Assembly: GCA_019454045.1 (NCBI GenBank)
Contig: SKCR01033663.1
Span: forward strand, 372,001 to 436,000
Length of the DNA stretch: 64,000 nt
Reading direction: 5' to 3'
Source: Zanthoxylum bungeanum
Taxonomy: Eukaryota > Streptophyta > Magnoliopsida > Sapindales > Rutaceae
Part shown: piece after piece, positions 1-64,000 of the stretch
Layout: each line of letters starts with the position of its first letter
Numbering within the stretch: the stretch's first letter is position 1
Position numbers and translations under genes: made by a program
Notes under the pieces: model-generated
Seen by the model: the letters and a program-made list of their open reading frames with translations, nothing else
What the model was told of the DNA's origin: nothing
The model's database searches: none

Positions 1-430
1 TACCATTTTTTAATATTTGGTATTTGACTTTCATTTTGTGTATTAGATTACACAACACACACAACTCATCTTATTCTCTCCTTCTCCTCTCCCATTCGGC
101 CAAGGGCCATTTCTCTCTCAAATTTCTTGCCAAAGCCGAGAGGTGCAAGAAGGCAAAGGAAGATTTGTTGATAATTTTCCATGATGCTAGCACATCCAAT
201 GGGTCACACAAAGGTGATAGGGAAACCAACTCTTGAGCATGGAATCCATTCAAAAAACTTGGAGCTTGGAGATCATTTCCATAGAGGTTGACCGAATTCA
301 AAGGAGCACAAAATTGGACATTGCCGAGAGCTTCAAGGAATGAGGAAAAGTTTTGAGTTCTTCGCATCGCAAATCCGTTCATTGTAAGTATGATTCCGCC
401 ATACTTCTTTTTGGGACTATAGTAGAAACC
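1..430 (+). mobile_element. Copia LTR/leader fragment, truncated by window start
   Basis: No gene seen. The segment resembles 33480-33765 in the same order: a CT-rich stretch ending in a 'gccgag' motif, 'ggtgatagggaaac', 'cttggagctt', then 'atccg.tcattgtaagt'. In the second copy this lies just after a TATA box (33495) and upstream of Copia gag-pol, so it is probably the transcribed 5' part of a Copia LTR. The 'ATTGTAAGT' at about 383-391 looks like a splice donor. The switch to Cop1 sequence is somewhere near 420-440; the exact joint is not visible. The small reading frames here are not supported as genes. Confidence 0.45.
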
Positions 431-3300
431 AAACAACTATCATACAAATATACTAACTATCATACAGATAGTTTTGCTGCGTCATTTTTTAGATCATATC
501 TAATGCACGACTAATGGGAGTATCTCACAAGTCTCTTGTTTTATATCATATATAAAACTTTATATCAAATATAACAGAGACTACTCCCACTGCATTCACA
601 GAGAAAAGAAGACTTAGGTAAACCTTTTACCTTATAAACATCTCATTATTACATTAATAATGATAATTTCGTTAGGATATAGAACACTAGAAAGAAATTT
701 ATATGCTCCCACTGACCCTAGTTTCAAATATGTATTCTCTATTCTTTGATAAAATCAGACAATCTGACTATATCAAAATTAGAGAACACATATTTTCAGA
801 AAGCTTACCCGAGTCTACAGTAGTCTCTATAAGCTTGTATATCAAACTGTGATCTTATGAGAATACAAACTCCAGGGTCATTCCTGAACGAACTCTTCAA
901 GCAAAGAAATCACAATGGATATCTTCTTCGAAGAAACCATCCAGGAACGCCACTTTGTATTCTTAACTAAAATACATAGTTTAATATCAACATTAACCAA
1001 CATATCCTTAATTGTTCAATTAGTGTGACTAGAGACAAGTTTCCTCATAATCTACAATAGATTTCTGAGTATAACATTTCTCATTGTCATACTATAAATG
1101 TCAAACCATTAATAAGCACACTTCGCTTTAGCTGCGCAAACAATTTGTGCATTTTATGAACGATTCATAACGAAAGCTCAACAAGTTCCAAACTAGATCG
1201 TAGTAAGCTATAACAATCTTAGATCTATGGTTTAATGCTAACTTCCGAAATCGATATCAAATATCGCTCCCACTACAAGTTATATGATACTTTTCTTCTA
1301 TAAGAAAACTGCAGAACCATTAAGTATCAAATACTTCGCAAATGATTCTGACATCCTATTGGACTTTATATGGAAGATGTCTAAGGCTCTTTTCATCTTA
1401 TTAATTATGTAGTTCCATTTATAGTTTATCACTCTCACATTTGACTTCAATAAGTCAAGTATTTTCTACAATTGTTAACATCTGATGTTACACACCAAGT
1501 AATAAAATAATTTTATTACTCGGGATCATAGAAAATATATTCTATCAAATAGAATACAATATTCTATTAAATATAATAAATAATAAATTTTTACTTGTAC
1601 CTCTGAGGCGTAAGTATTTTCAATTATATAACCATTATACAAAAGAAGGATTCAAATCTCAAACTTTTCAAGATTCAAATTTTCTACTTTACATATCACA
1701 TACGTAACTGTAGAAACTATTGGAACATTAATTAAATGGATGAATTAGTGTTACTGGAGCATATCCCTAAGATTATTGAAAAAAATTCGGTAACACTCAA
1801 TATCAAACGAATAATATCATATAAGATTCGATTTCTCCCACTGATCAATTCCATCACAATGGAATCGTAGAAAAATAATATTGAGTAAGAATCACATTCA
1901 TTAAATAACTTTAGAACTAATTTCCATAAATTCATATGTTTGATCATATCAAACATCCTTGAACAATTCAAAGACTCATGATGAATTATAAAAATATAGT
2001 TTTCAACACTTCAAATAGAATATCTTTGAACCATTCAAAATATTCTATACGCGTTTCATCAGAAGCATATTGAATGTTCTCGAACCATTCAAGACGTTCA
2101 ATAGATATTCTTTTATAAACACGCAACTAAATCATGACAACTCATTAACTAAGTTATGAAGTAAAGAAAACTATCTAAGGCAATTTCTAATTCATTAAAC
2201 TTCATACATCCAATGTATTAGTTTAATAAATGTGTGGTCCAATGACGATCATTGGTTAAATGAGATTTAATCACATCCTGAATACAATATTTATTAAATG
2301 GATAAGGATATGTGGTGTGATCATGTATCAAACCATCCTTTACCATACCGAATAAACATCTAATGCTTATGTGATAAAATCTCATAAAGCACTGTTCTAA
2401 ATTATTTACTTAACCGAATATTTTTCTTAATGTTTATCTCTTCATCAATGACACTACTAGTCATATTAAAATATGTAACAACTGTTTATAAAGAACAAGT
2501 AACTATCCAATAGTCACAAGTTCTGATATCAAATATCAAAACAATCATTAAATAATATTTTAAATAACTAGATGGGAGATCTGGTATCCAATACCTACAG
2601 TTGTATTGTGAGAATCGATATTCTCTATACACAACTATACACATGTCATTTCTTTAGCTTTATAATTTGCATTCAACTATTCACAATAATTGTAGATAAT
2701 TGATTAGCAAACTGTGTTTGACACATTCTTCTAAAGGTCACTAAAGCCAAGAAACGTCATTATCTGATAAACAAATACCTAATGGGGTTTTTTTAATGCC
2801 AGTCAAGAATCTCGAGACATGAACTAATTCACGTCAATTCTTACCGCACAAGAAACTATTCTCTCTAGATAATTATATCCTAAAGCGGATATCTATTTAG
2901 ATTACTTATCGTGACTTAGTAACTAAGTCACTGACCATCTTCATTTTTAAGAAAATCGGAACAACAGTTCCCGATGGTTTTAACTAATCTAACAATATCC
3001 AAGTTTACTAACATTCTAGAACTTATTCTAGAAATATGCAACCATAAGTGGAGTTAGAAAACATATTCAAATAATATGCATGCAGTGGATTAGAAGTTTA
3101 ATTCTATTAACAATATAGAATAAAGGAAAACAAAAGCAGTAATTTTCATAATATTACGCACTACCTTAGTTATGGATTTTTAACCCAGCAATGTCTCCCA
3201 CTACTTTACGTAATACCGTAATCCTCAATGGAAAATGAGAATTCAATAATTAAATCGAATTCCATAGTGAGAAGTGGACCCTATGAATATATTTCGACTC

Positions 3301-3604
3301 ACAGCTTTGACACGATCTCGCCTACGTATATTCATTAGGTAGACAACTCTTTGTCAATCACACTCACTGTGAATCCTGATTTTGGTCCTGATCATTTCTC
3401 GTTATGACAGCTTTGGCACATTCACAAGGAGGCGTATCAAGGCCTCACTTGCCAATGACAAACACAAGATACCGATGTAGTCCTGACAGCTTTGGCATGT
3501 TGACGATTTCCACATTCACTTGAATTTATCTAGTATCAAATATACATCCGGCATCAATAAAATTCTATCAACTACACCCTCAATGCTTTGGTACTTTCTC
3601 GGAT
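3301..3604 (-). repeat. Four spaced copies of a short motif in the Cop1 leader
   Basis: The + strand word 'acagctttggca' or a close variant begins at about 3301, 3409, 3486 and 3592, spaced 108, 77 and 106 bases. The copies lie between the PBS and the first pol remnant, that is, in the 5' leader. The leader at 46225-46610 also carries a four-copy repeat, with a different motif. Confidence 0.5.
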
Positions 3605-3940
3605 GCAGCCATAGAAAGATACCCATAAACCGTATTGACAAGACGAACCAAGAAACATGCATCCAATACATGTCACTTTACTGCCTTATTTAAGCAGGGA
3701 TATTCCTTGGGAAAGCATTGCTCTACATCAAATGTATAATTTTATCTAGATCAATTTCCAAACAGTTCAATTCTACCTTAGAAAACATAACTTAACTTAA
3801 CAATTAAATTTCTGTTACGTTTCCCGTTAGCGTAGAACCGCAAAGTCAAGAAACATCTAAATTATATGCATGTGGAAACATCAAAATTGGATTATATATC
3901 ATATATCAAGCATGAAAAATGTAATGGATAAATGATCAGA

Positions 3941-3955
3941 CCTGCTCTAATACCA
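3941..3955 (-). other. Primer binding site of Cop1 (tRNA-iMet type)
   Basis: The minus strand reads TGGTATTAGAGCAGG directly inside the LTR edge at 3960. This is one change from TGGTATCAGAGC, the initiator-tRNA-Met PBS usual for plant Copia elements. It fixes the element's direction and the inner LTR boundary. Confidence 0.8.
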
Positions 3956-3959
3956 TTAT

Positions 3960-6505
3960 TGTTGGGGTTTTGGTGCGGGCGCAGCGGAAGCTCGCGGTTC
4001 GGGCGGAATCGTAACTTTAAAACTTTTTAAAATTACCAAATAAATTATTCAATATCCAATATGAATAATTCATGCATATTTCACCTAAAAATATTTATTC
4101 GATATCAAATAACGACATAAATAGGTTAGAAACATCGCGAAACTTTTACGAAAATGTTTTTCCGCAAAATGGCACAAAACGCGTATTTGTCCAAACCGAC
4201 CAACCAATACACATGAGGGCTGCCTAGGTCAGCCCTAATAGTTCTTGGGAATTTCATGGGCTGCCCAAACAATGTCCAATTCACTGTTTGGACAGCGGAC
4301 ACCCGGTAAGCCCGAAACTCACCCGGTAACGCCATTTTTAGCCGTTTTCGCATATTTCAGCTCTGAAACAATTTCATGCAATTGTTTCAACACCCAAAAC
4401 ACATCCAATACATTCATATAACATACTTTGCATCACCAGAATCACAAAAATTTCAGATCTGATTTGGTAACAAAAATTATCAATTTTCATGCTTTAAATC
4501 CAATTTTCTCAATATTAATCATATCAACATTAACACCAACCAAAGCCACCACCTATGAAGAACTCAAGAAAAATTATTGGAATTAAAAGAGTGGTCATAA
4601 CACTCTAGAATGGCAACAAGTCATCAAATGACTAAATTGAATCAATATTACACTAATATCATCCAATCAAACTTCACACATGCATATAGCCTCCAAATCC
4701 ATCCTCCAAATCAAAAAGCCCCAAAATCTAAGAAAGGAAGAAACCCTAGAACTATTCTAGATATTCAAGAACAAGAAACAAGTTTTCTAAGTTTGAGATT
4801 ATTGAAGATTACCTCCAAATCTTATAATTTCCTTAAACGTTTTCTTGAATTTCTTCACTTTCTTCCTTGTTTCTTCAAAAAAATCTTTAGGTGCTTTAAT
4901 AGAGGTAAGTTTCGGCCATGGCTTCTTATGAAATGAGAAAACAAAATTTTCCACTTTAAATATCATGCCAAAACCGACTTAGGGGTAAAAGGAAGGGTAT
5001 TTTGGTCATTTGGTTAATTAATAAAATTAAATAATGAAAATAAGCTTTAAGTTAACAAATCCAATTTGTAAACTTTAAGCTTAATAAAATCATGCCACAT
5101 GTAACCAATAATAATCAAACATATTGCATAACATTTATGTAATATTGAAATAATTTAATTATCTAGATATTTAACATTTAAACGTCTAAATAATTAATTA
5201 ATGCGATTATTATTATATATGTATTTTTATTTACATTAAATAACAAATACATATATTAATGGCATGTGTCAAAGTCTCATTTGACAATTAATTAATATGT
5301 ATCAAATCAAATCTTGTATCAAATACAAATACATATTAATTATTAATTGACTGAAATGCCCCTAATGCATGTATCTTCGTTTAACCGTTTAAACGATTCG
5401 AATTAACTCATTTAATCCAGTGAAGTATTATGAATAATCTATATTATTCATAACGTGTTGCGCAAGTGCTCAACGAGTACACTTCATATTGTGGGACTCT
5501 TTAAGTTTAGGTTTATCCGTCACGAAATCAAATTTCGTGTCCATAATTCACCCACTCGTAAATTATGACGACCATAGATAATCTCGTTAAATTATGCAAG
5601 TCGAGGTCATTGCATACGTATAATCCCTCCGTCACAGGCTAAACATATTATACCTGAGATATAGATAAGAACGTCAAATCCTTATGGTATAATATAGTCG
5701 ACTTTCAAATTTACGATCTCTAAATGACACTCGGAACTCGCTTCCGAAGTTATACCACGACCATGGATTTACTAGATCGCAAACATGTGTAGGAAACATA
5801 TGCCCTATACACAGGACTGAAGGATTCTATCTTGATACGCACTAGATATCATGAGCATCAGTCCACACCCAACGAACAGGCAAAGGTCTGATCTGAATAG
5901 ATTAGTGACGTGACTGTCATCAAAGTGTGGAGGATAACTCATATATCCACTATGGTATCTCTAGTCGAATGACCACTATACTCGCTCAACTCGAGAAGAT
6001 TCTTATTGACGTTGGTGTACCATCTATTAGGAAATCTTTAGAGAGTCGTTCAGTGTTTATCAAATAAACACCTACATGTCTATACGAGTCTCTCAAGACT
6101 CATGATTCATTGGAATAAACCATCGGACCTAGTCACGATATACGACATGTACTGGTCTCAGTAGATTTTACTAACCGACCCTTGTTAGTAAATCATGACC
6201 AGGAACTTTATTTAAGGATATACAACTTATAGTGACGCTTCCCAATGCCAATTACAAACTACGTTGTAACTGTGCACTACATTGTAAATCCTATGGACTT
6301 TATCTAATATACACGTATCACTAAATCAGATTTAGTTTCAATCTAATCATAATTACATATATAATCGTAATGAGATCGAATATGTATATAAAAGACAAGA
6401 GGTGCTACCATTAAATAAGTAATATTATGGAAAAAGGAATTGTTCGTATTCATGAATTAGACATAAATATGATCCGGATTGGCACTCCGAGCACCAACCC
6501 TAACA
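3960..6505 (-). repeat. Cop1 5' LTR (2.55 kb)
   Basis: On the + strand it begins TGTTGGGGTTTTGG and ends CCAACCCTAACA, so it has the 5'-TG...CA-3' ends of an LTR. The outer end, read on the minus strand (TGTTAGGGTTGGTGCTCGG), closely matches the LTR heads at 13371 and 14366 in Cop2. No coding capacity: the 108-codon frame at 4610-4936 on the plus strand is antisense to the LTR and has no recognisable motif. The partner 3' LTR is not in the window. Confidence 0.8.
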
Positions 6506-9500
6506 ATATCAGGGTAGTTCTTTCTTTCTGATGAATCTTATTAGTTGGCTAAGAAATTTTGGGGCACAATATCTACACTAAGCTTGATCATATATACATT
6601 TATGCTAATGTTATGTCCTTTATTATTAAGATAATATTGGTTATACTTATCTGGTTTACTCTTCTGTACCTTCAATATTTTTACTAGCTCGGTTTAGTTA
6701 TTGTCTTTCACACAACTTGTTCTTTGTATCAGTTTGCATTACTTGTAAATCTTAACTTTCCCCGAGGTTCGTTTATGCAAATTATACTCTCGATGATTTC
6801 TTTACTTTAGCTAAGGTTATTACAAACCCGTGGTGGTTTGGTTAAATTAAATTATGGCTAGCCACTTCTCAGGGATCACAAGGGTTAATATGAAATAGAG
6901 TATGGGTTTAAATCCAACACTGAGAGATCTCGATGTGATGTTCTTCTGTCTTCGCCTACTAAGTATTTGTCTTATATTGTCGTCTTACCTCAGTAGCTTT
7001 ACTTTTCAAATCTTAAGGTTAGTGTTCCTTTCATCATTTATCTTACTTCATTCTATACCTGAAATTTTGTATTCTAATGGTTTGATATCCTTCACCGGTT
7101 CATTTATTTTATGGGGGAAAACTTGAAAATGAAAAATCGGGGTCCATCTCTGCGGTCGTGATCTATCAAGGGTTGGGAGGGTGGGGATCAATTCTGACGC
7201 CATTCTGGTGTTGGTGATCTTATCAGTTATCCATGTTGTGGTTGCGTGTTTTGTTTATCTATAAATCTGGTATTCCCCTATTTACTGGTTTCAGCTACCC
7301 CTCTAAGATACTTGCGTTAGGTATCACATAAGTGATCTCATTTTTTCAATTTTACTCTTGATTCACTTCCCAACTATCGATTTTACTATTTCTTATCATG
7401 AACCTTCTCTAAAATCATGCTCTCTAGATGATTCATCATGTGGCTTTTATACCTTTTTCTAGTAGTTTCGTTTTCTTATTCCTCTTAAGTCTTTATTCTT
7501 TCTCAAAGAGGTTATTCTACCCTATATGTTATTCCTCCTTATGAAGTCCACTATGTTACTTAGATTTTCTTCTACACTATAACTTTACTCCACTGGAAAC
7601 TTCATCAACTTTGATTACCTAGGACATCTACACTATATCATATGGGTTTGGATGCTACTCTCTTCTAGTTCTTTCTCAATACAATTAGACTCCTATAAGT
7701 TATATACTGTATTCCCGAGAGTCGCTCTCTCCAATTAAAATGGCTTTTAAATTTGGGCTTGATTTATTGGGACTCCGAGCTATTCTATCTTATGTTCCTA
7801 ATCTGTATTCCTTTGAACTTCTTAAGTTTGGCTTCTTAGCCATTTCTTGACTCATTTATCATTTCAATTACACTCCTTTATTGGTTCTTCTTCTTACTGG
7901 GCTCTGAGTATAGGGGTGAATACTTTCTTTTTTTGGAGATTTTAAAAAAAATACATGTTTCTGAATGGGTGCCTACGCACCTAATGTGGTCATGACTACT
8001 AATTAGAAGGGTTATCTCTCATACCGTCGGAATCTGCGTCGGTTTCTCCAAGCCTTAAAGTTTCTATTACTCCGATCAACTATGATAAGGTTTCCATTTA
8101 CTTCACTATCTCAAGCCACATTATTCATTGTTACTACATACACTTTACTTCCTTATTGCTTCTCGTAGCTTCCTCAATTATTTATTTTCATAACTTATTA
8201 TTTAGTCCCATATTGTACTCCAATACTAATGTTAACTTACTCCTATTGACTACTTTCTAGTTTTCTGCTCTTTATTCTTACTATAGATTATAACTTTTCC
8301 ATCCAATCATACTGTCTATACTAGTACTTTTCATTAAATCATGTTTGTTTCCGATCTCACGAGCCTGTCTTTGTTTCTGACTAGTACCATAGCTTGCCAA
8401 TCATAGTCTAAACCGAATTCTCCATTTTTTAGTCCCAACGGCCTTCTTGATTCCATCTTAACAATCTATTTTCCATTGTCTTCTATTTCTATCTTAGGAT
8501 ACACTCTCACTGAGTTTTAGTATGGATACACTCTCACTCATCGAGGTTTTCACTCTGGCATTTTGTATCCTGATAGAGTCCATTATTCTTGTATGATAGG
8601 TATGAGATAGACTCCATCGGAACAAATTTCTTAGCTGAAAATCACTAGGTGGCGATGACTTGGGTAGGTGAGGTCTCATCTACATGAGTTCTTTTGGTTA
8701 AGGCAACTGGTCTTTATTTTATTTACTACAGGTCCAAGTTTGAGTATCTAGAAATCTATATCTTTTATAATATCTTGTGTCTCTTTCACCATTTAATCTC
8801 AATTTCTTATTTCTTTTATCTTTCTGTCTATTATTCGTGATTCGGGAAAAAACTTACTATTTCCATGGGGTATTCATAAGCTACTGAGTTCGCTTGGAAG
8901 AATTATCTAAAGAGAAAAGAATTCCCTGATGAGAAGGGAAAACTCACTCAAATCTATTAGACATTTTACTCTGGCTCAGGTTTATCCTATTTCCCTTACT
9001 ATTATAGGTTCTGATACATCCTCATTTATCTGTTTCTGCAACTTTATCTCTTATTAACTCTGATTGCTTGAACCTCTACTACATTTTCTCTTGATCATCT
9101 TTCTATCCCTTCATACTTTTCTTTCTAGCTTTCTCTTTCTCTTCCTACTTTCCTAGGTATGCATCATTTGAACTTCACTATTTCTTACTGTTTCTTTATT
9201 TTTCTTATCTCTAGCTGCTTTAATAACTAGACATACTTCCTTACATTTCTTTCCTTGCTTTTCTTTATGACTTCCTCTCTTTCTTTCCTACTTCCTTAGG
9301 TGGTTATCCATAGAACTTTATTATTTCTTTCTGTTTCCTTACCCTTCCGTATTCGACTGTTTAAACCTCTATGCGTCTCTCTTTCTTATAACTCATTTCC
9401 CACTCCCTCGAGTACTTTTCTTAAATTCTTACTGTCTAGTTCCATAGCTCATTTTTACTTCTAATAATGGGTCAGAATATCTTGAGGAAAAATTCTTAAC

Positions 9501-9718
9501 GTGGATCTAGAGTACAGTTATTCTGTAAGGAATACTATTCGATTAGTCTGGGAAAGCTTACAAACATGTCTATAGAATTTTGAGGACGTACTCCATGATA
9601 GGATACTGGAGAGGTAGTGCCTTGCATACGAGCATCTCGAACATACTACATATACAAAACCCCAACACTCTACCCACTGCAATCATTGACTCCCTAGACC
9701 ATGCTCTGATACCATCTT
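6506..9718 (-). mobile_element. Tek1: internal region of a Gypsy (Tekay-like) element, no recognisable genes
   Basis: This 3.2 kb lies on the inner side of the PBS at 9699-9714. The + strand is strongly CT-rich (minus GA-rich), as decayed gag-pol often is, but I could not find a zinc knuckle, protease, reverse transcriptase or integrase motif in any frame. The left edge is simply the end of the Cop1 LTR; no matching 3' LTR of Tek1 is visible, so the element is truncated. The Tekay assignment rests on the LTR style and PBS only. Confidence 0.4.
9699..9714 (-). other. Primer binding site of Tek1 (tRNA-iMet)
   Basis: The minus strand reads TGGTATCAGAGCATGG, a perfect initiator-tRNA-Met complement, 4 bases inside the LTR edge at 9719. 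Confidence 0.85.
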
Positions 9719-12113
9719 TGTAACATCCTCACTTCGGAAGATGTTACCGGCAGAGGATAGACCATACTAACCCCATAAGCCTCTAATTGTGATAACTACT
9801 ATTCAATTTCTAATACTAATTTCTTTAATTAAAAATATATATATATCGTATATATGGGACCGTGGCCCAAATTTATAACTTAACATACAAACTTAACTCC
9901 AATAACTTTATACATAAAGACACATGTTTTCACAATAACTACACATAACCTAGTCCATGACTTTTACTTGACTCTGACTGACTCCAATTGGACTTTTACT
10001 CTTTGACTTGGACTGGTGGGCTCCAAACCCTAGTGATTGCATCAGTATCCGCCCTCCCGAGCTCGATCTCCGAGAATACCTGCAAGAACAGAAAACTGGG
10101 AGTTGGGGGGTTAGATCGTTGTACCATTTAAGTGAGTGGACTAAAAACTAAATGTTGTTATAAGAACATTCGATTCTAAAACCAAAAGTTCAAGAAACTG
10201 TTTTACACCAAAAACTCTTTTTCTGTCAAAAATCTCTGAGCTTCTTCCAAAAACTTATCTTTCTGAAAACTGCTTTTGAAAGTTTGGTTTTCTAAAAACT
10301 GTGTCTAAAATCTGATTTCTGAAAACTGTTCTGAAAATTTGGTAACTGAAAGCTGGTTTGTCTTTGAAAAACTCGACGTATGAGGGTGTTACGTATCGCC
10401 GTCCCCACATACGCCTAACTAGAGCCAAGAATGCAAAACCATAACTTTGGGGCGTTACGTTTCACCGTCCCCCCAGTCCTCTACATGTGCACTTGTTCCC
10501 TGTCTGTCAATTTCAAGTTGTATCAAGTTACATATTGGGGTGGGTTTTTGCCCCCATGCCCCAAAACATAGAACTCATATTTTGAAAAACCATAGAATCA
10601 TGCTTTAAAAACAATTATGTCTCAAACATAACTTAAAACACAAAGCTTCATGAAATAACTGTGGTAATAGAAATCTAACGCCCTAAAGCGTAAAAGAATA
10701 AGTCTGTTGCAAAAATAATACTATAAAAATCAATTAAGAAGAGTAGTGTCCACTCACTGTTTTGGAATTTCGCTACCCTTTCTTTACTACGCTGGTGAAA
10801 CTTATGGTCCCTACGATGATCTATCATCGATAGTTTTGATCAGAAAGTGGACTAAGAATAAATCGATCTAAATCAGGTTAAGTTGTTTATTTAAGTAAAG
10901 GCTATCATTTTGAGGGTATCAAACTCTTATCATGATGTATAATGTACATACAAGTTGATACGAGACTTATAGGGTAGTCTCTAACGTGTTCGGGTGAAAC
11001 TGAAACAGTTAGAAATGGATTTGGGGAATTTTTCAACCTCGCGTCACGACGCGCATCGTCCAGAGGCGTACCCTAATTTTTTCCTTGCGCATCACGACGC
11101 ACAATCCCATCGCGTCACGACGCGTAACAGATCATAAGTATTTCTGGAAAAATTTCCAGACTGCGTCGCGATGCAAGACCAAATTCTGGTCTTGAACCCT
11201 TTTTTTCATACTTTATTTGCTCAATACATTTTCCCCATACAATCCTCACAAGCAAAATAGCCTCAATAACCATTCTAAACACCACCAAAATCATGTTTAA
11301 TACCAAGTCATACCCAACCTATCATCTATACTTAATCCTCATTTCCAAACTCTAACAAATTAGGGATTCTTACAACCATTGTTTTCTTATTACTAAACCC
11401 ATATAATCATTAATACTATAGTTCAACATTATTATTAATTAGTAAATCATCAAAAGACCAATATCCAAGACTTGGATTAAAGTTTTCTTACCTTTCTTTC
11501 TCTTGGTTTTTCCTTCATCTTTTAGGTTTTCATTGATGTCAATCCTTCTTATTTCTTCATTCCTCTTTATTTCTTCTATTTTTCTTCCCATTTTCTTCTT
11601 TTTCCTCCATTCTTCTTGTTATTCCTCATGTTCCTTCTCCCACGTATTTCCTTCTCATTTTCTTCTTTATTTCTCATTTCTTGAAATATTGAATAGTGAC
11701 CTCCTTAAATACTAGGACTCATTTGGTATTTGAAAATATATGGAAAAGTGTAGAAATGTGGGGAAAATTTGAGATTATTCTAGATAGGTCCATAATACTA
11801 TTCATCCAAAATTTTGACTTGTGCTTTTGACCTATTTCTTTTATGAATTTTGAAAAATATTCAACCCAGAAATTGTAGATCTCGGTCTCAACTTTTCGAC
11901 AATATAAAATTCATAAAAATCGGAGTTCGTATGAGATAGCTACGACCCAAATACCATGGGCTGTCCGTAGTGAAATATCGTAACGTCTAATATCAGATTC
12001 ATCCTCAAATTTTCTGATAATTATCTCACAAAGGTATGTGTTTCCAATTATAATTTATACTATGTGACGCTCGTCTCACAGTGAGTCAGTATTCAGAATT
12101 TTCGGTCGTTACA
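9719..12113 (-). repeat. Tek1 5' LTR (2.4 kb), Tekay/Del-like
   Basis: Starts TGTAACATCC and ends GGTCGTTACA on the + strand; read on the minus strand it starts TGTAACGACC and ends GGATGTTACA, the form typical of Tekay/Del chromovirus LTRs. 12114 onward is Cop2 sequence, so the edge is sharp. It contains four copies of a CpG-rich near-palindrome (11041, 11089, 11112, 11163) discussed in the findings. No gene seen; the CT-rich frame at 11503-11715 is low-complexity. Confidence 0.75.
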
Positions 12114-13370
12114 AATGGCCATGGAGTTTGTATTCTGCTAAGATCGCAGTTTGGTATACTAGCTTATAGAGCCTATTGTAGACTCAAATAAGCTTTTATA
12201 GAAATTTGTGTTCTCTAATTTTGATATCAGTTAGATTGTCTAATTTTATCAGAGCATAGAGAATACATATGTGATATTAGGGTTAGTGAGAGCATACAAA
12301 TTTCTTTCTAGGGTTATATATCCTAACAACATTATCATTTTTAAGGTAATAATGAGATGTTTGTGAGGTAAAAGATTTACTTAAGTTTAGTTTTCTCATG
12401 TGAAAGTAGTGGGAGTAGTATTTGTTATATTTGATATAAAGTTTTATATATGATATATAGGAGACTTGTGAGATACTCCCATTATTCGTGCATTAGATAT
12501 GATCTAATAAAGGACACAACAAGACTATCTGTGTGACAGTTAGTATAGCTGTTTTATAGTTAGTATGTCTCTTGAATATAGTATTAATCTTTCGTAAATG
12601 ATGATTCCTTTGTCGAAAGAGAAATTGATTAGAATGTCTAGTCAATCTTATCCATCATAGGTTGATGGCATAATGAATACTATATTATGTGCGATTAAAA
12701 ATATCAATTTAATCGTAATTATTACGAGCTATTTTGATACCTCATAGACCATAGGATGGGTCTTGAAACATGTTCTTTGTTACCTTTAAGATATTAAGAA
12801 TGAATTTCTTATTCATGGAGAATAAAGTCCGCAACCATTAGAGTCAGATTAGTTTTTAGTCTAAGACGGTCTACGTCATAAAGAGTAAGAAAAGATGCAG
12901 TGGGAGTGTCACGGATAATTCTACTGTGTTAGTGGAATTAGTTGTAACTTATAAAGTATTGACTTATGAAGTTACAGTGACAATTAGTTGTAACTTATGA
13001 AGTATTGACTTATGAAGTTACATAGTGACCTTATAGATTAGAAGCTTTGATATTAGTGTTGTTCTTGTGCTTGTCTGCATAGTATTTGGATTTGATCCCT
13101 AAATACTTGGACAACTCAGTAGTTGTAGCATAATATTAATGTCACATCTGAGTCATAGTAATGTAAGACATAGGTTTTACCAAATATGAATGATGCTGGC
13201 TAATGGAAACGATTTTGTTTGTTGGACAAATTCAATATACTATTGTGGACCTACTTGTTATTTGTCTGCCTCTTGAGTGCTAGGTGAGCTCTTGAGGGCC
13301 ATGCGTATGTTATATATATTTAGATGTGTATATGATACCTTGGATTGGCATTAGAGAAAATGGGAGAAAT
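12114..13370 (+). mobile_element. Cop2: 3' end of a Copia internal region (decayed pol)
   Basis: Homologous to Cop1 in reverse complement. Just before the LTR the frame ends in a peptide like YDTLDWH followed by a stop (about 13330-13353); the Cop3 pol frame ends the same way (HLNWH then stop), so this is the C-terminal end of the RNase H region of Copia pol. A degenerate polypurine tract (aaaatgggagaaa) sits immediately upstream of 13371. The 5' part of the element is missing: Tek1 abuts at 12113. Confidence 0.6.
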
Positions 13371-14790
13371 TATTAGGACTGGTGCTCGGAGCGCCAATCT
13401 CGATCGTATTTATGTCCGATTCATGAATACGAACAATGTCTTTTTCTATAATATTACTAATTTATGGTAACACATCTTGTCTTTTATATAAATATTTGAT
13501 CTAATATCGATTATATTGAAACTAAATCTAATTTAGTGATATGTATTTATTAAACAAAGACCCAAGATTTACAATGTAGTACGCAGTTACAACGTAGTTT
13601 GTAATTGACATTGGGAAGCGTCACTATAAGTTGTATATTCTCAAATAAAGTCTATAGTCAAGATTTAGTAACACGTGTTAGTTAGTAAAATCCGCTGAGA
13701 CCAGTACATGTCGTATATCGAAACTTGGTCTGATGCTTTATCCTAATGAACCACGAGTCTTGAGAAACCCATATAGACGTGTAGGTGTTTATTTGATAAA
13801 CACTGAACGACTCACTGAAGATGTCCTAATAGATGGTACACCAACGCCAATAGGACTCTTCTCGAGTCGTCATAAAGAGTCAGAAAAGATACAGTGGGAG
13901 TGTCACAGATAATTCTACTGTGTTAGTGGAATTAGTTGTAACTTATGAAGTATTGACTTATGAAGTTATATAGTGACAATTAATTGTAACTTATGAAGTA
14001 TTGACTTATGAAGTTACATAGTGACCTTATAGATTAGAAGCTTTGATATTAGTGTTGTTTTTGCCCTTATCTCCATAGTATTTGGATTTGATCCCTAAAT
14101 ACTGGGAAAACTCAGTAGCTGTAGCACAATATTAATGTCGCATCTGAGTCATATTAATGTAAAAGTTAGGTTTTACAAAATATGAATGATGCTAGCTAAG
14201 GGAAACGATTGTGTTTGTTTGACAAATTCAATATACTATAGCGGACCTACTTGTTGTTGTCTGCCTCTTGAGTGCTAGGTGAGCTCTTGAGGGCCATGCG
14301 TATGTGATACAAATTTAGATGTGTATATGATACCGTGGATTGACACTAGAGCAAGTGTGAGAAATTATTAGGGCTGGTGCTCGGAGCGCCAATCTGGATC
14401 GTATTTATGTCCTATTCATGAATACGAACAATGTATTTTTCCATAATATTACTAATTTATGGTAACACCTCTTGTATTTTATATACATATTTGATCTAAT
14501 ATCGATTAGATTGAAACTAAATTTGATTTAGTGATATGTATATATTAGACAAAGACCCAAGGATTTACAATGTAGTACGCAGTTACAACGTAATTTGTAA
14601 TTAACATTGGGAAGCATCACTATAAGTTGTATATTCTCAAATAAAGTTCCTGGTCAAGATTTACTAACACGGGTCGGTTAGTAAAATCCGCTGAGACCAG
14701 TACATGTCGTATATCGAGACTTGGTCTAATGGTTTATCCCAATGAACCATGAGATATCCTTCACACTTTGATGATAGTCACGATCTATTT
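12876..14790 (+). repeat. Tandem duplication of ~995 bp spanning the pol end and LTR head of Cop2
   Basis: Unit 1 starts at about 12876 ('cgtcataaagagtaag') and unit 2 at about 13869 ('cgtcataaagagtcag'). Both contain the pol terminus, the polypurine tract and the LTR head, which begins at 13371 and again at 14366. The joint at 13868 runs from inside the LTR ('ctcgagtcg') straight back into internal sequence. In unit 2 the LTR lacks a segment present in unit 1 and in Cop1 (around 14752), so the copies have since diverged. Confidence 0.75.
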
Positions 14791-16587
14791 AGATCAGACC
14801 TTCGCCTGCTCGTTAGGTGTGGACTGATGCTCATTATATCCTGTGATTATCAGATAGAATCTGTCAGCCATATGTACAAGGCATATATATCTTGTACGTG
14901 TTTGCGATCTAGTAAATCCATGGCCGTGGTATACTTAGGAAGCTAGTTCCGAATTTTATTTAGAGATCGTAAATTTGAAAGTCGACTATATTATAGCTTA
15001 GGAATTTGACGTTTTTATCTATATCCCCGGTATAATATTGATAGCCTTTGACGGAAATATTATACGTATGCAATGACCTCGACTTGCATAGTTTAGCGAG
15101 AGTATCTGTGGTCGTCATAATTTATGAATGGGTGAATTAAGGACACAAAATTTGATTCTTTGACGGATAAATCTAAACTTAGAGAGTCCCACAATATGAA
15201 GTGTACTCGTTGAGCACTTGGGCAACATGTTATGAATAACACAGATTATTCATAAATACTTTATCGGATTAAATAAGTTAATTCGAATCATTTAAACGGT
15301 TAAACGAAAATACATGCATTAGGGGAGTTTGGTAAATTAATAATTAATATATATTTGTATTTGATACAAAATTTGATTAGATACATATTAATTAATTGTC
15401 AAATGAGATTTTGACACATGTAATAAATATAGGTGTTTTGTTATTTAGTGTAAATAAAAATACATATATATTAATAATTATATTAATTAATTATTTAGAT
15501 TTTAAATGTTAAATATTTAAATAATTAAATAATATCAATATTACATAATTATTGTGTAATATGTTTAATTATTATTGGTTACTAATAATATTAAACTTTA
15601 TGGTTAGTATTCAATTTGAATTTGTCTACTTCAACTTTATGTTTAATTAGTTTAATATTCATTTGTAATAATTTTTATTATACATGTTTAATTATTTTTG
15701 GTAACAAGTGGCATGCTTTATTTAAAGCTTGTAGTTATCAATTTGAATTTGATAACTTAAAGCTTATTAAATAATTTTGTGAAAGGATAATTATGCCCCT
15801 AAATTCGGCCATGTGCATATTAGAAGGGAAAAATTATTTTACCTTTCATAAGATTCTCTTGGCCAAGTTTCCACCATTTTAGAAAGCTTCCAAAATGGGT
15901 TCTTGAGAGAAAGTCATCAAATCAAGAAGGAAGCTTAAGGAAAACTGAAGATTTTAAGGTAACCTTTAATATTCTTAAGCTTAGAAAGTTTGTTTCTTGT
16001 TCTTGAGTGGGGCTTTTTGATTTGGAGGATGGATTTGGAGGCTAGATACAAGTGTGAAGTAAGATTGAGTAATATTAGTTCAATTTTATCATTTGATGAC
16101 TTGTTGTCATTCTAGAGTGTTATGACCACTCTTGTAACTACTAGAATTATTCTTGAGTTCTTCATTGGTGGTGGCTTTGATTCGTGTAAATATTAATATG
16201 ATAAATGTTGAGAAAAAATTGATTTAAAGCATGAAAATTGATATTTTTGGAAACCAGATCAAATCTGGAAATTCTAGAATTCCGGTTATCAAAAATATGT
16301 TATTTAAATATATTGGATGTGTATTGGGTATTGGAATAATTTCCAGAAATTATTTCGGAGTGAAAATATACGAAAATGATGAAAAACAGCGTTACCGAGT
16401 GAGTTTTGGGATTACTGGGTGTTCGCTATCCAAACAGTGAATTGGTCACTGTTTGGACAGCCCATGAACTGCCCAAGTACTATTGACGATGACCTGGGCC
16501 GCCCCCATGTGTATTGATTGTTCAATTCAGATAAAAACGCGTTTTATGCTATTTTGCGGAAAAATATTTTCGTAAATGTTTCGTGGT
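14366..16587 (+). repeat. Cop2 LTR, left part (interrupted by Tat1)
   Basis: Matches the reverse complement of the Cop1 LTR (3960-6505) along most of its length. It breaks at 16587 where Tat1 begins and resumes at 26054. No coding content; short frames at 14749-14946 and 16231-16440 are LTR sequence. Confidence 0.8.
16583..16587. other. Target-site duplication GTGGT, left copy (Tat1)
   Basis: GTGGT precedes Tat1 here and follows it at 26049-26053. Removing Tat1 and one copy restores an LTR reading that matches the Cop1 LTR across the joint, so the insertion is well supported. Confidence 0.9.
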
Positions 16588-18514
16588 TGTAGGACACAGA
16601 AATCGACGATGCTGTTCCAGGCTCGCGGCCCGGTCGGGAGTACGGAGTAGCCCGCAGGGACTAAACCGGAGAATAAAGGAGTCGCCACCTAGTGTGAACT
16701 GGGAAAATGATTTAAGGCCGCACTCACCCCTCGCAAGGGAAGTCCTCAAACAGTTGGGTTCGGAATGGTCCCTTATTTATGCCACTTGTAATGAACGGAT
16801 TTATGTAATAATATAACCGAGTCTACGCAACATACATACGCAAAAATAACCTACATCTAAGTTCGCATACAACCTATATCTAAGTTTGCATATAACATAT
16901 ATCTAAGTTTGCATGCATAAAAGTAAGTCGAAATAACGGCAAGCACACAATCTCATAGACACATTAAATTGCTAAATACGGAAACATAAATAAATAATCT
17001 ATTGTCTAAACATAAACATTGAAGATATATAATTAAACTTCTAGTGCGAAAGAAATAACTAAATCATGCATAAAAATAACATACTATTTCTAATAAACAA
17101 CGAATAAACACAAGATTAAATGAAACAAAATATATGAGTTTCTCAAGCGGTACGTGGAATTGTATCCCAAGTTCAGACCGCACTACCTTCCATTCGGATT
17201 CGTCTACGGAATTTACGTCTGGGTTTCCATCCGATATACCACGAGAGATAACACAAAATCATTCATCACATGTCCACAACATACATAAATCAACAATACG
17301 CATGTGAAGAATTACTAATAAATAATAAAAAATGAACGAGAATAAATAAAAAGGTGCCCTCAGGTCTTACCTTTTAAGTCGCCTCTTGGAAGTGCATTAC
17401 GCGGCCGTCGGAAGAGTTAATGCTCCGTAACTCCTCCGGTTCACTGGTTCGCTGTTCTCCTTCATTGCCTCGCAGTTTGGGGCTGTTGTTTCCTATATTT
17501 TTGCTGCTATTTTTGCTGATATTTTTGCTGTTTTTAGGGTTTAGTTTTTTTGGTGATTTAGGGATTGTTTTAGGGTACAGGTTTTTGGTGATTTAGGGGG
17601 CTGTTTTGGGGTGTATTTGCTGTATTTTAGGGCTGTTTGGGACTGTTGTTTTGCGGTATTTTAAGGCTGTTTGGGCTGCTATTTTTTTGGTAATGGGGGC
17701 TGTTTTAGTGACTGCAGTTTCGGTGGTTTAGGGGGTGACTTGGGCTGTGATTTTTGGTACTTTGATGGCTGTTTGAGGGGTTGCTTTTTGGTGATGATGA
17801 GGCTGGTTTGTGGTGATGTTTTCGGTGATGGAAGGCTATGTGATGGACTGTGTTTCACGGCAATAGGGAGTCTATTCTCTTGGCTTTGGGCGTGAATGCT
17901 CTAAGAGTCTAAGGGCTTGGTTTGGGTGTCTTTTTATAGGAGAGGGTTGAGGTTGTCCTTGTACGGGTCGGGAAAGTATCATGCAATTATGGGGGTATCT
18001 CTAATTAATGTGTCATAAGGAAAAATCTATTCACTTTAGGAAGGTAATTTGTGGGATTTGATTTTATTTTATTTAGTTTAGGCATGTGATTTAATTTAAT
18101 TAGGAATGTGATTTATGGGATTTTATTTTATTTTATTTAGTTTAGGAATGAGATTTGATTGGATTTTAACATGTGTTTAATGTGTTTGAATATTATTGGA
18201 GGGATTTAGTGGGCTTGGGCGTGAATTAGAAGGCTTGTGGGCGTGTGGTTTGCTCTTTTTGGTGGGCTTGGTGGTGTGTGGGCTTAGGTGTGTTGGCTTG
18301 GTGTAGGTTGCGGGGTTTTGGGCCGAGGATAAATTTCAAAACAAAGGTCCAACGAGCGAACCCGAAGCTAAGCAAACGAATTAAGTCCAACAAGGTATTG
18401 ATTTCTGACTTTTCCCTTCCGACGTTCGTTTCCCGCGACTTCCGTAACTTAAAGGGTAGTGCCTCCGTACGAGGCTCATCATCGGGACTTATATGCAAAA
18501 ATGCAGTGCCTACA
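16588..18514 (-). repeat. Tat1 3' LTR (1.93 kb)
   Basis: Begins TGTAGGACAC and ends GTGCCTACA on the + strand. Near-identical in layout to the right LTR at 24206-26048; it keeps about 90 bases near 17700-17805 that the right copy lacks. A TATA box (CCTATAAAAA on the minus strand) lies at 17931-17940. Reading frames here are not genes. Confidence 0.9.
17931..17940 (-). promoter_or_regulatory. TATA box of Tat1 left LTR
   Basis: Minus strand CCTATAAAAA. The same element occurs at the equivalent place in every Tat LTR here: 25454-25463 (minus), 29343-29352, 48659-48667 and 62247-62256 (plus), which supports it as the retrotransposon promoter. Confidence 0.7.
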
Positions 18515-18534
18515 ATCACCCCCACTTTGATGGG
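18515..18534 (-). other. Polypurine tract of Tat1
   Basis: The minus strand reads CCATCAAAGTGGGGGTGAT directly against the 3' LTR. The same tract is next to the LTR in Tat2 (about 28715-28732) and Tat3 (about 61697-61717), so it is the plus-strand primer site. Confidence 0.8.
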
Positions 18535-18847
18535 ACTTGTGCAGTGTGTAACAGTGACAATCCTATCAAAGTTATGCAATACATTTTTACTTACCTGGGT
18601 CACCAGCTGCTGTCTGACTTGCCTGTTGCTTCAAACTGAGTTGATCTGGTGGTGAGGTGCTGCGACCTCTGAGGTTCATTCCTGCAAGATGCTGTGATCT
18701 CTAGGAATCACTACCGGACTGAGCTGATATGGTGGCGAGGTGCTTCGACCCCTGGGCTTTGTTCCCGAACCACCGAATGTGGGCTTTATTCCCGAACTGT
18801 GCTGAATGTGATGGCGAGGTGTTGTCGACCTCTGGGCTTTGTTCCCG

Positions 18848-19105
18848 AACCATCTGTAAGGTGGTCCATTCCCTAACCATTACTGTGAGGTGGTCCATTC
18901 CCGAACTGTTACTGTAAGGTGGTCCATTCCTGAACCGTTATCGTGAGGTGGTCCATTCCCGAACCGTTACTGTGATGTGGTCCATTCCCGAATCGTTACT
19001 GTGAGGTGGTCCATTCCCGAACCATAACTATAAGGTGGTCCATTCCCGAACCGTTACTGTGAGGTGGTCCATTCCCGAACCGTTACAGTGAGGTGGTCTA
19101 TTCAT
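18848..19105 (-). repeat. 29-bp minisatellite in the Tat1 3' UTR, about 9 units
   Basis: The + strand word 'gtggtccattcc' recurs at 18861, 18890, 18919 and 18948 and onward, exactly 29 bases apart. It lies between the integrase gene and the 3' LTR. Upstream (18640-18850) are looser, degenerate relatives. Confidence 0.9.
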
Positions 19106-19984
19106 GAACTGTTTCTTGTGGAAGGCTAGTCGCACCCAGACTCGGTTTAACTTTCTGCTCTTCATTGCTTGCACTCGGCTAAGGCAGATCATTTGATGCG
19201 GTGTTCCGTACTGTCATACCACATTACTTTGTTTTACGAGATAGTTCCAATAGTTATACATATTTTCGTCCTCATATGATGCCTAGTGTCGAAACCAGGG
19301 AACCTTCAAAGTACTTGATACAACTCGAATCCGACCGTTTGAATAAATGATCTGAACTAGACTCCAAGTGTGTGTGTGTCAAGGTTTTTTCACAGCTTAA
19401 TCCTTAAGCAAGCAAACTTGATGATTTTGTCTCGAAGAATGGGATCCGTGGGTCTAACCAACCTGGATGTCTTGGTCATGCTCTGTGATTACTTCCTTAT
19501 ACTCAATGTGCTATGGTTTTCTTTTCTTCTTTTCTTTCGTCTCTTCATTTTTTTTCAACGCACCTACCCTTTAAGGTACCATTTCTCCTCATGGTGGTCC
19601 TAATACTCGCCCATGGGTAGCTTCACGTTATTCGGTTATAGGTGGTTTATTTTTCCTCTTCGGAGACTTTTTCTTCATTTCCAACCATATCGCATATCGT
19701 AACACGAGTAAAACATGATGGATATCTAAGCAAACGGTCATTCACTGATCCACCATCTCTTCAACTAGTCGTCTCACCGACTACTCCGGCTTCTACTGCT
19801 AAGATCCTGTAATTAAGTGCCCGTGAGTCTAGCCAAGATCAACCACTCAAAATGTCGGATGAAAGCACATCTCGCACTTATCGTTTCCAAGGTTTCTCCC
19901 TACAGTAAACAATTTCATCAGCGGACATATGCCTAACCATCAATGACTTCTCTCTATTTTTTTTTCAATCCACTGGAATTCTTC
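19106..19984 (-). mobile_element. Tat1 3' UTR, unique part
   Basis: No sense-strand gene seen. About 19360-19620 is homologous to 27490-27800 of Tat2 in reverse orientation, so it is an ordinary part of this Tat family. A plus-strand (antisense) frame at 19370-19603 has a relative in Tat2 at 27526-27738; see findings. The rest shows no recognisable motif. Confidence 0.55.
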
Positions 19985-20235
19985 TTTGCAACCGCTTGAT
20001 AATGTGGGCTTCGCCCCCTGGGATTCATTCCCGAAAACCGTTGGTGATGTGGGCCTCGACCCTGGGATTCATTTCCGAAACTGATACTGGTGTGGGCCTC
20101 AACCTTGGGATTCCTTCCCGAAACTGATACTGATGTGGGCCTCAACCCTGGGATTCCTTCTCAAAACTGATACTGATTCATTCCTGAAACTGATACTGAT
20201 GTGGGCCTCAACCCCGTGATTCATTCCTGAAACTG
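19985..20235 (-). repeat. 43-45-bp minisatellite in the Tat1 3' UTR, about 5 units
   Basis: 'gtgggc' starts at 20004, 20049, 20092, 20135 and 20201, giving steps of 45, 43, 43 and 66. In sense (minus) orientation each unit contains GGCCCACATCAGTATCAG, the same seed seen in the Tat2 and Tat3 arrays. Confidence 0.85.
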
Positions 20236-20440
20236 ATGATGTTATGTCGCTGCTTCTGGTTGGCTTGCATTTTCCACTTTCTCTTTTCTTTTTTGAAACC
20301 TGCGAATACAAAACGAAACAAAACATAAAAAAAGAGTGCAAGTACGTTACATGTATGCATGCATGCATGGATGAATTTCCTATTCCGTTGGGTTAGGTCT
20401 TCTGCCAATTCCCCCTGGTGACTGCTCGGTCTTCTCTTCC

Positions 20441-21509
20441 TCAGGCAAAATATTGCTTCAATTTGTCCACATTGATCGGCTCGGTGAACTCGTTTCCTTC
20501 CAAATCTGACAGTTTCACTGCCCAATTTCCCATGACTTTCTGGACTATGTAGGGTCCTTCCTTGTTGGGTCTGAACTTTCCTCTCGGGTCTGTCGTGGAC
20601 GGCTTTGACTGCTTAAGTACCAGATCACCCTTTCTAATCTTAGTGGGATGCACTTTTTTGTTGAATGCTCGAGCCAACCTCTTCTGGTATAACTGCATAT
20701 GACATAAAGACTTCATTCTCTTTTCATCCAGTAATGTTAACTGTTAAAATCTTCGCGAGGCCCATTCTTGTTCAGGTAACTCTGCTTCTGCTAATACCCG
20801 CATAGACTGTATCTCAACTTCCACTGGCAATACTGCTTCCATCCCGTAGACCAAAGAGTAAGGCGTGACCCCTGTTGATGTTCTCACAGAAGTTCTGTAC
20901 CCCCACAGGGCGTACGGCAGCTTATTGGCCCAATCTTTGTAGTTCTCCGTCATTTTGGCTAACATCTTCTTTATTGTCTTATTGGCTGCCTCGACTGCCC
21001 CATTTGCCTGCGGTCTGTAAGGTGACGACTTGTGATGGCCTATCCCGTACTTTTGTAGTATTTCCTTTATTTCTCCTTGAAACTGGACTCCATTGTCTGT
21101 TACTACGTGATGCGGTATTCCATATCGACATATGAGGTTCCGAGCTATGAACTTTGCCATCTGCTTTGCTGTGACATTACGAAATGACTCGGCTTCCACC
21201 CATTTTGAAAAGTAGTCTATTGCCACTATTATAAAGTGATGTCCATTCGATGCGTGCGGTCGAATTTCTCCGATCATATCAATTCCCCATGTTGAGAAAG
21301 GCCACAGCTCTGACAGCCCGTGCAACTCTATGTGAGGCAAATGGTTCAAGTTACCGTGCGCTTGACAATCATGACAATGTTTTACCAGTTTCGCACAGTC
21401 AGCTTCCATGGTCGACCAATAGAAACCTTGTCTCACTATCTTGCGGGACAAGTTCAATCAGTTCATGTGCGGTCCATATACTCCGGTGTGTACTTCTTTA
21501 TGAAGCGAT
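20441..21509 (-). pseudogene. Tat1 integrase (zinc-finger part, DDE core, C-terminal GPY/F-like part)
   Basis: Integrase inserts retrotransposon cDNA into the host chromosome. The frame 20744-21457 (237 codons) holds the end of the HHCC zinc-binding domain (HCHDCQ, residues 27-32) and the catalytic core with D60 (GIDMIGEI), D121 (VTDNGVQF) and E156 (NGAVEAANK); the 35-residue gap between the second Asp and the Glu is the classic D,D35E spacing. A stop then separates it from the C-terminal part at 20441-20716, which contains GPYIV, the GPY/F-like module. The core itself has no stop and keeps all three acidic residues, unlike the Tat3 copy. The region starts with a 269-bp duplication, so it is not continuous with upstream pol. 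Confidence 0.85.
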
Positions 21510-21780
21510 GTCCATTCGATGCGTACGGTCAAATTTCTCCGATAATATCAATTCCCTATGTTGAGAAAGGCCACGGCTCTGACAGCCCATGCAACTCTGT
21601 GTGAGGCAAATGGTTCAAGTTACCATGCGCTTGACAATCATGACAATGTTTTACCAGCTTCGCACAGTTAGCTTCCATGTTCGACCAGTAGAAACCTTGT
21701 CTCACTATCTTGTGGGATAAGTTCAATCCGTTCATGTGCGGTCCACATAATCCGGCGTGTACTTCTTCCATCGCTTTCTG
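21241..21780 (-). repeat. 269-bp tandem duplication inside the Tat1 integrase
   Basis: 'gtccattcgatgcgt' begins at 21241 and again at 21510, and the following ~270 bases match in both. Each unit encodes the integrase zinc-finger segment (KIVRQGFYW ... HCHDCQAHGN). Because 269 is not a multiple of three, the duplication itself puts the upstream pol frame (21556-22200) out of phase with the integrase core. Confidence 0.85.
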
Positions 21781-22355
21781 AGTCTCTTCCTTCCTCAGAC
21801 ACTTCAGCTGGATGCCATTTGCTTGTCTCTTGTATAGTTCTCCTTTCAAACTCACATACTGAGAAGCTAACTTCTGAATGGCAATCTTGTCTTTCCTACT
21901 TGCTTCTTCTGGGAATTCCCCCCGTTCTAGATATCTCTGAATATCATAATACCAAGGTTTCCTATTGTCGACCTCTACTTCTAATATCATTTCTATCTCG
22001 TAGACAGGTCTGTCTGCTGTTGTCAACATTAGAGGTCTCATCACCAACTTCTTCGGATTTTCCCAAGTTGCGGCTAGTGTAGCTAACGCATCGGCCATTT
22101 GATTTTCTTCTCGTGGCAAGTGCTGAAATTTACAATCGGGGAGAGCTTGTGCCAGATTCCTGAGGTGGAATAGGTAGGGTTTCAACCGTTCTTCCTTCAA
22201 TTCCTATTCTCCTTGCATCTGTCGGACTACCAACATCGAGTCTCCGTAGACCTCCACGTTCTTAGCCTTCAAGGTTATCAATGTCGTCAGTCCAAAGGCG
22301 CACGCTTCATACTCAGCCATGTTGTTGGTTACTCCGAACGTCAACCTCTTTTTTC
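21781..22355 (-). pseudogene. Tat1 archaeal-type RNase H remnant and linker to integrase
   Basis: The minus-strand frame 21556-22200 encodes a linker rich in charged residues (KPYLFHLRNLAQ; LPREENQMADALATL) that matches the segment between the second RNase H and integrase of Tat3 (56828-57262). LPREENQMADALA is the C-terminal end of the second RNase H fold. Just upstream, 22210-22355 encodes KRLTFGVTNNMAEYEA, the central acidic (E) motif of that domain. The N-terminal half with the first catalytic Asp is missing because of the deletion at about 22355. Confidence 0.75.
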
Positions 22356-22590
22356 TTCCGCTCCTCAGAGGTAACCTCTCTTGCGATTAAAACCTCCATA
22401 GGGCTTTCAAGCGCACCAAGGTTAAGTGCATTTGTTTTGGTTGAGTTGATGTCAAATATGCTCAAGTCATGCACGTTGAAAGGAAGAGACTCAGACAAGT
22501 AAGCAAAATGAATGTCTTTATTATTAATGGATGCGAGATCACAATTGAATAAGATCAGGAAAAAAAACATCCCTATAATTTGAAACTTTT
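22356..22590 (-). pseudogene. Tat1 remnant of the segment before reverse transcriptase
   Basis: A minus-strand frame (22313-22570) carries HFAYLSESLPFNVHDL and TSEER, matching the linker that leads into reverse transcriptase in Tat3 (about 54990-55165). Directly after TSEER it jumps into the second RNase H sequence. The whole reverse transcriptase and first RNase H, about 1.5 kb in Tat3, are therefore missing. On its other side, about 1.2 kb including all of protease is missing at about 22590. Confidence 0.75.
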
Positions 22591-23273
22591 TCTTCTTCCG
22601 TCTTCTTACTTTTTTCGGACATCAGATCCTCTAACTGATGTAATTCTTTTGCCCATTTACTTTCCCCTTTCTGCTCTGTTTCATTTTTACTATTGTTGCC
22701 CCATATCCCCATGCGGGAAGCTTGGTGGTCGTGAGTTTGGAGGACAGTGCTGTCAGGTATGCCGGAGTTGATTATGTGGGTGGGTGGAGGTTTTTTGTGT
22801 GCGTTGGGTTGTTCTTTTTCCGGGTCGGGTATTTTATGGGAGTCGAAGAGGTTCTGGATTTCATTTCTGAGGCGGGCACAGCTGTCGGTGTCATGGCCTT
22901 TTTTCTGGTGGAGGTAACAGTATAGGTTTAGGTCAAGGTAGCGTGGTACAGGGTTCGGAAGTGGTTTAGGTTCTAAGGGACTTAGGAGTCCTTGCCTTTT
23001 CAACTCTTCAAACACCTTTGACAAATGTCTACCAAAATTGGAGAATCACCTGTTCCTGATAGGGGCGACCTCAGAATGAGTGGGCTTGGTCCCCGAAGGT
23101 CCCATAATGGTACTTCTATTCCGGTTGCAGAACTTTCTATCATTAGCTATATAGGGTATGGTCAAACTGGCCACAACGGCGGTCAAAGCTTGCAACAGCT
23201 CGGTAATCTTAGTGAGATTAGTCTCCAACTGATCCATGCGAGAACCCTCATTATCTAACTCACTCATATTCAC
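22591..23273 (-). pseudogene. Tat1 gag, internally deleted
   Basis: Gag forms the particle that packages element RNA. The start (MSELDNEGSRMDQLETNLT) is at 23267-23273 on the minus strand and matches the Tat3 gag start at 52435. After about 40 residues it skips to the segment GPSGTKP, with the gag core (about 670 bases in Tat3) missing. A frame 22539-23024 then encodes the nucleic-acid-binding knuckle with C36, H39, H44 and C49 (CX2HX4HX4C), the same variant as in Tat3. Only a remnant of Gag could be made. Confidence 0.8.
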
Positions 23274-24188
23274 TAACGGTCTTTTGACAAGTCTTCCCTC
23301 CTCTCTTACCCAACAGAAATCTATGGTGTCTCTTAAAATCGGATGTTAGCATGTATGCGTGCGATGCATGGAATATATAAGTCGGCTCATTATCATTTTA
23401 AAGCATTCAATCGTACTATTGCGAGGTGCAAACTTGTCCCAGTTGAAAAGGGCCCAACAGGTTTACACTTTTGCGATAACATGGCTAAATAACTTCAAAT
23501 GATAAGGGGGTTTAAACATAAAGTGGCCCATCGGCATTTTAGAAGCTTTGTGCCCAATTTGTCATAAGAGGCAAGCTCGTCCAAGTTTAAATGGCCCAAC
23601 AAGTTCAAAACTCATGACGAAAGGTCCAACTGAATCCAAATGACGATAGTCCTAAACATAGGCATAAATGGATAGTCTCTATTGGTCATACAACTACAGT
23701 TCATATGCGGGTTTGTTGGGGTATAGACAAAGGCTTTCGTCGGCGAAGGATTGCCCACAACTAGGTCTCCCCACTCAAGGGTCCGAGCGACTAAGTGAGC
23801 ACACCTTTTTTTATACGCTAAGGTATGTGCCAACGAGTTATGATGCATGACTGACTGTCAGATGGATTTCCTATTGAAGATTCCCCAGAGGGAAGGTGGA
23901 GCGGACTCTCTTAAATACCCAAGCCTCTTAGGCTCTTATCGCCCTGGTGACATGAATAAACAACAAGTCCTCCAAATTAGTCCATCAAAGTAAGCTTCAA
24001 GTAAATGATTATCTAGGTGCCTTCACAACTTTTCCTTAGAAAGGTAGTGAATGAAGGAAGACACCAAACCATTACCTAGCTCTAATAGTGCCTTTGATTA
24101 AACCTCTTCAACCCACGGTAGACACGGTTAACTAAAGCACAAATCACAAATATTATAACACATTATTTCGGGGCCGATTCTCTATCCG
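23274..24188 (-). mobile_element. Tat1 5' leader
   Basis: Between PBS and gag. It contains one diverged relative of the ~182-bp leader repeat of Tat3 (about 23395-23700) and a sense-strand frame at 23612-23848 whose peptide (CAHLVARTLEWGDLV) is shared with the Tat3 leader at 51516; see findings. Confidence 0.6.
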
Positions 24189-24204
24189 CAGTGGAGTCGC
24201 CAGA
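24188..24204 (-). other. Primer binding site of Tat1 (tRNA-Arg type)
   Basis: The minus strand reads TGGCGACTCCACTGCGG, two bases inside the 5' LTR. From my memory of plant tRNA-Arg(ACG), whose 3' end reads CCCCAGTGGAGTCGCCA, the match is complete except one base. A tRNA-Arg primer is known for Ogre/Tat-lineage elements. Confidence 0.8.
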
Positions 24205-24205
24205 C

Positions 24206-26048
24206 TGTAGGACACATAAATCGGTGACACTGTTCCAGGCTCGTGGCCCGGTCGGGAGTACGGAGTAGCCCGCGGGGGATAAAACTGGAGAATAAAGGAG
24301 TCGCCACCCAGTGTGAACTGGGAAAATGATTTAAGGCCACACTCACACCTCAAACCGTTGGGTTCGGAATGGTCCCTTACTTATGCCACTTGTAATGAAC
24401 GGATTTATGTAATAATATAACCGAGTCTACGCAACATACATACGCAAGAATAACCTACATCTAAGTTCGCATACAACCTATATCTAAGTTTGCATATAAC
24501 CTATATCTAAGTTTGCATGCATAAAAGTAAGTCGAAATAACGACAAGCACACAATCTCATGGACACATTAAATTGATAAATACGGAAACATAAATAAATA
24601 ATCTATTGTCTATACATAAACATTGAAGATATATAATTAAGCTCCTAGTGCGAAAGAAATAACTAAATCATGCATAAAAATAACATAATATTTCTAATAA
24701 ACAATGAATAAACACAAGATTAGATGAAACGAAATATGTGCATTTCTCAAGTGGTACGTGGAATTATATCCAAAGTTCATATCGCACTACCGTCCATTCG
24801 GATTCAGCTACGAAATTTACGTCTGGGTTTCATCCGATATACCACGAGAGATAGCACAAAATCATTCATCACATGGCCACAACATACATAAATCAACAAT
24901 ACGCATGCGAAGAATTACTAATAAATAATAAAAAATGAACGAGAAAAAATAAAAGGGTGCCATCAGGTCTAACCTTTTAAGTCGCCTCTTTGAAGTGCGT
25001 TACATGGCCATCGGAAGGGTTAATGCTCCGCAACTCCTCCGGTTCACTGGTTCACTATTTTCCTTCGTTGCCTCGCTGTTTTGGTTGTTGTTTCCTCTGT
25101 TTTACTGCTGTTTTTGCTATTTTTACTGCTGTTTTTACTGTTTTTAGGGTGCAGTTTTTTTGGTGATTTAGGGACTATTTTAGGGTGCAGTTTTTTGGTG
25201 ATTTAAGGGGCTATTTTTGGTGTGTATTTACGGTATTTTAGAGCTGTTTGGGGATGTTGTTTTGCGGTATTTTGAGGCTGTTTGGGCTGCTATTTTTTGG
25301 TGATGGGGACTGTTTTAGTGACGAGGCTGGTTTGTGGTGATGTTTTCGGTGATGGAAGGCTATGTGATGGACTGTATTTCACGGCAATAGGGAGTCTATT
25401 TTCTTGGCTTTGGGGTGAATGCTCTAAGAGTCTAAGGGCTTGGTTTGGGTGTCTTTTTATAGGAGAGGGTTGAGGTTGTCCTTGTACGGGTAGGGAAAGT
25501 ATCATGCAATTATGGGGGTATCTCTAATTAGTGTGTCATAAGGAAAAATCTATTCACTTTAGGAAGGTAATTTGTGGGATTTGATTTGATTTTATTTAGT
25601 TTAGGCATGTGATTTAATTTAATTAGGAAGGTGATTTATGGGATTTGATTTGATTTTATTTAGTTTAGGAATGAGATTTGATTGGATTTTAACATGTGTT
25701 TAATGTGTTTGAATATTTTTGGAGGGATTTAGTGAGCTTGGGCGTGAATTAGAAGGCTTGTGGGCGTGTGGTTTGCTCTTTTTGGTGGGCTTGGTGTGTG
25801 GCTTGGTGGTGTGTGGGCTTGGGTGTGTTAGTTTGGTGTAGGTTGCGGGGTTTTGGGCCGAGGATAAATTTCAAAACAGAGGTCCAACGAGCGAACCCAA
25901 AGCTAAGCAAACGAATTAAGTCTAACAAGGTATTGATTTCTGACTTTCCCTTTCGACGTCCGTTTCCTGCGACTTCCGTAACTTAAAGGGTAGTGCCTCC
26001 GTACGAGGCTCATCATCGGGAGTTATATGCAAAAATACAGTGACTACA
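24206..26048 (-). repeat. Tat1 5' LTR (1.84 kb)
   Basis: TGTAGGACAC...GACTACA on the + strand. Same layout as 16588-18514, with TATA box at 25454-25463 (minus). The two LTRs differ by many single changes and an indel near 25310, so the insertion is not recent. Confidence 0.9.
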
Positions 26049-26110
26049 GTGGTGTTTCTAAATTATTTATGTCATTATTTGATATCGAATAAATATATTT
26101 AGGTGAAGTA
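26049..26110 (+). repeat. Right target-site duplication of Tat1 and continuation of the Cop2 LTR
   Basis: GTGGT at 26049-26053 is the right duplication. 26054-26110 (gtttctaaattatttatg...ggtgaagta) matches the Cop1 LTR exactly where Cop2 was broken at 16587. The LTR is cut again at 26111 by Ath1, and its final ~110 bases are not seen. Confidence 0.85.
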
Positions 26111-27264
26111 TGACCGGCGTAAACACACACGTATAACGCAAGCGCATGTATCGTTCAAGTAGTATAAAAATATCGATCACACGATGACTTAATTCCTACT
26201 ATTGTTATTAATTGTTGATACTATTTATTTACAAATATCTAATTGAGGAAGAAGTGAAAGATTGCTTGCATGATTTGGTTGATTGTAGATTTGTTAAATA
26301 AATAAAAAAAGATAAAAAGACAAAAGAAAATACTAAGGAAAATAAAAGACTTAAAGATCTATGGTTGTGAATCTTTCTAATATCTTTAAAAAGATGAAGT
26401 GATTATTTTAAGTTTGTGTAATAAATCAGTTTACTAACCTGGAACACGAATTTATGTGAAAGCATATGTCGATGGTCAGACACAAATACCCAGTTTAATC
26501 CAATTGAACCATATGTCTATGTCAACCAAATTATCTGGATTCATTAAGTTTAAGTTCTAATTATGGCTACCCCCGCCCGACAGGTATATGTCTATCCTGT
26601 AAGGAAATCTATTAAAGGGTTATCTATCCTCAAAGAAGATCGTGGGCTATTAAGTCAAAGGTTAGAACCTAAAATCCCTATGTCTAGTTCATTTTAGATT
26701 TACCACATCAATCTTATTGGTTATCAAACAACAAGAAGCATTTAAGACTTAATAAGTAAACCTTTAAATTACTCAAATTATAAAATAACCTCTTATAAAC
26801 CGGTGATATTAGATTTCATCACAACCTAGAAAACTAACTTAGTTATAACACATAATTAGGACTAGTAAAAAGACATAAAAATTACTTTAAAAGTAAATGA
26901 AGAAAAATAAATAAAATGCTAAGGAAAAATGAATTAACTTCTACTATTTACTATTTAGATATCTCCCATAAAATAATATATAATCTTATGATAATTTTAC
27001 CAACCAGCCATATAGGCGGTAACCTGATTAAGTCAAATTAAGATAAACCAGCCATAAAGGCGGAACAATAATTAAACCAACCGACCAGTATGGCGGTATC
27101 CTCATTAAGTCAGGTTTTAAATAGTTTTTATATTATATTTTAGGGAGATTAATCTAAATAGCAATAGTAAAAGAATTACCTTTTTACCTCAGCATGGAAA
27201 AGTTACCTCCGCATAGTAAAATGGTAAAAGTAAAAATAAAATTACTATTAAAAAAAAAGAATTA
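26111..27264 (-). repeat. Ath1: truncated Athila-type LTR
   Basis: Starts TGACCGGCGTAAACACACAC and follows the sequence order of Ath3 and Ath4 LTRs: 'gcatgtatcg', 'ctacccccgcccgaca', and the 'aggcgg' repeats at about 27000-27110. It stops at about 27264 where Tat2 begins, lacking the part that holds the TATA box and outer end in the other copies. Only the left end is preserved, so no target-site duplication can be shown. Confidence 0.75.
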
Positions 27265-27630
27265 CTACGTGAAGGTACCCGTGGGCGAGTATTAGGACCA
27301 CTATGAGGAGAAATGCTACCTTAAAGGGTAGGTGTGTCGGAAAAAAGAGAAAGAAAGAAAAGAGAAAAAGAAAAAGAAAAAAAAAAGAAAAAATTCAAAA
27401 TGAAAAGAAAGGAAGAAAGCCAACCGGTTCGGTTTCGGTTCGGTTCCGGTTCCGAACCGGAACCGTGGCCGGGTCTACGTGAAGGTACCTGTGGGCGAGT
27501 ATTAGGACCACCATGAGGAGAAATGCTACCTTAAAGGGTAGGTGTGTCGGAAAAAAGAGAAAGAAAGAAAAAAGAAAAAGAAAAAGAAAAAATTCAAAAT
27601 GAAAAGAAATGAAGAAAGAGACGAAAGAAA
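27265..27630 (+). repeat. Direct duplication with a polypurine tract and a GC-rich hairpin between copies
   Basis: 'ctacgtgaaggtacc' occurs at 27265 and 27475, each followed by ~130 matching bases ending in a GAAAG-rich purine run. Between the copies, 27421-27476 is unlike its surroundings: GC-rich, with an 11-bp stem (27441-27451 with 27455-27465, 3-base loop CCG) built from GGTTCC/GGAACC. Confidence 0.7.
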
Positions 27631-27956
27631 AAAATAAGAAAAACATATCATGTTGAGTACGAGGAAGTAATCACAGAGTATGATCGAGACATCTCGGTTG
27701 GTTAGACCCATTGATCTAATTCTGCGAGACAAAATCATCGAATTGGCTTACTTAAGGATTAAGCTGCGAAAGAGTCTTGGCACACACACACTAGGAGTCT
27801 AGTTCAGATCATTCATGCAGACGACCGGATTTGGGTGTATTAAATACTTTGAAGGTTCTCTGGTTTCAACACGAAGCATCCGTTGAGGACGAAAAAATGT
27901 TTAAGCCATCAGGATTATCTCGTGAGAGGCAAATACAGCATGTTGATATGCAACAT

Positions 27957-28170
27957 CCACATCAGCATCAGTTTGGGGGCGAGGCCCCACATCAGCATCA
28001 GTTTGGGGGCGAGGCCCACATCAGTATCAATTTGGGGGCGAGGCCCACATCAGTATCAGTTTGGGGGTGAGGCCCTCATCAGCATTAGTTTGGAGGCGAG
28101 GCCCACATCAATATCAGTCTGGGGGCGAGGCCCACATCAGTATCAATTTTGGGGATGAGTCCCAAGGTTG
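27957..28170 (+). repeat. 29-30-bp minisatellite in the Tat2 3' UTR, about 7 units
   Basis: Units of the form CATCAGTATCAGTTTGGGGG + CGAGGCCCA. Steps of 30, 30 and 29 bases around 27972-28060. It shares the seed with arrays in Tat1 and Tat3. Confidence 0.9.
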
Positions 28171-28192
28171 AGGCCCACATATCATCAGAATA

Positions 28193-28600
28193 CCGGGTAT
28201 GGCACTCCGGGTATGGAGACACAACCGCAACACCTCGGGTATGAGGTTTAGCACGCCGGGTATGGCACTCCGGGTATGGAGACACAACCGCGACACCTCG
28301 GGTATAGGATTTAGTACGTCGGGTATGGCACTCCGGGTATGGAGACACAACCGTGACACCTCGGGTATGGGGTTTAGCACGCCGGGTATGGCACTCCGGG
28401 TATGGCACTCTGGGTATGGAGACACAACCGCGACACCTCGGGTATGGGGTTTAGCACGCCGGGTATGGCACTCCGGGTATAGAGACACAACCGTGACGCC
28501 TCGGGTATGGGGTTTAGCACGCCGGGTATGACACTCCACGTATGGAGACATAACCGCAACACCTCGAGTATGGGGTTTAGCATGCCGGGTATGGCACAAC
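28193..28600 (+). repeat. 63-bp minisatellite in the Tat2 3' UTR, about 6 units
   Basis: 'ggagacacaacc' recurs at 28215 and 28278 and onward, 63 bases apart, with an inner sub-repeat CCGGGTATGGCACT. This array is absent from Tat1 and Tat3. Apparent proteins read from both strands here (e.g. 28114-28608, minus) are only translations of the repeat. Confidence 0.9.
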
Positions 28601-28732
28601 AATATCAACTCAGTTCAAAGCAACAGGCAAGTCAAGTGGCAGCTGGCGAGCCAGGTAAGTAAAAATGCATTGCATAACTTTGATAGGATTGTCATTGTCA
28701 CACACTGCACAAGTCCCACCAAAGTGGGGGTG

Positions 28733-30924
28733 ACTGGAGGCACTGTATTTTTGCATATAATCCCGATGATGAGCCTCGTACGGAGGCACTACTCTTTAAG
28801 TTATGGAAGTCGCGGGAAATGGACGTTGGAAGGGAAAAGTCAGAAATTGATATCTTGTTGGAGTAAATTCGTTTTCTTAGTTGCGGGTTCGCTCGGTCGA
28901 CCTCTGTTTTAAAATTCATCCTCAGCCCAAACCCCCGCAAGCCACACACCAAGCCCACACACCACCAAGCCACACACCAAGCCCACCAAAAATAACCAAA
29001 CCTACGCTCAAATGACCTAATTCACGCCCATCACCCTTCCCAAAATAACCAATTCATACATTAAACACATGTTGAAATCAAGCAAAATCACCTTCCGAAT
29101 TGAAAGAATCAAATCAAATCATATAAATCACAATCCTAATCTAATTAAATCACATTCCTAAATTATAAAATCAAATCAAATCCCATAAATTATATTCCTA
29201 ATTAAATTAAATCCCTTTCCTAAACTAAAACATTTACCTTCCTAAATTAAAAAGATAATTTCCTTATGATACACAAATTAAAAGATATCCCCATAATTGC
29301 AATATTTTTTCCCTATCCGTATAAGGATAACCTCCACCCTTGCCTATAAAAAGAAGCACAAACCCAACTCTTTTTTCCCTATAGCTCATTCATCATATGC
29401 ACGGCAAACACAACAAATAATAAACCATATTATCCCACTCGACTCTCTCTCATTCCAACACACATGCACTCAGCTCTCTCTCATTCCAATACACACGCAC
29501 TCAGCTCTATCTCATTAAACAAACAACCCTCACGCACACATTCACTCAACACACAACCCTCACACACCCACAGTCCACTCATCACAGCCTCACGCACACA
29601 CTCACGCCCTCAGCACTTGGCAGCACACATTCCACTCATCATAACCTTAACGCACAAAACAACAACCCTCACCAACCGACCAAACACCTCTCCACGCATC
29701 AACACACATAATAAACTTCACGCCTCTGAAACCCCTATCCTTCATGCATAAAAACACTCCAAAAAATACCCCAGCAATGACCAAAAATTAGCCCCTGAAC
29801 TGCACTCCAAACCACCGAAAACAATGCCTGAACTCTGCCCCTGAAACCACCAAAAACCTGCTCTGAAAAATAGCCTCTTTTCACCTTAAACAGTCTCTAA
29901 AAAACTGCACTTTTAAACCCGCAAACCAGTCCAGAAAAACTGCACATCCACCGCATAAAACAAAGCAAAACAGCAGCCCAAACAGTGAGGCAATGAAGGA
30001 AAACAATGAGCCAGTAATCGGAAAAGTTACGGAGCATCAACCCTTCCGACAAGCGTGTAACACACTTCCAAGAGATGACTTAAGAGGTTAGACCTGAGGG
30101 CACCTTTTTATTTATTCCAGCACTTTCTTTCCGTTAGGTATTACTATTTCTTCGCATGCGTATTATAGTTTCATGTAAGCTGTGGCCATGGGATGAATGA
30201 AATATGTGTTATCTCTTGCGGTATATCTGATGGAAACCCGAACGTAAATTTTGTAGCTGAATCCAAATGGACGGTAATGCGGTCTGCACTCGGGATACAA
30301 TGCCATGTACTGCTTGAGAGATGCACATATTTTGTGTCTTCTGATCTTATGTTTATTTGTTGTTTGTTAGAAATAGCATGTTACTTTTATGCATGATTAG
30401 GTTGTTTAGTATGTTATCTTTTATGAATGATTAGGTTGTTTAGTATTTTATCTTTTATGCATGATTAGGTTGTTTAGTATGTTATCTTTTATGCATGATT
30501 AGGTTGTTTAGTATGTTATTTTTTATGCATGATTAGTTGATTATTTCCCAGCATGATTTAGTCATGCTTAGCGATTTAATGTATGCATGAGATTGTGTGC
30601 TTGCCGTTAGTCCGGCTTACTTTTATACATGCAAACTTAGATATAGGTAGTATGCAAACTTAGATGTAGGTTGTTGTTACGTAGACTCGGTTATATTATT
30701 ACATTAATCCGTTCATTACAAGTGGCATAAGTAAGAGACCATTCCAAACCCAACGGTTTGAGGTCTTCCCTTGCGAGGGGTGAGTGCGACCTTAAATCAT
30801 TTTCCCAGTTCACACTGGGTGGTGACTCCATTTTATTTCTCCGGTTTAGTTCCCCTACGGGCTACTCCGTACTCCCAACCAGGCCGCGAGCCTAGAACAG
30901 CGTCGCCGATTTATGTGTCCTACA
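28733..30924 (+). repeat. Tat2 3' LTR (2.2 kb)
   Basis: Starts TGGAGGCACTG (first bases TGTAGG in other copies, one change) after the polypurine tract CAAAGTGGGGGTGAC, and ends TGTGTCCTACA. TATA box at 29343-29352. Reading frames such as 29297-29518 and 29464-29751 are CA/CT-rich LTR leader sequence without motifs. Confidence 0.85.
30385..30535 (+). repeat. ~35-bp tandem repeat inside the Tat2 LTR, 4-5 units
   Basis: 'tgcatgattaggttgtttag' is repeated about every 35 bases. Tat1 and Tat3 LTRs lack this array at the equivalent place, so it is a private expansion. Confidence 0.85.
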
Positions 30925-30954
30925 ATTATATATAGTCATATATATATGCAACCT

Positions 30955-32580
30955 GAATTAATATTTATACACAAGAGCTTACCTTTATATGGGGTACATC
31001 TACATGAAGTAGAAAACCTCATTTTCGTGCTTCTGTGGGTAAATATACTGCCAGGTGAACCAATACATCAAAAACTATTGGTGAAATATTCGTTCCAATT
31101 GACAAAGAATGAGGACGATTTCTTACTCAAGTTCATTAATCACTTATGTGGTTAAAGTCCTCTGACATAATTTTTTTTAAAAACCACACAAGTCCATAAC
31201 TGAGTCGAATACTTGTGGTGGAAACAAATGCCCATGGGATGAAATGACAGTCATGAATCTTTAACCCAGTTATTGTGTCATCTCTAACACATCTTCCTAT
31301 ATTTGATGCATACTCATCGAGAAATTTTACTGTTTTCAACCACTCACAAAATGACTATCTTTCAGCCGAAGTTAGGACGCAAGAAGTAAGTGGTTTGACA
31401 TAGCCTCTAGAAGTCGATCACAATTGTAGATATTTGTGAATTTTCATATCCTATAAGTCCAAACACGCATTTTCAGTATCTTTTGTATTTCCCATGATAT
31501 TCAACAAGGTGCCAACCAAATTTTCGAATAAGTTTTCTCAATATGCATAACATCTAAATTATATCGTAAACTCCCCCAATACTCTAGCTCGAAGAAAATT
31601 CTCATTCTCGTCCAATACAACTCTTCAGGTCGAAGTCTGCGATGGAAATATTTATTTTTATGATGCTTCCCAGGCATGGTATTTGTGAGTCTTTGATGTT
31701 GGTAAAGTATGTCAAATCCAGATAAATTATTGGGCATGCTTATAGGTTCTGGAAGACCGTTAAATAATTTACTTCTCCTGCATGGATGACTAAGATCTCA
31801 GAATCTTTCGTGGCCTGTATATCCAATCTTTTTCTGCAAATGTTGAGAAGATGTATCACCCACACGCACTAGAAATGCCATGTAACCATTAGTACTCCAC
31901 CCAGATAGAGAACCATAAGCTAGAAAGTCGTTAATAGTTCACAGTAATGATGCGTGCATTTGGAAATACTGCTCAGTAACTGCATCATAAGTTGTTACAC
32001 TGATATTTCATAATTTATATAACTCTTCAATCAATGGCTTCAAGTAAACATCAATATCTTTACCGGGGGAACGTGGACCAGGTATAAGTAATAACAGGAA
32101 TATGAAAAGGTCTTTCATGTACTTTCACAATGGTAAGTTATAAGGTAAAATTACCACATGTCACATGCTATAAGAGTTACACATAATTCCAATAGGATTA
32201 AAACCATCAGATGTGAGGCCTAACCTGACATTATGAGGGTCCTCGGTGAAACGCGAGTACATATCATCAAAGTGTTTCCACTCAATTGCATTAGTAGGGT
32301 GTCTAAGAACGCTCTCATCACCAACTCTCTTATCATGATGCTATCTCATGTCAGATGAGCTGCGACATGATATAAACAATTTGTGTAGTCTAGATGTCAA
32401 TGGAAAATAATACAACACCTTTTATGGTACCTTCTTCCCAGTACCACAGATCTTATACTGATTTTCTCCACATATTGGACAATTCTCAAGGAATTCATAC
32501 TCTGCATGAAATAATACATAATCATACTTACAGATGACACACTCACACAATGATTCTTTACTCTGAAGTACAAGAGTGTG
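30955..32580 (-). pseudogene. CACTA (En/Spm) transposase pseudogene, tnp2-type (Transposase_21)
   Basis: Tnp2 is the transposase of CACTA DNA transposons. Read right to left on the minus strand the conserved blocks come in family order: a cysteine pair CPICGENQYK (about 32465-32495), DPHNVRLGLTSDGFNPIG (about 32185-32235), IPGPRSPGKDIDVYLKPL (about 32045-32090), NLDVMHIEK (about 31540-31566), GLKIHDCHF (about 31238-31265) and a final MYPI (about 30985-31000). Frames change several times and there are many stops, so no protein can be made. Neither the CACTA terminal repeats nor a 3-bp target duplication was seen, so this is an internal fragment. It is the only DNA-transposon relic I recognise here. 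Confidence 0.85.
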
Positions 32581-33220
32581 GAAGTAATAAAATAACCCGA
32601 TGAGTCTGGTGTCGATCCACAAGGAATAAATTTAATAGGATAAAATAAAAATTCAACTAATCAAATATAAATAATCAAATAAAATACTGGGGTTTGGGGA
32701 TCTACTCTTGATATTTCAAATATAAAATAATTTTTATTTTTTATAAATTATAAATTATAATTATTTCTCAATCAATTTATTTCATGATTATCAGATATTA
32801 ATTATGTCAACAAATATAATCCGTCATATCGATAATTAGTCATGCCAAGGTACTAAATATACCAAAACATGTAGAACACTATTCTCTATAACTAATCCAT
32901 ATTTTTAATAATCCACTCTCTCATATTTATGGGATTCAAGTATTATATGTATCAATCGAGAACTGTTTACAACTAGTCAAGAGTCCTCAATAAATTGGAA
33001 AGAGTACGAATTTATCTGAGAAATAATCACAATTTATAAAATAAAATATAAATAAAAATCACATATAATTCCATACCACGAGATTCATTATTTACTCTAA
33101 CATGATACAAATTAGTAAAACAATACAAATAAAAACACTCATAATTTTTTTAATAAAAGAAAAATAAATTACAAAAAATATACAGATAATAGCTAAAATA
33201 GTATATTAGATATATTAAAT
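32580..33220 (-). repeat. Ath2: degenerate Athila-like LTR fragment
   Basis: Contains 'gtgtcgatccacaagga' (compare 'tatcgatcccacgagga' in Ath4) and 'ggggtttggggatctac...gatatttcaaat', matching the order and wording of the Ath3 LTR at 39976-40010. No clear ends. Very AT-rich with no coding content. Confidence 0.5.
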
Positions 33221-33229
33221 GAAATTGGA

Positions 33230-33840
33230 TTTCAATGCAGAATTAAAATTGGATTTTAATTCGTTCGAACGAATTAATTTGGAATTAATTCGCGAGCGAC
33301 TTTCATAATAATTTTACGAGGTATTATTATTTAATTAAATTGGATTTAATTACGTCACAACGGAAAATTCATTTAGTCGGATTAAACGAACCCGAGCCCA
33401 AAGTGTGTTGTGTAAGCCAACTAGATTTGGAATTAAATGGGTGGGACCCATGACTTACATCAAAAATCACTATTTGTGATGTAAGTGGTTGGCATTTATA
33501 AAAGACATCTTTTATCACACATCATACTTGACTTTTGAAATGTTTTGAACTATTCATCTTCTCTCTCTTCTAGCAAATGCCGAGCACTCTCTCTACCAAA
33601 TAGAAAATTTTGTTGCAAAATTTCTAGGAAGCTAGCACTTCAAGGAGTCTATTTAGGTGATAGGGAAACTCACCCAAGTGTTGGAAACAATCTACAAAGC
33701 TTGGAGCTTCAACAAATAAAAAGGAATTTTTGAAATCCAACATCCGATCATTGTAAGTTTTTTTTGCTAACTTCTTTAATATTCACACACAAATCATCTT
33801 AGAGATCTTGTGGCATGTGTATGACACTAACACAAACTAT
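33230..33840 (+). mobile_element. Copia LTR/leader segment upstream of Cop3
   Basis: A TATA box (TTTATAAAAG, 33495-33504) is followed about 250 bases later by ATTGTAAGT (about 33751-33760), a likely splice donor; the stretch between them resembles window positions 60-390. It does not resemble the end of the LTR at 37151-46012, so it may not be Cop3's own LTR. The frame 33545-33733 lies in this leader and shows no motif. Confidence 0.45.
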
Positions 33841-33849
33841 TCAAAGACC

Positions 33850-36800
33850 TTTAGAAAGTCGAAGAAAATCAAAATGTGAAAAAAGAAGATATCAAAGATA
33901 AACTCCAAGAAGCACAAAGCTGCAAGACTGCATGTAGCTCGTGATGCATGTCTACACTATAAGAAGTCCAGACATTCGAAGAAAGATTATCCAGAGCTGA
34001 AAGGAAAGGCATGACCCTCAGGAACGCTTTGTATTTTTCCATTTATTGACATCTCATTAGCCTTAGATGTAAATAGTGGATGTGTGTTAGACATTTCAGT
34101 CTCATTCATAATTGAAACTCCATGCAAGTCATGAAGGTTAAAAAAAGGCTGAACAAATGGGAAATCCAACTTAGAGTTGGGAATGGCGAGACATTGGATT
34201 TCAATGCCATATGAACGGTTGTTCTAGATCTCCTTAATGGATATATATTATTTTTACATGACTGTTATTATGTATCATCTCTTATCAGACAGATAATATC
34301 ATTACCGATATTGGATAAAGAGGGATATAAAATAAATATTAAAAATTGTGGTTTATGTTTATATGATAAAGATAACTATTTGATATGTGAATGTTCTTTA
34401 TCTAACGGTCACTATGTTTTGGAAACATATCGAGTTGTCTTTAATGTAGAGGAAAATACAAGTAAAAGATCTAAATTACATAATACTAAATTATGACATA
34501 TGAGATAGAGACACATAGGTGTCAGACGTCTATCAAAATGGATTACGAATAGTTTGATTGAAGATCTCATCTTAGATCCTTATCCGATTTATGAGTCATG
34601 TATCCAAAGGAAAATGACAAATGCCTCATTTCTTGGTGTTGGACACTGTGCTAAAGATTTATTGGAACTAGTACACAGTGTTGTGTGTGTTCCATTAAAT
34701 CATGCCGCTCATGATGGTTCAACATACTTCATGAATTTCACAAAAGATAAGTCAAAATATGGATATGTCTTTTTGATGAGACATAAATCGAAAATATTTA
34801 AAAAGTTTAAAATATTTTGAAATGAAGTAGAAACACAAACCGGGAAATTCATCAAGTGCCTTCGATCAAATCGATATGGTGAATTCATGAGCGATGAATT
34901 CAGAAGTTATTTAAGGGAGAATGAGATTCTCGCCCAATATAGCCAACCAAGAATTCCTCAACATAATGGTGTGTTTGAACAGAGAAATCATACTTTATTA
35001 GATATGGTGCGATCCATGATGAGCTATGCAGATCTTCTATATCACCTTCGGCATTATGCTTTACTTATTGTTGCCCACATACTTAAGAGAGTTCCATCAA
35101 AAGCTGTTTCTACGATCTCATATAAGATATGGTTCGGTAGAAATCCAAGTCTTAGATATTTAAAGATTTGGGGTTGTCCTGTATATGTTAGAGTTGCGCA
35201 GCGGGATAAATTATCCCCTAGGGAGTATAAATATAGGCTCATTGGACATCTTGAAATTTATTTGGGATATCAATTCTACGATTCTGAGCAACAAAATATA
35301 TTTGTTGTTCGTTTTGCCACTTTTCTTGAAAAGGAATTTTTGAGAGAAAGTGGAAATTGTAGAAAGATTGAACTCGATGAGTTTGATCTCAACATTAAAA
35401 AACATGAGATGGAACCTGAGATAGAACCAGAACTCCAATTAATTGAAGCATCTATAACACAGGTTCTACGTAAGTCGAATAGAATATCAAAGCCTCATAA
35501 GAGATAGTTTTTAACGTCTGATACGAGCCTTGATGTTCTCCTCTTGGAGGAAACGGATCCGACTTCGTATAAAAAGGTGATATTGGATATCGATTAGGGA
35601 AAATGGCAAGAAGCCATGAAATTCGAAATGGATTCTATGCATGACAATCAAATCTGAGACTTAGTTGAACTTCCTGAATGAGTTAAACCTATTGGTTGTA
35701 AATGGGTTTATAAAAGGAAGCGAGGGCCCGATGGAAAGGTGGAAACCTTTAAGGCCTGACTGGTAGCGAAATGTTACACTCAACATCCTGGGATTGACTA
35801 TGAGGAAACCTTTTCACCAGTAGCCATGCTAAAATTCATTGGGATTCTTTTAGCCATTGTTGCATATCATCACTATGAGATATGAAAGATGGATGTGAAA
35901 ATGACTTTCCTAAATGGATTCCTCGATAAGGATATATATATAGAACAACCAGAGGGTTTCGTATCCGGTGAGATTTCAAACTTGGTTTGTAAGCTCCAAA
36001 AGTCTATTTACGGATTTAAACAGGCATCCCAAAGCTGGGATAGTAGTTTTGATGAGTTAATTAGATTATCTGGATTCATCAAGAACGAGGAAGAACCGTG
36101 TGTTTATAAGAAAGTTAGTAGGAGCATGATAATATTCTTTGTTTTGTATGTAGATCATATCCTTATCATTGGGAATGATATATGATTAATGCAAAGTGTA
36201 AAAGCCTATATTTGCAAGAACTTCTCCATGAAAGACATGGGTGAAGCTTCCTATATACTGGGTATAAGGCTCTACTAGGATAGTGTTAGGAAGCTTATAG
36301 GGTTTTCGCAATCCACGTACATAGATAAAAAATTATAAAGGTATGGTTTTACCAAATGCAAGGTAGTAAATGTACATTTCCGATACAACATACATTTTTC
36401 GAAGAAAATGAAACCTCAGTCTGAGGAAGAGAGAGTTAGAATGTCTAACTTTTGATATGCTTCTTGTATTGGAAGAATTATGTATGTTATGCTATGTACA
36501 AGACATGCCATCAGTTCTGGCGTCAGTCTGACTAGCCGATATCAATCTGATCCGAGTAATGATCATTGGACAGCCGTGAGTCATATCCTGAAATATCTTA
36601 AGGGTACTATGGACAAGTCTCTCATATATGGAGAAGATGATCTATAAGTTAAGGGTTATACAAACTCCGACTTCCAAGGAGATCTAGATGATAGAAAGCC
36701 AACAGCCGGATACATATTTATCCTTAACGGTGGTGAAGTTAGTTGGCGATATTCAAAGCAAGGCTCAATAGCTGATTCCACCACTGAGGGGGAATTTATA

Positions 36801-37132
36801 GCGACTTTGAAAGAAGCTGAAAGAAATTATTTGGATTTGAAATTTTATCACAGAACTTGAAATTGTAGCTAGTATTGCGGATTTTATCTTAATGTATTGT
36901 GATAATAGCAGAGCTATTGCGTAGACTAATGAGCCGAGAGCGTACTCCAAGTCTAAACACTTGGAAAAGAAATAAAGCGTGATTAGAGAAATCATTGAAC
37001 GAAAAGACATAGTGGTCTTAACGATTCAAGGACAAGACAACATAGCAGACCCGCTTACTAAGGTCTTACCTCCTAAGATATTTGATAAACATGTGGAGGA
37101 AATGGGACTACGGTACCATCTGAATTGGCACT
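33850..37132 (+). pseudogene. Cop3: Ty1/Copia gag-pol pseudogene
   Basis: Copia domain order is visible: gag zinc-knuckle remnant (HYKKSRHSKKDYPE, about 33956-33997); GAG-pre-integrase (LYDKDNYLICECSLSNGHYV, 34340-34420); integrase (34690-35500) with IPQHNGVFEQRNH around the catalytic Glu; reverse transcriptase (35600-36240) with MDVKMTFLNGFLD, KSIYGFKQA and YVDH in place of YVDD; RNase H (36640-37130) with STTEGEFIA and DNIADPLTKVLPP. Many in-frame stops and frameshifts, and most of gag plus protease are gone. The terminal peptide HLNWH before the stop matches Cop2, so Cop2 and Cop3 are related families. The lineage within Copia is not resolved. Confidence 0.9.
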
Positions 37133-38659
37133 AAGCAAGTGGGAGTTTTTTGGAGTTGGTGCTTGAAGCGCAATTCCGAATAATATATTGTACATTATAT
37201 TTTATTATTTATTAATAAACTAATTATATTTTCATTCCAACCTTATTAATGGTAATGTCATTATGCATATTAGTTTGATGTATAAATATGCTGAGAATGA
37301 CATCGACCTTAGGATAGTCATATAGTAATATTAGACACTGGGTGGTCCGACATTAGGATAGTATTACTATTATAAACCATTCTTAAAGTAAATATCCATA
37401 GTCATTGGTTTTGGAATACGGTCGAATCCCTTTAACCTATAAGACTAATACATGCCGTATTTTGGATTTAGAGTTCCAATGGTTTGACCCAATGTACCAT
37501 CAGCAAGGGAAACTCGTATAGACATATTAATATTTATTGGAGTGAATACTGAATCACTCACAAGTGATTCCTAATAGTTGGAAGTACACACCACCGTCAA
37601 TATGAATCTCATCGAGTCGAGTAGCACATGTGATCCTTTGACTACATGATAACATTGATTTTGTGTATGATCATCCATACTTTGATGCCATATATGTCAG
37701 AGACCTTTCATGATCTGACCGCTAGATGTTCTTTGGGTGTGGACCGATGCACTCGTTAATCAAGTGCGTATCAAGATATGATTCATTGGCCCGTATGTGT
37801 ACCATAAAAGGGTTAAGGTATCCATGTAAGTAAGTCACGATTCTTAAGACTTTGGCCAAAGCCGATCACCTAGGGTGGATCGCATATGTCATAAATAGTG
37901 TTCTGACAAGTTATAAAGAATCATGGAGATGTCGACATGAGATGTGCGCCTCAGAAAGTTGACAGTGTAATCTATGATTCTTAAGCACAACTCGGATAGC
38001 CTCAACGGAGGGATTGTTAAACATATGTAACGGCCTCGACCTGTATAGTTCATAAAAGTCGTACGTGTTTTTCGCGAATTCGACGATGGTCAAATTGTGT
38101 ACATATAAGCTAGGTTTATATGACAAACGTGTATAGACTTAGAGAGTCCCATAATATAAAATGTACTCGTTGAGCACTTTGGTAGCCGATAATATTTGAT
38201 AATAAATAATATTTGATATTATAATTATCAACTAAAATAATTAAGTGTTATTGGATAACATTAAATATTTACTTTGACTCAATTCGATTAATTAGATTAA
38301 TCAAAAATCACACAAGGGTTTTGTTGTAATTTCATAAATATCTCTATCATTGGAGGATATTTTGGTAGTTACAAATATGTAATAATAAGTGTATTTGGCT
38401 TGATTCAATTTGATTAAATCAAAGTGGTGGACAAAGGTAATTAGTCATATCTAATTATTCATATTTGGACTATTTGGATTAAGCCCATACAAAGTTTATT
38501 AAAACTTTTATTAATTAAAATTTGCAAAGGTTTTTCTATAAAAGGCAAGCTTGAGCAAGTTTTTAATCAGGCTTCAGAAAGCTTTAAAAAATCAAGAATT
38601 TGAGATATTAGCCTAAGTAAAACAAGTGTTTAAAGAAGCTTTGGAAGTTCTCTAATACA

Positions 38660-38840
38660 CTTCAACAAAGAGAAGAAGATTGGATCTTGGAACCAAGCTT
38701 GCTAGCTTTTTGAATTCTCTACAATATTTCAACAAGGAGAAGAAGATTGGATCTTGGAACCAAACTTGCTAACTTTGGAAGTTCTCTATAATATTTCAAC
38801 AAGAGAAGAAGATTGGATCTTGGGATCAAGCTTGCTAGGT
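38660..38840 (+). repeat. 66-67-bp triplication downstream of the TATA box in LTR A
   Basis: 'agaagaagattggatcttgg' begins at 38671, 38738 and 38804. The truncated sister LTR at 46720-48127 carries the same array near 47570-47755, so the expansion predates the duplication of the LTRs. Confidence 0.85.
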
Positions 38841-39228
38841 AAGTTTGATCTCTTCTCCAAAGCTATGTTTTCATTAGTGAGTTATCATTAGTGAGACATA
38901 TCGTGATGAATTATGTATTGGATACATAATAATATGGCTTGATGTTGAAATTAGGCTAATTAATTGTGTACGGATGTTTTGTAAGTATAAACATAATATG
39001 CTTGTAATTGGGTCAAATATGTTCATGTTGGACATGAAACATAAAATTAGAGTTTGGAACGCTAGAGGAAAGCTTAGAGCTATGACTACTATTCTAGAAT
39101 CACTTGACCATCTTTGAGTGACCTAAAATTATTCATGGGTCACTTCATTATGGCATTCTAATTTGGTTTTGTTTTGATTCAAACTAATGCATATATATAT
39201 ATATATATATACAATAAATGTATGTTTG

Positions 39229-39233
39229 TTATA
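39229..39233. other. Target-site duplication TTATA, left copy (Ath3)
   Basis: TTATA precedes Ath3 here and follows it at 45565-45569. Confidence 0.85.
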
Positions 39234-40038
39234 TGATCGGTGTATGAACACACACGTAACGCAAGCGCATGTATCGCTCAAGTAGTATAAAAATATCGAT
39301 CCCACGATGACTTAATTTCTACTATTGTTATTAATTATTGAAACTATTTATTTACAGGTATCTAATTAAAGGGAGAAGGGAATGATTGCTTGATTGGTTG
39401 GTTGAATATGGATTTGCTAAATAAATAAATAAATAAAAATACAAAATAAATCAAAGGAAATTAATAATAAAGAAAATAAATATCTAGGGTTGAGATTCCA
39501 CACAATATTATTCTAATGATGAATTGATTCTATTATATATGTGTAATAAATCTATTTGCTAACCTGGAACACGAAAATATGCAAAAGCCTCTTCCGATGA
39601 TCAGATGCAAACACCCAAAATAACTCAATTATTCATATGTCTATGTTAACCAAGTTACATGATTTCATTAAGTTCAAGTTTCAATTGTGGCTACCCCCGC
39701 CCGACAAGTAGATGTCTATCCCGGAAGGAAATCTACCTAAGGATCATTTGCCCCAAGGTGAGATCGTAAGCTATAGAATCTAAGACTGAAACCTAAAATC
39801 TCTTCGTCAAGTTCATTTTAAGTTTACCCCATCAATCTTATTAATGGCCAGTTAACAATAAGCATTAAGCTTAAGATTCAATAAACAAACCAAAGTATTA
39901 CCCATAATATAATTAAATCAATTATTAAACTCAAAAATATCGTGTTTCATTCATTCCCTAGAATAAAAAAAATTATGGGGGTTAGGGGATCCACCTTTAA
40001 TATTTCAAATGTAGAAATCTCACTTTATTATAATATAG
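39234..40038 (-). repeat. Ath3 3' LTR, truncated
   Basis: Matches 43766-44570 closely, then stops at 'aatatagaaatt' (40038), where internal sequence begins. About 990 bases of the LTR's upstream (U3) part and the polypurine tract are missing. The outer end with its target duplication is intact. Confidence 0.8.
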
Positions 40039-41140
40039 AAATTTTGCCTCCACCAATTTACAGCGACGATACCCACAAACGCTAATGAAATACACACAAA
40101 AGCAAAAGGACAAAAGAAACAAAAATAAACAAGTTAGTAACTAAACAAGTGAAACTTCTTATCCAAGTTAGTAGTTGTTTTATTTCTTTATAAATTACCA
40201 AATTAGTGAATTCTCCTATTATTTTTACTATTCTCCATATACGCCACCAACAAGGTATTAATCAAATCATTGTGCCCACAATATTATAAGTGTAGTTGAA
40301 AAGAGAGTAATATTTTTGTCCTAAAGTTATATCAAAATTCACATATTTTTAGCAATGGAATTTTTCTTTTTCTTTTTTTCTTTTTTTTTTAAATAACATC
40401 TTTAATCCATGTAGCGAGCTTTGGGTCAGTGACTCCCAAACCAGTTGGTTTTATGGCACTAGGTGTTAAGACACCCATACGGACTTAATTACTCGGATCT
40501 CGGATGTCATTTTTTTTATTAACATCTTCAATCCATATAGCGAGCTTTGATCAATGACCCCAAGCCAGTTGGCTTTAGGGCACTAGGTGTTAAAACACCC
40601 CTACGGACTTAATTACTCGGATCTCAGATTTTTTGTTATTATATACACAATATTTTTTTATTCCATCGCTTTTTTAGATGTTTCCTCCAATTAAACTAGA
40701 GCACTGAATATTACAAACTTTTCACTTGCAACTCATGGCCATATGTTACCATGCATATTGATAATACTTGTCAACTGAGCATATGAAGATCCAATTTAAT
40801 CAGTATTATGGAGAATTCACAAATATAAATAATTCAAAAGGAAATAAACAAAAATTAACTTGTTACGAAATAGGTTGAGATACGTCTCAGGGGTGGAAAT
40901 TCCTTACACGACTATCTCTAACACAATTTCACCTGGTTAGTCAAAAATCTCAAACAGAAAACAAATTTGTTTTTTAAAATTTACACAAAATAATAAAAAA
41001 ACAAAACAAATAAAAACAAGAAAGTCAAATATTCCCTCCCCCAAACCTAATTGAGACATTATCCTCAATGTCTGAAAAAGAAGAAGAATGGTTTAAAAGA
41101 TATCACCTAGTTAGCGTGAATTTGACAATTGCAGCTATAC
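40039..41140 (-). mobile_element. Ath3 3' internal region with a 126-bp duplication
   Basis: No gene seen. 'aacatctt.aatcca' begins at 40395 and 40521, and each is followed by ~115 matching bases ('gcactaggtgttaa', 'cggacttaattactcgga'). I recall this wording from the 3' part of plant Athila-like elements. 'gagacattatcctcaatgtc' (about 41053-41072) is also typical of Athila 3' regions. Confidence 0.55.
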
Positions 41141-41144
41141 AAAA

Positions 41145-41798
41145 TTATCGATTAAGATCTAAATATAATTTACGCTTCTTGCCACGATCATTATCATACC
41201 AGTTCAACTTGGAAACAATGGGGTTGATTTTTGGTTCATAGGCTAAGAGTTGGTCAATTAATTCATCGACTTTTCTCACAGTTAGGAATATGTCTTTTAC
41301 CGGTTTCAAGATGAGCCCAAGTTTGTTAGCATCTGTAAGAAATACAAAAAGAAAATCGAAAAATCCATCCACATTAAATAGTCTAATGGATTTCAGGTGG
41401 ATGTTCAAATTTGCTCATGATGCAACTGTGAATATTTCTTCCAACGTGCCTAGCCCGCCTGGTAAAGCAATGAAAGCGTGAGCGTGATTGATCATTTCAA
41501 TAAGTTTTTCAGACATGTCTAAGACAATGCATTCCTCTGCATTTGAGTCTCTGATGAGGTTTATATGTGCTAATGGTTTTGGAATGATTCCCAAAACATG
41601 GCTGCCACCTTCTTGCACGGCTTTTGAAACACATCCCATTAATCCAAGATTGCCACAGCCATATACTAAGTGCATGTGTCGTTCTGCAATAAGTCTCCCC
41701 AATTCTTTTGCAGCCTCCATAAATTCTTGTTTGGACCCAGAGTTCGATCCACAAAACACACAGATATGAGTAACTCATCGCTTGGAAGTGGTTTCCAT
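41145..41798 (-). pseudogene. LONELY GUY (LOG)-type cytokinin riboside 5'-monophosphate phosphoribohydrolase, captured retrocopy
   Basis: LOG enzymes release active cytokinin bases from cytokinin nucleotides in plant cells. One uninterrupted frame of 217 codons runs from ATG (41796-41798) to the stop at 41145, the usual LOG length, with no intron and no frameshift. Visible family motifs: CVFCGSNSG near the N terminus, LVYGCGNLGLMG (nucleotide-binding; usually YGGGxxGLMG), GSHVLGIIPK, and the signature ALPGGLGTLEEIF, followed by LFNVDGFFD and VDELIDQLLAY; it ends in a basic KKRKLYLDL tail. Two in-frame TGA stops break it: codon 8 (41775-41777) and the codon after TVAS (41415-41417), where the family usually has Trp. 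The DMxxRKAEM motif reads DMSEKLIEM, losing the conserved Arg. Plant LOG genes normally have several introns, so absence points to a spliced mRNA origin. It lies in the same direction as the element's gag. Confidence 0.85.
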
Positions 41799-42334
41799 TT
41801 TTCTCTTATCTGAATTTTATCTGGATGTGTCGAAGAGAAGAATGACGAGCTGAATTTATACATCCTAAAAAAAGGGTGAGTAATACTAGCACTAGCACCT
41901 GCCAAATGACAATTGTTAAAATAAATCATGAAAGTCAAAAAGTATAGATCTTGTCGGCGAAAATAAAGAAAATTACAACAAAAAAGCAAATCAAAGAAAT
42001 TATTTAAGGCAATGGAATTGTGTATGCAATACGCTTCTCGCTTGGTATAAAAATCCATTAAGATGCGTCTCAAGAATTCATTCCTTACTCGGCCATCACT
42101 AATGAATTAAATCTCATCTTTATGATTGCCAAACACCATTCCTCTTGTCTTGTTTTTCCTTAAATGATTTGTTTGTGTTTGTCCCTACAAAAATAACACA
42201 CAAAATTAAAAACTCTACAATATGTATACACAAAATGAAAACATAAATTTCAACAATAATAAAAATTGCATGGGTTGCCTCCCTGGTAGCGCTAAATTTT
42301 TCGTCTTTAGCTAGACGTGTCCGAAGTCCATCTA
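41799..42334 (-). mobile_element. Ath3 segment between gag-like frame and LOG copy
   Basis: At about 42270-42325 the minus strand encodes KDEKFSATREATHA, and its DNA contains 'agcgctaccagggaggcaac', wording I recall from the end of Athila coding regions. A pyrimidine stretch ending 'catttggcag|gtgc' (about 41895-41915, minus) could be a splice acceptor upstream of the LOG ATG. No other coding signal. Confidence 0.45.
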
Positions 42335-43630
42335 TCAAGGAGGCTTCAGCGTGGTTTTGGATGTCCGATTAAAGACAATCCCATGAACGTTTCTTTTGAA
42401 GGGTCTTTTCCAACGGTAAAGTGGCAAAAATAATTTTGTCTCATTCAGTGCTCGTGCCACCTTTTTAAAATTTGTCGCTCTAGTGATTCCTGAAAAGAAA
42501 GAAAGAAAATCAGGAGGTCTCGTATGGTGCTTGACTTTGAATGGAAGTTTCATTCTGTTAAGCTTCTGGGCGGTGTCTTTCATTTGTACTCCCCAATACA
42601 TTGATGTTTTTCCTCAATGCATGAGATCTTCAATATGGTCAGACATTTGCTCCTCCATTTATTTTGCATCTTGCTCCACTTTTTCAACACATATGTACTT
42701 CAGAATTTCATTGTTCAGCTCTTCATCAGTCATCTGTGAAATGCATGCTCCATAAGTGTCATCCTAAGGATGTAAAGATGTGTCTGATTGTAGGCCTTTA
42801 TCCATTGTGGTTGGTATGAACTGCTCGGGTATCTCTTCTTCAAACATCTGCGCAATGCATGCTCCAAAATCTTCATTTTGAGGATGCAGAGTTTTATCCT
42901 CATTTGTTGGTGTAGTTGGTACAGATAGCTCTGCTACCTGTTCCTCCTCAGAGATGTAATCAGCGACCAAAGAATTATCCAGATCAAATTGAAACTCTAT
43001 TGGTTCGGGCTCCAGAACTGATACCTCTAATTCTTGATATTGCTCAGCCTCTTCCCCTGAAAAGGTGTCATCGTGAAATCTTTGGTACTCGAAGGCTTTG
43101 TCAGTGTCATCTGAAAATGCTTCGTAAGGTGTGTAGTTCTGGTTTTCTGTTAATTGTCTCGCTTGATCTGTCATTCTCTGTAAAGTTGCTGCTATTCTCT
43201 AAGAGGTTTCATTTAATTCAGCTTCCCATTTATTGAACTTGTCATCCATCCGTTTGTTGTATGCCTCAAGCATGTCAATCAACCATTCTTCCTCTTATGG
43301 TTCTGGTTCTTGATAGGTTAATGGTGGATAAGATGGAGAATATGGTTTAGTGAAATATGATGGTTCTTCATTGACATACCAAGAATGATTCTGATAATTC
43401 TGCCACCCTGAATTGTAGTTGTACTCGCAATGATTGCTAGGGTGGTTACCATTACATATCTCACATCTCTGAAATCGTTGAGCAAATATTGTGTTATTTC
43501 TCTCTGACATCCATGGATAATTATTGGGCTGGACAACGGGCCTCAGAAAACTGGACTAATGTTCCCTGATTTGGGGTGTATCTACACCTCTTAAAGTTCG
43601 TAATGCTTCCTTCAGCCAATAATGTTCCAT
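42335..43630 (-). pseudogene. Ath3 Gag-like reading frame with CCHC-type knuckle, broken by in-frame stops
   Basis: One frame of 432 codons runs from ATG (43628-43630), about 110 bases after the PBS, to 42335. At least four in-frame stops interrupt it (near 43553, 43295, 43200 and 42764, probably one more near 42605), yet the frame never shifts. CEICNGNHPSNHC (about 43410-43450) is a CX2CX3HX4C knuckle as in Athila Gag. Downstream is a long acidic segment (about 42764-43140) rich in Glu and Asp, then a basic segment (VKHHTRPPDF, RWKRPFKRNV). The usual N-terminal two-thirds of Athila Gag is absent, so this is a shortened or specialised Gag derivative. Function unproven. Confidence 0.6.
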
Positions 43631-43740
43631 TTCAACCACTTGAAAAATAAAAGAAAGAAATAAAAATTACAGATAAAAATAAAGAAAATTAGATACAAGT
43701 AAAATAGATAGCTTCAAAATTAATAACTTAAGAAAAATAA

Positions 43741-43759
43741 GTCCCCGGCAACGGCGTCA
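43741..43759 (-). other. Primer binding site of Ath3 (tRNA-Asp type)
   Basis: The minus strand reads TGACGCCGTTGCCGGGGAC, one change from TGGCGCCGTTGCCGGGGA, the tRNA-Asp-type PBS known for Athila elements. It lies 6 bases inside the LTR edge. Confidence 0.85.
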
Positions 43760-43765
43760 AAAACT

Positions 43766-45564
43766 TGATCGGTGTATAAACACACACATAACGCAAGCGC
43801 ATGTATCGCTCAAGTAGTATAAAATATCGATCCCACAATTACTCAATTTCTACTGTTGTTATTAATTATTGATACTATTTATTTACAGGTATCTAATTAA
43901 AGGGAGAAGGGAATGATTGCTTGATTGGTTGGTTGAATGTGGATTTGCTAAACAAATAAATAAATAAAAATAAAAAATAAATCAAATGAAATTAATAATG
44001 AGGAAAATAAATATCTAGGGTTGAGATTCCACACAATATTAATGATGAATTGATTCTCTTATATATGTATAATAAATCAGTTTGCTAACCTGGAACACGG
44101 AAATATACAAAAGCCTCTTCCGATGGTCAGATGCAAACACCTAAAATAACTCAATTATTCATATGTCTATGTTAACTAAGTTACCTGAATTCATTAAGTT
44201 CAAGTTTCAATTGTGGCTACCCCCGCCCGACAAGTAGATGTCTATCCTGGAAGGAAATCTACCTAAGGATCATTTGCCCCAAGGTGAGATCGTGAGCTAT
44301 TGAATCTAAGGCTGAAACCTAAAATCTCTTCGTCAAGTTCATTTTAAGTTTACCTCATCAATCTTATTAATGGCCAGTTAACAAGAAGCATTAAGCTTAA
44401 GATTCAATAAACAAACCAAAGTATTACCCATAATATAATTAAATCAATTATTAAACTAAAAAATATTGTGTTTCATTACTTCCCTAGAATAAAAAAAAAT
44501 GATGGGGGTTAGGGGATCCACCTTTAATATCTCAAATGTAGAAATCTCACTTTATTATAATATAGAAATTATCAGTATTACCCAATTAAATCAAACCAGC
44601 CATAAAGGCAGTGTTATTATTTGTCCATAAACCAGTCATATAGGCGGTAATCATCTGTCACCTAAAGACCGACCATATAGGCGGTGTCACATTATGTCAA
44701 ATAAATAAAATCAGCCATTAAGGCGGTATCAACTTTAATCCATATTATTAAATTACAATTTTCATGTTATAAATTAAGTGAGATTAATCTACCTTATGAT
44801 ATTAAAGGTTTCACCCTTCCCCCAGCGGAAATTAACTACTAAACATAAAAGAAAGTAAAAACATAAAAACTATTATTACTACTAAAAATAAAAATACATT
44901 ACAAAACTACTAAAAAATCACACAAGATACAATCCTTAATTCTTATTCAAGAAACCAAGGAAAGTATGAAATTTACAAATGAAATGGCTTGGTATTTATA
45001 GGCAAAATTTTTCCTCCCCCAATTTCTCCATCAAACATGGCACCAAATCCTCCACTAAACATGCAAGCATGTTTGGTGGAAGTTTGACAATTGTCATTTT
45101 TTAATTTTTTTTTTTTTTTTTTGAAAATGACTTTAAAAATGACACATAACATACTTTCAGATTTTTCATCAATTTCGATCATGAAATCTTCAGAATTCAA
45201 ATTTCCTATGAACGTCAAAGTTGTATATCTTTGAGTCTTTTTTCATCTAGAACTTGAATCACCCCAATCCGATATCGGAATAAAATATTATGGCCAAAAT
45301 ACAACAATTGCGTAAAGCTGAAATTTCCGAAATTGTACTTTGTTAGAATGCCATTTCAAGTTTCCAACCTCCAAAATCCAAATGTCAAGTCCAGTTTTTA
45401 CCCTTATTTGTTCCAAATTTAGTCTTGATTGATTTCATTAAGTCCCGATTTAATTTTATATGTAAAAAAAATAAAAACACATCAAAACGTTCATAAAACC
45501 CAAGAAGCTAAACAAAATATTAAGTAAAAGATGTGGTAAATATTGATATATTTTCCGCTCATCA
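43766..45564 (-). repeat. Ath3 5' LTR (1.8 kb)
   Basis: TGATCGGTG...CTCATCA on the + strand; on the minus strand it starts TGATGAGCGGAAAATAT, the usual Athila LTR head. A TATA box (GCCTATAAATACC, minus) is at about 44993-45005. Three or four copies of an 'accagccatataggcggt' motif lie at 44590-44725. Confidence 0.85.
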
Positions 45565-46012
45565 TTATATAACATGTGTTGATGTTGGTTTTGATGTTAA
45601 AATTGGACTTTTAAGTGTATTGAAGTGTTTGGAGAAAATTGAAAGTGTTTAGAATTGAATTAAAGGCAAAAATAATATATGCCAATATTGTGCACAGGGT
45701 AGCGTCGTGACACTGAGCTATCAGATCTTCGGGCATCGCGATGCTCACCCATTCGCATCGCGACGTTGAGCATTCCTAGATTGAGCACGCCGACAACTAC
45801 TGCCCATGAGCGCTGAAACTTCATTTTCTCCATTTCAGAGTTTCCGGACTCCAATTTGGTCCATATTTTTTTCCTACAGACTCGTAACGAAATATAATAT
45901 TCTATAAAAAAAAAAATTTAAAAATACACCCATCCTTGATATCCATGGGTTATACCCACTTCCACTATACGAGGCACCAATCCGACCCTAGAGTCCCACA
46001 TCCGCCCCAACA
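45565..46012 (+). repeat. Right target duplication of Ath3 and end of LTR A
   Basis: TTATA at 45565-45569, then the end of the Copia LTR to CCGCCCCAACA at 46012. Three CpG-rich near-palindromes lie at 45702, 45733 and 45755. A minus-strand frame (45660-45854) has no motif. Confidence 0.7.
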
Positions 46013-46719
46013 GAATGGTATCAATGCATGTCTTAACCACACAACACATGTTGCATGTTTGACATGTGTTTTTTGAATATATGCCTCTATAATTTTAATT
46101 TAATTATGCATAAGTCATATTGGATATGCATTGCAAGTTATAAATTAAATTTTTTTTACCCAAGCATGTTAATGACTTTATTGTCATAAATCTCCCATGA
46201 TTAGGTGATTACTTTTAAGTAATAGTATTAATAATGTTGGAGTTTATTGGATGGTCCATCTTGTCAATACAGAGATGATGAGTTCTTATTACTAATGCCC
46301 AATACCGTCATTATTGTGAGGGTATAAGTGGTCAGAACTTAGGTCACTCCGGTAAAATACTAGATGTAGCGTGATGAGTTGACGTAGTCACCCAATACCG
46401 TCATTATTGTGAGGGTGTACTCACAAAGCTCATTAGTTCACATTGATAAGTATACACCTGGAACACGTCTTAATCCAGTACCGTCATTTTTGTGAAGATA
46501 AGAAACGATTCATGACCAAACTTAGGTGTCACATGAATGTGATTGACCTTGGAGGTATACCTAATGAGTTTATGAAGGCCAAGACTGTCATTATTGTGAG
46601 GGTGGAGTAAATGTCATGGGATCCACTTCCTGCTATGAAATTTTAATTGTCAAATTTCTATTTTTCGTTAAGAGAGATTATGAAATTATGTAAAGTAGTG
46701 GGATTGCACTAATAGATTT
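46013..46719 (+). mobile_element. Copia PBS and leader after LTR A (second internal copy, 'Cop4'), truncated
   Basis: TGGTATCAATGCATG at 46016-46030 resembles the tRNA-iMet PBS TGGTATCAGAGC with an altered end, three bases after the LTR. The leader then runs to about 46719, where sequence switches into the middle of another LTR copy. LTR A therefore has pol on its left and a PBS on its right. No gene seen. Confidence 0.55.
46225..46610 (+). repeat. 93-bp tandem repeat in the Copia leader, 4 units
   Basis: 'ccgtcattattgtgaggg' or a close variant begins at 46305, 46398, 46491 and 46585 (steps 93, 93, 94). The bases between are diverged, so only the core is well conserved. Confidence 0.8.
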
Positions 46720-48127
46720 AAAATCCATAATTGTGATCACCTATGGTGGATTGCATATATCAGAAATGGTATTCTGAATAATTATAAAGAATCGTGGACA
46801 TGTCGACATGAGATGTGCTCCTTAGAAACTTTTGTAATCTATGTTTCCTAAGCACAACTCAGATAGCCTACGACGGAGGGATTGTTAAACATATGTGATG
46901 ACCTCGACTTGTATAGTTCAGGAAGGTCGTTCGTATTCTTCGCAAATTCGGATTTGGCCGAATTACATATAAGCTAGGATTATAGGATGAACGTGTCCAG
47001 ACTTAGAGAGTCCAACAATATGAAGTGTACTCGTTGAGCACTTGGGTAGCCATAATATTTGATAATAAATAATATTTGATATTATAATTATCAACTAAAA
47101 TAATTAAGTATTATTGGATAACATTAAATATTTACTTTGACCTAATTGGATTAATCAAAAATCACACAAGGGATTTGTTGTAATTTCATAAATATCTCTA
47201 CCATTGGAGAATATTTTGATAATTATAAAAATGTAAGTATTAGTGTATCTGGCTTGATTTAACTGGATTAAATCAAAGTGATAGACATACAACTAATCCA
47301 TTAATTAAACTTTGTCTTGATTTAATTGGATTAAATCAAAGTGGTAGACAAAAGTAATTAGTCATACCTAATTATACATATTTGGAAAAATTGGATTAAG
47401 CTCACATAAAAGTTTATTAGAACTTTTATTAATTAAAAATTGCATATGTTATGCTATAAAAGGCAAGCTTGAGCAAGGTTTTAATCAAACTTGAGAAAGT
47501 TAAAATAAGTAAGTATTAGAGATATTAGCCTACGTAAAAGAAGTGTTTAGAAAAGCTTTGCAAGTTCTCTACAACACTTCAACAATTAGAAGAAGATTGG
47601 ATTCCTAGAACCAAACTTGCTAGCTTTGGGAATTCTCTAAAATAACAAGGAGAAAAAGATTGGATCTTGGAACCAAGATTGCTAGCTTTGGAAGTTCTCC
47701 ATAATATTTCAACAAGGAGAAGAAGATTGGATCTTGGAATCAAACCTGCTAGGTAAGTTTGATCTTTATCAAAGCCATGTTTTAATTAATGAGTTATCAT
47801 TAGTGAGACATATAGTGATGAATTATGTATTGGATGCATAATAACATAGCTTGATGTTGAAATTAGGCTAATTAATTATTTACGGATGTTTTGAAAGCAT
47901 AAACATAATATGCTTGTAATAAGGTCAAATATATTCATGTTGGACATGGAACATAAAATTAGAGTTTGAAACTCTAGATGAAAGCTTAGAGCTATGGCTA
48001 CTATTCTAGAATGATTTGACCATTTTGAGTGACCTAGAATTATTCCTGAGTCACTTTAATGTAGGATTCTAATTTGGTTTGTGTTTTAATTCAAACTAAT
48101 GCATATATGTATTTAAAATACATATAT
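46720..48127 (+). repeat. Truncated Copia LTR ('LTR B')
   Basis: Matches LTR A from about 37860 to 39225, including TATA box (47454-47463) and the 66-bp triplication (about 47570-47755). It lacks the LTR head, and its right part is interrupted by Tat3 at 48128. The frame at this join carries no gene. Confidence 0.8.
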
Positions 48128-49569
48128 TGTAGGCACTGTATTTTTGCATATAATTCCCGATGATGAGTCTCGTACGGAGGCACTACTCTTTAGGTTGCGG
48201 AAGTCACGAGAAACGAATGTCGGAAGGGGAAATTCAGCATAAGTATGTCATCGGATTCAATTCACATATTCACTACGTTCGTTCGTGCTGCGTTCGTGAA
48301 CACGTTCGAACGTCAAGCAGATTGCGGGCGTTTGTGTAGCGTTCGAATCGGCGTTCGAATGGTGTCGGTACTTCTGGTTTTGTTGCTAGCCTCACGCCCA
48401 AGCCCAATTAGCCCACCAAAACCCACCCAAAAATAACAAAACACATATTTAACATATGGTGAAATTAAAAAAAAATCAAATAAAATCTAAATAATCACAT
48501 ACCTAATTAAAACAAATAAAATAAATCCATTCCTAATTTGAACAAATCACCTCCATAATTTAATTAGATGTTTTCCTTGTGAGATACTAATTAGAAATAT
48601 TCCCCCATAATTGCTTGATCTCATTCCTATTCAAACAAGGATTAACCATAGCCTTTGCCTATAAAAGAAACACAAATCCAACCCTAACATACACGCCCAA
48701 GCAAAAAAAAAAGCAAGAAGCAAGCAAATAATTTTCTCTTCTACTATACTCCACCATCATAGAAACACTCACCAAATAACCCATCCATTGCCGCATCACA
48801 CAGCCCTCAAAACACCTGCCTATCACCGAGAATAACTCCCAAAACTGCACTATAACCTGACCGAAAATCACACCCGAAACTGCACTGCATCCACCGAATA
48901 TACAACCAGAAAATAGCAGCCTAACCACCGAAAATAGTGACCCGAAAACAGCACCCCAAGGCATCCTAAAACCGAAAAACACAGCCCCAATACCCCTTAA
49001 ATAACGCCAAAATAGTCCATTAATACAGTGAAAAATAGTGACTAGAAAATACATCAGAAACAGCAGCAAAACAGAGGAAACGATAGATCAAAACAGCGAA
49101 GCAGCGTACCAGAGCAGTGGACCAGTGAACTGGAGGAGTTGCGGAGCATCAACCCTTCCGACGGATGTGTAACGCACTTTCGAGAGACGACCTAAGAGGT
49201 TAGACCTGAGGGCACCCTTCTTATTTATTCTCATCTTTTTTTGTTGTTTATTAGAATTCCCCCGCATGAGAGTCATTTGTTGATATATGTTGTGGTTCTC
49301 GAATGAATGGAATATGTGTTCTCTCTTGTGGTATATCGGATGGAAACCCGGACTAAAATTCTGTAGCCGAATCCGAATGGACGGTATTACGGTTTGCACT
49401 AGGGATACAATGCCACGTACCACTTGAGAGATTCACACATTTCGTTTCATTCAACCTTCTATTCGAGCATGATTGGGTTGCTAGTATGTTATTTATTTTT
49501 TAAGCATGATTTAGTCGTTAGTATGCTATTACTTTCTACATGTTACTTATTTATGCATGATGATATAGT

Positions 49570-50045
49570 GCGCATGGGCTAACTAGGGTGGATTAAAGGT
49601 CCTCTATTCGAGGGAAATGCCTAAAGGCTACCTTTTCCATGATATTTTGCCGCCCTGGACGTAGTATGTTTGATTGAATGTGAGATATGTTTAATCGAGC
49701 ATGCGAGGTCCTATATTGTTGTTGTCTTTATTTTGTATGCATTGCAATATAATGCGCATGGGTTAACTAGGGTGGATTAAAGGTCCTATATTTGAGGGAA
49801 ATGCCTCAAGGCTACCTTTACCATGATGTTTTGCCGCGCCTTTTATTATGTCATTTACCTTTTGCATATCATTGCTTTATTTACGCATGCATTGCATTCT
49901 GGTGCGCATGGGCTAACTAGTGTGGATTAAAGGTCCTATATTTGAGGGAAATGCCTAAAGGCTACCTTTTCCACGATGTTTTGCCGCGCCGGATGAGGTA
50001 CACCCGATTGAATGTGAAATGTGTTCCATCGGGCACACGAGGTCC
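49570..50045 (+). repeat. Three copies of a 150-184-bp repeat in the Tat3 LTR
   Basis: 'gcgcatggg.taactag.gtgg' begins at 49570, 49754 and 49904, each followed by 'attaaaggtcct...gagggaaatgcct.aaggctac'. The 3' LTR has the same three copies at about 63168, 63349 and 63500. Confidence 0.85.
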
Positions 50046-50099
50046 TACATTGTGTATTTGTTTATCCATATATGTGTTTGTGTCATTTCAGATGCCATT

Positions 50100-50525
50100 T
50101 TGGCAATCTCGTTCGAACGCGTTTCCAAATGGTACACGAACGTATGCATTCTGTCTCATTCCGTTAGAACACGTTTCCAAATGCTACACGAACGAATGTA
50201 TTTTGTCTTATTCCGTTCGAACTCATTTACGAATGCTACATGAACGTATGTATTCTGTCTTATTTCCATTCGAACGCTCCTCAGAACGCTACTCGAACAC
50301 TTGTATTTTGTTTACCATTCAAACGCATTTACAAACGCTACTCGAACGCGCATGTATTTTATTGTATCATGCATCAGGTCTCATCCCGTTTGAATGTGTT
50401 ATCAAACGCTATACGAACGTGGACATTCTGTTTATCGTTCGAACACGTTATCAAACGCTACTCGAATGCTTGCATTCTGTTTACCGTTCAAACGTGTTTA
50501 CGAATGCTACACGAACGCGCACACA
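50100..50525 (+). repeat. ~52-bp minisatellite in the Tat3 LTR built on TTCGAACG
   Basis: About eight units of the form CCGTTCGAACG-CGTTTC-CAAACGCTAC-ACGAACG followed by a pyrimidine-rich spacer. It recurs in the 3' LTR from about 63705 to the window end. An isolated TTCGAACG-rich stretch also lies near the LTR start (48275-48360 and 61865-61950). Confidence 0.85.
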
Positions 50526-51145
50526 CTAGACAGACTCCTTTATCATATTTCATGCATGTTTGTTCCCCTAGTCATTCCCTTCCCCATCATATGTTTAGTT
50601 AGCTCTCTTCAATATTTATGCATTTTACCGTTATTGTTTGTTTATATTTTCCGCGTTTATTTGATATGCTCATGAGATTGTGTGCTCGCTTTTATCATCA
50701 ATGCCTTTATAGTTGTCATTAGTTACATTATGCACTGAATTGCCTATCTTTAATATGCATGCTTGCACAATTATTGTTTATTTGCGTCTCTGTGTTTATC
50801 AATATAATGTGTTCATGAAATGATATGCTTGCCGTTATTCCAATTTATTTTTTTATGCATGAACTTAGAAGTAGATTATCCTTGGAAATATATGTTGCTT
50901 AGGCTTGGTTAGATTATTTCACAAATCCTTTCATTATAAGTGGCATAAGTAAGGGACCATTTCGAACCCAACGTTTTAAAGTCTTCCCTTGCGAGGGGTG
51001 AGTGCGGCTTTAAATCATTTTCCCGGTTCACACCAGGTGGCGACTCCATGTTATTTCTCCGATTTAGTTCCCCCGCGGGCTATTCCGTACTCCCAACTGG
51101 GCCGCAAGCCCGGGACAGCGTCGCCAATTTCTGTAGCCTATAGTC

Positions 51146-51163
51146 TGGTGACTCCACTGGGGA
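51146..51163 (+). other. Primer binding site of Tat3 (tRNA-Arg type)
   Basis: TGGTGACTCCACTGGGGA, one change from the tRNA-Arg complement TGGCGACTCCACTGGGG, four bases after the LTR. Confidence 0.8.
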
Positions 51164-52434
51164 TAGAGAATTGTCCCCGAAATAATGTCTTGTAATAATT
51201 TCGATTTGTGCTTTAGTTAACCGTGTCTATAGTGGTTTGAAGGGGTTTAATCAAAGGCATTGTTAAGGCTAGGTGATGGTTTGGTGTCTTCCTTCATTCA
51301 CTACCTTTCTATAAGGAAAAGCTGTGAAGGCACCTAGATAATCATGTACTCGTAGCCTACTGTGATGGACTAATTTGGAGGACTCATTGTTTATTCCTGT
51401 CACCAAGCGATAAGAGCTTAAGAGGCTTGGGTTTTTAAGAGAGTTCGCTCCGCCCTCCCTCTGGGGAATCAACAATGGGAAATCCATTTGACAGTCAGTC
51501 ACGCACCATAACTCGTTGGCACGTACCTTAGTGTATAAAAAAGGGTGCGCTCACTTGGTCGCTCGAACCCTTGAGTGGGGAGACCTAGTTATGGGCAATC
51601 ATTCGCCAGCGAGAGTCTTTGTCTACACTCTCGCAAACCCACACGTAGACCGGAGTTGTGTGACCTATAACAACTATTTCCTTGTGCTTATGGACCATCC
51701 TCATTTGGATGCAGTTGGACTTCTTGTCAGAAATGCGAACTTATTGGGCTATTTAAACTGGGACGAGTTCGTATTCTATGACAATCAGGCCAAAAAGCTT
51801 CTGAAATGTCGATGGGCCGTTCTGTAGAAATTATTGTTTTATGCTTGAATTATCTCTTTATGCTTGTATTTGGGGACCATCCTCATTTGGGTACAGTTGG
51901 ACTTCTTGTCAGAAATGCGAACTTGTTGGGCCATTTTAACTGGGACGAGTTCGTATCCTATAACAATTGGGCCAAAAGCTTCTGAAATGTCGATGGGCCG
52001 CTCTGTAGAAATTATTGCTTTATGCTTGAATTATCTCTTTATGCTTGTATTTGGGGACCATCCTCATTTGGATGCAGTTGGACTTCTTGTCAGAAATGCG
52101 AACTTGTTGGGCCATTTAAACTGGGATGAGTTCGTATCCTATGACAATTGGGCCAAAAGTTTCTAAAATGCTGATGGGTCATCCTGTGTTTGGGCCCCTT
52201 ATCATTTGAAGTTGTTTAACCATGTTATCGCAAAGGTGTAAATCTGTTGGGCCTTTTCAACTGGGACAAGTTTGCACCTTGCAATAATGTGATTGAAGCT
52301 TTAAAATGACGAGAGGCCGACTTATATATTCTATGCATTGCATACATACATGCTGACTGAGAATTTTAAAAGACACCATAGATTCTCGTTGGGTTAGGAA
52401 AGAGGGAAGACTTGTCAAAAGACCGATAGCAAAC
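51164..52434 (+). mobile_element. Tat3 5' leader with a ~182-bp triplication
   Basis: 'ggaccatcctcatttgg' begins at 51692, 51874 and 52055 (steps 182 and 181), and the intervening sequence is well conserved. A sense frame at 51516-51827 starts upstream of the repeats and shares a peptide with Tat1's leader. No known protein domain is seen. Confidence 0.75.
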
Positions 52435-54071
52435 ATGAGCGAATCAGAGAATGAGGTATCCCGTATGGATCAGTTGGAAACCAATCTCACCAAGATTACT
52501 GAACAGTTGCAAGCCTTGACTACCGCTATGGCCAATATGGTTGTGCCCCGTGCTGGGGGATACTCTGAGAACGAGAGGTGTGAAGACCCTCCGACTAGAT
52601 TGAATGATGATATGGCTGAATATGCTGAAGAAACTCCGAGATAAGGTAGAGTTGGTTACCCGTAAGATGAGGGGCAATCACGAAGACCTGGTTGATTATG
52701 AGGCAATGACATTTGAGGAACAGTTGCCAGCTTAGTTTAAAATGTCGGATATAGCCAAGTTCAATGGGAACGGGGACCCAAGGGTCCATCTCCGGTAGTA
52801 TGTTTCAGTTATGAGTTCAGTGGGTCTATCCAAACGTCAGGTTCAGAAAATGTTTGTGATGTCACTCGAGGGGGCACCTGTGGTATAGTATCATAGCCTG
52901 GAGAGGAAGATCAATGAGGATTGGAGGGAATTAGCAGAGGCTTTCTTGAGATAGTATGTTACAAATCTGGATCGACTTGTCACTCCGGGACCTAGAAAAT
53001 ACAAAGCAGAAGCCAAAAGAAAGCTTCAAGGAATATGTAGACCGTTGGAGGAGCCAGCTCTTGAAAATGCAGACTCGGCCCTCAGAGAATGACCAGATAA
53101 AGATGATTTTCAAGGGTACTAAGCCCTCGATTTATGGAAAGTTGAGGAGAATGACCTCCATGATTACTGATTTTTTACAGTTGATGGAGACTATCATGGA
53201 TATTGAAAAAGAAAAAGATGAGAACAGAAAGTTCTATAGCCTGAATAGGAGGCCCATTGGGGGACCATCAGGTACCAAGCCTGTTGCTGCTGAGATTGCT
53301 GCTATCCGAAACCGGCGTTTCTCCAACCTGGGTAGACCCTTGTCTAAGGTATTGGAGAAATTAAAGAGACATGGAATTCTGAAACCCTTAGAGACCAAAC
53401 CACTTCCACACCCTCCATCACCACATGTCAACCTGAACCAGTATTGCCATTTCCATCAACAGAAGGGCCATGACACTGACAATTGTGCCCGCCTCCGACA
53501 TGAAATCCAGGACCTTATAGACTCCCAAAAAATACCCGACCCTGAAAAAGAACAGCCTAACACACACAAAAACCCCCTGTCGAATTACCACTCTGTCCCA
53601 CCACCAACCTATATGATAAACTCTGGCCTATCTGAAAGCCTTATCCTCAAATCCTTTGACCACCAAGCCTTCTGCCTGGGAATTTGGGATAGCAACAGCG
53701 AGGATGAAACAGAACATGGGAAGAATTTCTGGGAAGATTTCTCCAGTAGTGATGAAGAGGTGGTAAGAGGAATGACACGCAGCGGGCATTTCTACAGTGA
53801 TACGGCTGAGAAGGGTAAAGAAGTGTTGACAGAAGGGAGAGAAGTGGCAGAAAATATGGATAATATTGAAGGGGATACAGTACTGCGCCAGCTAAAGAAG
53901 ACACGGGCACAGGTCAATATCTGGGAATTGTTGTGTTCGTCACAGGAGCACAGGCGTGCTATGGTTGAAGCCTTGAGCAAAATAATAGTACCAGAGGGTG
54001 CTAATCATGCAATGTTTGTAGGGTCAGTACATGAGGAAACCTTGCAGGCAATAACGTTTTCTGAGGAATAA
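52435..54071 (+). pseudogene. Tat3 gag
   Basis: Gag assembles the virus-like particle. It starts MSESENEVSRMDQLETNLT and runs in three frames: 52435-52644, 52622-52985 and 52956-54071, so two frameshifts. The middle segment holds the conserved gag stretch with FNGNGDP and EYVDRWRSQL (the latter after 52985). Four TAG stops lie in the middle frame (52733, 52796, 52886, 52952). The nucleic-acid knuckle at 53445-53486 is CX2HX4HX4C (CHFHQQKGHDTDNC), the Tat variant with His in the second position. A Ser/Glu-rich C-terminal tail follows. Confidence 0.85.
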
Positions 54072-54089
54072 CTCCCAGCAGAGGGAAGA

Positions 54090-54860
54090 AATCACAACAA
54101 GCCACTATTTATCAGGGCTGAAGTGAGGGGCAAGAAGACATCTTGTGTAATGATAGATGATGGCTCATCTATCAATGTTTGCCCATTGAAGGTCTTGGCA
54201 AGGTTAAGAATGAAGGCAATGGATCTGGATCCCTCCAGTATGACTATCAAAGCTTATGATGATAGCAAGCGAGGAGTTGAGGGTACCTTTGCCGCAGTAG
54301 TCAAGGTTGGCCCGATTGAGGATGAGGTTGGGTTCACAGTGCTGGATATCCCGGCCACTTTTGCTTTATTATTGGGAAGGCCGTGGTTCCACAAGCTTGG
54401 GGGCGTGCCCTCCACTCTGCATCAGGTTATTAAGTTTCCATACAGGGGAGAGATTGTCACCATCCGAGCTGAGGTAGACAGTGTTGTGGCCGCTTTGGAA
54501 ATACAACCTTTCACAAGGTTCCAATGTCAGCAACTTTTGAGGAGTGGGTGGATCCTAAGGTGGCTAGGATCATGGAGAAGATGAAGTTTAAGTTGGGTAA
54601 TGGTTCAACATTGTCGAACATTAAGGGGCAGACTACGCGGAGAGGGTTGGGATACATGTCTGATGAGGATAAGCCGAAAGCCAATAAGAAAGGGTTGAAG
54701 CTAATGGAATGTTTTGTGAAGGCAACGGGATATCAGGGAGAACCTGAACCGGTAGAAGTCAATGGGATTGTGGTGCCCAGGTTTGAGATATTTCAGGATG
54801 TGATAAGTGAGAAGTCACTGGCATCAGAAATTGCGAAGAAGGAATAAGAGAAATGGGAAG
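54090..54860 (+). pseudogene. Tat3 aspartic protease and linker
   Basis: Cleaves the polyprotein. The frame 54123-54584 contains MIDDGSSINVCP (about 54150-54185), the Tat form of the aspartic protease D-x-G-S/T motif, and LLLGRPWFHKLG (about 54370-54405), the ALGRPWL-like flap-end motif of Gypsy proteases. The frame changes near 54530 to 54524-54847, a linker with RRGLGYMSDED, which is separated by a TAA (54845-54847) from the reverse transcriptase frame. Confidence 0.8.
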
Positions 54861-54868
54861 AAGAGCTG

Positions 54869-56590
54869 ATGAAGTTGGAGAGCCTGCCCCTCGAGGAAAA
54901 TGAGGAAGACCCAACTGTGGGAGATGAAGCATCTGTGGAGGATGAAGATGTTTATCTCTCTGATTTATTTAAATGTATTCCTGCATCTGCTGGCAATAAA
55001 GACAATCATTTTGCTTACTCGTCTGAGTCTCTCCCTTTCAATTTGCACGACTTGAGTATATTTGATATCAGCTCCATAAAAACAAATGCATTGAACCTTG
55101 GTACACCTGAGAGCCCCAGGGAAATTCTAATTGTAAGTGAGGTTACCTCTGAGGAGCGGGAAAAATTAGAAGAAATATTAGCCAAATATGCCAAAGTGTT
55201 TGCTTGGTCCTATGAGGACATGCCTGGAGTAAACAGAAGCATCGCCCAGCATACAATACCAACTTATCCAAATATGAAGCCAGTGAAACAGAAACTTCGA
55301 CGGATGAGACCTGAGTGGGCTGAGAAAGTCAGAGAGGAAGTCAAGAAACAGATAGATGTGGGGTTCTTGGAAGTAGTAAAGTATTATGAGTGGTTGGCAA
55401 ATATTGTGCCGGTGCCGAAGAAAGACGGGAAGGTCAGAATGTGTGTGGATTATAGAGATCTTAACAAGGCTTGCCCGAAAGATGATTTTCCTCTACCTCA
55501 TATAGATGTGCTAGTTGAGAGTGCCGCTTTATCTGCCATGTATTCATTTGTAGATGGGTTTTCAGGATACAATCAGGTTCTCATGGCTGAGGAAGACAAA
55601 CACAAGACTGCCTTTATCACCGAGTGGGGCACATATTGTTACAAGGTAATGCCGTTTGGGCTCAAAAATGCAGGAGCTACTTATCAGCGGATGGCCACTA
55701 CACTATTCCACGACTTGATGCACAAAGAGATTGAAGTATATGTGGATGATATGATAGTGAAATCAGAGACAAGAATTGGGCATATATGAGCACTGGAGAA
55801 GTTCCTTCAGAGAGCTGACAAATACAACTTGCGGCTGAATCCCAAGAAATGTGTGTTTGGGGTAACATCAGGAAAGTTGCTGGGACATACAGTGGGAATG
55901 GGAGGAATAGAGGTAGACTTTGAGAAGATCAAAGAAATCACAGAGATACCAGCACCGAAGACTGAGAAGGAAGTCAGAGCATTCCTCGGGAAAATTCAGT
56001 ACATCAGTCGGTTCATCGCCAAGTTGACATAAGTATGTGAGCCTATCTTCAAACTACTGAAAAGACCAGCCAGTGAAATGGAATAAGCAATGTCAAGCAG
56101 CCTTCGACAAAATCAGAGAATACTTGGTAAAGCCTCCTGTATTGAAACCTCCGAGACTGGGCAGACCTTTGATATTGTATTTAGCCATAGAATCAGAAGC
56201 ACTGGGGGCAATGATAGTACAGGTAGAAGAGACGAGAATAGAGCATGCGGTCTACTATCTCAGTAAGAAGATGCTTCCGTACGAAGCCCGCTATAAAGAA
56301 GTATAGAAGATCTGTTTGGCAGTGGTATGGGCTTCCAGAAAACTGCGGCATTACTTCCAGTCTTACAAGATCCAGGTGGTGGCCAAAGAAAATCCCTTTA
56401 AGTATCTACATTCAGTGCCTTCGCTAGTGGGGAAGTTGGGAAGATGGTTAGTGTTGCTGACAGAGTTTGACATTGAGTATCTCAACTCCAAAGTAATCAA
56501 AGGGCGAGCCGTAGCAGAGTTCCTGGCATTGCAACCTATTGAAGGGGATCAGTACAAGTTTTTTTCCCAGATGAAGAGATCCAAGCAATA
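54869..56590 (+). pseudogene. Tat3 reverse transcriptase and first RNase H
   Basis: Copies element RNA into DNA. Reverse transcriptase lies at about 55330-56030: FLEVVKYYEWLANIVPVPKK, MCVDYRDLNKACPKDDFPLP, FVDGFSGYNQ, MPFGLKNAGATYQR and the catalytic YVDD at 55739-55750. Stops follow at 55787 (TGA after GHI) and 56030 (TAA after KLT), and a frameshift near 56065. The first RNase H runs from about 56073 to 56590 (LILYLAIESEALGAMIVQ; AVYYLSKKML; LAVVWASRKLRHYF), with a stop at 56304. Catalytic residues of reverse transcriptase are preserved; the reading frame is not. Confidence 0.9.
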
Positions 56591-57262
56591 ACAATTCAAG
56601 GATGGAAGATGTATTTCGACGGCACAGTGAATTGCAAAGAAGCCGGAATTGGGATCGTGATAGTGACCCCCGATGGAGAAACCTTGCATATGGCCAAGAG
56701 GTTGACGTTCGGAGTAACTAACAACATGGCCGAGTATGAAGCATGTGCTTTTGGATTGACTGCATTGATAGCCTTGAAAGCTGAGAGCGTGGAGGTCTAC
56801 GGAGATTCGATGTTGGTATTCTGACAGATGCAGGGAGAATGGGAATTGAAGGAAGAACGGTTGAAACCTTACCTTTTTCACCTCAGAAAGTTGGCACAGG
56901 CTATCCCCGATTGTAAGTTTCAGCACTTGCCGCGAGAAGAGAATCAGATGGCAGACGCATTAGCTACACTTGCAGCGACTTGGGAAAATCCAGAGAAGTT
57001 AGTGATGAAACTACTGGTACTGACAACAGCAAGCAGACCCGTTTATGAGATAGAAAGAGTTCTGGAAGTGGGGGTCGACGACGGAAAACCTTGGTACCAT
57101 GATATTCAGCAATACCTAGAACTCAGAGAACTCCCAGAAGAAGCAAGCAGAAAAGACAGGATAGCTATTCAGAAGTTAGCTTCTCAGTATGTGGTTTTGA
57201 AAGGAGAATTGTACAAGAGACAGGCAAATGGCGTTCAGCTGAAGTGTTTGAGAAAAGAATAA
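56591..57262 (+). pseudogene. Tat3 second (archaeal-type) RNase H and linker
   Basis: Lineage-specific extra RNase H placed before integrase. YFDGTVNCKEAGIGIVI (from 56609) has the first catalytic Asp, NMAEYEACAFGL (about 56724-56760) the Glu, and YGDSMLV (about 56800-56820) the second Asp. A TGA at 56822-56824 (a CGA Arg codon in the usual motif) stops the frame. It resumes at 56828 with QMQGEWELKEE and LPREENQMADALATL, the C-terminal helix with its catalytic Asp. TAA ends the frame at 57260-57262. Confidence 0.85.
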
Positions 57263-58337
57263 GCTCATAAGACAATGGAAGAAGTACATGCCGGGGTATA
57301 TATACCGCACATGAATGGGTTGAACTTGTCTCGCAAGATTGTAAGACAAGGCTTCTACTGGTTGACCATGGAGACAGACAGTGCAAAGCTGGTAAAACAT
57401 TGTCATGAGTGTCAAGCACACGGTAATTTGAACCATCTGCCTCATACAGAGTTACACGGGCTATCAGAGCCATGGCCTTTCTCAGCATAGGGAATTCATT
57501 TGATTGGGGAGATTCGACCGAATGCATCGAATGGACATCGTTTCATAGTAGTGGCAGTGGACTACTTGTCAAAATGGGTGGAAGTCGAGTCATTTCGTAA
57601 CATCACAACAAAGCAGATAGTAAAGTTCATAGCTCGGAACATCATATGTCGATATGGGATGTCGCATCATGTAGTGACAGATAACGGAGTTCAGTTTCAA
57701 GGGGAAACGAAGGCAATGCTACAGAGATATGGGATAGGACATCACAAGTCGTCACCTTACCAGCCGCAGGCAAATGGGGCAGTCGAGGCAGCCAATAAGA
57801 CAGTAAAGAAGATATTAGCCAAGATGACAGAGAACTGCAAAGATTGGGCTAACAAGCTACTGTACGCCCTGTGGGGGGTACAGAATATCTATGAGAACAA
57901 CAACAGGAGCCATGCCTTACTCTTTAGTCTATAGAATGGAAGCAGTACTACCCGTGGAAGTTGGGATACAGTCTTTGAGGGTTCTAGCAGAAGCAGATTT
58001 GCCTGAACAGGAATGTGCCTCCCAGCGATTTGAACAATTAGCACTGCTAGATGAGAAGAGAATGAAGTCCTTACATCACATGTAGATATATCAGAAAAGG
58101 CTGGCCCAAGCATTCAACAAGAAGGTGCGCCCTACTAAGATCAGAAAGAGTGACTTGGTACTTAAGCAGTCAAAGCCGTCGACGACAGATCCGGGAGGAA
58201 AGTTCAGACCTAACTGGGAAGGACCTTACATAGTGCATAAAGTAATGGGAAATGAGGGAGTGAGACTGTCAGATTTGGAAGGGAACGAGTTCACCGAGCT
58301 GATCAACGTGGACAGATTGAAACAGTACTTCGCTTGA
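57263..58337 (+). pseudogene. Tat3 integrase
   Basis: Zinc-finger part at 57275-57490 (KIVRQGFYW, HCHECQAHGN), ending in TAG at 57488-57490. The DDE core at 57491-57934 has VTDNGVQF and NGAVEAANK, but the first catalytic position reads His (GIHLIGEI, codon 57497-57499) where Tat1 has Asp. A frameshift near 57890 leads into 57891-58085, then TAG at 58083, then the C-terminal part 58125-58337 with GPYIV and the terminal INVDRLKQYF. It would be non-functional even without the stops, because of the lost Asp. Confidence 0.88.
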
Positions 58338-58502
58338 GAAAGAGAAGACCTGGCAGAAGACCTAACCCAACGGGATAAGGAATTCATGCATGCATGCATA
58401 CACATAACGTATCTGCATTCTTTTTTTTTGTTTTGTTTTGTTCTGTATTCACAGGTTTCAAAGAAGAAAAGAAGAAAGCGGCAAATGCAAGCCAACCAGA
58501 AG

Positions 58503-58880
58503 CAACAACACATCAGTATCAGTATCAGTTTTGGGGATGAGTCCCGGGGGGCGAGGCCCATATCAGTATCAATTTGGGGGCGAGCCCACATCAGTATCAG
58601 CTTGGGGGCGAGGCCCACATCAGCATCAGTTTAGGGGCGAGGCCCACATCCACATCCGTTTGGGGGCGAGGCCCATATCAGTATCAGTTTGGGGGCGAGC
58701 CCACATCAGTATCAACTTGGGGGCGAGGCCCACATCAGCATCAGTTTAGGGGCGAGGCCCACATCCACATCCATTTGGGGGCGAGGCCCATATCAGTATC
58801 GGTTTTAGAGCGAGCCCACATCAGTATCAGTTTGGGGGTGAGGCCCACATCAGTATCATTCTGTGGGCCGAGGCCCACAT
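58503..58880 (+). repeat. ~29-bp minisatellite in the Tat3 3' UTR, about 12 units
   Basis: Units CATCAGTATCAGTTTGGGGG + CGAGGCCCA, as in Tat2, with variants where 'catccacatcc' replaces the first half. Some units are grouped in a higher-order pattern of about 120 bases (58590-58710 resembles 58710-58830). Confidence 0.9.
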
Positions 58881-59455
58881 CAGAATCATTTTTAGGGATG
58901 AGTCCCAAGGTCGTGACCCACATCATCAGCAGTTTTGGGATGAGTCCCAGGGTCGTGACCCATATCAGCATCAGTTTTGGGGATGAGTCCCAATGTCGTG
59001 ACCCACATCATCAGTAGTTTTGTGGATGAGTCCCAAGGTCGTGACCCACATCAGCATCAGTTTTGGGGATGAGTCCCAGAGTCGTGACCCACATCATCAG
59101 TAGTTTTGGGGATGAGTCCCAGAGTTGTGACCCACATCATCAGCAGTTTTGAGGATGCGTCCCAGGGTCGTGACCCACATCATTAGCAGTTTTGGGGATG
59201 AGTCCTAGGGTCGTGACCCACATCATCATCAGTTTTGGGGATGCGTCACCGGGTCGTGACCCACATTGTCAGTGGTATTGGGATGCGTCCTAGGGTCGAG
59301 GCCCCCATTGTCGGTTGCAGTTATCGGGATGCGTCCCAAGGTCGTTGACCCCTTGCATCATCAGTTTTGGGGATGCATCCCAGGGTCGTGACCCACATTG
59401 TCCCCCGTTATCAGTTGCAGTTATTGGGATGCGTCCTAGGATCGAGGTCCACTGC
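58881..59455 (+). repeat. ~43-bp minisatellite in the Tat3 3' UTR, about 12 units
   Basis: Units of 'catcatcagcagttttgggg' followed by 'atgagtcccagggtcgtgaccca'. The first half derives from the same seed as the 29-bp array; the second half is a different spacer. Confidence 0.9.
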
Positions 59456-59569
59456 GTCATTAACTCATCTCGAAGCAGCAGGCAAGTCAGGTGGCAGCTG
59501 GCGAGCCAGGTAAGTTAAAAATGCATTGCAGAACTTTGATGGGATTGTCATTGTCACACACTGCACAAG

Positions 59570-61690
59570 TGACCGGCGTAAACACACACGTATAACGCAA
59601 GCGTACGTATCGTTCAAGTAGTATAAAAAGTATCGATCCCACGAGGACTTAAAACCTTATCTATTAATTTTTATGAGGTCAAATGATTACTAGTATCTAA
59701 CAGGTTTTTTTTTATTGATTTGAAATGGCGACGATTCTAAATTTAAAGACAAGTAAATAAAATTGTTCGAAAATAGATTTTAAGAAAATTCAATATTAAA
59801 AACTATCTAGGGTTGTGATTTATTCCAATATTATTTAAAGATGAAGTGGTTATCTTATAGTTGGGTAAAATATTGATTTATTAACCTGGAACACTAAATT
59901 ATGTAAAAGCCTCTTCCGATGGTCAATTACAAATACCTAGTATAATCCAATTGAACCATATGTCGTCTATGTCAACCAAATTACCTAGATTCATTAAGAT
60001 TAAGTTCCAATTATGGCTACCCCCGCCCGACAGGTATATTCCTATCCTCTAAGGAAATCTATTAAAGGGTTATCTATCCTCAAGGAAGATCGTGGGCTAT
60101 TGAGTCTAAGGTCTTAAACTTAAAATCCCTATGTCTAGTTCATTTTAAGTTTACCTAATCAATTTAATTAATGGCCAGTTAATTAAAGAGCATTAAGATT
60201 AAGACTCAATAAATAAATCTTTATATTACCCAAATTATAATCTAACCCTTATAAACCGTGATATTGAAATTCATCACAACCCTAGATAACTAACTTAGTT
60301 ATGACACATAGCTAGGGCTAATGAAAACTTAAAAGTAAAAGCCATAAGTAACAGTGCTGAAAAGTAATTACAGTAAAGTAAAAGCTTAAAAGTAAAATAA
60401 AATAAAATGCTAAGGTCAAAGGAATTATTTCTACTACTACTTATTTAGATATCTCCCAGTAAAATAATATATAAACTTGTGATTATTACCAACCAGCCAT
60501 ATAGGCGGTAACCTGATTAAGTCAATTTAAGTCCAACCAGCCATAAAGGCGGAACCAAAATAACCAGCCATAAAGGCGGAACCAAAATAACCAGCCATAA
60601 AGGCGGAACCAAAATAACCAGCCATAAAGGCGGAAAAGGAATTTTATTACCGACCGACCAATCTGGCGGTATCTTTGCTTAGTCAGGTTTAACCAGTTTA
60701 AATTAAATAACCAACCGACCAATATAGCGGTATTCCTTTTTAAGTCAAATTTTAAATAGTAAATATATTATTTTTAAGGGAGATTAATCTAAATAGTAAT
60801 AGTAAAAGAATTACCTTTCACCCTAGTATAAGGAAGTTACCTCCTCATAGTGAATAGTAAAAACTGTAAAATAAAGAAAGTAAAAATTAAATTACTGTTA
60901 TTACAAAACGTAATTAAAATTATTTACAAAACTAAAAACTAAAAATAAAAAAAAAACTAAAAAAACTAAAGACTCTAGAGAGAGAAACTATCTCTTTAGA
61001 AAGAATTGAAGAGAGAGGAAGGTACAACAAATTCTGAAATCTCGAGCTCAATTTATAGGCGCGGATAGGGGTCCAGCGTCGCGACGCTAAAGGGTTCAGC
61101 GTCGCGACGCCAGCTACAGTGACACGTGTCACTTGCTGATTCACCGGCTCAGATTCTTATCCGATGACGTGGCACTGTTCATGACGTCATTGCTTACGTC
61201 ACGCTGAGGGCGATTGTCGGCAGTGTTAGATCGCGACACGTGGCACCGGCGCACATTAGCAAGTCCGTTGAGATGTCAACACGTGGCACGGCGCACGATA
61301 GCATAGATGATGATTGTCGGCATCGTAGGATGATGACACATGGCAGGCGCAAGTTAGCAAATCTTCTGTGATGGTGACACGTGGCACGACGCACGTTAGC
61401 AAAGTCAACTTTTCAGATTCTGACCCGTTGATCCGGCGCATTATAGCAGCACTTGGCTCACGTTAGGCGTCGCGACGCTGAAGCTTGGTGCGTCGCGATG
61501 CGCAAAAGACCAAAATATCCCTGCTGACGCATTTTTGTCCGGTTTTGCCTCAAATTGCCTCCAGTACTGTCCAAACTTTATTTATCTGCAAAATAACACA
61601 AAATACATCAAAATATTCACAAAACTCAAGAAACTATACAAAATATTAGGTCAAATGAGTGAGAAATAGTGATATAAATACCACTCATCA
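59570..61690 (-). mobile_element. Ath4: solo Athila-type LTR inside the Tat3 3' UTR
   Basis: Starts TGACCGGCGTAAACAC, ends CACTCATCA (TG...CA), 2.1 kb, flanked by ACAAG at 59565-59569 and 61691-61695. No internal region or second LTR, so it is a solo LTR left by recombination between two LTRs. TATA box (GCCTATAAAT, minus) at about 61051-61060. It contains the 'aggcgg' array (60490-60740) and four CpG-rich palindromes (61076, 61099, 61467, 61490). Confidence 0.9.
60490..60740 (-). repeat. 'Aggcgg' repeat array of Athila-type LTRs, expanded in Ath4
   Basis: 'ccagccataaaggcgg' recurs; between about 60536 and 60640 four near-perfect 27-bp units (with 'aaccaaaataa') lie head to tail. Looser copies occur in Ath1 (27000-27110) and Ath3 (44590-44725). 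Confidence 0.85.
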
Positions 61691-61696
61691 ACAAGT

Positions 61697-61717
61697 CCCA
61701 TCAAAGTGGGGGTGACT
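61697..61717 (+). other. Polypurine tract of Tat3
   Basis: CCCATCAAAGTGGGGGTGAC, directly before the 3' LTR; identical in pattern to the Tat1 and Tat2 tracts. Confidence 0.8.
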
Positions 61718-64000
61718 GTAGGCACTCTATTTTTACATATAAGTCCCGATGATGAGTCTCGTACGGAGGCACTACTCTTTAGGTTGCGGAAGTCGCGGGA
61801 AACGAATGTCGGAAGGGGAAATTCAGAATAAGTATGTCATCAGATTCAATTCACATATTCACTGCGTTCGTTCGTGCTGCATTCATGAACACATTCGAAC
61901 GTCAAACAGATTGCGGGCGTTCGTGTAGCGTTCGAATCGACGTTCGAACGTTGTCGGTACTTCTGGTTTTGTTGCTAGCCTCACACTCCAAGCCCAATTA
62001 GCCCACCAAAACCCACCCAAAAATAACAAAACACATATTTAACACATGGTGAAATTAAAACAAATCAAATAAAATCTAAATAATCACATACCTAATTAAA
62101 ACAAATCAAATAAATCCATTCCAAATTTGAACAAATCACCTCCCTAATTTAATTAGAAGCTTTCCTTGTGAGATACTAATTAGAAATATTCCCTCATAAT
62201 TTCTTGATCTCATTCATATTCAAACAAGGATTAACCCTAGCCTTTGCCTATAAAAGAAACACAAATCCAACCCTTGCCCTCTCCTAACATACACGCCCAA
62301 GCAAAAAAAAAGCAAGAACCAGGCAAATGATTTTCTCTTCTACTATACTCCACCATCATGGAAACACTCAGCAAATAACCCATCCATTGCCGCATCACAC
62401 AGCCCTCAAAACACCTGCCTATCACCGAGAATAACTCATAAACTGTACTATAACCTGATCGAAAATCACACCCAAAACTACACTGCATCCACCGAATATA
62501 CAACCAGAAAACAACACCCTAACCACCGAAAATAGTGACCAGAAAACAGCACCCCAAGGCATCCTAAAACCGCAAAACATAGCCCCAATACCCCTTAAAT
62601 AACGCCAAAACAGTCCCTTAATACAGTGAAAATAGTGACCAGAAAATACAGCAGAAACAGCAGTAAAACAACAGAAATGACAGCTCAAAACAGCGAAGCA
62701 GCGAACGAGAGGAGTGGATCAGTGAACCGGAGGAGTTGCGGAGCATCAACCCTTCCGAAGGACGTGTAACGCACTTTCGAGAGACGACTTAAGAGGATAG
62801 ACCTGAGGGCACCCTTCTTATTTATTCTCATCTTTTTTGTTGTTTATTAGAATTCCCCCGCATTAGAGTCGTTTGTTGATATATGTTGTGGTCCTTAAAT
62901 GAATGGAATATGTGTTCTCTCTTGTGGTATATCGGATGGAAACCCGGACGTAAATTCCGTAGCCGAATCTGAATGGACGGTATTGCGGTTTGCATTCGGG
63001 ATACAATGCCACGTACCACTTGAGAGATTCACACATTTCGTTTCATCCAACCTTGTATTCGAGCATGATTGGGTTGCTAGTATGTTATTTATTTTTTAAG
63101 CATGATTTAGTCGTTAGTATGCTATTACTTTCTGCATGTTACTTATTTATGCATGATGATATAGTGCGCATGGGCTAACTAGGGTGGATTAAAGGTCCTC
63201 TATTCGAGGGAAATGCCTAAAGGCTACCTTTTCCACGATGTTTTGCCGCGCCGGACGTAGTATGTTTGATTGAATGTGAGATATGTTTAATCGAGCATAC
63301 GAGGTCCTATATTGTTGTTGTCTTTATTTTGTATGCATTGCAATATAATGCGCATGGGCTAACTATGGTGGATTAAAGGTCCTCTATTCGAGGGAAATGC
63401 CTGAAGGCTACCTTTACCACGATGTTTTGCTGCGCCTTTTATTATGTCATTTACCCTTTGCATATCATTGCTTTATTTACGCATGCATTGCATTCTTTTG
63501 CGCATGGGCTAACTAGGGTGGATTAAAGGACCTCTATTCGAGGGAAATGCCTAAAGGCTACATTTTCCACGATGTTTTGCCGCACCGGATGAGGTGCATC
63601 TGATTGAATGTGAAATGTGTTCCATCGGGCACACGAGGTCCTACATTGTGTATTTGTTTATCCATATATGTGTTTGTGTCATTTCAGATGCCATTTTGGC
63701 AATCTCGTTCGAACGTGTTTCCAAACGCTACATGAACGTATGCATTCTGTCTCATTCCGTTCGAACGTGTTTCCAAACGCTACACGAACGAATGCATTTT
63801 GTCTTATTCCGTTCGAACGCGTTTACGAACGCTACACGAACGTATGCATTCGGTCTTATTTCCATTCGAACGTGCATCAGAACGCTACTCGAACGCTTGT
63901 ATTCTATTTACCGTTCGAATGCGTTTACGAACGCTACGCAAACGCGCATGGATTTTATTGTATCATGCATCAGGTCTCATCCCGTTCGAATGTGTTATCA
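61718..64000 (+). repeat. Tat3 3' LTR (first 2.3 kb; cut by window end)
   Basis: TGTAGGCACTC..., closely matching 48128-50400, including TATA box (62247-62256) and both internal arrays. The two LTRs look more than 90% alike by eye, with few indels. Confidence 0.9.

What the first reader, a model, noticed from the sequence alone, without database searches (positions are those of the whole stretch)
41145..41798. A cytokinin-activation (LOG-type) gene captured inside an LTR retrotransposon
Inside Ath3, which has both LTR ends, a target-site duplication, a PBS and a Gag-like frame, there is a full-length, intron-free LOG-type coding sequence in sense orientation. Start and stop are present and the frame never shifts; only two TGA codons break it. 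LOG genes of plants normally contain several introns, so a spliced mRNA was most likely copied in by template switching, as proposed for other gene-carrying plant retrotransposons. A hormone-activation gene as cargo, in an element that lacks pol, is unusual. If sister copies elsewhere keep the frame open, they could alter cytokinin levels; LOG-like antisense or small RNAs from this copy could also act on the parent gene.
Basis: partly seen in the sequence, partly recalled or inferred. Interest (0 to 1): 0.88.

Follow-up and report, generated by a model that had tools for sequence, protein, structure and literature searches.

The report
Hormone-enzyme gene resident in plant retrotransposons
The window holds a broken copy of a plant retrotransposon that carries an intron-free gene for a cytokinin-activating type of enzyme; relatives in the same genome have kept that gene open and its protein conserved, so a host hormone gene seems to have become part of a selfish element.

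Summary
In detail: window 41798-41145 (minus strand) is a full-length, intron-free LOG frame with two TGA stops, in sense orientation inside one inserted LTR element (39234-45564, TTATA on both sides, primer-binding site). The interpretation needs changing: it is not a private, recent capture. In the same 3.96 Gb genome 40 of 40 scored DNA matches are 91-100% alike, and a second search scored 150 uninterrupted LOG matches, 143 without a stop (best-scoring lists). I sort them into five subfamilies; those read share element flanks. At two sites pol, then an ORF like carlavirus nucleic-acid-binding protein, then LOG follow each other; the window's family lacks pol. LOG shows purifying selection: dN/dS 0.10-0.19 in nine of ten subfamily pairs; in the window's family widely shared changes are poor in replacements, private ones are not. 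In 17 of 120 pairs flanks and LOG disagree, so LOG has been exchanged between element lineages. Two subfamilies lost the proposed catalytic arginine. LOG-family (YgdH) domains in Citrus and Populus gypsy elements are in print, so this is a new variant of a known kind. What LOG does for the element is untested; the host parent gene was not found.

The parts
41145..41798 (-). LOG (cytokinin riboside 5'-monophosphate phosphoribohydrolase-like) frame, 217 codons plus TAA, intron-free, broken by two in-frame TGA (41775-41777, 41415-41417)
39234..45564 (-). whole inserted LTR element (6331 bp), minus orientation
   Evidence: LTR alignment; ends and duplication; sister copies
43766..45564 (-). 5' LTR
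39234..40043 (-). 3' LTR remnant (U5 side only, U3 half missing)
45565..45569 (.). target-site duplication TTATA
39229..39233 (.). target-site duplication TTATA
43742..43759 (-). primer-binding site TGACGCCGTTGCCGGGGA (several sisters TGGCGCCGTTGCCGGGGA; match to tRNA-Asp recalled, not tested)
   Evidence: sisters
42764..43555 (-). gag-like region (open pieces 43295-43555 and 42764-43198); assignment to gag weak
41799..42763 (-). region between the gag-like region and LOG, including the LOG leader shared with other subfamilies
40044..41144 (-). region between LOG and 3' LTR, shared with sister copies

Best explanation
The window holds a decayed copy of a pol-less LTR element whose Ty3/gypsy lineage (non-chromovirus, most like Athila) has long carried an intron-free LOG gene in the place after pol where related elements have extra ORFs. 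Shown here: sense orientation, shared flanks in five subfamilies, many intact frames, purifying selection on the LOG protein, and exchange of LOG between element lineages. Inferred: a spliced LOG mRNA was taken up once, long ago, by a pol-bearing element, and pol-less derivatives are moved in trans. Inferred and less sure (about 0.3): the LOG protein is made from element RNA and helps the element by releasing active cytokinin, or by another nucleotide-binding act, in cells where the element is expressed, favouring dividing or meristem cells that pass new copies on.
For: Ten of ten sister copies read with long flanks carry LTR sequence, the gag-like region, LOG and the same downstream region. 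Own duplications: window TTATA, C31134 CAGTA, C26120 AATCT. Copies: 40 of 40 scored (of 7443 first-look candidates) match at 91-100%; 150 of 150 scored (of 66,459) are uninterrupted, 143 without a stop. Pol context: L071, directly before the intact LOG of L058, has gag 1.3e-20, RVT_1 3.6e-30 and rve 4.5e-16; pol, small ORF and a partial LOG stand in the same order in L015. Selection: replacing to silent 154:49 for private changes, 35:36 for changes in 5 or more of 40 copies, p 5e-5; median dN/dS 0.10-0.19 in nine of ten subfamily pairs, a-e 0.24 (20 intact frames). A copy met by neighbourhood, not by LOG likeness, gives 0.20-0.31 against subfamily b. Exchange: 17 of 120 pairs with a flank at 83% or more and LOG at 75% or less.
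Against: The copies were ranked by LOG likeness and one search used intact frames only, which favours conservation. Synonymous divergence is near saturation in several pairs. Four of six control frames in the flanks also fall between private and shared changes, less than LOG does, one with p 0.03 (3.69 to 2.04). In the window's family 32 of 40 frames are broken and dN/dS between intact ones is 0.38. The catalytic arginine is gone in subfamilies a and c, which speaks against simple cytokinin release there. The exchange between lineages means that part of the constraint may have been earned in other carriers. No expression, enzyme or transposition data; no parent gene.
Confidence: 0.77

Rival explanations
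1. Recent one-off capture: this element or its close family picked up a spliced LOG mRNA by template switching and carries it as a passenger without benefit.
For: The window copy is broken and pol-less; LOG is intron-free.
Against: Five subfamilies, intact frames, constraint on the protein, related flanks.
Confidence: 0.05
2. Repeated independent captures of host LOGL10-type mRNAs into related elements, so that the low dN/dS was earned in host genes and not in elements.
For: LOG subfamilies differ by dS up to 1.5 while some flanks are 83-91% alike.
Against: All 12 copies read of subfamilies b-e match the window element before LOG and 11 of 12 after it; within subfamilies b and c dN/dS is 0.16 and 0.10; shared changes in the window's family are poor in replacements; in the tree the window's family lies in a 27-row clade without any of the 8 named plant proteins.
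Confidence: 0.12
3. LOG is kept as a non-catalytic nucleotide-binding protein, for example for the element's RNA or particle, not as a cytokinin enzyme.
For: The proposed catalytic arginine is Q, K or E in 24 of 25 family a frames (a stop in the other) and Q, H, Q in 3 of 3 family c copies, yet family c has dN/dS 0.10; the glutamate is kept in 25 of 25. In a bacterial LOG alanine changes of active-site residues, Arg99 among those named, almost abolish activity, S19A excepted (PMC4979012, passages).
Against: Subfamilies b, d and e keep the arginine in 9 of 9 copies.
Confidence: 0.3
4. Host benefit: the plant, not the element, keeps some copies as LOG genes.
For: Many intact frames.
Against: Private changes of single copies are near the no-selection ratio (3.14 against 3.57), shared ones are not.
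Confidence: 0.05

Closest known systems
YgdH (LOG-family) domain in Ty3/gypsy consensus sequences of Citrus sinensis, C. clementina and, without the n5 filter, Populus trichocarpa (PMC9289625, section 12 read; it cites Steinbauerova et al. 2011, not seen)
   Same: LOG-family domain inside plant gypsy elements
   Different: That section gives presence only; here position, orientation, intact frames, selection, subfamilies, exchange between lineages, a pol-less family and loss of the catalytic arginine are described, in an unnamed 3.96 Gb genome
Orchid gypsy elements with an AlkB-type m6A demethylase ORF (PMC9289625, abstract and passages)
   Same: host-type enzyme fixed as an extra ORF in a gypsy lineage
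   Different: other enzyme; there activity was shown in vitro, here not
Extra ORFs of OTA elements (PMC6317226, passages)
   Same: extra ORF in a non-chromovirus gypsy, downstream of pol
   Different: that survey counted extra ORFs of at least 250 codons, so a 217-codon LOG falls below it
Plant LOG enzymes (Arabidopsis At2g37210, PDB 2a33, and At5g11950, 1ydh; names LOG3 and LOG8 as in PMC4979012)
   Same: similar length, PGGxGTxxE motif, E 1.7e-60 for an intact copy
   Different: no introns, many copies, element-borne; proposed catalytic arginine lost in two subfamilies

Membership tests
LOG family | sequence homology over the full length | tested here: met
   2a33 E 1.7e-60 over residues 2-201 and Pfam 1.5e-36 for an intact copy; window pieces
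LOG family | PGGxGTxxE motif | tested here: met
   12 of 12 copies of subfamilies b-e and the window copy; PGGLGTLEE in 11 of 25 family a frames, others changed
LOG family | proposed catalytic Arg and Glu | tested here: inconclusive
   Glu kept in 25 of 25 family a frames; Arg kept in b, d, e (9 of 9), lost in a and c
LOG family | phosphoribohydrolase activity | not testable with these tools
   no assay
LTR retrotransposon | paired LTRs, target-site duplication, PBS | tested here: met
Ty3/gypsy | gag and pol in the order RT-RH-INT | tested here: inconclusive
   met in a LOG-bearing relative (L071); the window copy has no pol and only a weak gag-like region
Athila clade | non-chromovirus without a second RNase H domain; primer other than tRNA-Met | tested here: inconclusive
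   no chromodomain match and one RNase H region in L071's 906-aa frame; tRNA match of the PBS recalled; no RT tree made
Gene-capturing LTR element with an unconstrained passenger (Bs1-like; recalled) | captured gene evolves without constraint | tested here: not met

The most novel reading that the evidence does not exclude
A plant retrotransposon lineage keeps a hormone-activation gene, next to an ORF resembling a plant-virus nucleic-acid-binding protein, as a host-manipulation module that spreads between element families as a cassette and gives the element an advantage in dividing cells.
Probability: 0.3. Interest if true: 0.92.

Novelty: new variant of a known kind. Interest (0 to 1): 0.72.

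Why it matters
Extra ORFs of plant LTR elements are common, and whether they have any function is an open question (so stated in PMC6317226, passages). Here is one with a well-studied cellular homologue, evidence of constraint on the protein, natural variants with and without the catalytic arginine, and carriers with and without pol. It makes 'does an extra ORF serve the element, and by which activity' testable, and it warns that plant LOG gene counts may include element genes.

Tried and rejected
Plus strand of 41145-41798: full of stops; the frame is on the minus strand. Viral contigs with P0001: 67 pattern stretches, none a relative. Host parent: an 84-aa piece of P0041 gave 45,842 first-look candidates; the 150 scored all match over at least residues 4-84 without interruption, so no split exons appear in that capped list. 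An 80-aa C-terminal piece and a 68-aa piece of LOG3 did not complete; intron positions of a parent were not mapped. A LOG-independent sample by the region before LOG was asked for and not answered; the only LOG-independent copies are two met by neighbourhood, of which one was tested. Considered and rejected: a later, separate retrocopy insertion with its own duplication (ten sisters share the borders). The window and C20187 are about 95% alike, share the 3' LTR deletion and a similar flank, and are probably one duplicated locus. The gag assignment of the window region, at first taken as sure, was weakened on checking.

Full report
Observation. The frame at 41798->41145 on the minus strand starts with ATG, ends with TAA, has 217 codons, no indel, and two in-frame TGA. 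Its two open pieces match Arabidopsis At2g37210 (PDB 2a33). It sits in an LTR element of the same orientation, 39234-45564, with TTATA on both sides, a primer-binding site next to the 5' LTR and LTR parts 94.7% alike over 811 bases. The 3' LTR has lost its U3 half. The frame called Gag-like has no Pfam match and no tblastn match to the gag frames of two relatives; a 13-residue likeness to them and a Cys/His string seen by eye are all that speaks for gag.

The family in its genome. The window's assembly is held (3,956,113,105 bases). A DNA search with the LOG stretch scored 40 of 7443 first-look candidates; all 40 match at 91-100% over 647 bases or more. Ten sister copies were read with long flanks: ten of ten show LTR sequence, the gag-like region, the region before LOG, LOG, and the region after it; in four of the ten the stretch from the gag-like region to LOG is interrupted by other sequence, and LTRs of others are interrupted too. 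No match to the pol of a relative lies between the gag-like region and LOG, apart from a 41-residue one inside an insertion in C29595. Two sisters show clear duplications of their own, CAGTA and AATCT; the others were not resolved. LTR pairs aligned over more than 1 kb are 87.1, 90.9, 91.2, 92.2 and 97.2% alike. Of 40 LOG frames 8 pass all tests of intactness, 32 do not.

Other subfamilies. A Populus LOGL10 protein (P0041) gave 66,459 first-look candidates; the 150 scored are all uninterrupted, 55-59% identical, 143 without a stop inside. These are the best-scoring ones and favour intact frames. Twelve were read. By protein and flanks I sort them as b (5), c (3), d (3) and e (1); all twelve frames are open. 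The region before LOG matches the window element in 12 of 12, the region after it in 11 of 12 (L064 not). Proteins of the public search are close to them: P0001 97% to d, P0002 95% to c, P0005 89% and P0009 88% to b, so the same element genes occur in other records, of unnamed origin. In the 20 stretches, about 180 kb, two more LOG copies turned up beside the ones sought; the number in the genome is large but was not measured.

Pol context. Six kb before LOG were read for four copies. Subfamily d (L071): gag 484 aa (Pfam 1.3e-20), a protease-region frame without Pfam match, a 906-aa frame with RVT_1 3.6e-30, RNase H, H2C2 and rve 4.5e-16, then a 183-aa ORF, then LOG; its 5' LTR was not reached, so autonomy is likely, not shown. 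Subfamily c (L070, L072): LTR matches, gag, protease and the end of integrase but no RT, then LOG. Subfamily e (L073): no long gag-pol frame, a remnant of the small ORF. A further element in L015 has pol, the small ORF and a partial LOG in the same order. LOG thus stands after pol in sense. No chromodomain match and a single RNase H region fit the Athila side of the OTA group as described in PMC6317226 (passages); no RT tree was made.

Selection. In the window's family, changes seen in one copy only are 154 replacing to 49 silent, near the ratio of 3.57 expected from site counts; in two copies 71:23, in three or four 48:26, in five or more of 40 copies 35:36 (private against five or more: Fisher p 5e-5). 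Six control frames in the flanks go 3.69 to 2.04 (p 0.03), 4.00 to 2.48, 3.24 to 2.77, 3.00 to 3.05, 3.50 to 6.45 and 5.18 to 2.90 (p 0.10 or more for these five): four fall, none as far as LOG's 3.14 to 0.97. Single copies thus decay freely, while lineages that went on copying were held. Pairwise dN/dS (Nei-Gojobori, medians, 20 intact frames): a-b 0.13, a-c 0.16, a-d 0.17, a-e 0.24, b-c 0.14, b-d 0.10, b-e 0.11, c-d 0.18, c-e 0.18, d-e 0.19; within a 0.38, b 0.16, c 0.10, d 0.13. For comparison gag-protease of two c copies gives 0.27 and the small ORF, d against c, 0.24. A b copy found only because it lay beside another copy gives 0.20-0.31.

Exchange. The b copy beside C20187 is 81-96% like a family a copy in 16 of 18 windows of 100 bases up to about 160 bases before LOG (57 and 67% in the other two), 66-82% in LOG, 79-84% after it. 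Among 16 copies, 17 of 120 pairs have a flank at 83% or more and LOG at 75% or less; for instance L064 (c) and L066 (b): before 91%, LOG 71%, after 61%. LOG and flanks have been recombined between element lineages. The low dN/dS between subfamilies may thus have been earned partly in other carriers.

Catalysis. The arginine and glutamate proposed as catalytic in a bacterial LOG (Arg99, Glu122; PMC4979012, passages) align with positions 98 and 121 here. Glu is kept in 25 of 25 family a frames without gaps; Arg is Q in 21, K in 2, E in 1 and a stop in 1. Subfamily c has Q, H, Q; b, d and e keep R in 9 of 9. Constraint in c without the arginine is the oddest fact of this study; it rests on three copies.

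Tree. 102 rows (8 genome frames and 94 of 120 proteins; 25 short ones and P0018 were dropped before): the window's family lies in a 27-row clade (support 100/99) apart from 75 rows that hold all 8 named plant proteins. Many unnamed rows on that side come from short contigs and may be element genes of other plants; this was not tested.

Known work. PMC9289625 (section 12 read) reports the YgdH domain in gypsy consensus sequences of two Citrus species and, without its filter, Populus trichocarpa, citing Steinbauerova et al. 2011 (not seen). PMC7264820, seen in passages, does not hold the words LOG, YgdH, cytokinin or lysine decarboxylase. Searches joining LOG or YgdH with retrotransposons (open-licence PMC library; 20 of 26, 20 of 23, 10 of 350 and 1 of 1 papers listed, listings only) showed no other paper on it. 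Presence is known; the anatomy, constraint, exchange and arginine loss were not met in what I saw.

Verdict. A real feature; the window copy itself is dead. New variant of a known kind; the function is open.

Noticed in passing
L071:5163-5711, L072:5157-5666, L015:691-1236 (minus), remnant L073:331-486 (minus): A 170-183 aa ORF between pol and LOG matches carlavirus nucleic-acid-binding protein families (L071: Carla_C4 2e-5, above its cut-off; Viral_NABP 1.2e-4, just below its cut-off). 383 relatives in the protein search; among the 120 listed, named ones from Populus, Xanthoceras, Acer, Rhamnella and Orobanche. None of the papers listed (4; 8 of 3,866; 8 of 184) is on it, by title and abstract.
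   Followed up: partly
37864-39203 and 46735-48115: Direct repeats 85-88% alike flank the LOG element and look like LTRs of an outer element into which it inserted; the C20187 copy has a similar stretch beside it.
   Followed up: partly
L010 (G000:C20187:216000-225999): A LOG-bearing element of subfamily b lies nested in the 3' LTR of a LOG-bearing element of the window's family.
   Followed up: partly
window 20447-21493 (-) and 55241-57901 (+): pol remnants of other gypsy elements, 28-34% like the pol of L071.
   Followed up: no
26082-26783 and 59570-60241: Stretches 72-77% like the element's LTR; no second LOG is in the window, so they may belong to LOG-less relatives.
   Followed up: no
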